From an uncultured Hyphomicrobiales bacterium (lineage in GTDB: Bacteria; Pseudomonadota; Alphaproteobacteria; Rhizobiales; Ancalomicrobiaceae), in assembly GCA_903930435.1 (NCBI GenBank), contig CAIYYN010000065.1, positions 62,001-126,000 of the forward strand: a stretch of DNA of 64,000 nt, given 5' to 3'. A model generated the notes under the pieces. The model did no database searches and was not told the DNA's origin. It worked only from the letters and a program-made list of their open reading frames with translations. Below are positions 1-64,000 of the stretch, in pieces. How positions within the stretch are numbered: the first letter of the stretch is position 1; every line of letters starts with the position of its first letter. A program made the position numbers and the translations under genes.

Positions 1-2
1 AC

Positions 3-3000
3 AGCAAGCCGCTCTGGAAGCGGGCGCGCCAGACGGTTGAGCGCTGGGCGGTCCGCCTGCAGGCGGGGCTCATGAGTGTGGTTGCGCTAGCTCTCACGAT
101 CTGGCTGGTTGGCCGAGGCGGCGGACACGCCCCCCTGCTCGAACTTGGATTTCTCTGTGTGGCGGCGCTCGGCCCTGCGGTCGCCGTGGCAGACGCTTTA
201 GCATCTGCCTGGTTCCGCCCGCCGCGCATCCGGATTCTGCCGGGTCTTGAATTGCGCGACGGCGTACCGGATTCGATGCGAACCTTGATCGTATTGCCCG
301 GGAAAATTGCAGCACCAGCGGCGATTGACCGGCACTTGAACCAGCTTGAGGTCGCCTATCTCGCCAATTCCGAAGCAGGTCTCTTCTTCGCGCTGCTCGT
401 GGATTGGCCGAAGTCATCCGGCCAAAGCTTGCCGGCGGCGGCAGTCGCGGGATTGAACGAGCTCAATCGACGCTATGCAAAACCGGCCGGTCGTGACCGC
501 TTCTCGCTGATCACGCGAGATCCGAGCCAATTTTCTCAATTGCACTGCAACAGACACCAAACGCGGGATGCTCTTGCCCGCTGGCTGAGGGGTGCGCACG
601 GGACCGGCTTCGCAAGCTCGGATGAGAGCGCCACCGGTGCGCCCGCCCGCATCCGTTATCTGATCAGCCTCGGCGCCGATACAAGGTTGCCGCTTGGCTC
701 GGTGCGTCATCTCATCGGCAAGATTGCGCATCCGCTCAATCCGACACATGGGGCCGGCCCCACCCGTTCGGCAGGACGATCAGTCAGCGTACAACCAATC
801 ATCATGACCACCATGCCGCTCAAGGGCGAGGGAACGCGCTTCCAGCATCTCAGTGCTGCCAAGGCGATCATGACCAGTTCAGGTCGCGGGCGCGAACTCA
901 GCAATCGCTCCCAGACCTTCTGTGGCGACATCTGCATCCGTGACGTGGCTCTCCTCCCGGCAGATGGATTGGTACCTCCGGACGGAGCGCACGCATTGCC
1001 TCGGACAGAATCCGAGCCGGCAGCACTCGCCGCCACCGACATCGTCGTTTTCGCTGCGCCGCCGAGGACATGGTCCGAGGCCTCCGATGCTACCGACCAA
1101 GACACAAACCGCCTGTGGGCGATCTGCCGCATTCGGCCGGGATGGCGGACGGTCGGCGAGGCGTGCCGAACGTTGGTCGCGCCCTGCTGTTTGGCCGCAC
1201 TCGCGGTCGGATGGATGCTGCGGCCGGAGCCCGCCGGCTGGTGGACGATGCTGGTGCTTGCCGCACTCGCCCTACCCGGGCTGTTGCGTGTCCTGACGAG
1301 GCTCGTCCCTGCCCTGCCAGATCAATCCATGCGCCTTCGCCTGTTGCGGGGCACAGCCGACTTGCAACTGGCGTTGGCTGATTTCGGACTCCAGCTAGCG
1401 TTTCTTCCTCAACGGGCGTGGTCGACCGCGCATATGATCCTGAGCACAATGGCAGGCTGGCCTCTGGTTAAACAGATCAGGCCCGAAACGCAGCCTGATC
1501 GAGCAGAGCCGACACTCGCCGCCACATACTGGCAGATGCGCGGCGGCCTCAGCCTCACAGGGGCGATGATCGGCCTCAGTGCCTGGCTGAAGCCAGAGGC
1601 ATTGGCGCTGACCGGTCCGATCGCGCTTGTCTGGCTCACCGCACCGGCTCTGGCGGTCTGGCTGGCACGGCCTGCAGAGGGCGCCATCGGGTCGGTGCTT
1701 TCGACGCCAGACCGGCAGGCGCTGCGAGCCATCGCACGGCGAACTTGGTCGTATTTCGAGACTTTCGTCACGCCGGCCGACCACATGCTTCCGCCGGACA
1801 ATTTTCAGGAAAACCCCAATCCGATCGTCGCTCATCGCACCTCGCCGACCAACATGGGGCTACACCTCCTCTCGATCGTCGCCGCAAGCGATTTTGGCTG
1901 GATCAGTCGCGGCAGGACCATCGATCTGCTGGAGGCCACGCTCCATGCCATGCGAGACCTCGAGCGCCACCGGGGCCACTTCTACAATTGGTATGGAACG
2001 CTCGATGCCCTGCCGCTGGAGCCGAAGTACATCTCCGCAGTCGACAGCGGCAATCTGGCAGGTCATCTCGTCGTGGTCTGGACGACCTGCAAGGACTTTC
2101 TGGCGCGGCCGATCCTTGAGGCCAACTGGCGTCCGGGCATCGAGGATGCGCTCATCCAGCTACGCACCACCCTGAAACCGACCCTGGGCGGTCCCAAGCG
2201 GGCCGAACTGACGACGTTGCTCGCCGCGATCGATGCCTTGGCCGAAACGCTGCACATGGAGGCTGTCACCCCGGTGCGGATCGCGCAGCTTCTGAAGCAA
2301 ATTGTCGGGCAGTCGGAGGCGCTTTTGGCTCTGGTGCGAACGACCATCGACCGCACCACCCCGGACGAGACGGTCCGCGCCGAGGCAAATCGCTGGTCCG
2401 GCGCCGTGGCGGCAGCCGCCCGCGATCATTGCGACACGCTGCGGACGCTTGCGCCCTGGACGGATTGGGCAGCGTCGGATCCGGCCCTCTCCGCGCGGTT
2501 CGCCACGATGCCGACGCTTCTGAGCATCGCCGACATCTGCGCCGGCTTGGCGGGCGACTTGGACGTGAACGGCGCCTCGGCAGGGACAGATGTAGCCGAC
2601 CTCCAGGTCAGACTTGCGCGCTTGAACCAGTCCGGCAGTGCCGCGCGTGATCTTGCTCAGCGCTGCCTAGCACTGGCGGATCTCACGCGGCGGCTCTTTG
2701 ATGACATGGACTTCGGCTTCCTCCTCGATCCGTCGCGGGGGCAACTGTCGATCGGCTATCGAGTTGCTGAGAGCCTGCCGGATTCCAACACCTATGATCT
2801 TCTCGCGTCGGAAGCCCGGTTAGCGAGCTTCATTGGGATCGCCAAAGGCGACCTGCCGGTAGATCACTGGCAAAGGCTCGGCCGGGGGATGATACCGGTC
2901 GACGGCAGCGCGGCACTCGTATCGTGGTCCGGCTCGATGTTCGAATACCTGATGCCGACGCTGGTCCTGCGCGAGCCGCCCATGAGCCTGATAGCCGCGA

Positions 3001-6000
3001 CCAACCGGGAGATCGTGAAGGCCCAGATTGCCTTCGGACAATCCCGCGCCGTGCCGTGGGGTGTGTCCGAATCCACCTACAATGCACGCGACATCGATCT
3101 CACCTATCAATATTCGAGCTTTGGCATTCCCAGAATTGGCTTCAAGCATGGCCTGGGCGACAATACAGTCATCGCGCCCTATGCGACCGCACTCGCGGCG
3201 ACGATCGCGCCGACGGCTGCGGTGAAGAACTTCGCGGCGCTGGCAGCGCTCGGTGCACAAGGGCGCTACGGCTTTTACGATGCCGTCGACTTCACCAGAT
3301 CGCGCCTCCCCGAGGGCGACCGTTACGCCATCATCAAGGCCTTCATGGTCCACCATCAGGGCATGAGTATCGTTGCCATCGCCGACGTCCTCGGGGCGGG
3401 AACAATACGTCGCCGCTTCCATGCCGAACCGATGATCGCGGCGACCGAGCTTGTCCTGCAGGAACCGGTCCCGCGTGATATCGCCCTGCTCTGCCCCATC
3501 CTCGAGACGGCTGAAGCGAAGACCATCGCGGACGAAACCGCGACCTCGACGCTCCGACGGTTTGCCTCACCGCATTCGGTCTCTCCGCGCACCCATCTCC
3601 TCTCGAATGGCCGATATACCGTCATGATCACCGCCGCCGGTTCCGGCTTCAGTCGCTGGCACGATACCGCCTTGACGCGCTGGCGCGAGGATACGACCTG
3701 CGATCCGTGGGGAAGCTATACATTCCTGCGCGACCGGCAAAGCGGCAAGGTCTGGTCGGCCGGCTACCAGCCAACTGGCGTCGAGCCGGATCGATACAGC
3801 GTGGCATTTTCCGAAGGCCGTGCGGAATTCACCAGAAGTGACGGGCCGATCATCACCGTGCTCGAAGTTTCCGTCTCCTCCGAACATGATGCAGAGGTCC
3901 GCCGGATCTCGATGACCAACGACGACGGCGGCATCCGCGAAATCGAGGTGACCTCGTATGCGGAGATTGTCCTGGCGTTGCCGGCTTCAGACGACGTGCA
4001 CCCGGCCTATTCCAAGCTGTTCGTCGAAACCGAGTTCGTCGCCGACCGAGGCGTGCTGCTTGCCACGCGACGTCTCGGCAAGCCCGGCGAGTCGGCCGTC
4101 TGGGCCGCGCATGTTGCCATCATCGAAGGCGAGACACTGGGAGAAACCGACTTCGAGACCGACCGCATGCGGTTCCTCGGGCGCGGGCGCACCATCCGGG
4201 CGCCGATTGCGCTGGTCGATGACGCGCCCATGGGCAGGACGGTCGGAGCAGTGCTGGACCCGATCTTCAGCCTCAGATGCCGGTTGCAAGTGCCGCCATC
4301 GACCACGGTGCGTGTCGCCTTTTGGACGCTGGTCGCGTCATCGCGCGATGCGGTGCTGCATCTTGTCGACCAGCATTTGGAACCTCAGGCCTTCGGGCGC
4401 GCCACCTCTTTGGCCTGGACCCAGGGGCAGGTGCAATTGCATCAGCTCGGGATCAACGCCGGCCAGGCCAATGCATTCCAGCAACTCGCCAACCGGATGA
4501 TCTATCTCGACCCGACGATGCGCGCCGGCTCGCGCATCCTGCGGCATGGCGAAGGGGCGGTCCCCAAACTCTGGACGGTCGGCATATCCGGCGACTTTCC
4601 CATTCTGCTGATCAAGATCGTGCGCTCGACCGACATGACCATCGTCAGGGAACTGCTGCTGGCGCACGAGTTCTGCCAACTGAAGCAACTGATTTTCGAT
4701 CTCGTCATCTTGAACGAGCAGCCGTCCACATATGTGCAGGAGTTTCAGACAGGGTTGGAGGCGCTGGTCAGGGGCAACCGCCGGTCGACGGAACCAACCG
4801 GGGATCCCGCGCATATTTTCGTCTTGCGCGCCGACCTCATTGCGGAGGATGTCCGCGCCCTCCTGCTGACAGCGGCGCGTGTGGTGCTGTTCGGTCATCG
4901 CGGCATGCTAAGCGAGCAGCTCCGGCACGCACCGGAGCCAGCGCCCGCGCCGACGCCCGCACCGCACCGCCACGCGGCAACCAGGCCCGCCGACGCAAGC
5001 CTCCCGTCCGTCGGCGCCCTGGAGTTCAGCAACGGAACCGGTGGCTTCGGCGAAGGCGGGCGCACATATGTGACCATTGCAACGGCCGATCATTCGACGC
5101 CTCAACCATGGATCAATGTGATCGCCAATCCGGAGTTCGGCTTTCAGGTATCGTCCGACGGCGGCGGTTACGCATGGTCGCTGAACAGCCAGCAGAACCA
5201 GCTGACCCCATGGTCGAATGATCCGGTCGGCGATGCGCCGGGCGACGTCATCTATCTGCGCGATGAGGACACGGGTGAGGTCTTCGGTCCGACGCATTTG
5301 CCCATCCGTGAACAGGGCACGCAATATGTGGCCCGTCACGGCCAGGGTTTCAGCCGCTTCGAGCACGTGACTCATGAGCTATCGCTGACGCTGACGCAAT
5401 TTGTGCCCGTCGCCGATCCGGTCAAGATTTCCAGGCTGACGATTTTGAACCTCTCCAAAAGGACACGGCGCCTGTCAGTCACGAACTATGTGGAGTGGGT
5501 TCTAGGCGCCGGCCGCGCAGCCTCCGCGCCCTTCGTGGTGACCGAGATCGACGAAGCGACCTCAACCCTTTTCGGGCGCAACCCGTGGAACCCGACCTTC
5601 GGCCAGCGCGTCGCGTTCATGGACATGGGCGGCCGTCAGCAATCCTGGACCGGCGACCGCAAGGCGTTCGTCGGCCGGCATGGGTCGCTAGATCGCCCGG
5701 CGGCATTGACCGGCAATGGACCATTGCCCAAAACGATCGGGGCCGGGTTCGACCCTTGCGGCGCATTGCAAACGCAGCTGACGCTTGAGCCGGGTGCAAC
5801 GATCGACCTGACGTTCCTTCTCGGACAGACTGCGACAGCGGCCGAAGCGCTGGCCTTGGTGGGGACCTACCGGGAAGCAGACCTCGACGCCAAGTTTGCC
5901 GAGGTCGCGGCATTTTGGGATGCGGCGCTGGGGAGTGTCGAGGTTCAGACGCCCGACCGCGCGATGGACATCATGCTCAATCGTTGGCTCCTCTATCAAA

Positions 6001-7427
6001 CGCTCTCGTGTCGGGTCTGGGCGCGTGCTGGCTTCTATCAGGCCAGCGGCGCATTTGGCTTTCGCGATCAGTTGCAGGACGTCATGGCGCTCTGCGTGGC
6101 GAGGCCTGCATTGGCGCGGGCGCAGATCCTGCGCGCCGCCGGGCGCCAGTTTCCGCAAGGCGACGTGCAGCATTGGTGGCTGCCGACGACCGGCAGCGGT
6201 ATCCGCACGCGGATCTCCGACGATCGCGTCTGGCTGGCCTATGTCACCAGCCACTATGTGACTGTGACCGGTGACACCGGCATTCTCGACGAGATGGTCC
6301 CATTTCTCGACGGAGCCGCGCTGAAGGACGGCGCAGCTGAAGCCTATTTCCCGCCGACGATTTCGGCCATTTCCGCTAGCCTCTTCGACCATTGCGCACT
6401 CGGGCTTGATGCAAGCCTTGGCGTCGGCAGCCACGGTTTACCCCTGATCGGCACGGGCGACTGGAACGACGGCATGAACCGGGTCGGCATCGGCGGCAAG
6501 GGCGAAAGCATCTGGCTCGGCTGGTTCCTGGCCGCGACCCTCCAGGGCCTTTTGCCGTTGGCAAAAGATCGCGTGGACGGCGCACGCCTGGAGGCCTGGC
6601 AGACGCATGTGACCGATCTCGGCCATGCTCTTGAGGCAAGCGGCTGGGACGGCAAATGGTATCGCCGCGCCTATTTCGACGACGGCACTCCTCTTGGCTC
6701 AGAGGACAGTCTCGAGTGCCGGATCGACTCCATCGCCCAATCCTGGGCAGTCATCTCTGGCGTGGGTGACCCCGCGCACGCGCAGGCGGCGATGCAGGCC
6801 GTCGACAAGGAGCTTGTTCGCAAGGACGACGGACTGGCATTATTGTTCACGCCGCCGTTCGACAGCGGAGGGCTCGACGCGGGCTATATCAGGGCCTATC
6901 CGCCGGGCTTGCGCGAAAATGGTGGCCAATACACCCATGCCGCCCTCTGGTCAGTGATCGCCTACGCTATGCTCGGCGATGGCGACAGGGCCGGCTCGCT
7001 GTTCTCGCTGCTCAATCCCGTCAACCATGCGCTGACGCCGGATGCCGTCGATCGCTACAAGGTCGAGCCCTACGTGGTCTCCGCCGACATCTATTCCGAG
7101 CCACCCCACGTTGGGCGCGGCGGATGGACCTGGTACACGGGCTCCGCGGGCTGGATGTATCGAGCCGGGCTGGAGTCCATCCTTGGATTTCATCTGGAGG
7201 CCGGACAGCTCCGGATGGATCCGTGCATCCCCCGGCACTGGCCGGGTTTCGACATCCGCTATCGCCACGGTGCAGCGACCTACGCGATCCATGTCGACAA
7301 TAGCGCAGGCGTCAATCGCGGCATCGCCTCGGCGACCCTCGATGGCGCAGCTCAAGAGGTCAGTCCGTTCAAGCTCGCCCTCAACGACGACGGCCAGATG
7401 CACCGGCTGGAGATCGTGCTCGGATGA
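3..7427 (+). CDS. NdvB-like cyclic beta-1,2-glucan synthase homologue, 5' end cut, GH94 phosphorylase domain
   Basis: The frame is open from the window edge, so the N-terminus is missing; NdvB proteins usually have about 2,800 residues and about 2,475 are visible here. Order seen: hydrophobic segments just after position 72, remains of a GT84-type region, further membrane segments (about 1170-1300 and 1560-1670), a glucoamylase-like domain (DSGNLAGH near 2045, HHQGMSIVAI near 3355), two carbohydrate-binding/GH94 N-domain-like repeats, and a C-terminal GH94 domain with GDWNDGM at 6456-6476, the motif that carries the general acid Asp of this family. In the GT84 region the usual LDADT motif reads LGADT (672-680), and the later catalytic blocks of NdvB (HDLFEG, QHRWARGDWQ) are not recognisable. 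I infer that glucan synthesis is impaired or lost and that phosphorolysis or glucan binding is the retained activity. Phosphoglucomutase follows 46 bases downstream, which suits release of glucose-1-phosphate. Confidence 0.85.
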   Translation, partial: SKPLWKRARQTVERWAVRLQAGLMSVVALALTIWLVGRGGGHAPLLELGFLCVAALGPAVAVADALASAWFRPPRIRILPGLELRDGVPDSMRTLIVLPGKIAAPAAIDRHLNQLEVAYLANSEAGLFFALLVDWPKSSGQSLPAAAVAGLNELNRRYAKPAGRDRFSLITRDPSQFSQLHCNRHQTRDALARWLRGAHGTGFASSDESATGAPARIRYLISLGADTRLPLGSVRHLIGKIAHPLNPTHGAGPTRSAGRSVSVQPIIMTTMPLKGEGTRFQHLSAAKAIMTSSGRGRELSNRSQTFCGDICIRDVALLPADGLVPPDGAHALPRTESEPAALAATDIVVFAAPPRTWSEASDATDQDTNRLWAICRIRPGWRTVGEACRTLVAPCCLAALAVGWMLRPEPAGWWTMLVLAALALPGLLRVLTRLVPALPDQSMRLRLLRGTADLQLALADFGLQLAFLPQRAWSTAHMILSTMAGWPLVKQIRPETQPDRAEPTLAATYWQMRGGLSLTGAMIGLSAWLKPEALALTGPIALVWLTAPALAVWLARPAEGAIGSVLSTPDRQALRAIARRTWSYFETFVTPADHMLPPDNFQENPNPIVAHRTSPTNMGLHLLSIVAASDFGWISRGRTIDLLEATLHAMRDLERHRGHFYNWYGTLDALPLEPKYISAVDSGNLAGHLVVVWTTCKDFLARPILEANWRPGIEDALIQLRTTLKPTLGGPKRAELTTLLAAIDALAETLHMEAVTPVRIAQLLKQIVGQSEALLALVRTTIDRTTPDETVRAEANRWSGAVAAAARDHCDTLRTLAPWTDWAASDPALSARFATMPTLLSIADICAGLAGDLDVNGASAGTDVADLQVRLARLNQSGSAARDLAQRCLALADLTRRLFDDMDFGFLLDPSRGQLSIGYRVAESLPDSNTYDLLASEARLASFIGIAKGDLPVDHWQRLGRGMIPVDGSAALVSWSGSMFEYLMPTLVLREPPMSLIAATNREIVKAQIAFGQSRAVPWGVSESTYNARDIDLTYQYSSFGIPRIGFKHGLGDNTVIAPYATALAATIAPTAAVKNFAALAALGAQGRYGFYDAVDFTRSRLPEGDRYAIIKAFMVHHQGMSIVAIADVLGAGTIRRRFHAEPMIAATELVLQEPVPRDIALLCPILETAEAKTIADETATSTLRRFASPHSVSPRTHLLSNGRYTVMITAAGSGFSRWHDTALTRWREDTTCDPWGSYTFLRDRQSGKVWSAGYQPTGVEPDRYSVAFSEGRAEFTRSDGPIITVLEVSVSSEHDAEVRRISMTNDDGGIREIEVTSYAEIVLALPASDDVHPAYSKLFVETEFVADRGVLLATRRLGKPGESAVWAAHVAIIEGETLGETDFETDRMRFLGRGRTIRAPIALVDDAPMGRTVGAVLDPIFSLRCRLQVPPSTTVRVAFWTLVASSRDAVLHLVDQHLEPQAFGRATSLAWTQGQVQLHQLGINAGQANAFQQLANRMIYLDPTMRAGSRILRHGEGAVPKLWTVGISGDFPILLIKIVRSTDMTIVRELLLAHEFCQLKQLIFDLVILNEQPSTYVQEFQTGLEALVRGNRRSTEPTGDPAHIFVLRADLIAEDVRALLLTAARVVLFGHRGMLSEQLRHAPEPAPAPTPAPHRHAATRPADASLPSVGALEFSNGTGGFGEGGRTYVTIATADHSTPQPWINVIANPEFGFQVSSDGGGYAWSLNSQQNQLTPWSNDPVGDAPGDVIYLRDEDTGEVFGPTHLPIREQGTQYVARHGQGFSRFEHVTHELSLTLTQFVPVADPVKISRLTILNLSKRTRRLSVTNYVEWVLGAGRAASAPFVVTEIDEATSTLFGRNPWNPTFGQRVAFMDMGGRQQSWTGDRKAFVGRHGSLDRPAALTGNGPLPKTIGAGFDPCGALQTQLTLEPGATIDLTFLLGQTATAAEALALVGTYREADLDAKFAEVAAFWDAALGSVEVQTPDRAMDIMLNRWLLYQTLSCRVWARAGFYQASGAFGFRDQLQDVMALCVARPALARAQILRAAGRQFPQGDVQHWWLPTTGSGIRTRISDDRVWLAYVTSHYVTVTGDTGILDEMVPFLDGAALKDGAAEAYFPPTISAISASLFDHCALGLDASLGVGSHGLPLIGTGDWNDGMNRVGIGGKGESIWLGWFLAATLQGLLPLAKDRVDGARLEAWQTHVTDLGHALEASGWDGKWYRRAYFDDGTPLGSEDSLECRIDSIAQSWAVISGVGDPAHAQAAMQAVDKELVRKDDGLALLFTPPFDSGGLDAGYIRAYPPGLRENGGQYTHAALWSVIAYAMLGDGDRAGSLFSLLNPVNHALTPDAVDRYKVEPYVVSADIYSEPPHVGRGGWTWYTGSAGWMYRAGLESILGFHLEAGQLRMDPCIPRHWPGFDIRYRHGAATYAIHVDNSAGVNRGIASATLDGAAQEVSPFKLALNDDGQMHRLEIVLG

Positions 7428-7473
7428 GCAGCCCCGCCCCATCCGCACCCGATGCCCGTGAAGGCTCAAAGTC

Positions 7474-9135
7474 ATGACCGCAAACATCAGCCCATGTGCC
7501 GGAAAGCCAATCGATCCGAAGCGGCTCGTCAACGTGCCACAACTGGTCACGGCCTATTACACAGGTCGGCCGGACCCGGCCATCCCGGCCGAGCGCGTTT
7601 CGTTCGGTACCTCCGGGCATCGTGGCTCGTCGTTCGATCATGCCTTTAACGAAACCCACATTCTGGCCATTGCGCAGGCCATTTGTCAGCATCGGAAGAT
7701 GAAGGGCGTCGACGGGCCGCTGTACATCGGGATCGACACCCACGCGCTTTCCGAACCCGCGCTGGCAACGGCGCTGGAAGTCCTGATCGGCAACGACATT
7801 GACGTCATGATCGACACATCCGGCCACTACACACCAACGCCGGTGGTCTCCCATGCCATCCTCACCCATAATCGCGGGCGAACGAGCGGGCTCGCCGACG
7901 GCATTGTCATCACCCCGTCGCACAATCCCCCGCGTGACGGCGGATTCAAATATAATCCGCCGAACGGCGGACCAGCCGGGTCCGATGTGACGGGCTGGAT
8001 CGAGAAGGCAGCGAACTCCTTGATCAAAGCGGGGTTGATCGGAGTCCGGCGGGTCCCGTACGACCGCGCGCTCAAGTCGGTTCATTTCCACCGACATGAC
8101 TATATCTCGGCCTATGTCGCCGATCTCGCCAATGTTGTTGATCTGCAGGCCATCCGATCGTCTGGCGTTCATATTGGCATCGACCCGCTGGGAGGGGCGA
8201 GCCAGCCCTACTGGGCACCGATCATCGAGCGCTACGGCCTCAACGCCACTGTCGTCAATGATGCGGTGGACCCGACTTTCCGTTTCATGACCGCCGATTG
8301 GGATGGTCAGATCCGCATGGATTGTTCCTCACCCTATGCGATGACGCGGTTAATCGGCTTGCGTGACACGTTCGACATCGCCTTCGCCAATGACACCGAC
8401 GCCGACCGACACGGCATCGTGACGAAGTCCTCAGGAGTCATGAACCCCAATCACTTTCTGGCTATCGCGATTTCCTACCTGTTCATGCACCGGCCGCGGT
8501 GGCGTGCCGATTGCGGGGTCGGCAAGACGATCGTGTCAAGCGGCATCATCGATAGAGTGGCAAAAAGACTCGGACGCAAGCTCATCGAGGTGCCGGTCGG
8601 GTTCAAATGGTTCTCCGAGGGACTCTTTGACGGCGCTCTCGGGTTCGGCGGCGAAGAAAGTGCTGGCGCCGCCTTCTTGCGCCTCGACGGCTCGGTTTGG
8701 ACAACCGACAAGGACGGTCTCATTCTCGGTTTACTAGCGGCGGAGATGACGGCGACTGGAAAGCGCGATCCGGGGCGCGCCTATGATGAACTCGCCGAGG
8801 AACTGGGCACCCCATACTACGCGCGGGTCGACACCAAGGCCTCGGCCAAGCAGAAAGAGCAGCTTGCCGCTCTCACGCCCACTGCTTTCGGTCTGACGAA
8901 ACTTGCTGGGGAGCCGGTTCTGGCGACGCTGACGACGGCACCGGGCAATGGTGCTGTGATCGGCGGCATCAAAGTCGTAACCGCCAGCGGCTGGTTCGCG
9001 GCCCGACCGTCGGGCACCGAAGATATCTATAAGCTTTATGCCGAAAGTTTCCGCGACGAGGCGCATTTACAAGAAATTCAGTCTGAAGCGCAGGACGCGA
9101 TTGCAAAGCTGTTCGCCAGTACAGTGCCCGGCTGA
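7474..9135 (+). CDS. pgm: Phosphoglucomutase (alpha-D-glucose phosphate-specific)
   Basis: Interconverts alpha-glucose-1-phosphate and glucose-6-phosphate in the cytoplasm. The 553-residue protein has the family layout. N-terminal FGTSGHRG precedes the phosphoserine loop ITPSHNPP (about 7906-7930). The metal loop DTDADRHGI is near 8393-8418, GGEESAGA follows near 8650, and the phosphate-binding [10 protein letters not shown] lies near the C-terminus. All catalytic motifs are present, so the enzyme looks active. The ATG at 7474 has AAGG upstream. It lies 46 bases after the NdvB-like gene and 77 bases before tpiA on the same strand, consistent with one transcript. It links glucose-1-phosphate made by a GH94 phosphorylase to the glucose-6-phosphate enzymes encoded on the opposite strand. 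Confidence 0.95.
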
Positions 9136-9212
9136 CTAGCTGTTCGGATGTGCACAGAACTTCCCAGCCAACCTGACAGTATGAGCCTTGCGGCAAGACG
9201 GAGAGCCAATCG

Positions 9213-9950
9213 ATGCGACCGATGATTGCAGGAAACTGGAAGATGAACGGCCTTCTCGCCCAACTGGTCGAGATCGAGACGATCGCGGTGGCCTGCGCAG
9301 CTTCGCCACCCCAGGCCGATTGTTTGATTTGCCCGCCGGCAACTTTGCTGGCGCTGGCCGCGCGACTGGCAGCCGGCCGTATCGCAATTGGTGCCCAAAC
9401 TTGCGATGCCGGCATTTCCGGGGCCTATACCGGCGATATCAGCGCCAATATGTGCCGCAATGCAGGGGCAAGCGCCGTGATCCTCGGACATTCCGAACGC
9501 CGTCGGTTTCATGGTGAGACGAATGAGCAGGTCTCGACCAAGGTAAGGGCAGCTTGGGCTGCTGGGCTGCTTGCAATCGTCTGTATTGGCGAGACCGAAA
9601 GGCAGCGGGTTGAAGGCCGCACGCGCACGGTCCTCGATGATCAGATGGACGGCAGCCTGCCCGACGGGCTGACGGCACAAACGACGGTCGTGGCACATGA
9701 GCCGCTCTGGTCGATAGGAACCGGCTTGACGCCGGAGCCGGCGGAAATCGAGGCTGTTCATGCCCGCATCCGCCAAGCGCTCGTCGCACGGTTTGGCGAC
9801 GAAGGTCTATCAGTTAATATCCTCTATGGCGGATCGGTGACACCTGACAATGCACGAGACATCCTGCAACTCGCGAATGTCGATGGGGCGTTGGTCGGCG
9901 GCGCAAGCCTTGACGCCATTGCGTTTGAGGCAATTCTCCGATCGGCCTGA
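9213..9950 (+). CDS. tpiA: Triosephosphate isomerase
   Basis: Interconverts glyceraldehyde-3-phosphate and dihydroxyacetone phosphate. The 245-residue length is normal. The catalytic Lys sits in AGNWKMN at the N-terminus, the catalytic His in ILGHSERRRF, and the catalytic Glu in AHEPLWSIGTG; the phosphate-binding YGGSV and GALVGGASL loops are at the C-terminus. GGAG lies about 11 bases before the ATG. It is the last gene of the plus-strand group and converges on the minus-strand group, with only 55 bases between stop codons. Because most bacteria carry tpiA beside gapA and pgk, its position here beside aldolase, phosphoketolase and transketolase suggests a second copy dedicated to this block. 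A search of the rest of the genome would decide. Confidence 0.95.
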   Translation: MRPMIAGNWKMNGLLAQLVEIETIAVACAASPPQADCLICPPATLLALAARLAAGRIAIGAQTCDAGISGAYTGDISANMCRNAGASAVILGHSERRRFHGETNEQVSTKVRAAWAAGLLAIVCIGETERQRVEGRTRTVLDDQMDGSLPDGLTAQTTVVAHEPLWSIGTGLTPEPAEIEAVHARIRQALVARFGDEGLSVNILYGGSVTPDNARDILQLANVDGALVGGASLDAIAFEAILRSA

Positions 9951-10005
9951 GACATGATGCCCTCGCGGCACGGTCGGAACTCAGAGGTCAGGGAGCGATG
10001 CCAAC

Positions 10006-10623
10006 TTATTGAGGGCCCGCAGACAGCGCTGGCCCAACGTTCCAAACCTCAATCACCCGAACGTCAGGCTTATCCTGCTTGAACGCGAGGATCGACACCG
10101 ACGCTGTCGAAAACGAGAAATGCTCGCCGGTGACAAATGGCAAGCCGATCCAGCGGACGCCGAGGGCTCTACCTATTTCTCCGTGAGAAATCAAAGCAAT
10201 ATTGCCGCTGAGGTCGGTCAATCGTCCGATCAGCCTGTCGGCTCGGCCGCACACCTCGGCGGGGCTTTCGCCATTCGGGCAGCCATCCTTGAACATCGAC
10301 CAATCCGGACGCTCCCGCCGGATATCCGCGGACGTCCTCCCCTCGTAGTCGCCATAGTCCCATTCGGCCAGATCGGGCTCGATCTGTGCGCCAAACCCGA
10401 GCCCGGCCAGATCAGCCGTGTCGCGCGCGCGTTGTCTCGGGCTCACCCAGACATGGTCGAAGCCGATATGCGCCAGCCAGGGCTTCAGCGCTCGGGCCTC
10501 GTCTTTTCCGTGCGCGGTCAGGGGAATATCCGAACGTCCGGTGTGCTGGCCGGTGAGCGCCCATTCGGTCTCGCCATGGCGAACGACATAGAGGCGCAAT
10601 GGCGCCGGATAGTGCTCGGTCAT
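10006..10623 (-). CDS. Histidine phosphatase family protein (phosphoglycerate mutase-like)
   Basis: A 205-residue protein of the histidine phosphatase superfamily. The phospho-acceptor His lies in RHGETEW (residues about 15-21), the second conserved His in ISHGEIGRAL, and the acid/base Glu region in LAEWDYGDYEG. It could be a cofactor-dependent phosphoglycerate mutase relative or a broad sugar-phosphate phosphatase; the GpmB/SixA-like length does not separate these. It lies 18 bases downstream of the aldolase gene on the same strand and is probably the last gene of that operon. By context it may dephosphorylate or isomerise an intermediate of the phosphoketolase/aldolase steps, but the substrate cannot be read from the sequence. 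Confidence 0.85.
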   Translation of the reverse strand: MTEHYPAPLRLYVVRHGETEWALTGQHTGRSDIPLTAHGKDEARALKPWLAHIGFDHVWVSPRQRARDTADLAGLGFGAQIEPDLAEWDYGDYEGRTSADIRRERPDWSMFKDGCPNGESPAEVCGRADRLIGRLTDLSGNIALISHGEIGRALGVRWIGLPFVTGEHFSFSTASVSILAFKQDKPDVRVIEVWNVGPALSAGPQ

Positions 10624-10641
10624 GCTCGGTCCATCCCCGGT

Positions 10642-11670
10642 TCAGGCGGCATGCTGTTCCATTGCGCCGTCGTAGTTCCCCACCAGCGCAGCGCGATTGC
10701 AGTCGGCGCGCTTGAAGAGGGCGGCCTGCGCGCGCCATACGTTAGCGTCATGACCGGCCCAGATCTGCAATGCCGGCCATTGGATTGCGCGTGCGAACGA
10801 GAATGTCAGTGGCCAAGGCAGATCCTTTCCTGGCAAGGAGGCGATGCGCCGGATGGCGGCCAGTCTTTCGGTCGCCAGCTCGCCGGTCTGCCCTCCGGAC
10901 AGGAAGGCAATGCCGGCGACATCCGCCGGAACGGCCCTGAGAAGGCACCGGACGGTGGCTCCAGCGACGGTATCAATCGGGTCCTGCGTAGCGCACTTCA
11001 GGCCTGGCAGCACCATGTTGGGCTTCAAGATCATCCCGTCGAGCGCCACGCGGCCGAGGCTCAGCTGCTCAAACACGCTGCGCAGCAAAGCTTCGGTGAT
11101 GCGGCCGCACTCCTCGAGCGAATCGTCACCCGTCATCAGCAGCTCGGGTTCGACGATCGGCACCAGCCCGGCTTCTTGCGCCAGCGCGGCATAGCGCGCG
11201 AGTGCATGCGCGTTGGCCTCGATGCAGCCACGGCTCGGCAGGCCACCACCGATCGACAGCACGGCCCGCCATTTGGCAAACCGTGCCCCGAGCTCCGCAT
11301 AATCGGCAAATCGTGCGCGTAAACCGTCGAGCCCGTCGGTAATCTTCTCGCCAGCAAAGGCCGCCATGTCCTTGGCGCCCATGTCGACCTTGATGCCGGA
11401 GATGATGCCGGCCTCGTCGAGCGCGGTGACGAAAGGCCTTCCGTCCAGCGCCGTCTCACGGATTGTCTCGTCAACCAGGATGGCCCCGCTGATGCAGTTG
11501 CCGAGGTTCGGCGTGGTGACGAGCAGATCCCGCCACGCCCGCCGTCGTTCTGGGCTTGGCAAAACGCCGACACTCTCGAGTCGCTCGTTGCAGGTCGCCG
11601 TGCTTTCATCCATGGCCAGAATGCCTTTCCGCTGGCCGACCAATTTCTGTGCGATTTCGATCAATGTCAT
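10642..11670 (-). CDS. Class I fructose-bisphosphate aldolase
   Basis: Cleaves fructose-1,6-bisphosphate to triose phosphates through a Schiff base. The 342-residue protein matches the class I (animal/plant-like) family. Motifs are GILAMDEST near the N-terminus, [10 protein letters not shown], the KW(R/C)AVL block, VPIVEPE, the Schiff-base Lys in [10 protein letters not shown] and FLSGGQT. I chose the ATG at 11668-11670, which overlaps the stop of the phosphoketolase gene as ATGA. An upstream in-frame start would add seven residues. The overlap suggests translational coupling to phosphoketolase, and tpiA lies nearby on the other strand. Class I aldolases occur in rhizobia, but location beside phosphoketolase marks a specialised pathway cluster. 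Confidence 0.93.
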
Positions 11671-14087
11671 GTGAGGGACTCCCAGCGCCAATTGCGGATC
11701 TCGGGCAGGTCCTCGCCGTGAGTGCTGATGTAAAGCTTGTGCTCGACCAACTTGTCGCGAACCATCTGCTTCAGATAATCGCCCTTGCTGCCGAGGCCGG
11801 GCAGCAGATCGACCACATCGCGCACCAGATGAAAGCGATCGAGATCGTTCTGCACCCGCATATCGAAAGCGGTCGTGATCGTGCCTTCTTCCTTGTAACC
11901 GCGCACATGCATGTTCGGATTGGTGCGGCGATACGTCAGGCGATGCACGAGCGACGGGTAGCCGTGGAACCCGAACAGGATGGGCTTGTCCTTGGTGAAA
12001 AGGGAGTCGTAGTCGAGTTCGTTCAATCCATGTGGGTGCTCACTGGCTGACTGTAGCTTCAGTAGGTCCACGACATTGATGACGCGGATCTTCAGGTCCG
12101 GCAGTTCAGCGTGCAGGATCGACACTGCGGCGAGAACTTCCAGCGTCGGCGTGTCACCGCAACAGGCCATGACAACATCGGGCTCGCCACCCTGGTCGTT
12201 GCTCGCCCATTGCCAGATGCCGATCCCTTCCGCGCAATGGACGACGGCCTCATCCATGGTCAGCCATTGCGGCAGCGCGTGTTTGCCGGCGATGACAACG
12301 TTGACGTAGTTCCGCGTCCTCAGACAATGATCGATGGTCGACAATAGGCAGTTTGCATCGGGCGGCAGATAAGCCCTGATAATGTCGGCCTTCTTGTTGA
12401 TGACATGATCGAGAAATCCTGGATCCTGATGTGTAAAACCATTGTGATCCTGCTGCCAGACATGGGAGGCGAGCAGATAGTTGAGCGAGGCGATACTCTC
12501 GCGCCAAGGAAGTTCTTTCATCACCTTCAGCCATTTGGCATGCTGGCTGAACATTGAATCGACGATGCGAATGAAGGCTTCATAACTGTTGAACAACCCA
12601 TGCCGACCGGTCAGTAGATATCCTTCCAGCCAGCCCTGGCATTGGTGCTCGCTGAGCATGGAATCGACCACGCGGCCGGCGGTCGCCAGAAACTCGTCGC
12701 CGTCGATCTCGCGCGCATCCCATTGCCGGTCCGTCACCTCGAAGACGGCGCCTAGCAGATTCGACAACGTCTCATCCGGCCCGAACAGGCGGAAATTTTC
12801 ACGGTTGAGCGCGATGATGTCGCGCAGGAACAGTCCGAGGACCATCGTGTCCTGTGCGTCGACGGCGCCCGGCGCGGGGACCGTGACCGCGTGGCGGCGG
12901 AAGTCGGGCATGTGCAGATCGCGCAACAGCTTGCCGCCGTTGGCATGCGGGTTGGCGCCCATGCGGCGGTCGCCTTTGGGGGTGAGTGCCGCCAGTTCGG
13001 GCTTCAGGTGACCGGATTGATCGAATAGCTCTTCGGCGCGATACGATTTCATCCAGGCTTCAAGCAGCGCGACATGCTTGGGGTGCGCGGTATCAACGAT
13101 GATTGGCACCTGATGCGCCCTGAACGTGCCTTCGATGGCGAGCCCGTCGACGACCTTCGGCCCGGTCCAGCCCTTAGGCGACTTCAGGACAATCATCGGC
13201 CAGCGCAGCCGCGTCGCGACCAGAGTCTTGCGGACGGTCGCCTGGATCCTCCTGATCTCGGCGACAGCACTGTCGAGCGCAGTGGCCATCAGCTGGTGCA
13301 TGGTGGCGGGATCGTCGCCCTCGACGAAGATCGGCGCCCAGCCACAGCCCCGGAAGAACTGGTCGATCTCCTCCGGCTCGATGCGGGCGAGAACCGTTGG
13401 GTTGCTGATCTTGTAGCCGTTTAGATGCAGGATCGGCAGCACCGCGCCGTCGGTCAGCGCATCGAGGAATTTGGTCGATTGCCAGGCGGTCGCGAGCGGC
13501 CCGGTTTCGGCCTCGCCATCGCCGACGATACAGGCGACGATCAGGTCAGGATTATCGAACGCCGCTCCGAAAGCATGGCTGAGCGAATAGCCGAGTTCGC
13601 CACCCTCGTGGATCGATCCGGGCGTTGTCGGCGCCACATGGCTGGAAATGCCGCCGGGAAAGGAGAACTGGGTGAAGAGCTTCTTTAGCCCGGCCTCATC
13701 CTGGCTGATATTGGGATAGATCTCGGTGTAGGATCCCTCGAGATAGGTATTGGCGACCAGCGCCGGGCCGCCGTGACCTGGGCCGGCGATATAGATCATG
13801 TCGAGGTCGTGGGCTTTGATCACCCGATTAAGGTGGACGTAGATGAAGTTCTGCCCCGGGGTCGTGCCCCAATGGCCGACGACCAGCGGCTTCACATGCG
13901 CCTGAGTCAACGGCTCGCGTAGCATTGGATTGTCGTAGAGATAGATCTGACCGACCGAGAGATAGTTCGCCGCGCGCCAATAGGCATCCATCAGGGCGAG
14001 TTCCTCGGACGACAGCGGCGGCGCATCTGGCCTTGCCGGTTTGTGCGCATCGCTCGCGAACTTGGCTTTGGCATTGGGAGCATTCAC
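11667..14087 (-). CDS. xfp: Phosphoketolase (xylulose-5-phosphate/fructose-6-phosphate)
   Basis: Thiamine-diphosphate enzyme that splits xylulose-5-phosphate or fructose-6-phosphate with inorganic phosphate, giving acetyl phosphate plus glyceraldehyde-3-phosphate or erythrose-4-phosphate. The protein has about 806 residues, normal for the family. Visible blocks include [33 protein letters not shown], the ThDP-binding [20 protein letters not shown] and [10 protein letters not shown] prefer the GTG at 14085-14087, preceded by GAGG; a TTG at 14135 would add 16 residues with no resemblance to the family. It sits between the broken glucose-6-phosphate dehydrogenase gene (145 bases upstream) and aldolase (ATGA overlap). 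Transketolase and transaldolase of the same cluster supply its substrates. Confidence 0.95.
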
Positions 14088-14231
14088 TTGGGGGTTCCTC
14101 GCGTCGGCCTGTCGAGCAGGCGTGGACTGCCCCAATGCGGACAGGGCATGCCCGACGTTAACTCAGATCTGCCATCCCCCGACAGGCTCGGAAGTTACAC
14201 AGGCGACGCCCCGACTGGAGCTTTGGGGCCG

Positions 14232-15812
14232 TCAGGGTTTTGGCTCGTCCGGTTCAGTGAGCGCGCGCCATGATCGTGTGCGGTGGCCTTGCATGAGATT
14301 TGCCGCCGCTGCTGGTCCATCGCTGCCAGAGGCGTAGCCCGGAATGTCGCCTGCCAATCCGGCCCAGGCATCCAGAACCGGCTGCACGATCCGCCAGGTC
14401 TGTTCCACCATGTCGGCGCGCATGAAGAGGGTCTGGTCGCCGATCATCACGTCGTAGAGCAGTGTTTCTTAGCCGACGTTTGGCTCCTTCTCGAACCAGT
14501 CGGCATAGTGGAAATCCATCTTGACGGCCTTCAGGGCGAAGGCCGGGCCCCGTTGCTTGACACCGAATTGCAGCGAGATGCCCTCGTCTGGAGCGATCCG
14601 GAGCACAAGCCAATTGGGCTGCAGACTGTCGAGCGACGTATTCTCGAAGGCCGCATAGGGCGCCTTCTTGAACTCGATCGCGATCTCCGTCAACCGCTGC
14701 GCCAGATGCTTGCCGGTGCGCACGTAAAAGGGAACGCCCGCCCAGCGCCAGTTGTCGATGGTGAAGACGAGGGCCGCATAGGTCTCGATATCCGAGGTTT
14801 TCGCCACTTCCGGCTCGTCCCGATAGGCGGCAACCGCCTTTCCGGCCACGGTGCCGGCCAGATACTGGCCGCGGACCGCCAGTGCCGGATTGACCGCCGG
14901 CATGGCCGCGAAGACGTCGGCCTTGCGCGAGCGCACCGTCTCGGCGGCAAAACCGACCGGCGGCTCCATCGCCACCAGCGACAGAAGCGTCATCATATGG
15001 TTCGGGATCATGTCGCGCAAGGCGCCTGTCGCCTCATAGAAGGCTCCGCGCGCTTCGACGCCGACGGTCTCGGCGACGGTGATCTGCACATGATCGATCC
15101 GGTCGCGGTTCCAGATCGGCTCAAAGAGGCCATTGGCGAAGCGAAACGCCATGATGCTCTGGACGTTGTCCTTTCCCAGAAAATGATCGATGCGGAAGAT
15201 CTGGCTTTCGCCCACCGTGTTGGCGACGTGGGCGTCGAGATCGCGTGCAGAGGCAAGGTCGTGGCCAAACGGCTTTTCGATTACCAACCTGCGCCAAAAG
15301 CGGTCGCCTTCGTGGCCCCCGGCGACCTAGTCGAGCAACTTCGCCCGGCCAAGCTGCTCGACCAGGGTCCCGAACAAACGATCGGCGACAGCCAGATAAA
15401 AGATGGCATTGCCCCGTGTGCCATGGTCGCGCGCGGTTGCCTCGATCGACGCGCGCAGCCGATTGTAGAGATCTGGTGTTGTCAGGTCGCCCTGTACATA
15501 GACGAGAGTGTCTGCAAGCCGTTGCCAGACCCGATCGTCGATCGGCTTGGCATCGGGAGTGCGGTCCACAAATCGTTGCAGCGCCGCACGCAGCTGGTCG
15601 CGCCAGCTCTGCGTCGTCTGATCGGCGCGTGCAACGCCGATCAGACTGAACTGCGCTGGCAACACATTGGTGCGGGCCAGATTATAGAGCGCCGGAACGA
15701 CCAGCCGGTTGGTGAGATCGCCGGTGGCACCGAATAGCACCATGGCGCAAGGGTCGGCGGGAGCCGGACGCCGGCTCTGCGCGCCCGGTTGGCCTTCGGG
15801 GCGACCCATCAT
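14232..15812 (-). pseudogene. zwf: Glucose-6-phosphate dehydrogenase gene with two in-frame nonsense codons
   Basis: The whole gene is readable in one frame but is interrupted twice: TAG at 15327-15329 and TAA at 14469-14471. The first part holds the NADP-binding FGATGDLTNR. The second holds the substrate-binding RIDHFLGK, VIEKPFGHDL and GVPFYVRTGKHL. The last part continues ETLLYDVMIGD, where homologues read YETLLYD, so the TAA replaces a Tyr codon. The TAG lies between KLLD and VAGGHEGD. No frame change is needed, which argues for point mutations (or two base-call errors) over rearrangement. The expected product is about 526 residues, close to family length. The start overlaps the stop of gnd by ATGA. 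Unless suppressed or misread, no functional enzyme is made here. Confidence 0.88.
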
Positions 15813-16858
15813 TCGGCGGCCGTCCGCCGGACCTGAGGCGGGCGTCTGGAGGCCTCAGGCTTGGCACCAGCATCCGTCGTTTCCTGGCCTTCTACATGGC
15901 CGCCGAAGCCGAAGCGCATGGCCGAGAGCATCTTTTCGCCGAACGTATGCTCCTGGCGCGAGCGGAAGCGAGCAAACAGCGCTGTCGTCAGGACCGTAGC
16001 CGACACGGACTCCTCGATTGCGGCCTCGACGGTCCAGCGGCCCTCGCCGGAATCCTGGACAAAGCCAGAGAAACCGTCGAGTTGAGGATCCTTGATCAAG
16101 GCGCTCGCACCCAGATCCAGCAGCCATGACGCGATCACGCTGCCCCGCCGCCAGACTTCGGCGATATCGGGCAGGTTCAGTTCGAAGCGCTCGTCCTTCG
16201 GCAGAATGTCCGACGACTTGTTTCTGAGAATATCAAAGCCTTCGGCATAAGCCTGCATCAATCCGTATTCGATTCCATTGTGAACCATCTTGACAAAATG
16301 CCCGGCCCCATTGGGGCCGGCATGGATATAGCCATGTTCGGCTCGCGGATCGGCCTTGTCGCGGCCAGGAGTTGGCGTGATCGTGCCCTTGCCCGGCGCC
16401 AGGCTTGAGAAGATTGGATCGAGATAGTCGACCGCCGCCTTGGGGCCGCCGATCATCATCGAATACCCGCGATCGATGCCCCAGACACCGCCGGAGGTGC
16501 CGCAATCGACGTAGTGTATCCCTTTTGCCGACAGGAATTTGGCGCGACGGATGTCGTCCTTGTAGAAAGAATTGCCACCGTCGATGATCATGTCGCCCGG
16601 CGCGAGCAGATCGGCGAGCGCCAGAACCGTGTCTTCAGTGGTCTTTCCCTCAGGTAGCATCAGCCAGACGGCGCGCGGCGGGCTTCCGAGCGCCGAGACG
16701 AGCCCGGGGAGCGAAGCGACGGCGATTGCGCCTTCCTTCGCCAAGGGTTCACGGGTTTCCGGTTTCCGCGCGTAGACGACGCAGGCGTGGCCGGCCTTCA
16801 TCAAACGGCGGGCCATGTTGCCGCCCATGCGGCCAAGTCCGATCATACCGATCTGCAT
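15809..16858 (-). CDS. gnd: 6-phosphogluconate dehydrogenase, decarboxylating (short GntZ-type)
   Basis: Oxidises 6-phosphogluconate to ribulose-5-phosphate and CO2. The 349-residue protein belongs to the short 6-phosphogluconate dehydrogenase branch, not the 470-residue E. coli type. The N-terminal Rossmann motif [15 protein letters not shown] is followed by [11 protein letters not shown], the active-site region [10 protein letters not shown] and the catalytic Lys region [14 protein letters not shown]. The C-terminal tail is rich in Arg and Pro. It overlaps the following zwf by ATGA and lies 25 bases after the transaldolase-isomerase fusion gene. The gene is intact although zwf is broken, so 6-phosphogluconate would have to come from elsewhere, for example a second zwf or gluconate kinase. 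Confidence 0.93.
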
Positions 16859-16883
16859 ATGTTTCCCCTTGTCGGGTTCTGGT

Positions 16884-19724
16884 TCAGCTGAAGGCGGTGG
16901 TCAGGGCGTGGGCGAGATCCAAGAGCCCGGCGTCGACGTCGTGCAGGTGAATGCGCAACAGGCGACGGTCGCGCTCCACCAGATCATCGAAATCGCCCTT
17001 GGCCTGCGCCCGTTTGACGATACCGAAACTGTAACCATGCCCTGGGACGATGATGTCTATGGGATCATCGCAGGTGACCTGCAGGAAGACGCCGCTGTTC
17101 GGGCCTCCTTTGAATACCTGTCCGGTTGAATGTTGAAAGCGTGGTCCGAAACCGAGACAGGTGGCTGCCCGTGTTGCGTCGCGCAACTGCCCGCAAATCG
17201 ATGTTAGGGCCGCCGTCGTCGCATCGGTCCGTGCGATATAGGCGAGAACGGCGATATAGTCGCCCGACGGCCCTCCGGCTACCACGCGCTCGAAATGGGT
17301 CCGCAGATATCCTGCAAGCGTATTGTGCCGTCCGAGTTCGTCGGCATTGCCCGGATCGGCGTAAAGGGCCGAGCCATTTTCCCGGAAAATCGGAATTTCG
17401 ACAGGAAGTTCATTGGTCTGGTCGTAAGCCACGGCGAGCGCCGACGTCTTCAGCTTGGCCGCCTCGACATCCGGCTGGTTGAACGGATCGATGCCGATGA
17501 TGCTACCTGCAACGGCGGTCGCAATCTCCCAACGGATGAACTCCTGACCCAGATGCCAGATGTCTTTCACCTTGATGTGAACGATCGGGTGGCCGTCAAA
17601 CTTGAGCGCCTCGATCAGCTCCTGTTGGGCAGGCGACCGGTCGTCGTCGAGCTCGATGTAAGCAAAGAGCCGATCATCGCCGTAGACCGCCGGCGACCCG
17701 AGCATCTCGCCGGCGAGCGGTATGAGCCCGCGAGCCTCCTTACCGGTGCTTTCGGCGATGAGCTGTTCGAGCCAGGGGCCAAGCGCGGCGATGCCGGGCG
17801 AGGCGATAATCGTCACCTTGTCGCGGCCGAACTGCGTTGCCGCCACGCCGAGGAACACGCCGAGCTGGACGCCCGGATTGTCCGCCGGCGGCACATCCGC
17901 CCCGCATGACCGCAGCATCGGCCGGGTCGTGGTGAGGAGGCGCTCGATGTCGACGCCGATGGCTGCGGCCGGCACCAGCCCGAACGCCGACAGCACGGAA
18001 TAACGTCCGCCGATCGCCGGTGTGCCATGGAAAATCTGAGCCAGATGCAGCTCCTGCGCCCGCCGGTCGAGTGGCGAACCGGGATCGGTGATGACGACGA
18101 AGTGGCTGCCGGCCGACTGCAACGTAACAAGAGTGGCGACACGCCCATGGAAATAATCGAGGAAAATCGTCGGCTCCAGCGTGGTGCCGGATTTGGAGGA
18201 GACGATGAACACCGTCGTCTTGAGATCGATCGCCGCATCGATGGCCTCAATCTCGGCCGGGTCGGTGCTGTCGAGGAGATGAAACCGCGGCCGGCCGGCG
18301 TAACGCCCGAATGCGGTCGCCAGAACCTCCGGGCCGAGGCTCGATCCACCCATGCCGAGGAGAACGACGTCGCTGGTTCCCGCACGACGCAGTTTTTCAG
18401 CAAAATGCGTGATGCGGTCGGTGTCGTCGAGCGCGCGCTCGACACTCGTCAACCAGCCGAGCCAGTCCCCTTCGTCATTGCCTGTCCAGAGCGTGGCATC
18501 GCCCTGCCACAGTCGCCGGATATCGCCGCGGGTGCGCCAATGGTCCAGTTCGGTGGCCATTGCACTCGACAAGGCCACCGATCCCGGGAAAATCTCCTGA
18601 CGGAGAGCCTCGCCGTCCATCAGCACGCGGCGGCGATGGGCGACGGCGCTGAGCAGTCCGTCAAAAGCATCGGCGAAGGACTTGACGCCTTGCACCAGAA
18701 GATCGTCGCAAACGGACTTGAGCGAAATCCCGACCCGCCCAAGTTCGGTGAGCAGGGTGCGGGCGCCAGCGAGATCGGCCTCAAGCGTGTTCGCCTCCAC
18801 CACGCCATGGTCGCGGAACGCATCCATCGTCGCCGGCGGGATTGTGTCGACAGTATCCCGGCCAATCAGCGCCTCGACATAGAGCGTGTCCTTTTCGGCC
18901 GGGTCCTTGGTGCCGGTCGATGCCCACAGAAGTCGCTGCGTTCTCGCTCCGGCGGTCGCGAGTTTCTGCCAGCGGACTCCTGAAAACAATGTCTTCGAGC
19001 GGGCGTAGATCATCTTGGCATTGGCAATTCCGATCTTGTTATGCAGCCGGTCGGCAAGGCCCTTGTCGTCGAGCTTGTCGAGCCGGGCATTGACGCTCAC
19101 GTCGATCCGGCTGACGAAGATGCTCGCGACAGCCCCGATGTGTCTGAGATTGTCGCCTCTGGCGAGCCGGTCTTCGAGGCCCGAAAGATAGGCTTCGACC
19201 ACCGCCTCATAGACCTCGATCGAGAACAGCAGCGTTGTGTTGATATTGATGCCCGCCGCGATCAGGCGGCGGATGGCGGGGATCCCGGCCGGCGTCGCCG
19301 GCACCTTGACCATGAGATTGCGCCGGCCAACCGCCCGCCACAGCCGATGTGCCTCGTTAATTGTCGCTTCAGTGTCATTGGCCAGATAGGGCGAACATTC
19401 CAGGCTGACGTAGCCATCGCGCCCCTCGGTCTCACCATAGACGTCGCGAAGCAAGTCCGCCGCGCCCTGGACATCGGCAATCGCCAGATGCTCATAGATG
19501 TCTGTAGCACTGTGATCGCCCTCGGCCTGGAAGGCGCGAAACGCGGTATCGTAGGTATCGCCAGACCCGATCGACTTTTCGAAGATCGATGGGTTCGACG
19601 TTATCCCCTTCAGCCCGTCGCGGTCGATCAGCGCCGCCAGGGCGCCGCTCGCCACCAGCGTGCGGCTCAGGTTGTCGAGCCAGGGGGATTGGCCGCAGTC
19701 GTTCAATTTCTGTAATGCGTTCAT
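16884..19724 (-). CDS. Bifunctional transaldolase / phosphoglucose isomerase
   Basis: A 946-residue fusion. Residues 1 to about 360 form a transaldolase: [21 protein letters not shown], then the Schiff-base Lys region [10 protein letters not shown] and NINTTLLFS. Residues about 400 to 946 form a phosphoglucose isomerase with [13 protein letters not shown], the sugar-phosphate loop [11 protein letters not shown], and [11 protein letters not shown]. Both sets of motifs are complete. The fusion couples exchange of three-carbon units between fructose-6-phosphate and sedoheptulose-7-phosphate with fructose-6-/glucose-6-phosphate isomerisation, and such fusions are known in alphaproteobacteria and other bacteria. 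The start overlaps the transketolase stop (ATGA at 19721-19724), suggesting coupled translation and balanced amounts of the two proteins. Confidence 0.95.
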
Positions 19725-21916
19725 GACTGTCGATCCCTGGTCAGCGCAATCTGGTCTCGGACGGCGGTCAGGACATGATCGAGCGTGAAGCCGAATGTGG
19801 TGAGGAGATCCTTGAGCGGGGCGGAAGCGCCGAATGTGTGCATGCCGAGCTTGGCCCCTGTGACGCCAGCATAGCGATCCCAGCCGATCACCGAGCCGGC
19901 CTCGATCGATACGCGGGCGGTCACGTCCGGCGGAAGCACTTGGTCGCGATAGGCTTGATCCTGCGCCTCGAACAACTCCCAGGAGGGCATGCTTACCACA
20001 CGGACCGAAATGCCCTCGCGGTCGAGTACCTCGTAGGCGGCAACACAGAGCGAAACCTCTCTGCCGGTGCCGATGAGGATGACCTCGGGGGTATCGTGAC
20101 GGCTGGGTGTCATCACATAGCCACCGCGTGCGACACCAGCTGCAGACGCAAAGTGTTGGCGATCGAACGTCGGCAGCGACTGGCGGCTGAGAACAAGGCA
20201 GGCGGGCCGATGCTTTAGGCCAGCAATGACCCGCCAGGCTTCGACGACCTCATTGGCATCAGCGGGCCGCAACACGATGAGGCCGGGGATCGACCGCAGC
20301 GCGAGCAACTGCTCGACCGGTTGATGCGTCGGACCATCCTCGCCGACCCCGATCGAATCGTGGGTGAAAATGCCGATGACCGGCAATTCCATCAGGGCGC
20401 TCAGCCGGATCGCCGGTTTCAGATAGTCGGAGAAGATAAGGAAGGTGGACCCGAATGCGCGCAGACCCGACAGCACCAGGCCATTGACCATCGCGCACAT
20501 AGCATGCTCGCGTATACCGAAATGCAGATTGCGCCCGACGAAGGCTGACGCCTCAATGCTACCAGCCGCTGAAAATGTGAGGTTGGTCTTGGTCGATGGC
20601 GACAAATCGGCGGAGCCGCCAATGAGCCATGGGATGCGGGCGGCGATGGCGTTCAGCACCTTACCCGAGGCGTCGCGGCTCGCCAGACCTTTGGCGTCGG
20701 CCGGAAAGCTGGGCAGATCCACATCCCAGCCGACCGGAATCTCACGCGCCTGCATCAGGCTAAGTTCGGCATAGAGATCCGGATGTTTTGCCTGATAGGC
20801 TTTGAGATGGTCGGCCCAGGCTGCAAAAAGCATCCGCCCGCGAGTGCCGATGCCGGCATCGAAATGCGCCATGACACCTTCGGGCACGAGGAAGGATGCA
20901 TCTTCCGGCCAACCATAATGGCGTTTCGCCAGACGGATTTCCTCCGTCCCAAGCGGCTCGCCATGGGCCGCGCTGGTGTCCTGCTTGTGCGGGGCGCCAT
21001 AGCCAATGTGACTTTCGACGATGATCAGCGTCGGCACCGACTGCGTGCGGCGAAACTCCGCGATAGCCTCAGCCATCCGCCCGGTATCATTGGCGTCGCC
21101 GACATGAAGCACGTTCCAGCCATAAGACCGGAACCGGGCTGCCACATCATCGCTGAAGGCAAGATCCGTATGGCCCTCGATGGTGATGCGGTTGCTATCG
21201 TAGATCCAGCACAGATGCCCGAGCATCAGGTGCCCGGCGAGCGACGCAGCCTCGCTGGTGCTGCCTTCCATCATGTCGCCATCGCCGCAAATGGCGTAGG
21301 TGTCGTGATTGAACAGTTCGATATCTGGACGATTGAAGTGCTTGGCCACCCAACGCTCGGCAATCGCCATGCCGACGCTCGTCGCGCAGCCCTGCCCCAG
21401 CGGACCGGTTGTCGTCTCGACGCCAGCGGTGACGCCATGCTCCGGGTGTCCCGGGCAGCGGCTGCCGAGCTGGCGGAACGCCTTGATATCATCAAGTGAA
21501 ACAGCTGGCGCGTCGGTCGGCTCGCCAACCGCATCGACTGCCTTAACGCCTGCCAGATGCAGGATCGCGTAGAGTAGCATCGACGCATGTCCGTTCGAAA
21601 GGACGAAGCGGTCGCGGTTCGGCCAACTCGGGTTAGCCGGATCGAACCTGAGGAACCGCTGCCAAAGCGTATAGGCAACCGGAGCCAAGCCCATCGGTGC
21701 CCCGGGATGGCCTGAGTTCGCCTTCTCGACGGCGTCCATGGCAAGCGTGCGAATCGTATTGATCGCCAGTTCGTCGATGCTGGGTTCGATGGAGCGATGC
21801 GGCAACGCACCGGAACCGTTGGCCGGGTCGGAATGTTGATTTGGTGAGTTGCTGCCTGGCTGGTGCCCGTCCAACTTGAGCCCGGAAGCGCCATCCCGTG
21901 TGTCGAAATCTTGCAT
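19721..21916 (-). CDS. tkt: Transketolase
   Basis: Thiamine-diphosphate enzyme that moves two-carbon ketol units between pentose and hexose phosphates. I start it at the ATG at 21914-21916, which has a full AGGAGG four bases upstream, giving about 731 residues. An upstream start would add 42 residues that look unrelated. A low-complexity leader of about 60 residues precedes the conserved start INTIRTLAMDAVEKANSGHP. Motifs: GHPGAPMGLAP, the ThDP-binding CGDGDMMEGS, and the pyrimidine-domain GVGEDGPTHQPVEQ. The first gene of the minus-strand pentose-phosphate run, it feeds transaldolase-isomerase by ATGA overlap. It supplies xylulose-5-phosphate and fructose-6-phosphate to the downstream phosphoketolase. 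Confidence 0.95.
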   Translation of the reverse strand: MQDFDTRDGASGLKLDGHQPGSNSPNQHSDPANGSGALPHRSIEPSIDELAINTIRTLAMDAVEKANSGHPGAPMGLAPVAYTLWQRFLRFDPANPSWPNRDRFVLSNGHASMLLYAILHLAGVKAVDAVGEPTDAPAVSLDDIKAFRQLGSRCPGHPEHGVTAGVETTTGPLGQGCATSVGMAIAERWVAKHFNRPDIELFNHDTYAICGDGDMMEGSTSEAASLAGHLMLGHLCWIYDSNRITIEGHTDLAFSDDVAARFRSYGWNVLHVGDANDTGRMAEAIAEFRRTQSVPTLIIVESHIGYGAPHKQDTSAAHGEPLGTEEIRLAKRHYGWPEDASFLVPEGVMAHFDAGIGTRGRMLFAAWADHLKAYQAKHPDLYAELSLMQAREIPVGWDVDLPSFPADAKGLASRDASGKVLNAIAARIPWLIGGSADLSPSTKTNLTFSAAGSIEASAFVGRNLHFGIREHAMCAMVNGLVLSGLRAFGSTFLIFSDYLKPAIRLSALMELPVIGIFTHDSIGVGEDGPTHQPVEQLLALRSIPGLIVLRPADANEVVEAWRVIAGLKHRPACLVLSRQSLPTFDRQHFASAAGVARGGYVMTPSRHDTPEVILIGTGREVSLCVAAYEVLDREGISVRVVSMPSWELFEAQDQAYRDQVLPPDVTARVSIEAGSVIGWDRYAGVTGAKLGMHTFGASAPLKDLLTTFGFTLDHVLTAVRDQIALTRDRQS

Positions 21917-22381
21917 ATCGCCTCCTGAAAGCCGGTCACCTGGCAAAGGACTGCTGCGGCGGCAGCTATTTTGAACGGCGCGCATTTTTTCGAACCGAAG
22001 CCGAAAAGCACTCGTGGATCCCCAGTGCAAAATGTCGCCCAAAAAATCCCCGACCGATGCGCGGCCATCAAACAGTGAAGCCTGAACAGTAGGGGCTGGT
22101 GATCAAGCCGTGCAGCATCGGCATTTACCTGTGTGCGTGACGACGCACACCAATTGCGATCAGATCATCCGGCGTAGCGTGATGTGCATGTTGAGCGGGA
22201 CATCCTTGGCGCTGGCAGCCATAACCGTCGACTCGAGGCGGTCTTGGCTGCTGTTCGGACATTCGCGGCACTGGTCAGTGCGGTCCGCAATTCCCCGTCT
22301 CGGTCAGTAACGCGGCAAAGGGCTGATGCCTGACAGCGACCTAGCTTCGCTCTGACATCGGCAGCAATTGATATAATTCAG
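21917..22381. other. Intergenic region, presumed promoter region of the transketolase operon
   Basis: No convincing gene is seen. It should hold the promoter of the minus-strand pentose-phosphate operon, but no clear -35/-10 pair could be assigned. At 22322-22362 an imperfect stem (outer GCTGATG/CATCGGC, inner AGCGA/TCGCT) lies just downstream of the response-regulator gene and may end its transcript; it lacks a T-run. Confidence 0.4.
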
Positions 22382-22798
22382 CTAACTCAAAAGCTGTAAT
22401 CCACGCGGCAAGGAACGTTTTAATTTTCCGGTCAGTGCAAGTCCTAACACAATCTCCAGGCTGCATACGAGGTCAATGGATAAATAGGGTTTAACAAGGT
22501 AAGCTTCGCCGATCGCATCCTGCAGAAAACTCAAAGAATTTTGCCCAGTTACATATAGAATCCCTAATTTACTTCGCTCACGGAGCTTGGTTCCGACTTC
22601 TGTTCCTCGTTCACCATCCTTCAGCCCGTAGTCGATCAACGCCAAATCTGGCGCTTGCCATCTACCAACATCCAGTGCATCTTTGACCGAATTGACAACA
22701 CCACAGACTTCAAATCCATTTCCAGTCAATAATTCTTCGGTCAAATCAGCTATCAGCACATCGTCTTCTACGATCAGAACCCTGGGGCGACAGTGCAT
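22382..22798 (-). CDS. Single-domain response regulator (CheY-like receiver)
   Basis: A 138-residue receiver domain with no output domain. The acidic pair lies in VLIVEDDVLIADL, the phospho-acceptor Asp in LALIDYGLKDGE, the conserved Thr in ILYVTGQN and the conserved Lys in AYLVKPY. All phosphorylation residues are present. I start it at the ATG at 22796-22798, with GGA seven bases upstream; a TTG four codons earlier is possible. No histidine kinase lies next to it, so it is an orphan that probably acts through protein-protein contacts. It is flanked by long non-coding stretches, and its base composition is more AT-rich than the metabolic block, so it may have a separate history. Confidence 0.9.
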   Translation of the reverse strand: MHCRPRVLIVEDDVLIADLTEELLTGNGFEVCGVVNSVKDALDVGRWQAPDLALIDYGLKDGERGTEVGTKLRERSKLGILYVTGQNSLSFLQDAIGEAYLVKPYLSIDLVCSLEIVLGLALTGKLKRSLPRGLQLLS

Positions 22799-23112
22799 AT
22801 CAAATTCCAATCACTGGTGACGGTTGTTCGCGCTAATAGTCCGGGCGATAATACTCAAAATCGCGTGGCATATTTTCGACGATGCCTCCCGTCGCGAATG
22901 AAGTTTTGAAACCTGATCGGGAATTTCCGACCAGCAAAACACGCCCTTCGTAAACAGCGCGAAGTTCAATCGGCTCCACCTGAATTTCACAAACCGACGC
23001 GGAGCGCGCCGGACGGTTTCGAACGTTGATCAGCGTTCAATAGCGCCACCCGCGGCGATCTTCGGAGCACCGTTGTAGCACATTGCGACCGCCGACTATT
23101 GAGGGCAATCCA

Positions 23113-23142
23113 GGCTTCGGCAAGAGGACATTTGCCGAAGCC
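23113..23142 (-). terminator. Hairpin downstream of the PRC-barrel gene (second of two)
   Basis: Perfect 11-bp arms GGCTTCGGCAA (23113-23123) and TTGCCGAAGCC (23132-23142) with an 8-base loop. It lies 45 bases beyond the PRC-barrel gene stop and follows a first hairpin. There is no T-run directly after it, so a protective or back-up terminator role is inferred. Confidence 0.5.
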
Positions 23143-23156
23143 GCGTTGAGATCAAA

Positions 23157-23181
23157 GGATAGGGCAAGACTTGCCCTATCC
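23157..23181 (-). terminator. Intrinsic terminator of the PRC-barrel gene
   Basis: Arms GGATAGGGCAAG (23157-23168) and CTTGCCCTATCC (23170-23181) are perfectly complementary, and in the minus-strand direction the stem is followed by TTTGAT. It begins a few bases after the PRC-barrel stop codon. Confidence 0.7.
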
Positions 23182-23187
23182 GACGGG

Positions 23188-23664
23188 TTAGCCTTGTTTG
23201 GCGGGTTCAAAGGCGACGGCTGCCTTCAAAGCTTCCTTCGTGACATGCAGAGCGAGGTGGCGGGCACCCTTGGAATCTTTCGTCTGAACGATTGAGGCGT
23301 AGGTCACAGCGACCTTCTTTTCGTCCATTCCGAGAAAGCCTCCGACACCGACGATGACGCCGACGACCGAGCCATCGCTGCTGAGGATCAGATCATTCAC
23401 ATCGCCGATCTTCTCATCGGACATCCCGTAGACCTTGGCACCGACGATCGTGCTGGACAGCGTCTGACCTGACGCCTGGCGCGGCAGCATGACCACCGTC
23501 TCCTGAACACTGGCCGCCGAAACCACAGGCTTCGACGGTGTAACGGTGGTGTCGTCCGCCGGCTTGACCATCGGCACAACGGTCGTTGCAGCCGGAGTCG
23601 TCGCAGTCTGGGCGTAGGCAAGGGAAACAACCGAAGTTGCCAGAATTGTTCCGACCAAAACCAT
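23188..23664 (-). CDS. PRC-barrel domain protein with N-terminal signal sequence
   Basis: A 158-residue predicted exported protein. The N-terminus MVLVGTILATSVVSLAYAQ looks like a signal peptide cut after AYA, but the basic n-region is missing, so translation may start a few codons upstream. A Thr/Pro/Val-rich linker follows. Residues about 80-155 form a PRC-barrel: IVGAKVYGMSDEKIGDVNDLILSSDG and VGVGGFLGMDEKKVAV. Such exported PRC-barrel proteins are common in rhizobia and are linked to envelope or osmotic stress, but no molecular function is established. RBS-like AGGAA precedes the ATG. Two hairpins follow the stop. It stands alone between long non-coding regions. Confidence 0.85.
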   Translation of the reverse strand: MVLVGTILATSVVSLAYAQTATTPAATTVVPMVKPADDTTVTPSKPVVSAASVQETVVMLPRQASGQTLSSTIVGAKVYGMSDEKIGDVNDLILSSDGSVVGVIVGVGGFLGMDEKKVAVTYASIVQTKDSKGARHLALHVTKEALKAAVAFEPAKQG

Positions 23665-24230
23665 CTTGTTCCTGACGTTTCCTTTAATCTTTGGTGCTGA
23701 GTTATCAAATCAGTCAACCTTGCTAAATTGCATGATCGAGCTGGCTGCTTGACGAAATACCAATCGACGCCCACCGCGTTTTTACTGAGCGAGCGCGGCT
23801 TTCAATAGCTTCGGAAAGTACCTGTTGGCTGTAAATTGCCAAAAATAAATTCGCTAATATTTCGAATTATTTGAAACATTGTCTAGAAGAATGAAGTGCC
23901 CTTCAACCCGCAAACTTCTTTGGATCCCCCGCCGTCGCTGTGCCGCGCGACTGTCCGGCGCGGTTCCACATAACCATCCCAGGATACTCGAATGACGCGG
24001 GTGCTTGATCCAAATTGTGAGCAGGAGCCGAAGGCGCGGAGGCTTCCCGACTTTTGCTTTCGAACGCGTTTCACGGTTCTGGCGGGTAGTTTCCGACTCT
24101 GCCGATCTGGGGCGACCAAACCTAAAAATGGACTTGGACGAGATGTGTGGCCGCAAATACGTGATGGCGGGTACCCCGTCGACGCCCGCCGAATTCGAGT
24201 GGACAGGCGTCAACTTTGGCAGGCTCATGA
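23665..24230. other. Intergenic region with no recognised gene
   Basis: It contains an AT-rich stretch around 23690-23880 that probably holds the promoter of the PRC-barrel gene. Open frames across 23850-24230 on both strands have no recognisable domain and unusual composition, so I treat them as chance. Confidence 0.5.
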
Positions 24231-24968
24231 ATGACAGACTTGGACCCAACGTCTGCGGAACGGCTAATCGCGCCGCCCGTAAGACAAACCGAACATCACC
24301 TGATTGGACGCATCGGCTGGCTGCGGGCGGCTGTCCTTGGAGCGAATGACGGGATCATCTCGACCGCGAGTCTCGTTGTCGGCGTTGCTGCTGCCTCAAC
24401 GTCTAATCATGAAATCATCATTGCGGGAATGGCGGGACTTGTCGCCGGGGCCTTGTCGATGGCGGCCGGCGAATATGTATCCGTGAGTTCTCAGGCCGAT
24501 ACGGAGACAGCGGACCTAGACCGTGAGCGCCGGGAACTTTCCGATGACCCCTCCGGAGAACTGGATGAGCTTGCAGAAATTTATGGCAACCGCGGGCTCA
24601 AACCAGCCTTAGCGCGGCGAGTTGCTTCAGAGTTGATGGCGGATGGGGCGCTCGCCGCCCATGCCCGCGACGAGCTGGGAATGTCCACGCAACTGACGGC
24701 TCGCCCGATCCAGGCAGCCTTCACGTCGGCGCTCACATTCACCTTCGGCGCAGCAATACCGGTCGGCATCACCTTTTTTGCACCAGCAACGCGGATTGGT
24801 CTGGTAGTATCAGGCGGTTCACTCGTTGGATTGGCCGCACTTGGTGCCATCGGTGCAGTCGTCGGCGGGGCCGGCATCCTTCGACCCACCATTAGAGTGA
24901 CTTTCTGGGGTGCCTTCGCAATGGCCGCCACTGCTGCAATAGGATCGCTAGTGGGAAAGGCGATCTGA
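24231..24968 (+). CDS. VIT/CCC1 family membrane transporter
   Basis: A 245-residue membrane protein of the VIT1/CCC1 family (vacuolar iron transporter-like). In characterised members this family moves Fe2+ or Mn2+. Diagnostic blocks: WLRAAVLGANDGIISTASLVVGV (first helix), then MAGLVAGALSMAAGEYVSVSSQ. A cytoplasmic loop follows with ELSDDPSGELDELAEIYGNRGL and ARDELG, then three C-terminal helices. The Asp and Met residues of the first two helices that line the metal path in plant VIT1 appear to be kept. AGG lies seven bases before the ATG. It stands alone, followed by about 390 bases without a gene. Metal specificity is not readable. Confidence 0.9.
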   Translation: MTDLDPTSAERLIAPPVRQTEHHLIGRIGWLRAAVLGANDGIISTASLVVGVAAASTSNHEIIIAGMAGLVAGALSMAAGEYVSVSSQADTETADLDRERRELSDDPSGELDELAEIYGNRGLKPALARRVASELMADGALAAHARDELGMSTQLTARPIQAAFTSALTFTFGAAIPVGITFFAPATRIGLVVSGGSLVGLAALGAIGAVVGGAGILRPTIRVTFWGAFAMAATAAIGSLVGKAI

Positions 24969-25359
24969 AGCCGTTTGCCGGACGAGTTCGGGTGACAAGC
25001 TCTGTGTACGGCTGATTGCGCCACAGATAATTTCAGATGGGCCGAAGTGGCTCGATGGCAATTCGTCGAAGCAAGATCGATATCGCGGCGAAAGCCTAGG
25101 CTGGTTCGCCGAATATACGCAACTCCGACAATTCTTTCCAGCCATGCTCCGCCGCCTGACCGCTGACGCTCACGACAGTGACGTTACGTAAATGAGCGTA
25201 GATGCTTTGATCGCTCTAAGTATATCCCGACGCTGCCCTCCGATTTTCGCTGTAGGATAGGCTGCCACTCAGATTATCGGCGACGTTTTGAGTCAGCGGC
25301 TTTGCCGCCTGACCACGGCCAACGTCATCGTCATAGCTGCTTAGCCAAAGGACACCCAG
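24969..25359. other. Intergenic region with no recognised gene
   Basis: No domain-bearing frame, RNA gene or strong inverted repeat is seen. It presumably carries the promoter of the downstream stress-protein gene; a TATATCC at about 25216 is the only -10-like element noticed. Confidence 0.45.
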
Positions 25360-25908
25360 ATGGAAAATCGTGGATCTCTCGTCGCCGTCTTTACAGATCA
25401 CAAGGCGGCCGAAACGGCCATCAGGGCATTGGCTGCAGGTGGTTTTGATATCAAGGACCTCAGCATTGTCGGCAAAGGTTATTCGGTTGAGGAAACAGTT
25501 ACCGGCTTCTATTCGACCGGCGATCGGATAAAGTTCTGGGGCGCGGAAGGTGCAATGTGGGGCGGCCTCTGGGGATTGTTCTTTGGCGGTCTTTTCCTGA
25601 CCGTCCCCTTGATTGGTGGTGTGGTCGTCCTGGGTGGCCTTGCCACTATCATTGCGGCCGGCATCGAGAATGCGATTGTGGTCGGGACCTTGGGCGTGAT
25701 CGGCGCGGGGCTTTATAGCCTCGGGATTCCGACGGACAGCGTGCTCAAATACGAGACGGCCATTAATACAGATGGATTCCTCGTCATGGCCCACGGCAGT
25801 GACGTCGCGCTGGGCCGCGCGAAAGCCATCCTGGCCAGCAACAAGCCTGACCACATCGCCTTTCACTCCGGCGTGCCGACAGCTTTGACGTCACCGCTCG
25901 TCGCTTGA
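25360..25908 (+). CDS. General stress protein-like glycine-rich membrane protein
   Basis: A 182-residue protein. Residues 1-60 form a small alpha/beta domain (LVAVFTDHKAAETAIRALAAGGFDIKDLSIVGKGY) typical of the general-stress-protein family (GspM/YflT-like). A long Gly-rich hydrophobic centre follows (GAMWGGLWGLFFGGLFLTVPLIGG and a second helix). A C-terminal beta-alpha unit (GFLVMAHGSDVALGRAKAIL) ends it. The hydrophobic hairpin suggests membrane insertion with both ends in the cytoplasm. The role is unknown; relatives are induced by general stress. It lies 52 bases before the HlyD-ABC export operon on the same strand and might be co-transcribed. Confidence 0.8.
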   Translation: MENRGSLVAVFTDHKAAETAIRALAAGGFDIKDLSIVGKGYSVEETVTGFYSTGDRIKFWGAEGAMWGGLWGLFFGGLFLTVPLIGGVVVLGGLATIIAAGIENAIVVGTLGVIGAGLYSLGIPTDSVLKYETAINTDGFLVMAHGSDVALGRAKAILASNKPDHIAFHSGVPTALTSPLVA

Positions 25909-25960
25909 GATTGTCTCTGTACTTCGGCGAAAACGATGACGGCACGGCGGAATTAGTTCA

Positions 25961-26980
25961 ATGGTGGAAAATACCGTTAAGTGGACGCCGATGCGGATCC
26001 TTTTGGGGGTGTTGCTTCTGATTGTGATCGGAACAACTGTCTGGTGGTTCTTTCTCCGCAGCCGTCCAGCGGTGCTCGTCGAATGGCAGGGCTACGCCGA
26101 AGCTGACTACGTCAAGGCCGGTCCGACCCAACAGGGGCTGATCACCGCCGTGCACGTCGCGCGCGGAGACCGGGTCCTTCAGGGCGCCTCGCTGTTCGAC
26201 CAGGACGATACATTTGACACCGATGCAGCCAATCAGGCTGCACGCCAACTCGGCGCAGCCCTGGATCAGCTAGCCAACCTGAAGAGCCCGTCGAAGCCGA
26301 CGGAAATCGCTGCGGCCGATGCCAATCTGGCCGAGGCGGTCGCCGCGCGCGACAAGACACAGTCCGATCTCACCCGCAATCAAAAGCTCCTCTTGAAGGG
26401 CTACGTCACAGACCAACTGGTCGACCAGGAAGCAGCGGATCTGCGATCTGCAGGCTCGAAAGTGCTGGGACTTCAGGCCGTGCTGAAACAGGCGCAATCA
26501 CCGCTCGGCCGAGATGGGGAAATCAGGACACAATCCGCTGCTGTCGAGGCCGCAAGCGCAGCACTTGCCATGGCGCGATGGCGGGTTGCCCAGCGTCATG
26601 TTATTTCGCCGGTCAGCGGTGTCATAGCCGATGTATTGGCTCGCCCAGGCGAAACATTGGTAGCCAGCGCGCCCGTCGTTTCGATCCTGCCGCCAGCGAA
26701 TATCTTCGTTCGCTTCTTTATTCCGGAGCCGGAATTGCCGCATGTGCATTCGGGTGATGACGTCACGCTGCTCTGCGACACATGTCCACCCGACCTCAAG
26801 GCAAAAATCTCGTTTATCGCGCCGCAGTCGGAGTTTACGCCGCCGGTGATTTACAGCGAGTCCACGCGCGGCAAGCTCGTCTTTCTCGCCGAGGCCCGGC
26901 CGGCAATCGAGGGTGCAGTGCTGCTCAATCCCGGCCAACCCGTTACCGTGCGCCCGCACCAACAAGGCAACGGGCCTTGA
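25961..26980 (+). CDS. HlyD/EmrA family membrane-fusion protein
   Basis: Periplasmic adaptor of an ABC exporter, 339 residues. One N-terminal membrane helix (ILLGVLLLIVIGTTVWWFFL, residues about 8-27) is followed by a biotinyl-lipoyl-like half (YVKAGPTQQGLITAVHVARGDRVLQGASLFD). A coiled-coil hairpin comes next (AARQLGAALDQLANLK through AVLKQAQSP), then the second lipoyl half (VISPVSGVIADVLARPGE) and a beta-barrel. Its last codons overlap the ATP-binding subunit gene. The layout adaptor-ATPase-permease matches YhiI/YhhJ-type export systems. The substrate is unknown. An outer-membrane partner is not encoded here. Confidence 0.9.
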   Translation: MVENTVKWTPMRILLGVLLLIVIGTTVWWFFLRSRPAVLVEWQGYAEADYVKAGPTQQGLITAVHVARGDRVLQGASLFDQDDTFDTDAANQAARQLGAALDQLANLKSPSKPTEIAAADANLAEAVAARDKTQSDLTRNQKLLLKGYVTDQLVDQEAADLRSAGSKVLGLQAVLKQAQSPLGRDGEIRTQSAAVEAASAALAMARWRVAQRHVISPVSGVIADVLARPGETLVASAPVVSILPPANIFVRFFIPEPELPHVHSGDDVTLLCDTCPPDLKAKISFIAPQSEFTPPVIYSESTRGKLVFLAEARPAIEGAVLLNPGQPVTVRPHQQGNGP

Positions 26981-27891
26981 CCGGCGCCGTCATCGACGTT
27001 CGCGAACTGAGCAAGCGGTTCGGGACACGACAGGTCGTCGAGGGACTGACGTTGCAGGTGGCCAAGGGTGAAATCTGCGGCTTTCTCGGTGCCAATGGCA
27101 GCGGCAAGACCACGACCATCCGCATGCTCTGCGGTCTGCTGGTGCCGGATGCGGGACAGGGCACGTGTATCGGCTTCGACATCATCGCCCAGGCTGCCCT
27201 GATCCGCCGGCATGTCGGCTATATGACACAGAAATTCAGCCTCTACGAAGACCTGTCCGTCTTCGAAAATCTCGATTTCGTTTCGCGGGTCTACGAGACG
27301 CCTGAGCGGAAGAAAGTCATCGTCGATATCATGGAGCGTATGGGGCTGGTCGACCGGCGGGACCAGTTGGCGGGGCAGCTCTCTGGCGGCTGGAAGCAGC
27401 GGCTGGCGCTTGCGGCCTGCGTCATGCATCGGCCCGAGCTGTTGCTGCTCGACGAGCCGACGTCAGGCGTCGACGCGCTTGCCCGCCGCGAGTTCTGGGA
27501 TCTGATCATTGACATGGCGGCCGAGGGTCTCACCGTCCTCGTGTCCACCCACTACATGGACGAAGCCGAGCGCTGCTCACGCATCGTCTATCTGGCCGAC
27601 GGCCATATTGTTGTCCAGGGCAGCGCCGAAGAGGTGACGCGGCAGGCAGGTCTCGTCACATTTGACGGCAGCGGAGCCGGGATCGATACCGTTGCCCGGG
27701 TCCTGCGCCAGGCCAAAGGCATCGAGGCCGCAGCGGTCTTCGGCCGCTCGCTGCATGTGGCAGGCACGGATCGCAGCGCCGTGACCGCGGCTCTCCATGC
27801 AACAGCCGGCGACCTGCATTGGACCGAGGTAGAGCCTCGGCTCGAAGACGCTTTCATTCACATGCTGAGTGCGAAGGTCGGCCCGCCATGA
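26977..27891 (+). CDS. ABC transporter ATP-binding protein
   Basis: ATPase subunit of the export system, about 304 residues. I choose the TTG at 26977, which overlaps the adaptor stop codon (TTGA) and directly precedes the conserved start VIDVRELSKRFG. The ATG at 26782 would add a 65-residue non-homologous extension inside the upstream gene. Walker A GANGSGKTT, Q-loop YMTQKFSLYEDL, signature LSGGWKQRLALA and Walker B LLLLDEPTSGVD are intact. The C-terminal part resembles the DrrA-type regulatory tail. Its stop overlaps the permease start (ATGA at 27888-27891), so all three subunits look translationally coupled. Confidence 0.92.
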   Translation: MTGAVIDVRELSKRFGTRQVVEGLTLQVAKGEICGFLGANGSGKTTTIRMLCGLLVPDAGQGTCIGFDIIAQAALIRRHVGYMTQKFSLYEDLSVFENLDFVSRVYETPERKKVIVDIMERMGLVDRRDQLAGQLSGGWKQRLALAACVMHRPELLLLDEPTSGVDALARREFWDLIIDMAAEGLTVLVSTHYMDEAERCSRIVYLADGHIVVQGSAEEVTRQAGLVTFDGSGAGIDTVARVLRQAKGIEAAAVFGRSLHVAGTDRSAVTAALHATAGDLHWTEVEPRLEDAFIHMLSAKVGPP

Positions 27892-29012
27892 CCGGATTTT
27901 CGTTCGAGCGCCTCTTTGCCCTCCTCGCCAAGGAATGGATTCAGGTCCGGCGTGATGCGATGACGCTCAGAATCCTGATCCTCATCCCGATCATGCAGGT
28001 GTTTTTGTTCGGATATGCGATCAATTCCGATCCAAAACACTTGCCGACAGGTCTCCTGTCCACGGATCACTCCAAATACGAACGCACCATCGTCGCGTCA
28101 CTGAAGAATTCCGGCTATTTCGACATTGTTCCACTCCAAAGCGAGGCCGAAGCGGAAGCTGGACTGGCCGGGGGCACATTGCTCTTTGTCATCGACATCC
28201 CACCCGGCTTTGACCGCGCGGTCGATCGCGGCGAGGCACCGTCCATCCTTGTCGACGCCGACGCGACCGATCCGTCCGCGATCGGCAATGCGACAGCGGC
28301 GCTTGCCTCGCTCGGCGCTGACCTGCAGCGCGACTTGCCCGCGATCGTGCGCAGTTCGCCGCAGCTCCAAGCCTTCCAGTTCGTCGTCCACGCCCGCTAC
28401 AATCCGGAACAGCTGACGGTTCTCAATATCGTCCCGGGCCTCATCTGCATCATCCTCACGTTTTCAACGCTGTTCGCAACGACGCTTTCCATCACCAAGG
28501 AGCGCGAGCGCGGCACGATGGAGAATCTGCTGGCGATGCCGATCCGGCCGCTTGAGGTCATGATCGCCAAGATCACGCCCTATCTGGCGATCGGCTATGC
28601 GCAGGCGGCTTTAGTGCTGATTGCCTCGGCGCTGTTTTTCCACATGCCGATCCGGGGTTCGATCCCGCTGCTGCTTCTGGCGCTCGGGCTCTTCATGAGC
28701 GGCAATCTGGCCCTCGGCGTGACCCTATCGACGATATCAACAAACCAGATGCAGGCGACGCAACTGGCCCAATTCACACTCATGCCGTCGTTCCTGCTCT
28801 CGGGCTTCATCTTCCCGTTTCGTGGCATGCCCGTCTGGGCTCAGTGGGCGGGCGAGGTCTTTCCGATCACCCATGCCATCCGCATCGTGCGCGGCATGTT
28901 GCTCAAAGGAAACGGGTGGGTTGAGATCGTGCCTGATCTCTGGCCAATCGCATTGTTCACGGGAATTACAGTCACGGTCGCCGTTTGGTTTTACAAGGAA
29001 ACGCTTGATTAG
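27888..29012 (+). CDS. ABC-2 type permease
   Basis: Membrane subunit of the exporter, 374 residues, from the ATG that overlaps the ATPase stop. One N-terminal helix (MTLRILILIPIMQVFLFGYAI) is followed by a large periplasmic domain (about residues 45-180) and five C-terminal helices. The cytoplasmic coupling motif ITKERERGTMENLLAMPIRP is typical of ABC-2 permeases of the YhhJ/YbhS class. In this class one polypeptide usually dimerises, although a second permease gene is common; only one is seen here. It ends the operon and about 320 bases without a gene follow. Confidence 0.92.
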   Translation: MTGFSFERLFALLAKEWIQVRRDAMTLRILILIPIMQVFLFGYAINSDPKHLPTGLLSTDHSKYERTIVASLKNSGYFDIVPLQSEAEAEAGLAGGTLLFVIDIPPGFDRAVDRGEAPSILVDADATDPSAIGNATAALASLGADLQRDLPAIVRSSPQLQAFQFVVHARYNPEQLTVLNIVPGLICIILTFSTLFATTLSITKERERGTMENLLAMPIRPLEVMIAKITPYLAIGYAQAALVLIASALFFHMPIRGSIPLLLLALGLFMSGNLALGVTLSTISTNQMQATQLAQFTLMPSFLLSGFIFPFRGMPVWAQWAGEVFPITHAIRIVRGMLLKGNGWVEIVPDLWPIALFTGITVTVAVWFYKETLD

Positions 29013-29333
29013 AGCCCGGAGCGCATACGGCAACATTCAAAAACGCGGCCACAATTCAAACTTTCATAATTTTCCATGCACCCTGAATCTTCCGGAAAAT
29101 TGCCCGTCCAAAGGTCATTCGCGACTGATCTCCCATTAAAATTGCGCCCTTCTCTGATCCCGCCGCCGGGCATGGCCCTGCGTAGATGCCGGGGCTGCCG
29201 GCGGCGCGTTGAGATGAACTATCTTTGGTTCGTTCGTGACCGCCACGTAGCAATACGTGACCGCATTCTGGTCAAAAGACTGGCACGCCGACGCGATTTC
29301 TACGCGGTTAAATTGAGCCTGTGGAGTTAAACA
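29013..29333. other. Intergenic region with GC-rich hairpin
   Basis: No gene is seen. A 9-bp perfect inverted repeat, CGCCGCCGG (29161-29169) and CCGGCGGCG (29198-29206), could form a stable hairpin between the permease and the oleate hydratase gene, but no T-run follows. It may end the exporter transcript or sit in the hydratase leader. Confidence 0.45.
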
Positions 29334-30995
29334 ATGCCGATATCACTCGCCCCCATTGCCCCACCCGACACCGGTTCAACGCTTCGACCACATCGCCGGG
29401 CCTATCTCGTCGGCGGCGGTATTGCCTCCATGGCAGCAGCTGCGATCATGATCCGTGACGGCGATATGCTCGGTCAGGATATTTCAATCATCGAACAACT
29501 CGACAGGCTCGGAGGCAGTCTCGATGGGGCTGGCTCGCCGGAGGGCGGATACGTCCTGCGCGGCGGGCGCATGTTCGAAAGCAAATATGTCTGCACCTAC
29601 GAACTGTTTGCCTCAATCCCGACGCTCGATCACAGTCGAACCGTCACCGACGAAATTCTCACTTGGAATGAGACGATCCATACATCGTCAAAATCGCGGC
29701 TATTTCGCAACGGACAGCGGCAGACCGCCCCGAAATTCGGACTGAGCGAGCGTCACATCCTGACAATCGAACGGCTGGCCATTGAGCCGGAGCACATGCT
29801 TGGGCGCAGCCGGATTGCTGACCAGTTCGATCCGTCGTTCTTCCAGACCGACTTCTGGTTCATGTGGTGCACCACCTTTGCCTTCCAGCCCTGGCACAGC
29901 GCGGTCGAGTTCAAACGCTATCTTGTCCGGTTTTCCCATATGGTCGACGGCTTTGAACGTCTCCAGGGCATCATGCGAACTGTCTACAATCAGTATGATT
30001 CCTTGGTCCGTCCGCTTGAGGCATGGCTCGTCGAGCGCGGCGTGGTCTTCGAGATGAACTCGACAGTGATCGGCATCGAATTCGCAAATAATCACAGAGA
30101 TTTAGTACCAACCCGCATCGACTGTCTCAAGGCTGGTTCACCGCGCAGCATCCCGGTCGGTCTCAATGATCTGGTGCTGATCACGCTCGGCTCGATGACG
30201 GAGGCGTCAAGCCTCGGCACGATGGACAGGCCACCGGTTGCCGCCGATTCGTCAACCAACGGATCATGGGGGCTCTGGGAAAAGATCGCCCTGGATCGTC
30301 CTGCCTTCGGGCGACCGAGTGTTTTTGCCGACCACGTCGACCAGTCGAAATGGGTGTCGTTCACAACAACCTTGCATGATGCAACCTTCCTGACGCTGGT
30401 TCGCGATCGGACTGGAAATGTCCCCGGTGAGGGCGGTCTCATTACTTTCCCCGACTCTGGCTGGCTCGCATCGATCGTGATTCCGTACCAACCGCATTTC
30501 ATTGGCCAGCCAAAGGATGTGTCCGTCTTTTGGGGGTATGGCCTGGCCGTCGACAAGCCGGGCGACTTTGTGAAAAAGCCGATGTCAAGGTGTTCCGGCC
30601 GTGAAATCATGACCGAGATCCTCGGGCATCTGGCCATCAAGGCGGAATCGGACGCCATTCTGAGCTCGTGCATATGCGTTCCCTGCATGATGCCTTTCAT
30701 CACCAGCCAGTTCATGCCGCGCGAGGCGGGCGACCGGCCCGCCGTCGTGCCTGCCGGAACGCGCAATCTGGCCTTCATCGGTCAGTTCTGCGAAATGCCT
30801 GATGATGTGGTCTTCACCGTCGAGTATTCGATCCGCTCGGCGCAGACGGCGGTCAACGCCCTGCTCAAGCTCGATCGTCCGCCGCCACCGGTTTACAAGG
30901 GCAGCCATGATCCCCGGGTGCTCTATAAGGCCTTCTTCGCATTACACGATCTTCGCGACCCGCTCGCAATGGCGCCGTTCGGCACAACGGCATGA
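29334..30995 (+). CDS. ohyA: Oleate hydratase (FAD-dependent, myosin-cross-reactive antigen family)
   Basis: Adds water to the cis-9 double bond of unsaturated fatty acids, giving 10-hydroxy fatty acids; FAD is structural. The 553-residue protein matches the family. Diagnostic motifs are the N-terminal FAD-binding AYLVGGGIASMAAAAIMI, LDRLGGSLDGAGSPEGGYV, the RGGRMFE loop, FWFMWCTTFAFQPWHSA, LITLGSMTEASSLG and the C-terminal FIGQFCEMPDDVVFTVEYS. It stands alone, downstream of the exporter operon and upstream of a small stress-type gene. In bacteria these enzymes detoxify or modify host or membrane unsaturated fatty acids, fitting the stress character of this segment. Confidence 0.93.
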   Translation: MPISLAPIAPPDTGSTLRPHRRAYLVGGGIASMAAAAIMIRDGDMLGQDISIIEQLDRLGGSLDGAGSPEGGYVLRGGRMFESKYVCTYELFASIPTLDHSRTVTDEILTWNETIHTSSKSRLFRNGQRQTAPKFGLSERHILTIERLAIEPEHMLGRSRIADQFDPSFFQTDFWFMWCTTFAFQPWHSAVEFKRYLVRFSHMVDGFERLQGIMRTVYNQYDSLVRPLEAWLVERGVVFEMNSTVIGIEFANNHRDLVPTRIDCLKAGSPRSIPVGLNDLVLITLGSMTEASSLGTMDRPPVAADSSTNGSWGLWEKIALDRPAFGRPSVFADHVDQSKWVSFTTTLHDATFLTLVRDRTGNVPGEGGLITFPDSGWLASIVIPYQPHFIGQPKDVSVFWGYGLAVDKPGDFVKKPMSRCSGREIMTEILGHLAIKAESDAILSSCICVPCMMPFITSQFMPREAGDRPAVVPAGTRNLAFIGQFCEMPDDVVFTVEYSIRSAQTAVNALLKLDRPPPPVYKGSHDPRVLYKAFFALHDLRDPLAMAPFGTTA

Positions 30996-31145
30996 CGTGA
31001 TCAAAAGTCATTGGTGCTTGGAAGGCCGATTGTCGGCAGCAAAGACACGGCCACTGCAGCAGCGCCGAGGCCTGATTGGCGCACTGAATCAACGACAGGT
31101 GCCCTTCCCCGTCTCGTGACCATGGCCAATTATGGAGGACCTTGT

Positions 31146-31391
31146 ATGCATGTCCATCGAATCTGGGCCCTCATCGCAAACGGCGCCAGAGCCCGCATCG
31201 TCGAAAACAACGGAACCCAAAATGCCTGGGCCAATATCGACGGCATGGTCTACGGCAGCGACCATAGCGCCATCCACGATCTGGTCACCGACAGCCAAGG
31301 TCGGACGTTTGGGACGCTAGGTCCCGCACGCTCGGCCAGGTCCGGAAAATACCTCGCGGCAGATCGAACGCGGGTCGATCGCCATCCCTGA
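31146..31391 (+). CDS. Host attachment-like protein, short
   Basis: An 81-residue protein with a clear start: GGAGG sits seven bases before the ATG. Residues 1-55 (HRIWALIANGARARIVENN and HDLVTDSQGRTFG) resemble the N-terminal half of host attachment family proteins, which belong to the archaeal-release-factor-like fold and are usually about 140 residues long. The expected C-terminal half (nuclease-like beta-alpha units) is missing. The last 20 residues look like read-through of other sequence, so the gene is probably truncated. No function is established for the family. It converges on cbpM, with 24 bases between stop codons. Confidence 0.6.
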   Translation: MHVHRIWALIANGARARIVENNGTQNAWANIDGMVYGSDHSAIHDLVTDSQGRTFGTLGPARSARSGKYLAADRTRVDRHP

Positions 31392-31415
31392 CGGAAGTGC
31401 AAGTGGATCTCAACC

Positions 31416-31757
31416 TCAGTCGGTCCAACGGCAATCGGGACAACGTCCGCTAGGCGTGAACACAAGCCGGCGCAGATCGATCGCGTCCGGTCCAACCGGG
31501 CGCGCGACCGATCGCAGATGGCGTCGCAGGTCGTAGATCTGGTCGAGCAACAGCAACACGACCGGAAGTGCCGTTTCGTCGACCCCGAGGTCATCGCGCA
31601 ACTCCAGAATCAGCCGCGCTCTGGCAACGTCGATATCACTGAACAGAAAGGTCTCCCGGTCCACAACCGGCCTGACCCAATCATTGGCGATCCAGCGCTC
31701 GAGATCCGGACGGGTCGGGCTTCGCGGTTCATTCACGAGAACATCAATGTTGATCAT
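31416..31757 (-). CDS. cbpM: Chaperone modulator CbpM
   Basis: A 113-residue MerR-like winged-helix protein of the CbpM family, which binds the J-domain of CbpA and restrains its co-chaperone activity. The block LERWIANDWVRPVVDRETFLFSDIDVARARLILELRDDLGVDE carries the family pattern, followed by a helix LLLLDQIYDLRRHLRSV. The Cys pair near the end (CPDC) is unusual. The start overlaps the CbpA stop (ATGA at 31754-31757), the usual cbpA-cbpM order, so the inhibitor is made together with its target. Confidence 0.85.
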   Translation of the reverse strand: MINIDVLVNEPRSPTRPDLERWIANDWVRPVVDRETFLFSDIDVARARLILELRDDLGVDETALPVVLLLLDQIYDLRRHLRSVARPVGPDAIDLRRLVFTPSGRCPDCRWTD

Positions 31758-32671
31758 GGGGTTGCCTCCATCGTCCGGCTCTGGTCAGAGGAATGGTTCG
31801 GTGTCCAGCCGCGGAGGAAGTCTTCCAGCGCGGCATCTGTCGTGCCCACCATGAGGCGCAGCGTGGCGGTGAGATCGCCCGCCGGCTGGCCGTCGTGGGC
31901 CGGCACGCCACGCCCGCGCAGCCGCAGCTTCGCACCACTGTCGGAGTGGGCCGGGATACGCATCAGGACGGGGCCGAGCGGCGTCGGGACCTCGACCTGC
32001 CCGCCGAGCACGGCATCGCGAAAGCTTACCGGAAGATCCAACTGCAGGTTCTGCCCGTCGCGGCGAAAAATCGAGTGCGGTTCAATATGCAATTCGATCA
32101 GCAGGTCGCCCGTCGCGCCGCCGTTGCGTCCCGCGCTGCCCTTGCCGCGCAGCCGCAGGTGCAGTCCCTCGTCGGCGCCCGGCGGGATCTTCACATCCAC
32201 GCTGGCGCCATCCGGCAGTTCCAGTCGGCGTGTCGTACCGTTGACTGCATCCAGAAACGCGATCCTGAGCGCATAGCGCGTATCTTCGCCTGCCATCTTT
32301 CGCCTGGGGTCAGGCTCCCCAAACATCGATCCGAATATGTCGTTCAGACTGTCCGCGTTCCAGTTGCCGGAATTGGCTGGACCCCGGCTGTAGCGTCGGC
32401 CCATGTCGGTGTCGGCGAAATCGCGGTAGGTCGGCTGTGGCGGCCGTTCCTGGCCGGACATGTCAATTTCGCCGCGATCAAATCGACCGCGCTGTTCAGA
32501 ATCTGAAAGCAGGTCATTGGCCGCCGTAATGCCCTTGAAGCGCTCTTCGGCCGCCGCATTGCCCGGATTGAGGTCGGGGTGATGCAGCTTGGCAAGCTTT
32601 AGATAGGCCCGCCGAATATCCTTGTCGCTGACATCGCGGGAAACGCCGAGCGTCTTGTAGGGATCGTCCAT
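31754..32671 (-). CDS. cbpA: Curved DNA-binding protein CbpA (DnaJ-type co-chaperone)
   Basis: A 305-residue DnaJ homologue without the zinc-finger domain. The N-terminal J-domain has the HPD motif in KLHHPDLNPGN. A Gly/Arg linker follows, then two DnaJ C-terminal beta domains (VKIPPGADEGLHLRLRGKG and VPTPLGPVLMRIPAHSDSGAKLRLRGRG). The protein stimulates DnaK and can bind DNA in characterised relatives. It pairs with cbpM by ATGA overlap. The start lies in a 410-base region shared with a divergent LysR gene. A mobile-element or stress-island copy is likely, since alphaproteobacteria normally have a separate chromosomal dnaJ. Confidence 0.92.
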   Translation of the reverse strand: MDDPYKTLGVSRDVSDKDIRRAYLKLAKLHHPDLNPGNAAAEERFKGITAANDLLSDSEQRGRFDRGEIDMSGQERPPQPTYRDFADTDMGRRYSRGPANSGNWNADSLNDIFGSMFGEPDPRRKMAGEDTRYALRIAFLDAVNGTTRRLELPDGASVDVKIPPGADEGLHLRLRGKGSAGRNGGATGDLLIELHIEPHSIFRRDGQNLQLDLPVSFRDAVLGGQVEVPTPLGPVLMRIPAHSDSGAKLRLRGRGVPAHDGQPAGDLTATLRLMVGTTDAALEDFLRGWTPNHSSDQSRTMEATP

Positions 32672-33082
32672 TCGGCGTCTCCCCCGCAGCGGCTGATCGG
32701 TCGGGCCTTGCTGGGACCGAGCGCCGACGCAGCCCCACTGTTGTTATGCGGCAAATGCGTTTGCGGGACAGGCTCGGGAACTACGCAAGTAGCTGACCTG
32801 GGTGCGAGCATCTTTGACCAATTGCTCGATTGAGTGGAAACCGCCCCTGTCGTCGGCTCAGCGGAGCCGTTGGTTGCGAAGTAATTTACAATCTCGAGTT
32901 TAGTAACCATTCAAACGACTCTAAAATGCGAAAAATTACATCTTAAGTTATTAAAAATTTAATTAACATGTAAAAACTGTTCTACATTGTCAGCCACATA
33001 AAAATTTTGCCACGTTAGATCCTCAAACTGTTCAAATAGTCCGACATGGTTCGGTGCGAAAATTGAGCAAATGGGGCGGTTG
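32672..33082. other. AT-rich divergent intergenic region
   Basis: No gene is seen. The stretch from about 32880 to 33050 is far more AT-rich than its surroundings. It separates cbpA from the LysR regulator and should contain both promoters. It is also the most likely junction between the stress/metabolic segment and the conjugative backbone. No tRNA fragment or perfect long repeat matching the right-hand end was noticed. Confidence 0.5.
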
Positions 33083-34027
33083 ATGGCGGTCTCTCTACCT
33101 CAGATGCGTCACGTGATCGCCGTCGTCGAGGCGGGTAGTTTCCGAGCCGCGGGTGAACGACTCGGCGTGCAGCAATCGGCGGTCAGCCGCAGCATTCAAG
33201 AATTTGAGGAAAGCATCGGAGCCAAGCTTTTCGATCGGCGCTCAACCGGCGCGAAGCTGACGCAGGTTGGCGAACATATAACGCCCGAAATCGTCGCCAT
33301 CCTTGACGCTGTCGACGGACTTTCACTGAAGGCGCGATCGTACCTGCCGACGAAGACCGATCGGCTTGTACTGGGATTGGATCTGGCCCTGTCGATCCAC
33401 CACATCCAGCCCATCTTGACGGCGCTTCGGGAGGAAACTCCTGATCTGCCGGTCGCCCTGACTGAGCGGAACGCCTGCCAAATCGTCGAGGCGGTGCTGG
33501 AAGGGTCCGTTCAGCTTGGCCTAATCCGCGCGCGGGAACTGCCAACAGGGATTGCCGTTCGGCGGTTTCTGGTTGGAGATATCTTTGCCGCGATTCCAAG
33601 TGATTGGCGCGATGATGGCGACACGATTGATCATCTTCGCCTTGCTAACTATTCGATCAATGTCGCAACTGCAGACATCGCGACGGAAGGCGTCGCACAA
33701 CTGAGACAGGTTCTGGGTGAAAGTATCAACCTGACATCGCACGACTGCACACCTGGCAGCCTCGTCGGGCTGGTCGCCTCGGGAATGGGGATCGGACTAC
33801 TCACCAATCCTCCGGCCGAGCCTCCAACGGCGGCGGTCAAGATACTGCGCGTCGAACCAACAATTCCTGTGATCGGCGTTACGGCCCTGTGGTCGGCGGA
33901 CGCCCCTGGTCCCGACTTTAGCGCGCTTCTGGACGGACTTGGGCGAGCCAGTGCGTCGGGATTGCATCAAACGATACTCGACGACCGTGAGGCATCAGGT
34001 TCCGACGAGTTGAGATCGAAGGTCTGA
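33083..34027 (+). CDS. LysR family transcriptional regulator
   Basis: About 314 residues from the ATG at 33083; an ATG four codons upstream is possible. The N-terminal winged helix-turn-helix reads MRHVIAVVEAGSFRAAGERLGVQQSAVSRSIQEFEESIGAKLFDR. The C-terminal substrate-binding domain follows (LVLGLDLALSIHHIQPIL through VASGMGIGLLTNPP). Regulators of this family are found at the trb end of related conjugative elements, so control of transfer genes is a reasonable inference, but no effector is known. Its 3' end overlaps the 3' end of the convergent DUF2274 gene by 61 bases. Confidence 0.88.
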   Translation: MAVSLPQMRHVIAVVEAGSFRAAGERLGVQQSAVSRSIQEFEESIGAKLFDRRSTGAKLTQVGEHITPEIVAILDAVDGLSLKARSYLPTKTDRLVLGLDLALSIHHIQPILTALREETPDLPVALTERNACQIVEAVLEGSVQLGLIRARELPTGIAVRRFLVGDIFAAIPSDWRDDGDTIDHLRLANYSINVATADIATEGVAQLRQVLGESINLTSHDCTPGSLVGLVASGMGIGLLTNPPAEPPTAAVKILRVEPTIPVIGVTALWSADAPGPDFSALLDGLGRASASGLHQTILDDREASGSDELRSKV

Positions 34028-34329
34028 TCTCTCTGCTCGGATCTCAACTTCGATTGGGCTGGATCGGTCGGTGGCGACTTGCCCACGATGGCGTCGTCGT
34101 GTTGTGCAGGTCTCCGTTCTCGCCGTCGCTTCGCAAATTCACGGTCGCTCGCCATGAACTTCGCTAGCATGTGTGGGATGAGTTTCGCCGGATCGATAGC
34201 TTGAGTGCTGCTCACCCTGCCGAGGATCTCAGCATAGGCATTGAGATCGCGATGCGTTGCTGCCGGCATTTCGATCGTCAGTTTGACGGGACGATCGTCC
34301 TCGATAGCCTCGAGTTTCAGTTTGGCCAT
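33967..34329 (-). CDS. DUF2274 domain protein, end of trb operon
   Basis: A 120-residue protein matching DUF2274: MAKLKLEAIEDDRPVKLTIEMPAATHRDLNAYAE is followed by DPAKLIPHMLAKFMASDREFAKRRRE. Its function is unknown, but the gene almost always closes trb operons of this ICE type. The ribbon-helix-helix-like N-terminal pattern suggests DNA binding. The charged C-terminal tail of about 35 residues lies inside the region that overlaps the LysR gene and is longer than usual, so it may come from loss of an earlier stop codon. The gap to trbI is 30 bases. Confidence 0.8.
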   Translation of the reverse strand: MAKLKLEAIEDDRPVKLTIEMPAATHRDLNAYAEILGRVSSTQAIDPAKLIPHMLAKFMASDREFAKRRRERRPAQHDDAIVGKSPPTDPAQSKLRSEQRDQTFDLNSSEPDASRSSSIV

Positions 34330-34359
34330 AGATCAGGTCCTCATTGTCGCCGGCTTTGG

Positions 34360-35565
34360 TCAGCTGCCATAGGGTGCCAGCACCAGATCGCGGGTGACGA
34401 TGACGCGCACGGGGAACCCCGGGCGAATCGTTAGCGTCGGCTGAACGTTCATTTGCCGCTGCACATATTGCTGGCCGGCCTGATTGGCATTTTGGGACGC
34501 GCTCTGACGCAGTGCCTGGACGATGTCACTCTCGTTGGAACTCTGACCGACGTTGGCGCCGACGCCGAGCAGTGTCGAGACCAGCGCCGCTTTTAGGATG
34601 TTGCCCCAGTGGTAGTCGACCTGATCTTCAAGGCCGGCGTATCCTTCCGTGTCGGCGCCGGGCTGGCGCTCCAGCACGATGGATTTGCCGTTCGGCAGGA
34701 TAACGCGGGTCCAGACCAACAGCACTCGGCTCTGACCGAAGGCGACGCCGGAGTCATAAGTGCCGATCAGGCGCGCACCTTGTGGCAACAGCAGGAACTG
34801 TCCCGTCGGTGTATCGTAGACGTTCTCAGTGACCTGAGCGGTGATCTGGCCAGGAAGATCCGAACGAATGCCGGTGATCAACGCTGCCGGGATGACAGTG
34901 CCGGATTGCACCACATATGGGCTAGGCGGGCTGCTGAGTCGGTCATCGCTCACCGTCCGGCGATCGACGGGCGCGCTCAGGAATGCGGTCTTGCGATCCT
35001 GCATGTTTTGCAAGGCGTTGGGATCGAGGGACTGCTGCCCTGTCGCCGGTCCATCGATCGACGACAACCCGGTGGGCTGACCTTGCGATGTCGGAGTGGC
35101 CGAGACCGGGACTGGTGTCGTTGTCCGCGCGACATTTGAAACTTGCGTGAACAGGCGGCTGGTTCGCGCCGCCTCTGTCTCCTGCGCCTGACGCTGCTGT
35201 GCTGCGTCAGGCGCCGCCGGCACCATATTGGGAACTACGACTGGCTTGCCTTCGTCCTGCGCCCGCAACATCGGCCGGCCGAGATCGCCGGGCAAAGGCG
35301 GACCCAGCTTGGGGATGCCGCTGTAATCCTTCGGCAGAGTGGCGAGGCCATCAGCCGTTGTCTTGTTGCCTGTCGTATAGAGCTCTTTTGGCGCCGGCTC
35401 ACTGCGGCGCGCCTCGATTGCATAGACGAGCGCGCCGAGGACAGCCATCCCGCCGACGCCAGCAAGACCAAACAGAACCTTGCGCGACAAACGGGTGACG
35501 GGAAGACGGTCCGGCCTCAGGCGAAGCTGGGCCTCGATTCCCTTGTCATTGGACGCGCCACTCAT
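34360..35565 (-). CDS. trbI: Conjugal transfer protein TrbI (VirB10-like)
   Basis: Core-complex protein of the type IV secretion channel, spanning inner and outer membrane. The 401-residue protein has a cytoplasmic N-terminus and one inner-membrane helix (KVLFGLAGVGGMAVLGALVYAI, about residues 29-50). A Pro/Gln/Thr-rich periplasmic linker leads to the C-terminal VirB10 beta-barrel domain (VIPAALITGIRSDLPGQITAQV, LLPQGARLIGTYDS and GFPVRVIVTRDLVLAPYG). All expected blocks are present. It overlaps trbG by ATGA. It closes the channel-core set TrbF/TrbG/TrbI. Confidence 0.95.
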   Translation of the reverse strand: MSGASNDKGIEAQLRLRPDRLPVTRLSRKVLFGLAGVGGMAVLGALVYAIEARRSEPAPKELYTTGNKTTADGLATLPKDYSGIPKLGPPLPGDLGRPMLRAQDEGKPVVVPNMVPAAPDAAQQRQAQETEAARTSRLFTQVSNVARTTTPVPVSATPTSQGQPTGLSSIDGPATGQQSLDPNALQNMQDRKTAFLSAPVDRRTVSDDRLSSPPSPYVVQSGTVIPAALITGIRSDLPGQITAQVTENVYDTPTGQFLLLPQGARLIGTYDSGVAFGQSRVLLVWTRVILPNGKSIVLERQPGADTEGYAGLEDQVDYHWGNILKAALVSTLLGVGANVGQSSNESDIVQALRQSASQNANQAGQQYVQRQMNVQPTLTIRPGFPVRVIVTRDLVLAPYGS

Positions 35566-36554
35566 GATCGCGGCCTCCCATCCGTCCTGACAATGCGGAC
35601 CTTCTGTTGATGCTCGCCGCCGAGCCGGAGTTCGGCCGCTGCAAACAGCCGGTCGACGATGTAGTAGTTTTGGCGGGCACGATAATTGACGAGTTCGGCG
35701 CCGCCTTCCGGGCCGATGACGAACAGCGGGGGCATTTCGCCCTGTCCTATGCCACGCTGGAATTCGATGTAGACTTTTGCGCCATCATCGAACACCTGGC
35801 GCGGTGCCCAGGGTGCATTGTCGCCCTCGATCGTGTAGCGAAAGTTCAGCCTGGAGACATCAACGCCGCTTGCGACCGGCATCGCGGCACTAGCCTCGAC
35901 ATTCTGCCGATGCAGCGCAATCAGCTGATCCTGGCTGTAGGTCCAGGAAACCGAGGCCATGTAGGTCTTCTCGGTCGATCGGAGCTCCATCAGATAGGTG
36001 CGCCGATCGGTGTTGATGACCAGATTGGTGGTCAGATCGGGCCGCGTCGGTTTGACGAGGATGTGGATGCGTTTGGCTGTGCCCGCGCCGCTCTCGGTGT
36101 CGCCGATGATCCATCGTACGGTGTCGCCGGCGGCGACCGGCCCAGAGCCGACAAGGTTCTCGCCTGCCTCAAGCATGATGTCGGTCACCTGACCCGGCGC
36201 GGCATAGACCTGATAGAGCGCCCCCGGCGAATAGGGGAACACCTGCACAGCGTTGAGATAGCCATCGCGGGTTGGCTGAACGCGAGCGGCTTCATTCGCC
36301 TTGGTCACGCGCTGGGTCGGATCAACAGGTTCCGGGGCAGCTTTTGTCCTGGTGGCCAAGGGTTTCAATTGCCCTGGCAACGGCAGCGGCTTTGGGACCT
36401 CGACGATTTTTACGGGGCTCGGCGGGTCCGACTGCAGGACCGTCGGCACCGGTTGGTCGTCATAGGAAATCTCTGGCGGCTTCCATTCGCTCGACGCGCA
36501 GCCGGCAAGTGAGATGGTCGAGAGAAGAGCGAGGATGAGGGTGCGAGATGGCAT
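35562..36554 (-). CDS. trbG: Conjugal transfer protein TrbG (VirB9-like lipoprotein)
   Basis: Outer-membrane core component of the mating channel, 330 residues. The N-terminus MPSRTLILALLSTISLAGCASS has a lipobox (LAGC), so it is probably a lipoprotein; VirB9 homologues are more often soluble periplasmic proteins beside a VirB7 lipoprotein, so here the two roles may be combined. The C-terminal VirB9 domain shows FRYTIEGDNAPWAPRQVFDDGAKVYIEF and RQNYYIVDRLFAAAELRLG. The start overlaps the trbF stop by one base (TGATG). Confidence 0.95.
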   Translation of the reverse strand: MPSRTLILALLSTISLAGCASSEWKPPEISYDDQPVPTVLQSDPPSPVKIVEVPKPLPLPGQLKPLATRTKAAPEPVDPTQRVTKANEAARVQPTRDGYLNAVQVFPYSPGALYQVYAAPGQVTDIMLEAGENLVGSGPVAAGDTVRWIIGDTESGAGTAKRIHILVKPTRPDLTTNLVINTDRRTYLMELRSTEKTYMASVSWTYSQDQLIALHRQNVEASAAMPVASGVDVSRLNFRYTIEGDNAPWAPRQVFDDGAKVYIEFQRGIGQGEMPPLFVIGPEGGAELVNYRARQNYYIVDRLFAAAELRLGGEHQQKVRIVRTDGRPRS

Positions 36555-37240
36555 CAGCCGAGCTCCTTCGACCAGTTGAGGGCGTGCACGAAAATGCCGA
36601 GGGGGTTCTTCTTCAGCTGGTCGGCATCGGTGGGAGGGGCGAGGTGTAGGGTGAGGATCGCGGTCCAGCGCTCGGTTGAACCGAGCGCGCCGTTCTCAAA
36701 ATGCTTCTCGGTCCAGGCGACCCTAAAACTGTCCGGGCTGGCGCGAATGACGCTGGAGACCTCGACGGCGATCTGGCTGCGGCCGAGTTTGGCGAAGGGA
36801 TCGTCAGTGCGAGCGTAGTCATTGAGGGCGACGGCACCGCGGTCGGTGACGAAGTCGTAGGCGCGAAGCCAGTTCTGGCGCAGCAGGACCGGATCGGCCG
36901 GCACGCTGCGGACCTCTTCGATGAAGCGGGCGAGGTGCCAGGCGATCTGCGGATCGGAGGCGCGGTAGTCCGATGTAGCGGGTGCGACCGAATGTGCCTC
37001 GCCAAGCTTGTCGACCTCGACCACCCAGGGCACAATCGTGCCGCGGGTCGATTGCCAGACGAGGGCCGAGGCCATGCCTGTTGAAAGTGCCAGAGACGCA
37101 AAAGCCATCAGGCGCCAGTTGCGCGCCTGGACGCGGGACGAGCCGATCCGCTCGTCCCAGACCTGGGCTGCTTTTTGATAGGGCGTCTCGGGTTCGGGCG
37201 TTCGACCGTAGCGGACGGAGGCACGTCGGAAGGGGTTCAT
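36554..37240 (-). CDS. trbF: Conjugal transfer protein TrbF (VirB8-like)
   Basis: Inner-membrane assembly factor of the type IV secretion channel, 228 residues. After a short cytoplasmic segment (NPFRRASVRYGRTPEPETPYQKAAQVWDERIG) comes one membrane helix (WRLMAFASLALSTGMASALVW). The periplasmic NTF2-like VirB8 domain follows, with WVVEVDKLGEAHSV, VRSVPADPVLLRQNWLRAYDFV and WTAILTLHLAPPT. Length and order fit the family. Its start overlaps the trbL stop by ATGA. Confidence 0.95.
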   Translation of the reverse strand: MNPFRRASVRYGRTPEPETPYQKAAQVWDERIGSSRVQARNWRLMAFASLALSTGMASALVWQSTRGTIVPWVVEVDKLGEAHSVAPATSDYRASDPQIAWHLARFIEEVRSVPADPVLLRQNWLRAYDFVTDRGAVALNDYARTDDPFAKLGRSQIAVEVSSVIRASPDSFRVAWTEKHFENGALGSTERWTAILTLHLAPPTDADQLKKNPLGIFVHALNWSKELG

Positions 37241-38391
37241 GGGCGATCCTTCTCGGCAAGAGAAATCGAGGCGGAGCCACCCGGACGGTCAGCGGCTTTG
37301 AGCGCCTGGCTGGTTGTGGCGACATGGCGCTGGAACGAGCCAGGTCCGACCATCCGTTCGGCCCAGGCGGGGGCCGGCTTTGGCGAGGGCGTGTCGGGGG
37401 CCCCATCAGGATCGTGCGGCGATGAACCACCGGCTCCAGAGCCACCGCCCGGGGCGCCAGTTGATCCACCGAACAGGTTGCGACCATCGCCGACGACAAA
37501 CCCACCGACGGCCGCCGTGCCAGAGATCGCTGCGGCACCAAGCCCGCCGACGACGGTAGCGGTGCCGACCGCACTGCCGACGCCGAGCTGCGGCGCGCCT
37601 GAGACCAGACCTGTTGCGATGCCGGGCCCAAAGATCCCGAGGCCGAGAAGCGCAAGTGCGGCGAGGACGAGCGACAGAGCGTCATCGAGGTTTGGCTGAT
37701 CGGCACCGGTCGCCGAGGTGAACTGGGAGAACAGCGTCGTGCCGATACCGGTGATGACGGCGAGCACAAGTATCTTGACGCCCGACGCGACGACGTTGCC
37801 CAACACCTTTTCGGCAAGGAACGCCGTCTTGGAGAAGAGTGCGAAGGGCACCAGCACAAAGCCGACGAGCACGGTGAGCTTGAACTCGATCAGCGTGATG
37901 AAGAGTTGAACGGCGAGGATGAAGAAGGCGATGAGCACGATCAGCCAGGCGATCAGCAACACGAAGATCTGGACGAAGTTCTGAAAGAACGAGACATAGC
38001 CCATCAGTTCGCCGGCGGCGGTCAGGATTGGGCGGCCGGCATCGAGGCCGACTTGTGCCAGTTTGCCCGGCCGCAAGAAATCCGAGACGGAGAGGCCGGA
38101 GCCTGCGGCCTTCAGCCCCAACCCGGAAAAGCTCTCGAAAACGATCCGGGCAAGATCGTTGAAATTCCCCAGAATCCAGGCAAAGAACCCGACATAAAGC
38201 GTCTTGCGGATCAGGCGCGCCAGGACATCGCCTTCGTTGCCGAGCACCCAGAAGAGGCCGGCAAGGGTGATGTCGATGGCGATCAGGGTCGAGGCGAGCC
38301 AATTGACATCGCCCTGGATGAGACCAAAACCGCTGTCGATGTAGCGGGTGAAAGTATCGAGGAAGCGATCAATGACACCAGTTCCATTCAT
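37237..38391 (-). CDS. trbL: Conjugal transfer protein TrbL (VirB6-like)
   Basis: Polytopic inner-membrane channel protein, 384 residues. About six hydrophobic segments occupy residues 20-290 (for example TLIAIDITLAGLFWVLG, VGFFAWILG, FVLLIAWLIVLIAFFILAVQLFITLIEFKLTVLVGFVLVPFALF). A Gly/Pro/Ser-rich soluble tail follows (GGSTGAPGGGSGAGGSS). The tail is variable in this family. It overlaps trbK and trbF by ATGA on either side. It is expected to pass DNA or relaxase from the ATPases to the core complex. Confidence 0.94.
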   Translation of the reverse strand: MNGTGVIDRFLDTFTRYIDSGFGLIQGDVNWLASTLIAIDITLAGLFWVLGNEGDVLARLIRKTLYVGFFAWILGNFNDLARIVFESFSGLGLKAAGSGLSVSDFLRPGKLAQVGLDAGRPILTAAGELMGYVSFFQNFVQIFVLLIAWLIVLIAFFILAVQLFITLIEFKLTVLVGFVLVPFALFSKTAFLAEKVLGNVVASGVKILVLAVITGIGTTLFSQFTSATGADQPNLDDALSLVLAALALLGLGIFGPGIATGLVSGAPQLGVGSAVGTATVVGGLGAAAISGTAAVGGFVVGDGRNLFGGSTGAPGGGSGAGGSSPHDPDGAPDTPSPKPAPAWAERMVGPGSFQRHVATTSQALKAADRPGGSASISLAEKDRP

Positions 38392-38675
38392 GGCGCCACC
38401 CCGGGTACAGTCGGCACTTCGGGCTTGGTGGGCGCCAAAAACCGGTGACGGTGTTCCATCCAGAGAGAGCGGCAGGCGTCGTCGGTCGCCGCAGTGAGGC
38501 CGAGATCATTGCAGCGCTTCAGCGCCGCCGATGCCGATGGTACTGTCCATGTATCCCGTCCAACAAAACCGCCCGCTTCGTCCCGGCTATTCCGCGCGAC
38601 GGCCTGGATCGCGGCGACTGCCGCGATCCCGAGGGCTGCAACTGCTAAGCCGCGAACGAAGATCGGCAAATCCAT
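38388..38675 (-). CDS. trbK: TrbK-like entry exclusion protein (alternate type)
   Basis: A 95-residue protein between trbJ and trbL, the usual place of the entry exclusion gene. One N-terminal membrane helix (FVRGLAVAALGIAAVAAIQAVA) is followed by a short periplasmic domain with two Cys residues (RCNDLGL and DDACRSLW) that could form a disulfide. It lacks the lipobox of plasmid RP4 TrbK and matches the alternate TrbK family of ICEs. It presumably prevents redundant transfer into cells that already carry the element. It ends by ATGA overlap with trbL. Confidence 0.8.
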   Translation of the reverse strand: MDLPIFVRGLAVAALGIAAVAAIQAVARNSRDEAGGFVGRDTWTVPSASAALKRCNDLGLTAATDDACRSLWMEHRHRFLAPTKPEVPTVPGVAP

Positions 38676-38689
38676 GATGGTTCGGCCCC

Positions 38690-39421
38690 TTAGTGGAACA
38701 TCTGGACGGTGGTCGATGTCGAGGCCGTGCCCGGTGTCAGGAACCGCTGGAACTGCACACGCGCCTGATCCTGATTGGCCGTGGTCCGTGCTGCCTCGAT
38801 TGCCTGCGCACGCGATTGGGCGGCAACGACGGCTGTCAGATCGGCCAATTGTTGGGTCTGCAGGGCAACAAGCTGATTGCCAGCCTGGGTCGCCTGCAGG
38901 CCTCCCACCGCCGATTGGCTCGAGGTCACAAGCGAGGAGATCGAACTCCTCGTCGCATCGAGGTTCTGAACGACACCAGCCTGAATCTTGAGGGAATCCT
39001 CAAAGCTCGAAACTGAATTCTGCCAGCGGCTTCGGGCGGCCTGAACGAGGGCCTGATCGGACGACGACAGGCTAGCGCCCGAGTAGAGCTGGCCATATTG
39101 GCTCTCGACCGAGTTGACTGAGAAGGTGATGCCCTGAGCCTGAGTGATCAGACTTTGGGTGCGGGTCAGCGACTGATTGATCGACTGCAAGCTTGAGTCC
39201 GGCAGGCTTTGCAAGTTGCGCGCCTCGTTCATCAGCATCTGGGCTTCGTTCTGCAGCGAGGCCACCTGGTTCTGGATCTGCTCGAGCGCGCGGGCGGCTT
39301 CCAGCAGGTTCTGGCTATAGTTCCAGGGGTCGAAGACGATGCCTGCGACGGTCGGAGCGATCGGCAGTGCGATAAGCAGGCTACCGGCCAGAAGGGCGCG
39401 ACGGAGCGAACGGGCGATCAT
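38690..39421 (-). CDS. trbJ: P-type conjugative transfer protein TrbJ (VirB5-like)
   Basis: A 243-residue exported pilus-associated protein. I start it at the ATG overlapping the trbE stop (ATGA at 39418-39421); the longer frame adds residues that belong to another reading of trbE. The signal peptide MIARSLRRALLAGSLLIALPIA precedes a likely cut after APTVAG. The rest is helical and Gln/Ala/Ser-rich with heptad character (ARALEQIQNQVASLQNEAQMLMNEARN), as in VirB5/TrbJ. It is expected at the pilus tip or in assembly. Confidence 0.93.
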   Translation of the reverse strand: MIARSLRRALLAGSLLIALPIAPTVAGIVFDPWNYSQNLLEAARALEQIQNQVASLQNEAQMLMNEARNLQSLPDSSLQSINQSLTRTQSLITQAQGITFSVNSVESQYGQLYSGASLSSSDQALVQAARSRWQNSVSSFEDSLKIQAGVVQNLDATRSSISSLVTSSQSAVGGLQATQAGNQLVALQTQQLADLTAVVAAQSRAQAIEAARTTANQDQARVQFQRFLTPGTASTSTTVQMFH

Positions 39422-41937
39422 GATGAGACCTCCTGCGAGAGTGAATTGAGGGATGGATCGATGACTTGCTCGATGGCCTTCTCCGCCAACGCCATGCGCG
39501 GCAATAGGTCGGCGGCCCATCGGAGCCCGCGATGCCGGAGCCAACGGGTGGCGAAGCTGTCGGGCGCGGACGAACCTGTGCTGCCGGCCTCAGCTCGGAT
39601 ATCAGCGACAAGGACGGCGATGGCGGTCTGGTCGGTCTTCGATGACGCGGCACAGAAGGCGAGTGCTACATCGCCGAGCCCGAGTTCGAACAGGCGGTTG
39701 CCGCGACGGGACTGGCAGTAATAGTCACGCTTCGGTGTCGCTCGAGCGATGATCTCGATCTGGCGATCGTTCAGCCCGAACCGGCGATAGGTCGCCAGGA
39801 TCTGCGGTTCAATCGCCCGCTCATTCGGGAGAAAAATCCGTGTCGGGCAGCTTTCGATGATGGCGGAAGCGATCGGGCTCGTCTCGATATCGGCAAGTGA
39901 CTGGGTGGCGAAGACGACGGAGGCATTCTTCTTGCGCAGCGTCTTCAGCCATTCGCGCAACTGCCCGGCGAAGCCGCCGTCATCAAGCGCAAGCCAACCT
40001 TCGTCGATCATCAGCAGCGTTGGCCGGCCGTCGAGCCGGGCTTCGATGCGATGAAAGAGATAGTCGAGCACGGCCGGCGCGGCTCCGGTGCCGATCAGCC
40101 CCTCAGTCTCAAAAGCCTGGACCTCAGCATCGCCAAGCCGCTCGATCTCGGCATCGAGCAGCCGGCCATGCGAGCCGCCGAGGCAATAGGGACGCAGCGC
40201 CTGCTTCAAGGCGGTCGACTGGAGAAGGACGGCGAGGCCTGTGAGCGTCCGCTCGGCAACAGGTGCCGTGCCGAGGGAATTCAGCGCCGTCCAGATATGC
40301 TCCTTGGCAGTCGGGTCGATGGTGACGCCCTCGCGTGCCAGAATGCTTGCCACCCAATCCGCCGCCCATCCCCGCTCGGCTGGCTCATGGATACTCGCCA
40401 GCGGCTGCAAGGCTATAGGTTCTGCGGCGTCATCTAAGAGCGCGCCGCCGAGATCATGCCAGTCGCCTCCCATGGCGAGGCTGGCGGCGCGGATCGATCC
40501 GCCGAAGTCGAATGCGAAGATCTGCGAGTTCTCGTAGCGGCGAAACTGCAGGGCGAGGAGGGCGAGGAGAACCGACTTGCCGGCACCGGTCGGGCCGACG
40601 ATCAACGTGTGTCCGACGTCGCCGACATGAATCGAGAACCGGAATGGGGTCGCCCCTTCCGTCTTTGCAAAGAATAGCGGTGGCGCGGCAAAATGCTCGT
40701 CGCGTTCTGGCCCAGCCCAGACCGCCGACAGCGGCATCATGTGCGCAAGATTGAGCGTCGAGATCGGGGGCTGACGGACATTGGCATAGGTGTGCCCGGG
40801 CAAGGATCCGAGCCAGGCTTCAACCGCGTTGACGGTCTCAATCATGCAGGTGAAGTCGCGGGATTGGATCAGCTTCTCGACGAGACGCAGCTTCTCGTCG
40901 GCTCGTGCGGGATCTTCGTCCGATACCGTGATCGTCGCCGTCACATAGGCCTGACCGATGGCATCCGACCCGAGTTCCTGCAGCGCTGCGTCGGCGTCGG
41001 CCGCCTTGTTGGCGGCGTCAGTATCGAGGAGTGTCGAGGCCTCGTTGGTCATCACCTCCTTCAGGATGGCGGCGACCGACTTCCGCTTGGCGAACCATTG
41101 CCGGCGGATGCGGGTGAGGAGGCGCACCGCGTCGGACTTGTCGAGGAGGATGGCGCGGGTCGACCAGCGATAGGGAAACGCCAGACGGTTCAGCTCGTCG
41201 AGGATCCCTGGGAAAGTCACTGTGGGGAACCCCGTGATGGTCAGGGTGCGCAGGTGATGCCGACCCAGACGGGGCTCAAGCCCGCCGGTAAAACTCTCGT
41301 CGACAAGGATGGCATCGAGATAGACGGGGATTTCGGGCACGCGGACCCGATGTCGCTTGGTCGAGATGCAGGAATGCAGGTAGGTCAGCGTCTCTGCGTC
41401 ATTGAGCCAATCGACTTCCGGAACAAATCCCTCGATCAGTTGCAGGATCCGGTCGGAGCGATCGACAAAACTGTCGAGCCAGTCGCGGGCGTCGATGCCG
41501 GCACCAGACCGCCCCTCGTAGAGCCAGTTCTCGGTGCGCGAGGCGTCCTCGGCTGGTGGCAGCCATAGGAGCGTCAGGAAATACGTACTTTCAAAATGAG
41601 CGCCTTCCTCGACGAATTGCGCCTTGCGTTCGGCCTCGACCAACGCCGAGACGGGATCCGGGAACCGGTTGTCGGGATAGTGGTTTGCGGGATTGCGCTG
41701 TGCCTCGACAAAGATCGCCCAGCCCGAGCCGAGGCGCCGAAGCGCATTGTTGAGCCGGGCCGTCGTGCCGATCAGCTCTGAAGGTGTTGCCGAATCGAGA
41801 TCCGGTCCCCGGAACCGGGCCGTCCGCTGGAATGAGCCATCCTTGTTGAGAACAACACCGCGTGCGACTAAAGCCGCCCACGGCAAGTAGTCGGCAAGGC
41901 CTTGCGACTGGCGGCGATATTCGGCGAGACTGAACAT
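39418..41937 (-). CDS. trbE: Conjugal transfer ATPase TrbE (VirB4-like)
   Basis: The main channel ATPase, 839 residues. The N-terminal CagE/TrbE/VirB4 domain starts MFSLAEYRRQSQGLADYLPW. The C-terminal ATPase domain has Walker A VGPTGAGKSVLLALLALQF, the FAFDFGGSIRAASLAMGG block, Walker B TLLMIDEGWLAL and the following KKNASVVFATQSLADI. All are intact. The stretch after residue 800 (STGSSAPDSFATRWLRHRG) is the usual variable tail. It lies 12 bases after trbD and overlaps trbJ. Confidence 0.95.
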   Translation of the reverse strand: MFSLAEYRRQSQGLADYLPWAALVARGVVLNKDGSFQRTARFRGPDLDSATPSELIGTTARLNNALRRLGSGWAIFVEAQRNPANHYPDNRFPDPVSALVEAERKAQFVEEGAHFESTYFLTLLWLPPAEDASRTENWLYEGRSGAGIDARDWLDSFVDRSDRILQLIEGFVPEVDWLNDAETLTYLHSCISTKRHRVRVPEIPVYLDAILVDESFTGGLEPRLGRHHLRTLTITGFPTVTFPGILDELNRLAFPYRWSTRAILLDKSDAVRLLTRIRRQWFAKRKSVAAILKEVMTNEASTLLDTDAANKAADADAALQELGSDAIGQAYVTATITVSDEDPARADEKLRLVEKLIQSRDFTCMIETVNAVEAWLGSLPGHTYANVRQPPISTLNLAHMMPLSAVWAGPERDEHFAAPPLFFAKTEGATPFRFSIHVGDVGHTLIVGPTGAGKSVLLALLALQFRRYENSQIFAFDFGGSIRAASLAMGGDWHDLGGALLDDAAEPIALQPLASIHEPAERGWAADWVASILAREGVTIDPTAKEHIWTALNSLGTAPVAERTLTGLAVLLQSTALKQALRPYCLGGSHGRLLDAEIERLGDAEVQAFETEGLIGTGAAPAVLDYLFHRIEARLDGRPTLLMIDEGWLALDDGGFAGQLREWLKTLRKKNASVVFATQSLADIETSPIASAIIESCPTRIFLPNERAIEPQILATYRRFGLNDRQIEIIARATPKRDYYCQSRRGNRLFELGLGDVALAFCAASSKTDQTAIAVLVADIRAEAGSTGSSAPDSFATRWLRHRGLRWAADLLPRMALAEKAIEQVIDPSLNSLSQEVSS

Positions 41938-41949
41938 GGGTTCTGCTCC

Positions 41950-42228
41950 TCAAGCCTGCAAATGCGCGGGATAGCGCAGGTGGCGTCGGACGACGTCGAC
42001 GAATTGCCCATCGCGCTTGGCGGCCCAGACCGCCGCCATGTGACCGATCAGCCAGATGATCAGTCCTGGGATCCAGAGCCGGAGGCCGAGCCCGATTGCT
42101 GCGGCGAGCGTGCCGTTGGCGATCGCCACCGTTCTCGGCGCGCCGCCAAGCAGGATGATCTCGGTCAGTGACCGGTGGACGGGTGCGAAGAATCCGGTAA
42201 GCGCGTCGCGGCTGTTGGTCTCGCTCAT
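41950..42228 (-). CDS. trbD: Conjugal transfer protein TrbD (VirB3-like)
   Basis: A 92-residue inner-membrane protein. I start it at the ATG at 42226-42228, overlapping the trbC stop (ATGA). The conserved start GFFAPVHRSLTEIILLGGAPRTVAI leads into two membrane helices (TLAAAIGLGLRLWIPGLIIWLIGHMAAVW) and a short basic tail. In VirB systems this protein works with the VirB4 ATPase, encoded next here as trbE. Confidence 0.93.
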   Translation of the reverse strand: MSETNSRDALTGFFAPVHRSLTEIILLGGAPRTVAIANGTLAAAIGLGLRLWIPGLIIWLIGHMAAVWAAKRDGQFVDVVRRHLRYPAHLQA

Positions 42229-42557
42229 CCGACCACCGCTCCGCCGCCGAACGAGAAGAAGGTGAGGAAGAACGAGGAGGCGGCGAAGGCGATCGACAGG
42301 CCGAAGACGATCTGGATCAGCCGGCGAAACCCGCCCGACGTGTCGCCGAACGCGAGCGTCAGTCCCGTGACGACAATGACGATCACCGCCATGATTTTTG
42401 CGACGGGACCTTCGACGGAATCGAGGATCTTTTGCAGCGGCGCCTCCCATGGCATCGACGATCCCGCTGCAAAGGCCGGGGTCGTGATCAAGATGACGGA
42501 GGCGGACAGGGTGAGAGCGGACACGGCGGACCGAAGCCGCGTGAAATGATGGATCAT
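42225..42557 (-). CDS. trbC: Conjugal transfer pilin TrbC (VirB2-like)
   Basis: Major pilin precursor, 110 residues. A long signal peptide ends at TTPAFA (about residue 29). The mature part has two hydrophobic helices (AKIMAVIVIVVTGLTLAFG and IQIVFGLSIAFAASSFFLTFFSFGGGAVVG) separated by a polar turn (DTSGGFRR), the standard VirB2/TrbC plan. In RP4 the pilin is cyclised by the TraF peptidase; a TraF-like peptidase is encoded at 49892-50410, so cyclisation is possible. It overlaps trbB and trbD by ATGA. Confidence 0.94.
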   Translation of the reverse strand: MIHHFTRLRSAVSALTLSASVILITTPAFAAGSSMPWEAPLQKILDSVEGPVAKIMAVIVIVVTGLTLAFGDTSGGFRRLIQIVFGLSIAFAASSFFLTFFSFGGGAVVG

Positions 42558-43591
42558 GTGTGATCTCCAGAGGTTTGAAGCGCGAGATTGGTTTGACGGT
42601 CGGGGAACCCGCGCGTGCCATCCACGGAGAACGCGGGAACAAGCCGGTAGTCACCGTTGGTCCCAAGTCCTTCGACGAAGGCGAGTTCAGACAATCGCCG
42701 CGCGGATCCCCGGCCGGAAAGGACCGCGATGACGTCGACGGTCTCGGCAATGAGAGCTCGCGGGACCGTGACGACGACTTCCTGGATCAACTGTTCAAGC
42801 CGTCGCAACGCGCCGATCGCGGTGCCGGCGTGAATGGTACCGACGCCACCGGGATGGCCGGTACCCCAGGCTTTCAGGAGGTCAAGTGCTTCCAAGCCAC
42901 GGACTTCGCCGACACAGATCCGGTCGGGCCGGAGCCGCAGTGACGAGCGAACCAGATCGGCGATCGTGGCGACGCGATCCTTGGTCCGGAGAGCCACCAG
43001 GTTGGGGGCCTTGCATTGCAGTTCGCGGGTATCCTCGATCAGGATGACGCGGTCCGATCCACCTGCGACTTCCGCCAACAGCGCATTGACCAGCGTCGTC
43101 TTGCCGGTGGAGGTGCCGCCGGCGACCAGAATGTTCTGTCGGGTTGCGACCGCCTTGCGCAGAGCCTCGGCTTCTTCCGCTCGCAAAATGCCTGACTCGA
43201 CATAGTCGGCGAGCGTGAAGACGGCGACCGCTGGCTTGCGGATAGCAAACGCAGGTGAGGCAACGACCGGCGGCAACAGACCTTCGAACCGTTCACCCGT
43301 TTCAGGAAGTTCGGCCGAGACACGCGGCGACGCGGCATGCACTTCCGCCCCGACATGATGGGCAACCAGCCGAATGATCCGCTCGCCATCTGCTGCTGAT
43401 AGCCGAGCGCCCGTGTCGGCCTGGCCGTCGCGGAGCCGATCGACCCACAGCCAACCATCGGGATTGAGCATGACTTCGACGACGGTCACATCGTCGAGCA
43501 ACTGGGCGATCACGGGTCCAAGCGCGGTCCGCAGCATTCGCGCGCCCCGTGCCGTCCGTTCGATCGTTGTTGCTGCCTGATCGTTTGCCAC
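42554..43591 (-). CDS. trbB: Conjugal transfer ATPase TrbB (VirB11-like)
   Basis: Hexameric secretion ATPase, 345 residues, first gene of the trb run. Motifs: Walker [22 protein letters not shown], Asp box [11 protein letters not shown], Walker B and His box ([34 protein letters not shown]). All are present. The promoter of the trb operon should lie in the 139 bases between this gene and the copG-like gene, where GTAGCG is repeated at 43694-43699 and 43702-43707. Its stop overlaps trbC by ATGA. Confidence 0.95.
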
Positions 43592-43730
43592 TGGCCACCC
43601 CGGATGAGCTGGGCGATCGCGAGCAACGCGATCCTCACCGGGGATGAGTAGAAAAGGCAGTGAATATGTCTTTGCAACAAGGCATTATCAGTCGTAGCGT
43701 TGTAGCGTGCGACGACAGGGAGACGGCAGT

Positions 43731-44135
43731 CTAGCCATCGCTGTGCAGTTCATCTCGCAATGACTTGCCCTTGGCCATCCTCCGGCCGAGCGCCTCGATG
43801 AACCCATCGTATCGCTCCTTGCCTTTCGCTTGCGCGGCTGCCTGAGCCTCGGCCGGAAGCGGCGGTGTGACCGTCAGCCAGAACCGCACAAACAGGGCGA
43901 GCGTCTCGTTGGAGACCTCGATGTCGCGCTCGAGCCGCTCCAGTTGGCGCGACAGGCGATCGAGGCGCCGTGAGATCGCCGCCTCACGGGTCTCAGCGTC
44001 GTCAGGCGACAGGAACGAGGCGATGGCTGCCTCAGCGACCAGGGATTTGGGCTTTGTTCTGGATTTGGCGAGCGTCTCCAGCGACTTCATGACATCGACG
44101 TCGAGATAGACTGACAGGCGGCGTTTGCGGCTCAT
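43731..44135 (-). CDS. CopG/ribbon-helix-helix family protein (TraD-like position)
   Basis: A 134-residue protein whose N-terminus RRLSVYLDVDVMKSLETLAKSRTKPKSLVAEAAIASFL fits a ribbon-helix-helix DNA-binding domain. A coiled-coil follows (REAAISRRLDRLSRQLERLERDIEVSNETLALFVRFWL). It starts two bases after the traG stop and lies just before the trb operon. Its place between the coupling protein and the channel genes is conserved in this ICE type. It may repress the trb promoter or act as an accessory to the coupling protein; neither is shown. Confidence 0.82.
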   Translation of the reverse strand: MSRKRRLSVYLDVDVMKSLETLAKSRTKPKSLVAEAAIASFLSPDDAETREAAISRRLDRLSRQLERLERDIEVSNETLALFVRFWLTVTPPLPAEAQAAAQAKGKERYDGFIEALGRRMAKGKSLRDELHSDG

Positions 44136-44137
44136 TG

Positions 44138-46120
44138 TCAGAGGTCCATGCCATCGTTGGGATCGAGCGATACCTGACGGGCAAGACCCGCGACCCGGTT
44201 CAGGGCCTTCGCCTGGACGGCATCTTCGTCAGGCTCATCGAGCAATGAGCTGAACTCGTCCGCGGCCGGCAGCGGACTTGGATCAATCGCCTCGTGTTCG
44301 GGCAACTCCGGCTCCCGACGAATGCCGCTGTTGGCCGGGTCGTCGGCTTCGGGCGCGGAGGTTGGTGAACCATCCAGAACGGCGCCGACAGCAGATGGCA
44401 GATCTCCGCTCCAGTCGGTTGGTCTCGTCAGCGTGCTCGGTTGCCCGAGTTCCGCCGGCTTCAGGATCCGTTCCTGCAGTCGGGGATCCTCGAAGTAGCG
44501 CGCCTTTTTCGCTCGGAGCGGCGGCGTTCCCGCAACCATGACGATCTCATCGCTCGGCGGCAATTGCATGATTTCACCAGGGGTCAGAAGTGGCCGCGCC
44601 GTCTCCTGCCGACTGACCATGAGATGCCCGAGCCAAGGGGCGAGCCGATGGCCAGCATAGTTGCGGCTGTCACGCAACTCAGTCGCCGTGCCCAAAGCAT
44701 CTGATACCCGTTTGGCGGTCCGCTCGTCATTGGTAGCGAAGGCGACGCGGACATGGCAATTGTCGAGAATGGCGTTGTTTGGCCCATAGGCCTTCTCGAT
44801 CTGGTTGAGCGACTGGGCAATCAGGAAGCTCTTGAGACCATAGCCGGCCATGAAGGCCAGCGCAGACTCGAAGAAGTCGAGACGGCCGAGCGCGGGAAAC
44901 TCATCGAGCATGAGCAGAAGCCGATGCCGGCGCGATTCAGGTGACAGTTCCTCGGTCAGGCGCCGACCGATCTGATTGAGGATCAGTCGGATCAACGGCT
45001 TGGTCCTGGCAATATCTGACGGCGGCACGACGAGATAGAGCGAGGCTGGTCGCTCGGCTTCGACGAGATCGGCGATCCGCCAATGGCAGTCTCGGGTGAC
45101 GGCAGCGACGATCGGATCGCGGTAGAGCCCGAGGAACGACATGGCGGTCGAAAGCACGCCCGATCGCTCATTGTCGGACTTGTTGAGGAGCTCGCGCGCG
45201 GCGGAAGCCACGACCGGGTGTGGCCGGTCGCCCAGATGGAGGCAGGACATCATGGTGGCGAGCGTCGCCTCGATCGGACGACGCGGATCGGACAGGAAGT
45301 TGGCAACGCCGGCCAAGGTCTTGTCCGCCTCGGCATAGAGCACGTGCAGGATCGCGCCGACCAGCAGCGAGTGGCTGGTCTTTTCCAAATGGTTGCGCTT
45401 CTCGAGTGCGCCTTCCGGGTCGACAAGGATATCGGCGATATTCTGGACGTCCCGCACCTCCCAGTCGCCGCGGCGGACTTCGAGGAGGGGATTGTAGGCG
45501 GCAGAGTTCGCATTGGTCGGATCGAACAACAGGGTCCGGCCGAAGCGCTGCCGCCATCCCGACGTCAGAGACCAGTTCTCGCCCTTGATGTCGTGGACGA
45601 GGACTGAACCAGCCCAGGTCAGCAACGTTGGCACAACCAAGCCGACGCCTTTGCCCGAACGCGTCGGGGCAAAACAGAGCACATGCTCTGGCCCATCGTG
45701 GCGGAGATAGTCGCCTGCGAGCCGACCGAGGACGACACCATCGTCGCGCAACAGGCCGGCTGCGCGGATCTCGTCCGGGGTCGCCCACCGTGCCGAGCCG
45801 TAGGTGGCGACCGATTTCGCCTCCCGTGCCCGCCAAACCGACATGCCGATCGCAATGGCGATGGAGGCAAATCCGCCGGATGAGGCGATGAAGGCGCCTT
45901 CGGCGAAGACCTCTGGTGCATAGGCGTCGAACCAGTACCACCAGAGAAAAAACGCCGGTGGCTGGTAGATCGACAGCCCCAAGGCTTGAGCGATGGGTTT
46001 GCCAAGTTCCGGCTGAAACCCGAGCCGCCAGGCGACCCACTCCGTTGCGCCCCAGGTGGTGGCAAGCACGACCAACGAGACGACGAGGATCTGACCCCAG
46101 AGGATTTTGGTGGCGGACAA
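44138..46120 (-). CDS. traG: Conjugal transfer coupling protein TraG (VirD4-like)
   Basis: Coupling ATPase that links the relaxase-DNA complex to the type IV channel. I prefer a TTG start at 46118-46120, preceded by GGAG eight bases upstream and giving the family's usual beginning SATKILWGQ; an ATG at 46222 in the same frame would add 34 residues of no similarity. Three N-terminal membrane helices are followed by Walker A CFAPTRSGKGVGLVVPTLL, HDIKGENW, and Walker B LLLMLDEFPALGRLDFFESALAFMAGYG. The C-terminal 100 residues are an acidic, variable tail (EADDPANSG, EPDEDAV). About 660 residues. Confidence 0.92.
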   Translation of the reverse strand: MSATKILWGQILVVSLVVLATTWGATEWVAWRLGFQPELGKPIAQALGLSIYQPPAFFLWWYWFDAYAPEVFAEGAFIASSGGFASIAIAIGMSVWRAREAKSVATYGSARWATPDEIRAAGLLRDDGVVLGRLAGDYLRHDGPEHVLCFAPTRSGKGVGLVVPTLLTWAGSVLVHDIKGENWSLTSGWRQRFGRTLLFDPTNANSAAYNPLLEVRRGDWEVRDVQNIADILVDPEGALEKRNHLEKTSHSLLVGAILHVLYAEADKTLAGVANFLSDPRRPIEATLATMMSCLHLGDRPHPVVASAARELLNKSDNERSGVLSTAMSFLGLYRDPIVAAVTRDCHWRIADLVEAERPASLYLVVPPSDIARTKPLIRLILNQIGRRLTEELSPESRRHRLLLMLDEFPALGRLDFFESALAFMAGYGLKSFLIAQSLNQIEKAYGPNNAILDNCHVRVAFATNDERTAKRVSDALGTATELRDSRNYAGHRLAPWLGHLMVSRQETARPLLTPGEIMQLPPSDEIVMVAGTPPLRAKKARYFEDPRLQERILKPAELGQPSTLTRPTDWSGDLPSAVGAVLDGSPTSAPEADDPANSGIRREPELPEHEAIDPSPLPAADEFSSLLDEPDEDAVQAKALNRVAGLARQVSLDPNDGMDL

Positions 46121-46336
46121 AGGACTTGCTCCGATGGCGTTTGGAGCCAAAGGTCCGATGTCTTCCGCCGCGTGCAAGAGCTGTCGGGAGGCGATCGCGC
46201 GTTCGGCGGCCTCTTCGCGCAATGACCGTGTAGTGATAGTGCGGCGAATATCGAGGGCCGTATCATTCGACCGAAATCAGGGCATCCCGCGGTACCAAAC
46301 TTGGCACCCGTCTGGCGACAGCATCATTTTGCGGTC

Positions 46337-46365
46337 TTGCCCGATGTCGCCAAAATCCATATGTT
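46337..46365 (+). promoter_or_regulatory. Predicted promoter of the toxin-antitoxin operon
   Basis: TTGCCC (46337-46342) and TATGTT (46360-46365) are separated by 17 bases, a good sigma-70-type arrangement, 27 bases upstream of the antitoxin ATG. The -10 element lies inside the left arm of the palindromic operator. Confidence 0.5.
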
Positions 46366-46380
46366 ACGGAACATATGGAT
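46355..46380. promoter_or_regulatory. Perfect palindromic operator of the toxin-antitoxin operon
   Basis: ATCCATATGTT (46355-46365) and AACATATGGAT (46370-46380) are perfect inverted 11-bp arms around ACGG. It overlaps the predicted -10 box and ends 12 bases before the antitoxin ATG, the usual place for autoregulation by an antitoxin or toxin-antitoxin complex. Confidence 0.75.
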
Positions 46381-46392
46381 TGGAGATCACCG

Positions 46393-46656
46393 ATGTCCAC
46401 TGTTGTCACGGCTACCGACGTGCAGAAAAATTTCGGCACCTACCATGATCTTGCGCTGGCCGAGCCCGTCAAGGTGACGAAATATGGCCGCGAGACGGTC
46501 TACATCGTCTCGGCCAAGACATTCCATGAGCTGAAGCAGTCGCAGCGGGAAGCTGTCGCCTCGGCTGACTTGAGCGACGCGGAACTGGCGCTGATCGAGG
46601 CGGCGGACATTCCCGAAGAGCACCGCTACAGCCTCGATCCGTCGGATAAAACATGA
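46393..46656 (+). CDS. Type II antitoxin, Phd/YefM-like
   Basis: An 87-residue protein. I start it at the ATG at 46393, with GGAG seven bases upstream, rather than an earlier ATG. The N-terminus VVTATDVQKNFGTYHDLALAEPVKVTKYGRETVYIVSAKTFHEL has the Phd/YefM DNA-binding fold pattern. The acidic C-terminal half (SDAELALIEAADIPEEHRYSLD) would wrap and neutralise the toxin. Its stop overlaps the toxin start (ATGA), and a palindromic operator precedes it. The pair lies between traG and the relaxase gene and would stabilise the element in its host. Confidence 0.8.
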   Translation: MSTVVTATDVQKNFGTYHDLALAEPVKVTKYGRETVYIVSAKTFHELKQSQREAVASADLSDAELALIEAADIPEEHRYSLDPSDKT

Positions 46657-47084
46657 GCCTGCCCAATCCGGCACCGGGTCTGGTCATCTGCTATTCGTAT
46701 CTTTGGCATGAGCAGCATCAGGCCGGAGCGGAAGAGGGACGCAAGGCCCGTCCCTGCGCCATCGTGGTCGCGACAACCGACGACGATGGCGACACCAAAG
46801 TCTACGTCGCGCCAATCACGCATTCCCGCCCCGACGATGAGCACGCCGTCGAGCTGCCATCGGGCGCCAAACGGCGACTTGGGCTCGACGACCAGCCCTC
46901 CTGGATCGTGACGCGCGAACTCAACAGGTTCATCTGGCCGGGGTACGACTTGCGCCCTATTGCCCGTGACAAGCCGGATGTCTTCGCCTGGGGCTTTCTA
47001 CCTGTCGAGACTTTCGCAGCAGTCAAACGGGGGATTGCGTTGCATCAACGTGCGAAGCACCTGAAGCTGACGTCGCGGGACTGA
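46653..47084 (+). CDS. Type II toxin, PemK/MazF-like growth inhibitor
   Basis: A 143-residue protein overlapping the antitoxin gene by ATGA. The N-terminal GLVICYSYLWHEQHQAGAEEGRKARPCAIVVAT and KVYVAPITHS fit the beginning of the CcdB/PemK barrel. LGLDDQPSWIVTRELNRFIWPGYDLRPI follows. In MazF-type toxins the R(x)PC...V motif forms part of the active site; RPCAIVV is present here. It probably cleaves mRNA, but similarity is distant and activity is inferred mainly from gene order with a Phd-like antitoxin. It is transcribed against the relaxase gene, with 42 bases between stop codons. Confidence 0.7.
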   Translation: MSLPNPAPGLVICYSYLWHEQHQAGAEEGRKARPCAIVVATTDDDGDTKVYVAPITHSRPDDEHAVELPSGAKRRLGLDDQPSWIVTRELNRFIWPGYDLRPIARDKPDVFAWGFLPVETFAAVKRGIALHQRAKHLKLTSRD

Positions 47085-47126
47085 ACCGATGGACTGTTTC
47101 GGCCAGTTTGGTCACCAGTTCCTTGG

Positions 47127-48863
47127 TCAGAGGCCGAGACCGCGTTTGCGTCCCATCGACCAATCGACGCCGCCGTCATGTCGCAAAGTGCCGGCCACGT
47201 GACGCCCGAGATGCTTTTCCAGTGCCGGGGTCCAGGGCACCAATTGAAACCCCATGCCGTCATCGATCATGGCGAAGCGCCCCGAGGCGAGCGTCAGACG
47301 CTGCCGATATGAGCCGGCGACGTAGACGCCTGATACCGAGGGCTTCTCGGAAAGTCCTGTTTGCCTCGATAAATCGGCAGCGGCTGCGCCCAACTCGCGC
47401 TGCCGCAAGGTGTCGATGAGATCCCGCTGTAGCACTAGACGCTGACCCTGGCGGCGCGCCAGTCCTTCCCCCACCAAATGACTGCCACGACGCTCCATCG
47501 CCGCCCGGACCTCAGCACCGAAGCCGGTGTCTTCGTGTCCAGAACTGTCTTGCGTGACCAATCGGCGATCAAGCCAGGTTGCACCTGTCGCGCCGATCTG
47601 TTGGTCGAGCGAGAGATCAGATCGCGTCGCGAGCGCTGCCCGCTGACGCCCCCCCGCATCCTCGAAGCGCCGGAGTTCGACAATCGAGCCGGGCGCGCTG
47701 TCGCCGCTGGCGCCGAGGTCAGCCAGCCGTATGTGATGGGTTCGCCCGTCGATACCATCGACGATTGCGAAGGCCGTGCCTGTGAGTTCGTCGTCGAGAC
47801 CACGGGCGACCAGACGGCCGATGATCGGTCCCGTGCCGGTCTCGCCGGTGAGATCGAACTGCTCGACGCCGCGCTCCAGCCCCTGATCGGTCAAACCGCG
47901 ATGCATGCGTTTGATGATGTCATCGCGGATGCCAAGGTCCCGCAAGGTGGTCTCGGCCTTGTCGGAGAGCTGCCAACGACCGGGTGCCGTCTCCGTTACG
48001 AGACCAAGCCGCTCAAGTTTCTGCAGCCGTCCGATCTTTTGCAGGCGATAGGGATCGGCGGCGCTCGCGCCATCCGGACGGATATCGATGACACCATCGT
48101 GCTGGGCAGCTTCGCGGGTCAGGGCCTGATCGAGCCTGGTCCAGCGATCGGCTTCCACCTCACGCGCGATCGCTTGCGCCACGTCCCGGTCGCTCCGGGG
48201 GCCGAGCTCCAGCGTCACCAGATTTTCCGCACGGGCACGAAACCCCTCGCGGATGTAGTCGCGCGAGATGACGAGATCGGAGCCATCGTCAGTGACGCCG
48301 CGGACGAGCACATGGATGTGGGGGTGTTCGGTATTCCAATGATCGACCGCAACCCAGTCAAGCCGTGTGCCGAGATCCCGTTCCGCAGACTGCATCAGGT
48401 CGCGGGTGAAGGCTTTGAGGTCGGCGAGATCGCCAGCGTCTTCCGGGGCGACGATGAACCGAAAGTGATGTCGGTCGTCCGTACAACGCTCAGCGAAGCC
48501 GGCACCATCGGCCTCCTTAACACGTGCATCGAAAAGCTGTCCGCGTTCGCCGTCCCGTGTGACGCCGTCCCGGCCGAGATAGGCGAGATGGGTTTTCAGC
48601 GAGCCACGTGTTCCGGATTGGCGGACGACCCTGGCTTTGACGGTGACACGTCGAGCGCGCGTAGTCAGTTGACGAGACGCGGACAAGCTCGCCGATCGTC
48701 CACGTCCAAAGGAGCTGTACGTTGAGGAACGGCCGCGAGAACCATGCCTGCCACCGGCCCGCTCGACGGCCGACATGACCTGGTTGACGAAGGGCTTCAG
48801 CTTCTGGCCGCCGCCAGATTTGGCCCGCCCTGGCCGGACGCGGAAATCATCATCGCGGTTCAT
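47127..48863 (-). CDS. Relaxase, DUF3363 family (VirD2/TraI-like)
   Basis: Nicks the transfer origin and stays attached to the transferred strand. I start it at the ATG at 48861-48863, preceded by AGGAGG seven bases upstream, giving 578 residues and the family's usual beginning RDDDFRVRPGR. The N-terminal 90 residues are basic and Ser/Gly/Arg-rich. The metal-binding motif lies in VDHWNTEHPHIHVLVRG. The candidate nucleophile Tyr is in ISRDYIREGFRARAENLVTLELG. The DUF3363 domain fills the C-terminal half. It is encoded in the same direction as traG and traF. The region upstream holds an inverted repeat proposed as oriT. Confidence 0.92.
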   Translation of the reverse strand: MNRDDDFRVRPGRAKSGGGQKLKPFVNQVMSAVERAGGRHGSRGRSSTYSSFGRGRSASLSASRQLTTRARRVTVKARVVRQSGTRGSLKTHLAYLGRDGVTRDGERGQLFDARVKEADGAGFAERCTDDRHHFRFIVAPEDAGDLADLKAFTRDLMQSAERDLGTRLDWVAVDHWNTEHPHIHVLVRGVTDDGSDLVISRDYIREGFRARAENLVTLELGPRSDRDVAQAIAREVEADRWTRLDQALTREAAQHDGVIDIRPDGASAADPYRLQKIGRLQKLERLGLVTETAPGRWQLSDKAETTLRDLGIRDDIIKRMHRGLTDQGLERGVEQFDLTGETGTGPIIGRLVARGLDDELTGTAFAIVDGIDGRTHHIRLADLGASGDSAPGSIVELRRFEDAGGRQRAALATRSDLSLDQQIGATGATWLDRRLVTQDSSGHEDTGFGAEVRAAMERRGSHLVGEGLARRQGQRLVLQRDLIDTLRQRELGAAAADLSRQTGLSEKPSVSGVYVAGSYRQRLTLASGRFAMIDDGMGFQLVPWTPALEKHLGRHVAGTLRHDGGVDWSMGRKRGLGL

Positions 48864-49049
48864 TGGCTGTCCTCCTGAGAGGTGCGAAATCCGGCGAAAA
48901 CTTTGGGTTTTGGGCCGCGGCAGAGGCTGCGGGTTGATGATCGACCTCACGTCGGTCATCTGATTTCATTGCCAAAATCCTCCCGACCGACCGTCCGCAC
49001 CTCGCGGCTTTTATCTTGCCGTCCTCCTCCTCGACCTTCTCCTCCGCAG

Positions 49050-49079
49050 TTCACACTCTGGAACGCGCTGGTGTGTGAA
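49050..49079. other. Candidate oriT-region inverted repeat
   Basis: TTCACAC (49050-49056) and GTGTGAA (49073-49079) form an inverted repeat in the 243-base gap upstream of the relaxase gene, the usual place for oriT. The nick site itself cannot be identified by eye. Confidence 0.35.
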
Positions 49080-49106
49080 GTAGACTTGGGAGCGTCGAGA
49101 TGAGGT

Positions 49107-49886
49107 TCAGCGCCCGGACAGAGGGACGAACAGCTGCCCGCCCGAAGGTTTTGCTGCCGGTGGATGTGCATCCGATGTATCCACAGGACCACCGGCTATT
49201 GGATGATAGGGGGCGGTTTCTGGACCAATCGGACTAGGCATTGGCGCCGGTGACCTCGAAGGAAAAATTCCGCTCGCCCAGCCAATGGGTCGATCATCGT
49301 GCGACAGATCTTCCGCCGTCGAACCCACCGTCGGGCGATCGTTCGACGGACGCTCAGGCGAGGTTCGTTGAACATCAACTTCGGCTCTGGGACCGTGCTC
49401 ATCCTGCGAGCCGTCTGAGGGTTTTGCGTCCTCCGGCATGTCGAAGTTCGGCACATCACCTTTCGCTAACGACAGCATCACCGCTTCCGCAAACCGGATG
49501 TCGGGCCGGATCTTTGTCCCCCGAAACCGGGCAATCGCGCATCCGATCGCATCGCTTTGAACCGCCGGATCGCTCGCACACTCCCTGGACAGTCTGGCGA
49601 TTTCAGAGGTCGCCGACGAGAGATTGGCACAGGGCTCCAGGATGTTTGCGTTGACGGCTCCAGCTCTCACAGTGACGCCTGAAAGACCGATGCGAAGCGC
49701 TTGGTCCGGCGGCGTACGACGTGCATCCGCGAGCGCTGCAATGCTCGATGAAAAGACACGCGGTAGTGGTTCATTGAGGTGTCCGATGGTCCAGGGCGAT
49801 CCCCGGCTATTGTGCCAGACCAGAGCCTGCACGAGCTTCGGATCAAGACTGAGGGAACAGGCCGTGACGAGGGTGGCGAGATCCAT
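49107..49886 (-). CDS. VirB1/SLT-like conjugation protein, catalytic Glu not seen
   Basis: A 259-residue protein in the place of the lytic transglycosylase gene of this element type. I choose the ATG at 49884-49886, with GGAG eight bases upstream; a GTG three codons earlier is possible. Residues 1-150 fit the fold of SLT-like proteins (LATLVTACSLSLDPKLVQALVWHNSRGSPW, later AIARFRGTKIRPD and RFAEAVMLSLAKGDVPNFDMP). The catalytic ES pair of true transglycosylases reads HNS here, so peptidoglycan cleavage is doubtful. The C-terminal 100 residues are Pro/Ser-rich and probably disordered. It starts six bases after the traF stop. Confidence 0.7.
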   Translation of the reverse strand: MDLATLVTACSLSLDPKLVQALVWHNSRGSPWTIGHLNEPLPRVFSSSIAALADARRTPPDQALRIGLSGVTVRAGAVNANILEPCANLSSATSEIARLSRECASDPAVQSDAIGCAIARFRGTKIRPDIRFAEAVMLSLAKGDVPNFDMPEDAKPSDGSQDEHGPRAEVDVQRTSPERPSNDRPTVGSTAEDLSHDDRPIGWASGIFPSRSPAPMPSPIGPETAPYHPIAGGPVDTSDAHPPAAKPSGGQLFVPLSGR

Positions 49887-49891
49887 GACCG

Positions 49892-50410
49892 TCACTCCCC
49901 CCGATCGTCGAAGGTCCAGATCGGAGCCGCCTTTGCGATCACGGCGGATGTGGACAGCAGGCCAAAATACCGTCCATCGAATGAGTTCAGGGACTGCCAG
50001 TTCATCAGGAAGATGGTACCCGGACCGACAGTCTGGCAGCCGCTCCAAACCGGCAGCGGCCGGCCTTTGCTGTCCGAGGTGAGCGTTTTCCCGATCGAGA
50101 CGTGATCAACGGTGATCTCTGTGTCCGATCGACAGACAACCTGACCCGGAAGCGCGGCGACGCGTTTCAGAAGCGGAATGCCGACCGGCAGGATCTCGCG
50201 TGTCGCCATGAAGTCGACGATGCTACTCGGCGCGCGAACGACGACCAGATCGCCGATGTCCAACGTGTCGACGGCGCTGGTGACGTAGAGGCCGACAGGC
50301 ACGCTGTCGGATGCATTCCAGATCAGCCAGGGCGTCGGCGAAATCGTGACTGTGGCCGCGATGGCACCGACCCCGCCGAGCATTGTCAGCACGATTGAGG
50401 AGGCGGTCAT
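49892..50410 (-). CDS. traF: S26 family signal peptidase TraF
   Basis: A 172-residue serine protease of the TraF branch of S26 signal peptidases; in RP4 it matures and cyclises the TrbC pilin. One N-terminal membrane helix is followed by NASDSVPVGLYV with the catalytic Ser. The catalytic Lys lies in GIPLLKRVAALPGQ. The final box reads FLMNWQSLNSFDGRYFG, where the family usually has a D-SRYFG form. It overlaps the DUF2840 gene by ATGA and is followed by the VirB1-like gene. Confidence 0.92.
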   Translation of the reverse strand: MTASSIVLTMLGGVGAIAATVTISPTPWLIWNASDSVPVGLYVTSAVDTLDIGDLVVVRAPSSIVDFMATREILPVGIPLLKRVAALPGQVVCRSDTEITVDHVSIGKTLTSDSKGRPLPVWSGCQTVGPGTIFLMNWQSLNSFDGRYFGLLSTSAVIAKAAPIWTFDDRGE

Positions 50411-50949
50411 GACGATGCCCCTGATTTGGGCATAGCAATGCCGGAGCGGGTTCCGTCATGCTGGACGCCGTTGGCCAGCGCGGATCCGCTGTCAATCTGG
50501 CGTCGCAGAAGCCACGCGTGCTGTTGGTCCCGGGCATAGGGTCTCGGCTCCTGGCCGCCCGAGATCCGATTGTGCACCTGGCGCCAGTGGTCGGGCGCGA
50601 TCTCGGCCGGATCGAAGCCGAGCGCCTCGACGGCGTCGATCGCCGCGAACACCTTTTGCACTTTAGCCCAGGTGACGATCCGCAGCAGGATCTCGCCGCC
50701 GGGCGTAACGCCGGGCACGGTCGAGAATGGCTCATGTGGTGCCAGAGCGCGTAAAATATCGATGCGGGATGCGATGGTGCCATATTCGTTCGCAGCCCAG
50801 CGGACGTAGGCGAAGACGTCGCCGGCTGCAAAACTTACCACCTTGCGCTTGCTATCGATGACGCGCATTGCCCTGATCCGGCCGAAGCGGATCCAGCGTT
50901 CGGCTTTACCCTTGTCGAAATACAGTTCGACGTCCGTATGATCGGTCAT
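50407..50949 (-). CDS. DUF2840 domain protein
   Basis: A 180-residue protein. I start it at the ATG at 50947-50949, preceded by AGGAGG five bases upstream. The sequence VELYFDKGKAERWIRFGRIRAMRVIDSKRKVVSFAAGDVFAYVRWAANEYGTIASRIDILRA matches DUF2840, a family found almost only in conjugative elements next to traF and parA. Function is unknown. The C-terminal 40 residues (SGGQEPRPYARDQQHAWLL) are poorly conserved. It is translationally coupled to traF. Confidence 0.85.
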   Translation of the reverse strand: MTDHTDVELYFDKGKAERWIRFGRIRAMRVIDSKRKVVSFAAGDVFAYVRWAANEYGTIASRIDILRALAPHEPFSTVPGVTPGGEILLRIVTWAKVQKVFAAIDAVEALGFDPAEIAPDHWRQVHNRISGGQEPRPYARDQQHAWLLRRQIDSGSALANGVQHDGTRSGIAMPKSGASS

Positions 50950-50966
50950 TGGATCCTCCTGCGGTA

Positions 50967-51245
50967 TCAGATGTCGGAATCGGGGAATGCATCGGCGAGC
51001 AATGCGCGCAACATGTCGGCGACGGTCTGGCCGCGCCGGAACGCGGCGATTTTGATGCGGCCCCGGAGTTCGGGCGTGATGTCGATCGTCAGCCGTGCCG
51101 TGAACAGTTCGGCCTTGGTCGGCGGCACGCTGACTTGACCGACCTCGGGCTCGCGGACCCAGGCCTCTGGCGTTGGGCCTGTCTCCGTCCCGGGACGCTT
51201 GGCAAAGCCGGCTGGCGGCCGGCGAGTGGATCCAGGCCCACTCAT
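50967..51245 (-). CDS. Ribbon-helix-helix partition protein (ParA partner)
   Basis: A 92-residue protein. A disordered N-terminal half rich in Pro/Gly/Thr is followed by a C-terminal ribbon-helix-helix (ELFTARLTIDITPELRGRIKIAAFRRGQTVADMLRALLADAFP). Its start overlaps the parA stop (ATGA at 51242-51245). That pairing and layout (disordered ParA-stimulating tail plus RHH) match type Ib partition centromere-binding proteins such as ParG. It probably binds a centromere near this operon and stimulates ParA. Confidence 0.8.
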   Translation of the reverse strand: MSGPGSTRRPPAGFAKRPGTETGPTPEAWVREPEVGQVSVPPTKAELFTARLTIDITPELRGRIKIAAFRRGQTVADMLRALLADAFPDSDI

Positions 51246-51880
51246 TCCGCAAGCCCGCTGATGGCCTTCGCCAGTGCCGCGATGTCACGACTGGCGAGGC
51301 TGTCGTCGTCCAGTTCAAACGCCAGACGACCGGAACTCACGGCTTCCGCGAAGGCCACCCGCTGACCGATCAGTGTCGGCAGAACTGGCGGTTGGTGGTC
51401 GGCCAGGAGTTCGGCAGTCTCTCGCGAGATGTTGGTGCGAGCGCCGCATCGGTTCAGCACGAAGCGGGCTATGAGCTGTGGCCGGAAGACCCTGGCCTCC
51501 CCGATCAGCCGCAGGATCTCGGCCGAGGCCCAACCATCGAAAGCCGAGGGCTGGACCGGGATCAACACGAGATCAGCGGCGATGAGCGCCGATCGCATCA
51601 GGCCGGCCACACGCGGCGGTCCGTCGATGACGACATGATCGACGCTTGCCGCGATCTCTGGCGCTTCCCTGTGCAGCGTGTCGCGAGCGAGACCAACGAC
51701 ACCGAAGAGCCTTGGGAGGCCTTCACGGGCACGCTGCTCCGACCAATCGAGCGCCGAGCCTTGTGGGTCGGCATCGATCAGCGACACGGTCTCTCCCCGC
51801 CGAGCCCATTCGCCGGCGATGTGGAGCCCTAGCGTTGTCTTGCCGACGCCGCCCTTCTGATTGAGGAGTGCGACGATCAT
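51242..51880 (-). CDS. parA: ParA family partition ATPase
   Basis: A 212-residue Walker-type ATPase. The deviant Walker A motif NQKGGVGKTTLG is at residues 7-18. Walker A' and B blocks follow (SLIDADPQGSALDW and VDHVVIDGPPR). It lacks the N-terminal helix-turn-helix of type Ia ParA, so it is a small type Ib form. It is followed by its RHH partner and preceded by a region with iteron-like repeats and repA. It would keep the excised, possibly replicating, circular form in dividing cells. Confidence 0.93.
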   Translation of the reverse strand: MIVALLNQKGGVGKTTLGLHIAGEWARRGETVSLIDADPQGSALDWSEQRAREGLPRLFGVVGLARDTLHREAPEIAASVDHVVIDGPPRVAGLMRSALIAADLVLIPVQPSAFDGWASAEILRLIGEARVFRPQLIARFVLNRCGARTNISRETAELLADHQPPVLPTLIGQRVAFAEAVSSGRLAFELDDDSLASRDIAALAKAISGLAE

Positions 51881-52081
51881 GGCGCCTCCTCCCTCGTTCT
51901 GACTTGACCCCGCTTGCCGGCCGAGGAAGGCCGCCTGGGAGGGTCAATTTGAGGGGCTGAACTTGCCTGTGGCGGGGAGTTTTCCACAGGGGCGCGCGTC
52001 TCTAAAAACAGGTTAGATTCACTATTAGATAAGTTAGGAGCGCGAATTAGTGTTTCAGGGTAAAAGCTTATGACCGATAAG

Positions 52082-52144
52082 CGTTCCTGAAAGCACGGCT
52101 CCGGCGTTCCTGAAAGCACGCCAGTTGCCGTTCCTGATGGCACG
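52082..52144. repeat. Three iteron-like direct repeats (candidate replication origin)
   Basis: CGTTCCTGAAAGCACG occurs at 52082-52097 and 52105-52120, and CGTTCCTGATGGCACG at 52129-52144, with spacing of 23 and 24 bases, about two helical turns. They end seven bases past the repA stop codon. An AT-rich stretch lies to the left (about 52000-52080), and TTTTCCACAG, resembling a DnaA box, near 51978. Repeats of this kind beside a replication initiator gene are typical of plasmid origins. Confidence 0.7.
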
Positions 52145-52151
52145 AGATGAT

Positions 52152-53039
52152 TCACAGCTTATCCCCAGCGCTTGGACGCCCCGAGCTTGAGCCATCGGCG
52201 GCACGGATTGCCCTCACCTTGCTCGGTTTGAAGGTGAGAAGGACGCGCGCGTTGGCGTCGCCGATAAACCCGAGTTCGTAGCCGGGTAGAGACTGGTCCC
52301 GGACGATCGCGCGCAGTTCAAAGCCGAAGCGTCGGAACGGGGAGAGGCTGCCGGATTTGGCGTAGAGATGCTCGATGTCAAAGCTCCAGCCGCCGGGCTG
52401 ATGCCCGCCGTGGCGGCGGATCAGGCGGTAGAGCCATCGCTCCAGCCCACCGGTCAGGTCGAAATAGGCTTCGTCGATGGTCAGGACGAATGTGTTGTCC
52501 AGGACGCCGGCATAGAACCAGTCTGGCAGGATCAATTCGATCCCGAGCGGCCTCCCTCTGGCGTCGGCCCGCTCTTTCCATTCGTTGATCCAGGAGAAGC
52601 GGTGCATGCGCCGCTCGGAGACCTGACGGATCGACGTCGCGATCGTGGTCGATTGGAGCCGATCGAGGGCGGCCTTGAGGCGGAGATAGTCGCGAACCGA
52701 GGTACCCCGCCCGACGAAGGTCAGGATCTCATGTGGCGTCGCTGTCATCAGGCGCGATGTCGAGAGACCCTGATTGCGGGCGTCGACGATCTGGGAGGCG
52801 GCCCAGATCAGCACATCGGCGTCCCAGATCGTTGCCATGCCGTGGTCGAGTGTCGCCTCGACGCGGATGGTCACATCGCCCTGTCTAAAATCGATCGGTT
52901 CCACCCGCCGGGACTTGGCGAGCGAGAAGAATGGATAGGACATGAGATCACGCGCATCGCGCGGCGCCATGTCGCCCGGTCGGGCCCTGAAAAGATCCAG
53001 TTGCCTGTCTTGCGGCCGGGATGCGCTCTGCTGTGTCAT
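52152..53039 (-). CDS. repA: Replication initiator protein A (RPA family)
   Basis: A 295-residue replication initiator of the RepA/RPA family. The sequence DLMSYPFFSLAKSRRVEPIDFRQGDVTIRVEATLDHGMATIWDADVLIWAASQIVDA is diagnostic, followed by winged-helix segments (DYLRLKAALDRLQSTTIATSI) and RWLYRLIRRHGGHQPGGWSFDIEHLYAKSGS. The family initiates plasmid replication by binding iterons; three iteron-like repeats lie just beyond its stop codon. Presence beside parA and the transfer genes is characteristic of Tn4371-type ICEs, where it may allow limited replication after excision. Confidence 0.92.
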   Translation of the reverse strand: MTQQSASRPQDRQLDLFRARPGDMAPRDARDLMSYPFFSLAKSRRVEPIDFRQGDVTIRVEATLDHGMATIWDADVLIWAASQIVDARNQGLSTSRLMTATPHEILTFVGRGTSVRDYLRLKAALDRLQSTTIATSIRQVSERRMHRFSWINEWKERADARGRPLGIELILPDWFYAGVLDNTFVLTIDEAYFDLTGGLERWLYRLIRRHGGHQPGGWSFDIEHLYAKSGSLSPFRRFGFELRAIVRDQSLPGYELGFIGDANARVLLTFKPSKVRAIRAADGSSSGRPSAGDKL

Positions 53040-53048
53040 GATCGGCCG

Positions 53049-53174
53049 TCACCGCGCGCCACGGCGGGAACCGTGATCGGCCTGCCGCCCGTTGCCATAG
53101 GCTGGCGAAATCGCCGCGTGGCGCTTGGCCGGCAGAACGTCGCCATTGCCGGGATCCGATTTCGAGGCCTTCAT
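53049..53174 (-). CDS. Short ORF between the helix-turn-helix gene and repA, unknown
   Basis: A 41-codon frame from ATG at 53172-53174 to a TGA at 53049-53051 fills the space between the excisionase-like gene and repA. The product is basic (begins MKASKSDPGNGD and contains AISPAYGNGRQAD). I do not recognise a domain. Its exact fit into the gap and the run of three genes in one direction are the only support; it could equally be leader sequence of repA. Confidence 0.3.
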   Translation of the reverse strand: MKASKSDPGNGDVLPAKRHAAISPAYGNGRQADHGSRRGAR

Positions 53175-53186
53175 GCCGCGATCGGC

Positions 53187-53360
53187 TCAGGCTTGCAGAT
53201 CGGTCAGTGCATAGACCACACGGCCGCCGAGCTTCGAATAGCGCGGTCCTGTGCCATAGGTGCGGTGTTTTTCAAGCGTCCGGCCGGAAAGACCCAGAAA
53301 GCGGGCGGCCTCGGGGGTGCGCAGGAAGCGCGGCGGAAATCCTGCCATGGGATCGGCCAT
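53187..53360 (-). CDS. Small helix-turn-helix protein (AlpA/excisionase-like)
   Basis: A 57-residue protein. I start it at the ATG at 53358-53360, with GGAG seven bases upstream; the longer frame adds unrelated residues. The sequence PRFLRTPEAARFLGLSGRTLEKHRTYGTGPRYSKLGGRVVYALTDLQA is a MerR/AlpA-type DNA-binding domain (helix-turn-helix plus wing). Such proteins lie just upstream of repA in this element type. It may regulate repA or act as a recombination directionality factor. The usual C-terminal extension is absent. Confidence 0.8.
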   Translation of the reverse strand: MADPMAGFPPRFLRTPEAARFLGLSGRTLEKHRTYGTGPRYSKLGGRVVYALTDLQA

Positions 53361-53502
53361 CAGATATCTCCTCACCGTCAATGTCCCCGATCGGATTGAT
53401 CGGCGGATCGAGGGCAAGTGTGGCGGAGCGCGGCCGTCAGGGGGGATGGTGAAAACGGGGGTGCTGTTTTCGCCACCCCTTGGCCTGAATATCTTCCGCA
53501 AA

Positions 53503-54283
53503 TCACTGAAATCGCAGAAGATCCAGATAGCCGCCGTGCATTATCTGCACGCCCGTCCGAACAAGCCGGATCGTCGTATCGCGCAAGGAGGACGTCTTCC
53601 ACGGATGGTCTGCGATCCGGCCTAAGCCAAAGAGCGCAATCGCGATTTGGCGATAATCTGCACCATGTAGGTGGCCGTCGAGTGCCTGGAGTGATTGCAA
53701 AAGCCGGGTGTGCTTTTGCTCAGGGAGCGGCCTGAAATCGGGTCCGGCTGGACGACCCGAAAGAGTTCGCCAAAGACGTGTTGCGGCATGAGCGCGGACC
53801 TCAAACGCGTCGTCGAAAGGGAGCAGAGGTGCATAAGCGGCGTTTCGATCTGGCGCGTCCCGGAACCAGGCCCGATGCTCAACGCCGTCGTGGCGCATCA
53901 TCAGATGCCAGCGGTCGATCGCGCCGCGTACAACAAAATCAGGAAAATCGCAGAGTCGGATTTGCGGCTTTCGGGTGCCATCATCGTGGCTGACGGCAAG
54001 CGGTACAATGGTTCCAAGCACGTCTGGCGACCAGAAGACAGACTGCTGCCAGGCGCCGAGCCTCGGATCTGCAGCAAAACGCCAGGCCCCAGCGGGGATC
54101 TACCGCGACCTCCGGCGCGGCGGAGGCGGACGTCTTGAGGGATTTTCGCGCTCTGCGCCGAATGCGATCAAAGAACTGGCAGTAGCCCGGGTTGCGTCGC
54201 AAGAATTCCCAGGCAAGGCCGATGCGATCGAGCGATCTCAGCGGTTCGTAACTGTCTGATGATTGCCAGTCCGGATCCGCCAT
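53503..54283 (-). pseudogene. DUF6499-DUF2285 regulator gene, frameshifted
   Basis: Two frames together make one typical element protein. The N-terminal part (start 54281-54283) carries LRSLDRIGLAWEFLRRNPGY, the DUF6499-like segment, and RWGLAF. The C-terminal part carries DVLGTIVPLAVSHDD, RLLQSLQALDGHLHGADYRQIAIALFG and LRDTTIRLVRTGVQIMHGGYLDLL, the DUF2285 segment. The switch is at an A4 run at 54076-54079 (TTTT in the coding strand). With three bases instead of four, the reading RWGLAFAADPRLGAWQQSVF continues into the second frame. So this is a one-base insertion in a homopolymer, either a real mutation or a base-call error. Full-length relatives are probable DNA-binding regulators next to repA. 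Confidence 0.8.
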
Positions 54284-54436
54284 GACCCTCTTGTCTCCAT
54301 ATCATTGCTGATTTGGACGTCGGGTCGTCGAATTTCGGGGAATTGGCGGCGGTTGTGAAGTTTGGGCAACGTCATCACCTGATGCACTCAGGGCATCACG
54401 AGTTCATGCCCATGGACGTGGCGCCGGACCGGATTG

Positions 54437-54703
54437 CTACCGGCCCTTGGCCAGCAAATGGCGGTAGCCTGTCGTCGTCATCCAGCCAGCTCTTGCAAGG
54501 TGAGTCTCGTGTGCAATCCGCGCTCTCTCCGGCTCGGCGACAGGGTCTATTTCAAGAACAATCCGCGCCACGTCCTGCCAGGGGGCACCGGCTTTCTCAG
54601 CGTCGAGCAGGCGCAAATAAGTGATCGCCTGCGCCTCGTCGTAGGGCGTCAGTTGGCTGTCAGTCGGCGCACGATCAGAAATCGGGGATGCAGGTTTCGG
54701 CAT
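54437..54703 (-). CDS. Conserved small mobile-element protein, function unknown
   Basis: An 88-residue protein. The core PYDEAQAITYLRLLDAEKAGAPWQDVARIVLEIDPVAEPERARIAHETHLARAGWMTTTGYRHLL is highly conserved among conjugative elements of alphaproteobacteria as I know them. It is mostly helical, and I assign no function. It lies upstream of the DUF6499-DUF2285 gene in the same direction, separated by 153 bases, and is divergent from an XRE regulator; the shared 164-base AT-rich gap should hold both promoters. Confidence 0.75.
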   Translation of the reverse strand: MPKPASPISDRAPTDSQLTPYDEAQAITYLRLLDAEKAGAPWQDVARIVLEIDPVAEPERARIAHETHLARAGWMTTTGYRHLLAKGR

Positions 54704-54867
54704 TTGTCAGACCAACGTCTTTTCGTGACTATGCCCTAAAAGAGCATTCTATTCCATGACCTTATGCGTGAAACGACACGGAACCGCACGTTCGTGAGAA
54801 TGCCGCCTCGACCGATACATATTATAGGAGATAAACCTCATAGTGTGTAGTGCCGCAGCCTGGCGGT

Positions 54868-55131
54868 ATGGATATGCGCAAGCTGGTTGGCAGGAATTTC
54901 GGACGACTTCGCAAGGAGAAAGGCTTCACGCAGGAGCAGTTCGCCGAGGCGTCCGGCTTCACCCAGCAATATGTCAGCGACCTTGAGCGCGGACGGCGCA
55001 ACCCGACTGTGATCAGCCTGTTTCACTTGGCAACGGCGCTTGGCTCCGAGCCGATGGAGCTAGTCCGGTCGGATGAACTAGCCGCGACAGAAGGCCTGAC
55101 AGCGCCAGCCAAGGCGCCGAGGATGCGCTGA
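54868..55131 (+). CDS. XRE family helix-turn-helix regulator
   Basis: An 87-residue repressor-like protein from the ATG at 54868; GTG at 54850 and ATG at 54874 are alternatives. The helix-turn-helix is RKEKGFTQEQFAEASGFTQQYVSDLERGRRNPTVISLFHLATALGSEP. It is divergent from the small conserved gene at 54437-54703, with TATTAT-like promoter sequence at about 54820. By analogy with other elements it may keep replication or transfer genes silent, but no operator was identified. Confidence 0.85.
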   Translation: MDMRKLVGRNFGRLRKEKGFTQEQFAEASGFTQQYVSDLERGRRNPTVISLFHLATALGSEPMELVRSDELAATEGLTAPAKAPRMR

Positions 55132-55142
55132 CGAGAAGCCCC

Positions 55143-55160
55143 GCCCGGGCGAACCCGGGC
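55143..55160. terminator. Bidirectional hairpin between XRE and DUF736 genes
   Basis: GCCCGGG (55143-55149), loop CGAA, CCCGGGC (55154-55160): a perfect GC-rich stem with a stable tetraloop in the 44-base gap between two convergent genes. No long T-run is present on either side. Confidence 0.6.
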
Positions 55161-55175
55161 CGGGCGTTCCTGCGT

Positions 55176-55499
55176 TCATTCGCCGGCTTTGCGGCCGCGT
55201 GACCAGATGAGACTGTAACCCTCGCCGTCTTCGTCGTCGAAGAGGTTGGCGAAGATGGGAGCGTTGAAGCTGGGATCGTCTAGCTTGAGGCCCAGATAAT
55301 CGCGGTTCTCGCTGGAACGCTTGGACCACGCTGCGCCGATTTCCACTCTACCGCAGTAGACCCGGTGGCTGGGGGCGTTGTCGCCGGAGCGGCTGGTTTC
55401 GGGGACGATCCGGACGTTCTTCGCCTGGACCGAGAGAGTGACGATTTCGCCGGTGAATTCGTTCGAGCCGGTCTTCTTGAAGGTGCCGATGGTCGCCAT
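55176..55499 (-). CDS. DUF736 domain protein
   Basis: A 107-residue protein. I start it at the ATG at 55497-55499, which begins the family motif MATIGTFKKTGSNEFTGEIVTLSVQAKNVRIVP. The rest follows DUF736 (APSHRVYCGRVEIGAAWSKRSSENRDYLGLKLDDPSFNAPIFANLFDDEDGEGYSLIWSRGRK). The family is common in rhizobial plasmids and islands, often as several copies. It is predicted to be a small beta-rich protein with unknown role. It converges on the XRE gene through a hairpin. Confidence 0.88.
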   Translation of the reverse strand: MATIGTFKKTGSNEFTGEIVTLSVQAKNVRIVPETSRSGDNAPSHRVYCGRVEIGAAWSKRSSENRDYLGLKLDDPSFNAPIFANLFDDEDGEGYSLIWSRGRKAGE

Positions 55500-56116
55500 T
55501 TTAGTCTCCGATTTTCCTGTCCGAGCCCGCACCATTGCGGCCTCGATGGCGATCGAGAGGCCGGAGGCGACCGACGCCGCACAGCTTGCTGCCGCAGCGA
55601 AGCGAAGGACGGCGCGAGAGCGGCTTTCTTGTCCTGCGAGGAATGGGCGGACCGGGGTCCCCGCGCGATTTATCGCGAGGGGTGGTCCCCCAGGGGAAGA
55701 AAGTTGCGATGCGCTGTTGCGGCATAGGCGGTCGAGGCGAAGCCGGACTTCGGTCAGATCAGTCCATTGAAGAGGCCGTTTGGAGCGGTCGCCGGGTGAC
55801 GAGAAAACGGAGACCATGGCGACATCCCGCAGTCTTCAAGCCGTCAAGCGCGAGACCTCACCAAGGTTATGGGTCTCCCCCGGGCAGGCTTCGATACGCC
55901 ATCATCCCTATCGCCGCCGCCCGAGAACGCCCCGCTCAGGGGCTGTTCGGCTGATGCTGGAATCCAGCGCTCCGGTCCAACCGCTTCAACGTGCAAATTG
56001 CGCTATCGCCGCCGAACCTGGCGATCCGAGCTTCAATGCACCATTCCCACCGTTCACAGATGAGGCGGGGAGGTTCTTTGCTGCTCTGGTCCGCCAACGG
56101 AGCTTCGTGGAGACTT
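55500..56116. other. Intergenic region with possible DUF736 remnant
   Basis: No intact gene is recognised. On the plus strand at about 56017-56085 a frame reads GDPSFNAPFPPFTDEAGRF, close to DDPSFNAPIFANLFDDEDG near the end of the DUF736 protein, and suggests the decayed end of a second copy on the opposite strand. The rest shows no domain. Confidence 0.4.
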
Positions 56117-56557
56117 TCAGGCCTGTGCGAGGGTCTGGCTGGATCGGCCGGTGGCCGCCATTCCCGCTACCCGCGTGAAGGCTGTGGCGCCGACCGCGAG
56201 TGCGCCGACACCTGAGAAGATGAACTGCCAGGTTTCGGACGGCATGGTGTGTTTCACGATGCCGTGGGTGGCATGATAGCCCGCGATGACGGCGGGCGCC
56301 ACGAAGACCAGTGCGATCAAGAACCGTGCCCATAGTGGACGGACGATCGCCAGCAGGGTTTGGCCGGCGCCAAGCGTAAGGCCGGCCGCAATCATGCCGA
56401 CGAAGATCGCGCCGATCCAGCCCGCGCCGGTATGAAACGCCCAGGTTCCAGCGGTGACGCCGGCGAAAAAGGGCAGCGCGAACACGGCGAGCGTAAACAG
56501 CAACCGGCAGAATACGCCGATCGCAGCTATCGATATGACGATGCCGATGATGATCAT
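56117..56557 (-). CDS. Four-helix membrane protein, function unknown
   Basis: A 146-residue membrane protein from the ATG at 56555-56557. Four hydrophobic segments are seen: IIIGIVISIAAIGVFCRLLFTLAVFALPFFAGV, WIGAIFVGMIAAGLTLGAG, FLIALVFVAPAVIAGYHA and WQFIFSGVGALAVGATAF. The loops are short, and the stretch HATHGIVKHTMPSE lies between helices three and four. I recall similar unnamed proteins in related elements but cannot assign a function. It stands alone. Confidence 0.65.
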   Translation of the reverse strand: MIIIGIVISIAAIGVFCRLLFTLAVFALPFFAGVTAGTWAFHTGAGWIGAIFVGMIAAGLTLGAGQTLLAIVRPLWARFLIALVFVAPAVIAGYHATHGIVKHTMPSETWQFIFSGVGALAVGATAFTRVAGMAATGRSSQTLAQA

Positions 56558-56697
56558 GGCCGTGGTCTCCGTGAGATAAAGGTCTGACGGTTGCGCCCCC
56601 ACCTCCACCACGGCACGTCAATCAGTATAGCCGAAGGTGAGCGAAGGCGGGAGCGGAAACCGACGGGGTTTCCGCTTTCCGAAGGCATCGCCCCCGG

Positions 56698-56937
56698 TCA
56701 GGGGGCGAAGGGGTCGATTTCGGCAACGACCTCGGCGTCACCGTCGAATTCGGCGGCGGGCGTCACCGAGAGGGTGCCGTCACCTGCGCGGAAGATGACG
56801 ATGCTGGCCATCAGGGAACTGGCGAGGCTGAAGGCGAAGGCGTGAGCGTCGTTGAGGGACGTCGATCCGGCTCCTGTGCGAAGCGGAGGACCATCCCCCG
56901 CTGACAGGCGCCCGATGTGTTCGGCCGAGGACCGCAA
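56698..56937 (-). CDS. Hypothetical small protein
   Basis: A 79-residue frame with a TTG start; the real start may be nearer the conserved-looking part. The C-terminal half (HAFAFSLASSLMASIVIFRAGDGTLSVTPAAEFDGDAEVVAEIDPF) has good codon use for this genome and an alternating beta-strand pattern, which is why I list it. No domain is recognised, and the start is uncertain. Confidence 0.4.
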   Translation of the reverse strand: MRSSAEHIGRLSAGDGPPLRTGAGSTSLNDAHAFAFSLASSLMASIVIFRAGDGTLSVTPAAEFDGDAEVVAEIDPFAP

Positions 56938-57266
56938 TCACCGCGTAGGCGAAGCCACAGCGGCGGCAGCTTTGCGTAGTCCGACCCTTTACGGGTTGAT
57001 GGCGTCAGGCTCTCGGCCGGACCAAGGATCAGCGCAATGGATCGCGCGGGGGGGCTTCGTTAGCAGCCATGACGGATCATGTATGCGCATGTCGAAACCC
57101 GAGACGTGCCAATCGATCGACGTTAGTTCGTGAAATATGGGCATTTTCACCGCGACGGTGTGCGATCGCCTTTCTGAGGGCTGATCTCGGTCGAGTTGAT
57201 GCCAACACAATGGCCTCGGCTTGTTAGCGCTTTGCGTTGGCGGCTACATTTGCGTAAGCTGTGGGC
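56938..57266. other. Intergenic region with no recognised gene
   Basis: No domain-bearing frame is seen. The part from about 57060 to 57266 is less GC-rich and should hold the promoter of the following gene. Confidence 0.4.
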
Positions 57267-57974
57267 ATGAAAGATGTCGAAGATACTCTTGCGAAATTTC
57301 TTGAAATGGTTCGTTCGAACCAGTTGGCAAACCAATCCAATCACGCGGACTGGTATGCCATAATCAAGACTATTGATGATTGCTTCGTAAGGGGCGGCGC
57401 CAATCTGGTAAACCCGCAACCCGTGATGGGGGGCATACTGTTCTTGCGGTGCCAGTATGCGTTCAAGACCGCCGCCGGAATGGCATTGGCGGGACAAGTA
57501 ACCGAAGTGTTCGTCATGCTGCGCTCGGTCCTTGAATACGCAGGCTATGCCCTGCTCATCCATGACAATGCGGCGCTTCAGGATGTCTGGCTGCGGCGGC
57601 ATGTCAATCCGACTGACAAGCGTGCCCAAAAGGATGCCTTTAGAATTTCCGATGTGAAGTCTGCCGTGAAGCGCCACGACGCTAGGCTCGGCGAGATATT
57701 CGACGAGAGTTATGAACGTACCGTGGATTTCGGGGGGCATCCAAATCCGCATGCGGCGTTCAGCGCTATGCACATGGACGAGGATGAAGGGCAAACTGGG
57801 CTGACTGCACTCGCAATTAGCAACGATGTGACTGTGGTTCAACATGCGTTGAAGAGCACGGCGCAGATTGGTTTGACCGCTCTGCATATTTTTCAACACG
57901 TCTTTACGGCTAAGTTCGAGTTACTTGGTATCCGTGAGGTGATGGAAGGTTTGAGGGCAACCGGCAGGCTCTGA
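57267..57974 (+). CDS. DUF5677-like protein (cargo gene)
   Basis: A 235-residue helical protein from the ATG at 57267 (GTG two codons earlier is possible). It resembles DUF5677/HEPN-like proteins: GGILFLRCQYAFKTAAGMALAGQVTEVFVMLRSVLEYAGYALLI, then a conserved FGGHPNPHA that recalls the family's histidine motif, and a helical C-terminus. Function is unknown. It is the only long plus-strand gene in this part of the element and its composition is more AT-rich than its neighbours, so it looks like a separately acquired cargo gene. HEPN-type folds often have RNase activity in defence or toxin systems, but the catalytic RxxxxH motif is not evident. Confidence 0.55.
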   Translation: MKDVEDTLAKFLEMVRSNQLANQSNHADWYAIIKTIDDCFVRGGANLVNPQPVMGGILFLRCQYAFKTAAGMALAGQVTEVFVMLRSVLEYAGYALLIHDNAALQDVWLRRHVNPTDKRAQKDAFRISDVKSAVKRHDARLGEIFDESYERTVDFGGHPNPHAAFSAMHMDEDEGQTGLTALAISNDVTVVQHALKSTAQIGLTALHIFQHVFTAKFELLGIREVMEGLRATGRL

Positions 57975-58091
57975 GAAGCAACGCCGTGGATTGCGCGTCG
58001 GCACAAAGGTAGGAAACGCCACGCGCGATACCGGCAGCGCGGGGTTTTGGCTTACGGCCAACACTAGACGCGGGGCGCTATCGTGCGGCGC

Positions 58092-59024
58092 TCACGCGCC
58101 GCCGCTCCCGAACCGATAGACCGGGATGCCGAGCTTCTTAGCCTTGTCGGCGAGGTTGTCCTGGATGCCAGTGCCGGGGAATACCAGAACCCCGATGGGC
58201 AACGTCTCGAGCATCTGGTCGTTGCGCTTGAAGGGGGCCGCCTTGGCGTGTTTGGTCCAGTCGGGCTTGAAGACGATCTGCGGCACCTTGCGGGCGCAGG
58301 CCCATTTGGCGGCGATGAGTTCGGCACCCTTCGGACTGCCGCCGTGCAGCAGCACCATGTCCGGGTGTTTGGCGTGGACCTTGTTGAGCTGGTCCCAGAT
58401 CTGCCGATAGTCGTTGAATTCGAGCCCGCCGGTGATTGCGACCTTAGGCCCCGGGGGCATCAGCACCTGTGCTTCAGCCCTGCGGCGGGCGGCGAGGAAA
58501 TCGCGGCTGTCGATCATCGCTGAGGTGAGCGTCCGATGGCTGACCTTCGAGCCGGCCCGTGGCCGCCAGGACGACCCGGTCTGGTGCTCGAAGAGTTCGG
58601 CGGCGGTATCGCGCATCAGTTCGAAAGCGTTGCGGCGCTCGATCATGGACTGCCCCACCGCTGTCAGGCGCTCCAACTCGACTGACTTCACCTCGGAGCC
58701 ATCCTGTTCGCTCTGGCTGCGGCGGTGCGCCTGCTCGTTGTCGTCCAGCTCGCGTTCGATCCGATCGGTGGCGCGATGGAAGAGGTTGACTGTCGACCAG
58801 AGGAGGTCCTCGAGATCGGGCTCGAGGCGGGTATCAGAGAGGCTGGCGACGAAGGCATCGAAGATGTCGGCGATGGCGCCGGCGAGACGATTGCCGTCCG
58901 GAAGGGGGCGGGGATCCAGTTCGTCGCTGAAGGGGCGATAGGCGTGGAGTTGCAGCTCGTCGAGCACGCGGGCGGTCGGGGAAGCGGTGTGATGGAGCTC
59001 GAACGTTTCATCATCGGTCATCAT
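58092..59024 (-). CDS. DUF2493 domain protein
   Basis: A 310-residue protein from an ATG at 59022-59024 with AAGGA upstream. The N-terminal 190 residues are helical (VLDELQLHAYRPFSDELDPRP, DLEDLLWSTVNLFHRATDRIERELDD). The C-terminal DUF2493 part is a SLOG/Rossmann-like nucleotide-binding fold: KVAITGGLEFNDYRQIWDQLNKVHAKHPDMVLLHGGSPKGAELIAAKWACARKVPQI and PIGVLVFPGTGIQDNL. The GGSPKGAE loop resembles the ligand-binding loop of this family. Such proteins are a constant feature of rhizobial ICE accessory regions; function is unknown, with nucleotide sensing or processing inferred from the fold. Confidence 0.85.
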   Translation of the reverse strand: MMTDDETFELHHTASPTARVLDELQLHAYRPFSDELDPRPLPDGNRLAGAIADIFDAFVASLSDTRLEPDLEDLLWSTVNLFHRATDRIERELDDNEQAHRRSQSEQDGSEVKSVELERLTAVGQSMIERRNAFELMRDTAAELFEHQTGSSWRPRAGSKVSHRTLTSAMIDSRDFLAARRRAEAQVLMPPGPKVAITGGLEFNDYRQIWDQLNKVHAKHPDMVLLHGGSPKGAELIAAKWACARKVPQIVFKPDWTKHAKAAPFKRNDQMLETLPIGVLVFPGTGIQDNLADKAKKLGIPVYRFGSGGA

Positions 59025-59334
59025 CGGGGTGATCCTTCGCTTGAGAACCGCGTCCCTCGCGGCCTTCATGGCGACACACGACGGCGGTCGGCGCGGATCA
59101 GCACCCTGGAATTCTGGATGGAAGGGCCGAAGCGCAGCGGAGGATGGCGGCAGGCGGCTATTTTGTTTCGCGATGCAAAGGCGGCTTGTCCGCCGGCGGA
59201 AAATAGCCGAGGGACGCCATTGCCGATCCGGGACGGTTGCCGTTCAGTCGCCCTCTCAAGAAGGCCGGGGACGCGGCGCTCTCGAGCTCAGGAGATCGAC
59301 CGGTGACCGAAAGTTGAAGCGAGCTCTATCGGCG
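59025..59334. other. Intergenic region with nested hairpin
   Basis: No gene is seen. An outer inverted repeat GGCTATTTT (59156-59164) and AAAATAGCC (59200-59208) encloses an inner stem GGCGG (59181-59185) and CCGCC (59191-59195). It lies in the leader of the DUF2493 gene, or in the 3' region of the primase-like gene, on the minus strand. Confidence 0.5.
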
Positions 59335-60378
59335 TCACGCGCTAGGTGAGGCTTGCATCTCGACGTCCAGGAAGCGGATGGTATCGCCTGGCGCGAGCTG
59401 GGCCCGAAGGATTGATCGGAAAACGTCGAGACCGAATTGGCGGAGATCGTCATTGAAGTCGCCAAGGCGCGGGACTAGCACGATAGCCTCGATCCCCTGT
59501 GCCGTCGCTCTGGCTGCGAGTGTTTCCACTGCGCGTTCACCGGCGGGATCATTGTCGCGCAGGATGTAAAGCCTGCGCAACGTCGTAGGCAGCAGCTGCT
59601 GGCCGAGATTGGACGAAGAGAGTGCTGCCGCAAGCGGCATTTTGGGGAGTGCCATTTTAAGCGATAGCACCGTCTCGATACCTTCGCCCGCCGCCATGAC
59701 GTCTTGCACCTCACCGAAACGGACCGCGTGCCCCCTCAGGTCACCCAAAGCGCGCCGTGGTGATTCGACCGGCGCTTTGTCCGTGCCGTCCAGACTGAGC
59801 CAGGTGCGGTGTGCTCCAGTGGTCGCGCCGCCAAGATCGGTCACGGTGGCGATCAACGCCGGCCAAGTCTGGGTTTTGGATTGATCGTCCGGGCGGTAGA
59901 AGCATCTGGCATGAAACCCCAGCGCCTCGCACATCCGTAAATCCGTAATGCCGCGATTCCGCAAATATGCTTCGGCGATTGTGCCCGAAATCGGCGTTGT
60001 GGCAGCGATGAGCCGTCGGGCAGCGTCGCGAGATCCATGAGACGCCCGTCGCAGGCAAATGTCAGGGATTTGCTGGCGTTCCGAAGTCGGAAGGCAGAGG
60101 AAACGTCGAGCTTCGCCGAGGATATCGCGGAAGTCCTCCAGGTCGCAGGCGACCCGGATGATATCGAGGAGATCGCCATGGTCGCCTGTTGCCGCATCCA
60201 GCCACTTGCCGGCGGCTGGTCCAGTCAGCCGCACGAACAGTGAGCGACCGGGTGTATTGCGGATGTCGCCCACGTGCCAATATTGGCCTTCGCGGCGGCC
60301 GTTGGAGAGATAGTGTCGGCAGACGGGTTCGGCCTCGCGCGCCAGTCTTCGGGCGAGATCTGTAATGTCGGTTGCCAT
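59335..60378 (-). CDS. Toprim domain primase-like protein
   Basis: A 347-residue protein. The N-terminal region (VCRHYLSNGRREGQYWHVGD, LTGPAAGKWLDAATGDHGDLLDII) resembles the zinc-free primase-type DUF7146 segment. The C-terminal Toprim domain has the acidic motifs VMAAGEGIETVLSLKM and LYILRDNDPAGERAVETL. It likely makes primers or acts on nucleic acid during transfer or in the recipient. It starts just after a terminator-like hairpin in its leader. It is the usual neighbour of the DUF2493 gene in these elements. Confidence 0.85.
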   Translation of the reverse strand: MATDITDLARRLAREAEPVCRHYLSNGRREGQYWHVGDIRNTPGRSLFVRLTGPAAGKWLDAATGDHGDLLDIIRVACDLEDFRDILGEARRFLCLPTSERQQIPDICLRRASHGSRDAARRLIAATTPISGTIAEAYLRNRGITDLRMCEALGFHARCFYRPDDQSKTQTWPALIATVTDLGGATTGAHRTWLSLDGTDKAPVESPRRALGDLRGHAVRFGEVQDVMAAGEGIETVLSLKMALPKMPLAAALSSSNLGQQLLPTTLRRLYILRDNDPAGERAVETLAARATAQGIEAIVLVPRLGDFNDDLRQFGLDVFRSILRAQLAPGDTIRFLDVEMQASPSA

Positions 60379-60389
60379 GGGACGATCCC

Positions 60390-60424
60390 AAAAAGAAGGG
60401 GCCCGCCTCAGTGAGACGAGCCCC
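60390..60424 (-). terminator. Terminator-like hairpin in the leader of the primase-like gene
   Basis: In the minus direction a stem GGGGC/GCCCC with an inner CGTCTC/GAGGCG stem (60398-60424) is followed by TTCTTTTT and GGGA, then the ATG a few bases later. This is a strong intrinsic-terminator shape placed directly in front of a start codon. Confidence 0.65.
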
Positions 60425-60557
60425 AGGTGCTGGACGTGTTGGGAGGAGCCAGGCCGACGCTGGAAAGTTATGCCCGGCGACCTGAGTATTGATTATGGTG
60501 AGGCGGATGGTCGATGGCCGATCTGCCGCCGTTTCCGACCATTCGTGCGACGGGTCG

Positions 60558-61010
60558 TCAGACCGAGGCGGGCGCGTTGCACCTGCCAACGATCTGAGGA
60601 CGAGACCGCTCGAGGCGGGCGCTGAACGTTCTGACCCGGGATCCGAAAACGCCGGGCATATCGACGGTCTCGAAGATCGGATAGAGTACCGGTCGGACGA
60701 CGTTCAGCATGGCAGCGAAGGTCTCAAGCGGCTCGGTGATGCTGGTGGTCTCCCCCTCGGCATTTGTCCCGGCGATGACCAGATTGCCGGCCAGTGGCGC
60801 GGCGTGGCCATCGAGCAGTGTGAAACCGCGCAAACCGTCAGTCAGGCCTTCATCGTCGCAATAGAGAGTGTGGCTGTCGCCGATGCGGACAATGTCGACG
60901 AGAGAACAGCCGATCAGGCTGTAAAGCCCGGCCAGCGTGTTGGCGGAATCGAGAGTGACGGGTTTGAGCGTCGCGGCCGCGACGTCGAGCAGATAAGCGT
61001 GGATGATCAT
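60558..61010 (-). CDS. DUF3846-like protein
   Basis: A 150-residue protein with IIHAYLLDVAAATLKPVTLDSANTLAGLYSLIGCSLVDIVRIGDSHTLYCDDEGLTDGLRGF and HAAPLAGNLVIAGTNAEGET, the DUF3846-type pattern. The C-terminal 40 residues (RVRTFSARLERSRPQ) look unrelated to the family and may result from loss of an earlier stop. Function is unknown; the family occurs on plasmids and phages. It is preceded by a hairpin and T-tract like that of the primase-like gene. Confidence 0.7.
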   Translation of the reverse strand: MIIHAYLLDVAAATLKPVTLDSANTLAGLYSLIGCSLVDIVRIGDSHTLYCDDEGLTDGLRGFTLLDGHAAPLAGNLVIAGTNAEGETTSITEPLETFAAMLNVVRPVLYPIFETVDMPGVFGSRVRTFSARLERSRPQIVGRCNAPASV

Positions 61011-61019
61011 GGGCTTGCT

Positions 61020-61054
61020 CCCAAAAAGGCTAAAGCCCGGCGCGGGGCCGGGCT
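61020..61054 (-). terminator. Terminator-like hairpin in the leader of the DUF3846 gene
   Basis: AGCCCGGC (61034-61041), loop GCGGG, GCCGGGCT (61047-61054): in the minus direction the stem is followed by TTTAGCCTTTTT and GGGA, then the DUF3846 ATG. It lies 57 bases after the ParB-like gene stop and could end that transcript or attenuate the next. Confidence 0.65.
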
Positions 61055-61110
61055 CACTGGAACGATTGGCGACTAAAGCGAGGCGGACGGACCGCTCCGC
61101 AACTTTTCAG

Positions 61111-61824
61111 TCATTCCGCAGCGACCGATACCGGGCCATCCAGGTCTCCGGCTTGTTCGTCGTCGTCTTCGGCCGCGGCGAGGGATTTGGCCTCGCTGCT
61201 CTCCATGCCGATCGGGCGCAGCGGCTCGGGCAGCCAGCCGGAGCGTTCGAGCAACAGTTCGGCTTCCTTGGCCATGTCCGGCTTTTTCAGACCTTCGATC
61301 CGCCGGGCTGCCTCCAATCCCTTGGCTTCCATGACCGCCTCGAGGATACGCGTTTTCGGCACTCGTCCGAGGTAGTTGTCGGCGGTTGGCCGCCAGCCGG
61401 CTTCAACCATGTCAAGGCGGACGGCGCGGGCAAGCCGATCGGCTTCGGCGATCCGCCGGCGCATCGCACTACCGGAATAGCGGTCGACCTTTTCCTGCAC
61501 CGCATTGACGCCGAACGAAATGCAATGGGCGAGCAGCGACAGGCGGGTTGTATCATCGAAGTTGGCCAGTCGATCCCAGAGCGTCTTGCTCTCGGTCGGC
61601 AGATCACCGGCAGGCACCTCGAACATGCCGGTTTCATTGCCATCGGCGTCACGCATGGGGCGGACGCAGAGGCTCTGCAGCAGCGTGCGCTGAGCGATGT
61701 CGGCGGCGAGGTCCTCGATCGCGAGACCGGCTTTGATACGCCGGACGTTCGACTGGCTAAGCACGAGCTTGTTGAACGGAATATCGCGCGAGGCGCTGAG
61801 ATGGATTTTGGAAGCCTGGGTCAT
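61111..61824 (-). CDS. ParB-like protein with large internal deletion
   Basis: A 237-residue protein made of two ends of a much longer ParB/Spo0J-type protein of these elements. Residues 1 to about 73 are the N-terminal segment (IPFNKLVLSQSNVRRIKAGLAIEDLAADI, then FEVPAGD). Residues about 74-237 match the far C-terminus (LWDRLANFDDTTRLSLLAHCISFGVNAV, YLGRVPKTRILEAVMEAKG, LLERSGWLPEPLRP). The ParB nuclease/CTPase core and the helix-turn-helix in between are missing. The frame is intact, so an altered protein may be made. Known relatives have roughly 600-700 residues. It is preceded by a GA-rich leader shared with the ArdC gene. Confidence 0.75.
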   Translation of the reverse strand: MTQASKIHLSASRDIPFNKLVLSQSNVRRIKAGLAIEDLAADIAQRTLLQSLCVRPMRDADGNETGMFEVPAGDLPTESKTLWDRLANFDDTTRLSLLAHCISFGVNAVQEKVDRYSGSAMRRRIAEADRLARAVRLDMVEAGWRPTADNYLGRVPKTRILEAVMEAKGLEAARRIEGLKKPDMAKEAELLLERSGWLPEPLRPIGMESSEAKSLAAAEDDDEQAGDLDGPVSVAAE

Positions 61825-62052
61825 GGAGCTAGATCCTGTAGCGGGCCGCCAAGAGCCTCTCTCTCGACCTCAAACCCGCGAACAATCCTCAGCCCACCTC
61901 TCGCTCTCTCGGCTCCAGGCCATCCGCAACGCCGGAAAGCCTGAGAGCCGACGATCCGGAACCGGGTAAAACGGCAAAATCTGAGACCCGGATTTCCGTA
62001 AATCCTGACAAACGAAAAACCGGGTAGTTCCAGATCCGCAGAATCGTAAATG

Positions 62053-62094
62053 CTGAAAGGCGGCATCCCGGATTGCCGGACTGCCGCCTTTCAG
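62053..62094 (-). terminator. 13-bp inverted repeat downstream of the ArdC gene
   Basis: CTGAAAGGCGGCA (62053-62065) and TGCCGCCTTTCAG (62082-62094), perfectly complementary with a 16-base loop, starting 24 bases past the ArdC stop. There is no T-run in the minus direction, so it may protect the transcript end or bind protein. Confidence 0.5.
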
Positions 62095-62117
62095 GGTTTG
62101 TGCGTTTGATGAAAACC

Positions 62118-63029
62118 TCAGGCCGCCCGGACCTGCTCCATTGGCTGTTGCGCATGCATCCAGTCGGCAGCCTGCTGCGCCTTGCTCGCCGCTGTAAAGA
62201 TCGCTCGGGAGTCGGATTTGATGACCTTCAACCACGATGAAATATACGACGCGTGATCGGGGCGCGGATGATTCGCGATGCCGAGGTCGGCGAGCACCAG
62301 CCCGCTCAGGATCTCAACGCAGATCTCCTCGAACGCATAGGCCTCAGAACCGAAACGACCCGACAGATCCCGATCAAGCCGGTGCTTTGCCCCCGATGCA
62401 TGCCCACATTCGTGCAGCCAGACGCCATAGAATGACGCAGCATCGCGAAAGCGCTCGAACGCCGGCATGACCACAGTGTCGGTCGACGGGCGATAGAAGG
62501 CCGCGGTCCCTTCGCTTATCGTCTTGATCCCTAGATTTTTGATGAAGACCTCGGCATGATCGAGACGCTCTGCCTCATCGAGAATCGGAACAGCATCGGG
62601 CGCATAGCCGTCGACCTGAGCCAAATTGAAAACCGAAAACGCTTTCGCAAACATTCGGCGCAGGTCGGTTTCGTCATCCTCATGACCGGCATCATCACGG
62701 TCGCCCGCAGCGCGCATTTCCTTCCAGAGAACGACGGTCGTCGCCTTCTCGCCCTTGCGGACCTGGGCACCCAGCGCACTCCACTGACGATACGTTCCCC
62801 AAAGTCCGCTGCCGTAACCCGCGCTCAATGCCGCTACCCATAGCGCCAGTGTATTGACGCCGCGATATCTTTTGCTGGTCGACACATTCGTCGGGCGGGC
62901 GGCGGCAGCCCCATCGTGATGCCAGGGCATCTTGAACTCGCCGACGCCGGCTTCAATTGCCGCCACGATCTCGGCGGTGACACGGGCATAAACATCCGTA
63001 CGGCTGGCGGAACCGGAATTCTTCTCCAT
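62118..63029 (-). CDS. ardC: ArdC-type antirestriction protein with zincin-like metallopeptidase
   Basis: About 303 residues from the ATG at 63027-63029, with GGAG eight bases upstream; an ATG five codons earlier is possible. The N-terminal ArdC domain binds single-stranded DNA (RTDVYARVTAEIVAAIEAGVGEFKMPWH, NVSTSKRYRGVNTLALW, GTYRQWSALGAQVRKGEKATTVV). The C-terminal zincin-like domain has the metal-binding site in WLHECGHASGAKHRL and the downstream Glu in YAFEEICVEI. Such proteins protect incoming element DNA from restriction in the recipient. It lies at the right end of the element, where early-entry genes are common. Confidence 0.92.
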   Translation of the reverse strand: MEKNSGSASRTDVYARVTAEIVAAIEAGVGEFKMPWHHDGAAAARPTNVSTSKRYRGVNTLALWVAALSAGYGSGLWGTYRQWSALGAQVRKGEKATTVVLWKEMRAAGDRDDAGHEDDETDLRRMFAKAFSVFNLAQVDGYAPDAVPILDEAERLDHAEVFIKNLGIKTISEGTAAFYRPSTDTVVMPAFERFRDAASFYGVWLHECGHASGAKHRLDRDLSGRFGSEAYAFEEICVEILSGLVLADLGIANHPRPDHASYISSWLKVIKSDSRAIFTAASKAQQAADWMHAQQPMEQVRAA

Positions 63030-63238
63030 CACGGAAACTCCCATGACGAGCGTTCGCGAGCCTCTCTCTCGAACCCGATCTCGTCACGGGCCTTCCCGCC
63101 CAACTCTGCCTCTCAAACCCGCGCGCACACTATGGTGCAGCAAGCCATGAGACGGCCGCTCCTGTTTCGGAAAACCCGACGCCAAAGGCCATGCCGCCGG
63201 TCCACTGACCGCCGAATCCACGCCACAACAAGAAATTT

Positions 63239-63259
63239 TTTGGTGAGTATTTGGTGAGT
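63239..63259 (+). repeat. Direct repeat pair left of the tRNA-Arg fragment (possible integrase arm sites)
   Basis: TTTGGTGAGT occurs at 63239-63248 and 63250-63259, an 11-bp period. The core GGTGA(G/T)T is shared with the pair at 63591-63609. Pairs of about one helical turn are typical of arm-type sites of tyrosine recombinases. Confidence 0.5.
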
Positions 63260-63307
63260 CACGGCCGCAGTGGATCGAAGAATTTTGGTCTAACTTATTG
63301 AAATAAT

Positions 63308-63360
63308 TGGCGCACCCGACAGGATTCGAACCTGTGACCTTTGCCTTCGGAGGGCAACGC
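63308..63360 (-). pseudogene. 3' fragment of tRNA-Arg(CCG), likely attachment core
   Basis: Reading the minus strand, GCGTTGCC, loop CTCCGAA (anticodon CCG), GGCAA, variable region, T-arm ACAGGTTCGAATCCTGT and the 3' acceptor CGGGTGC G CCA are all intact. The D-arm and 5' acceptor half are replaced by unrelated sequence from 63361 on. This is a tRNA 3' end of the size used as an integration site, not a functional tRNA gene. Confidence 0.85.
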
Positions 63361-63590
63361 ATCGTATTGGCGCCATCACTCAATCCGTAACAACCCAGGC
63401 CTGACGGCTCTCGATTGTTGTCGGAGACCAACACTGCGAACCTGCGATGGCCCAATGTCTCCAGGTGTCAATGGACCCAATCAGCGGCGAAGCAGCATAA
63501 AGGCGGGCACTTCCCTTCCGGCTACGAACGGACAAGCGTGGCATAAAGAGCACAGCGATAGACAAACCGCTCCGTGCCATCGGCCAATCT

Positions 63591-63609
63591 GGTGATTATC
63601 AGGTGATTA
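63591..63609 (+). repeat. Direct repeat pair right of the tRNA-Arg fragment (possible integrase arm sites)
   Basis: GGTGATTA occurs at 63591-63598 and 63602-63609, again an 11-bp period and the same orientation as the left pair. No gene was recognised between the tRNA fragment and the tRNA-Val gene (63361-63689). Confidence 0.5.
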
Positions 63610-63689
63610 CTAGGCAGCGGCCGAAGTCAAGAAACCACTCTCGCGCAGGACCTATTTTCTAAATTCTTTATTTATTTCAAATATTTAGA

Positions 63690-63764
63690 TGGTGGGCGCT
63701 GAGGGGATCGAACCCCCGACCCGCTGCGTGTAAAGCAGCCGCTCTACCTCTGAGCTAAACGCCC
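63690..63764 (-). tRNA. tRNA-Val(TAC)
   Basis: On the minus strand, acceptor GGGCGTT/AGCGCCC, D-arm AGCTCAGAGGTAGAGC, anticodon loop TTTACAC (anticodon TAC), T-arm GGGGGTTCGATCCCC, discriminator A and an encoded CCA. All arms pair correctly; 75 bases including CCA. Confidence 0.95.
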
Positions 63765-63856
63765 TCACCCCGGCAACGCATGCCACTTGATGAGTATCGA
63801 GCTTCAACAACCAACCGAGACCCGATTGGTCCCTGCTCACGTTTCAGCACCAAATT

Positions 63857-63941
63857 TGGTGCGGCCAAGAGGACTCGAACCTCCACCCTGTTACAGACTA
63901 GCACCTCAAGCTAGCGCGTCTACCAATTCCGCCATGGCCGC
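63857..63941 (-). tRNA. tRNA-Leu(GAG)
   Basis: On the minus strand, acceptor GCGGCCA/TGGCCGC, anticodon stem CTAGC/GCTAG with loop TTGAGGT (anticodon GAG), a long class II variable arm, T-arm GGAGGTTCGAGTCCTCT-type, and encoded ACCA. 85 bases including CCA. Confidence 0.93.
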
Positions 63942-64000
63942 GAATACGTCATCAGCACATCGGGTTCGTGCGACCCCGTGTCCAGAGTGGCGCTCATAAC

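Follow-up and report, generated by a model that had tools for sequence, protein, structure and literature searches.

A tRNA-Arg(CCG) fragment beside a tRNA-Val attachment site is probably the relict half of an older site within a composite ICE

Near the right end of the window, by which we mean the whole stretch of 64,000 nucleotides analysed here (contig C65:62001-126000 of an assembly of 4.63 Mb in 73 contigs), the 3′ part of a tRNA-Arg(CCG) gene is located between two pairs of short direct repeats. Does this arrangement represent one attachment site or two? A first-pass annotation made from the sequence alone had described it as an attP-like site and proposed a tandem junction of two elements or an assembled circular form. 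The tRNA-Arg(CCG) fragment at 63308-63360 (minus strand) in fact lacks a 5′ half, both repeat pairs (63239-63259 and 63591-63609) are present where that annotation had placed them, and the region is, as it had recognized, integrase attachment DNA with arm-type repeats. The assignment of both pairs to the same attP did not hold, because the right pair belongs to the integrase of an element in tRNA-Val.

The attachment site of that element, missed in the first-pass annotation, is the intact tRNA-Val(TAC) gene at 63690-63764 (minus strand; called by ARAGORN, Rfam score 67 bits). The 3′ part of this gene forms a 46-bp direct repeat with 100% identity, whose copies at 63689-63734 (attR copy, minus strand) and at C65:25211-25256 are ~100.5 kb apart. 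The distant copy is adjoined by the repeat GTGATTACTCGGTGATTACC and, inside this other end of the element, by the gene for int_V, a 454-aa tyrosine integrase with an Arm-DNA-bind_3 domain. Judging from its repeats, integrase, and transfer genes, the ~100.5 kb element (C65:25211-125734, of which positions 1-63689 of the window are a part) is predicted to be an ICE integrated in tRNA-Val(TAC). Relaxase, coupling protein, and type IV secretion genes are all present. Pfam searches identified TrbE, TraG, a relaxase with a DUF3363 domain, and an S26 (TraF-like) peptidase at 39418-50410, replication and regulation genes (RPA, HTH_17 below the Pfam cut-off, RovC_DNA-bd) at 52152-54021, and, as the last ICE gene before the attachment sites, an ArdC-like gene with ArdcN and MPTase-PolyVal domains at 62118-63044, all on the minus strand. 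The ICE is bordered on the left by two Band_7 genes and a CDP-diacylglycerol pyrophosphatase gene and on the right by tRNA-Leu, a lipoyl ligase gene, and a gene which by eye resembles prolyl-tRNA synthetase (Pfam: tRNA-synt_2b and HGTP_anticodon). Its cargo includes what appears by eye to be an ATP synthase operon (C65:27488-34176, corresponding to L028:5488-12176), followed by a cation-ATPase-like gene and further genes of energy metabolism, likewise named by eye.

The right repeat pair consists of two copies of GGTGATTA (63591-63609, plus strand), and the same repeat is found at the other ICE end just before the integrase gene, at C65:25375-25394. It is separated by 144 bp from the anticodon loop of tRNA-Val and by 239 bp from the loop of the Arg fragment. 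As the P′ distances measured in this material are 117-146 bp, we excluded the right pair from an Arg attP. A single attP comprising both pairs was rejected both for this misfit in spacing and for the recurrence of the right pair beside int_V. From motif and position, the pair at 63591-63609 was assigned as the P arm of the tRNA-Val ICE at its right end.

What, then, is the inner site? The left pair (63239-63259, plus strand) comprises two copies of TTTGGTGAGT, forms the exact repeat TTTGGTGAGTATTTGGTGAGT with an 11-bp period, and is the sole 10-mer repeated at a distance of 11 across the 64 kb window. Its distance to the end of the Arg anticodon loop is 111 bp, and by motif and spacing it was assigned as the P arm for an integrase of the tRNA-Arg(CCG) type. 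The tRNA 3′ end itself is adjoined by a P-side block of the type TAAN4-6TTGAA (63289-63307, plus strand). Among 40 distinct flanks on the 3′ side of Arg(CCG), this block was present in 17, and 7 had, 50-80 bases out, an 8-mer repeated exactly with 11-bp spacing. The fragment at 63308-63360 was recognized from its sequence and from a truncated Rfam match of 33.5 bits, and ARAGORN called no gene there. Further copies of this 53-base core, for which the first-pass annotation had suggested a search, do not exist in the genome at a tolerance of ≤3 mismatches, and the fragment is single copy. Its identity with the native 5′ half of the same genome ends at 63358, and its final two bases are matched only by GC-type tRNAs of relatives.

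Between the Arg core and the Val arm lies a unique stretch, Y (63361-63590), in which neither P′ arms nor an integrase gene was found. When 63361-63686 was searched against the same 397 genomes that were used for the arm-motif scan described below, only the genome itself and one 31-base match in one other genome were obtained. Homology of Y to other P′ regions was considered, but the alignment was weak: with the P′ region of G073, shuffled sequences scored as well in 13-37 of 1000 cases when the alignment started at the loop, and in 97-336 of 1000 when the stem was left out. Y is thus not securely homologous to an Arg-type P′ region. Because it has neither P′ arms nor an integrase, the Arg site is a relict half-site, ~330 bp inside the ICE.

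It is highly unlikely that this position holds the complete attP of a single element, whether in a tandem junction or in a circular form. Such an order does occur elsewhere, which made a tandem junction a reasonable proposal: in genomes G104, G377, and G197, a P arm (in G197 read by eye), an Arg 3′ half ending at the loop, a P′ arm, and an integrase gene follow one another. In the window, however, the arms at 63591 are of the Val type and belong to tRNA-Val, so that no complete attP is found at the Arg core, and chromosomal DNA takes the place of an integrase gene on the right. The tandem junction proposed earlier lacks its second element: within the window, the Arg core is followed by neither P′ arms nor an integrase gene, and beyond tRNA-Val, where a search for an integrase had been suggested, the genes are chromosomal. 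The circular form was excluded because the window as assembled passes from ICE genes straight into the chromosome. Neither form is therefore supported at the window site. The tandem loci (L110:8217-9856; L114, minus strand, from 12959; L112, minus strand, from 4263) are junctions at tRNA-Arg(CCG) in which the P arm stems from one element, and the P′ arm and the integrase from another whose arm motif is different.

The assignment of arms to integrases could be followed through the comparison set. A scan of the 397 genomes with the pattern TGGTGAGTNNNNGGTGAGT gave 12 places in 10 genomes, including the window's own, and the reversed-pattern control gave one. Seven of the 11 other places were on the P side of tRNA-Pro (three intact genes, four with the 3′ half only), three preceded an integrase gene (the tRNA pieces, by eye, were those of Val, Arg(CCG), and Pro), and one had no attachment context. 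In G104, an Arg(CCG) 3′ half has the same GGTGAGTATTTGGTGAGT at 109 bp from its loop. In G073, in whose family three genomes were searched, a GGTGAGT pair lies 5′ of an integrase gene whose displaced tRNA piece is Arg(CCG), and the integrase domains were confirmed. The spacing on the other GGTGAGT P sides and on those of G002 and G026 was 107-110 bp, compared to 111 bp in the window. As the tRNA targets that accompany the GGTGAGT pair (L116-L122, L124-L126) number at least three (Pro, Arg, and Val, determined by eye), the arm motif seems to track the integrase type and not the tRNA. In a tree of 28 integrases, from which the short rows L078 and L082 were left out, the GGTGAGT and GGTGCTT types were separated from int_V by a 100/100 branch. 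Among the 25 integrase loci inspected of 27 found, an exact 9-mer repeat at 11 bp was present within 600 bases 5′ of the gene in 13, and a recognizable tRNA T-loop piece in five.

We consider it likely, with a probability of roughly 0.68, that the locus holds two attachment sites of two tyrosine integrases side by side and that the inner Arg site is the older, a P-side half that now lies inside the ICE. This reading is supported by the 46-bp repeat at both ends with an integrase and matching arms, and by the left arms, which recur in G104 next to Arg(CCG) and in G073 ahead of the gene for an Arg(CCG) integrase. Observed directly were the anatomy, the match of each arm pair to its own core, and the lack of P′ arms and of an integrase at the Arg site. 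The likeliest history that we infer for them is a site switch: an ancestor of the ICE would have been integrated at tRNA-Arg(CCG), its P′-integrase module of the Arg type would have been swapped for a tRNA-Val module, and the old P arm and Arg core would have been retained as passengers. Switching of the integration site has been described for ICEs of the same backbone (PMC8627217). The switch is a matter of inference because no remnant of an Arg-type integrase was found in the ICE and its surroundings (C65:22001-158000), where int_V was the sole strong match, and because Y resembles the G073 P′ region only weakly. A nested Arg/Val pair of this kind was found in no other of the 397 genomes. 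In G104, ArdC-like and ParB-like genes are on the integrase side of the junction, whereas in the window they are on the P side, and the ancestral Arg-type layout is for this reason not seen directly. An ArdC homologue in G395 has by eye no attachment site on its right.

Alternatively, the half-site might stem from a separate island which was accreted beside the ICE and captured by an imprecise deletion. P-side half-sites beside foreign DNA are common, as the tRNA 5′ half is missing as well at four of the seven tRNA-Pro places that share the arm motif. In the window, however, 195 bp separate the end of the ArdC gene from the arm to its right, and this interval holds no gene of a separate island, which makes such a capture very unlikely.

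The intact tRNA-Arg(CCG) gene for which the first-pass annotation had suggested a search was found at C49:4852-4928; it combines the native 5′ half with a different 3′ half. About 250 bp further, at C49:5178-5220, is the native 5′ half itself, cut just after the anticodon stem-loop. The genes to the left of these tRNA sequences are Fic, LysR-like (called by eye and by its match to a C65 gene), TrbI, and TrbG; by eye, a gene order of TrbI-like and LysR-like is also seen next to the Arg P arm of G377. Between the two tRNA sequences is an arm pair, GCTTACGCG, at 129 bp from the loop, a spacing ~20 bp longer than at the other Arg sites. We conclude that the native tRNA-Arg(CCG) gene was interrupted on C49 by another ICE-like element, on which a replacement tRNA-Arg(CCG) gene is located. 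The host tRNA was cut and not rebuilt and the same isoacceptor is present on the element, as in integration with an element-borne tRNA. The element is incomplete, its other end being absent from the assembly, in which no integrase gene adjoins an Arg(CCG) fragment. We followed all 46 tRNA matches in the assembly, namely 43 complete genes called by ARAGORN, two tRNAs at contig ends, which by eye read CAT, and the fragment in the window. As only the C49 gene has the anticodon CCG, it appears that the one tRNA of this type in the assembly that reads CGG is carried by the element.

The split on C49 raises the question whether the Arg fragment in the window might be the missing native 3′ half, an integrase exchange having divided the chromosomal gene between C65 and C49 in an ICE of two parts. 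Apart from the fragment itself, the core is present only in the orphan native 5′ half at C49:5178-5220, and an ICE with trb genes ends on the C49 side. The two halves overlap by exactly 16 bp and each is single copy, which would fit one exchange between ICE and chromosome. However, the tRNA-Val ICE has both of its ends on C65, so that its structure does not necessitate an exchange, the C49 arms GCTTACGCG are unlike those of the window, and the GGCAA of the shared 16 bp is also found in the Arg-type P′ region of G073. We therefore regard a native origin of the fragment as unlikely. Because the ICE ends are both on C65 and the arms differ, we regard as quite unlikely the joint claim that half-site and C49 split are two products of one integrase exchange and that a two-part conjugative element destroyed an essential host tRNA gene and kept the cell alive with its own tRNA-Arg(CCG). 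Misassembly fusing the Arg fragment to its right neighbor is extremely unlikely: the assembly has 73 contigs, the body of the C49 element is missing, and TrbE occurs only once, in the tRNA-Val ICE, but the fragment is single copy and thus offers no repeat that could mislead the assembler.

The preferred reading, two neighboring sites of which the inner one is a relict, can be compared with known systems. With ICEs of the ICEMlSymR7A type of Mesorhizobium (PMC8627217, PMC11963761), the window ICE shares the trb genes, relaxase, and coupling protein, an integrase at a tRNA 3′ end, and arm-type repeats in attP; it differs in targeting tRNA-Val, in its arm motif, and in holding a second, unused Arg half-site. 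Composite islands formed by tandem accretion, such as CGI48 (PMC8978831), likewise combine two attachment specificities within one island, but the inner site of the window is a half-site without an integrase of its own, and for this reason the inner element cannot be delimited. The tripartite ICE of Mesorhizobium (PMC5882170) likewise has several types of attachment site per element, whereas the Arg site has neither a second integrase nor a matched att pair in the assembly. With tRNA-dependent lysogeny (PMC10865867), C49 has in common the short core, the host tRNA that is not rebuilt, and the same isoacceptor on the element; in contrast, the C49 element is conjugative and not a phage, and its integrase end is outside the assembly.

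In PMC8627217, changes of the ICE integration site are suggested by backbone trees and not by a DNA trace. A relict P arm and core beside the present site would be the footprint of such a switch, and the window shows how motif and spacing allow arm repeats to be matched with their integrases. The most likely interpretation, that of a relict half-site carried by a composite ICE, is nothing unusual in kind but instructive in its anatomy; such a site is mostly a fossil, left when a mobile element moved to a new landing place. The C49 finding is more surprising and matters more: if the only CGG-reading tRNA is on a conjugative element, the host cannot lose that element.

Related sequences were also found on viral contigs, where a pattern search yielded three loci, two of which look like chance matches in coding sequence. 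The third (L128:884-902) is an Arg(CCG) 3′ half with the same GGGCAACGCATC end as in the window; it adjoins what appears by eye to be the C-terminus of an integrase and is likely a phage attP. In a plasmid search, the matches listed (the best 15 of 125 records) were short and tRNA-sized only. A second small island in the assembly (L029, C54:346001-362000) carries an integrase gene with GGTGGCGACC arms beside a 3′ piece that resembles tRNA-Arg(ACG); the intact gene for this tRNA is located ~6 kb away.
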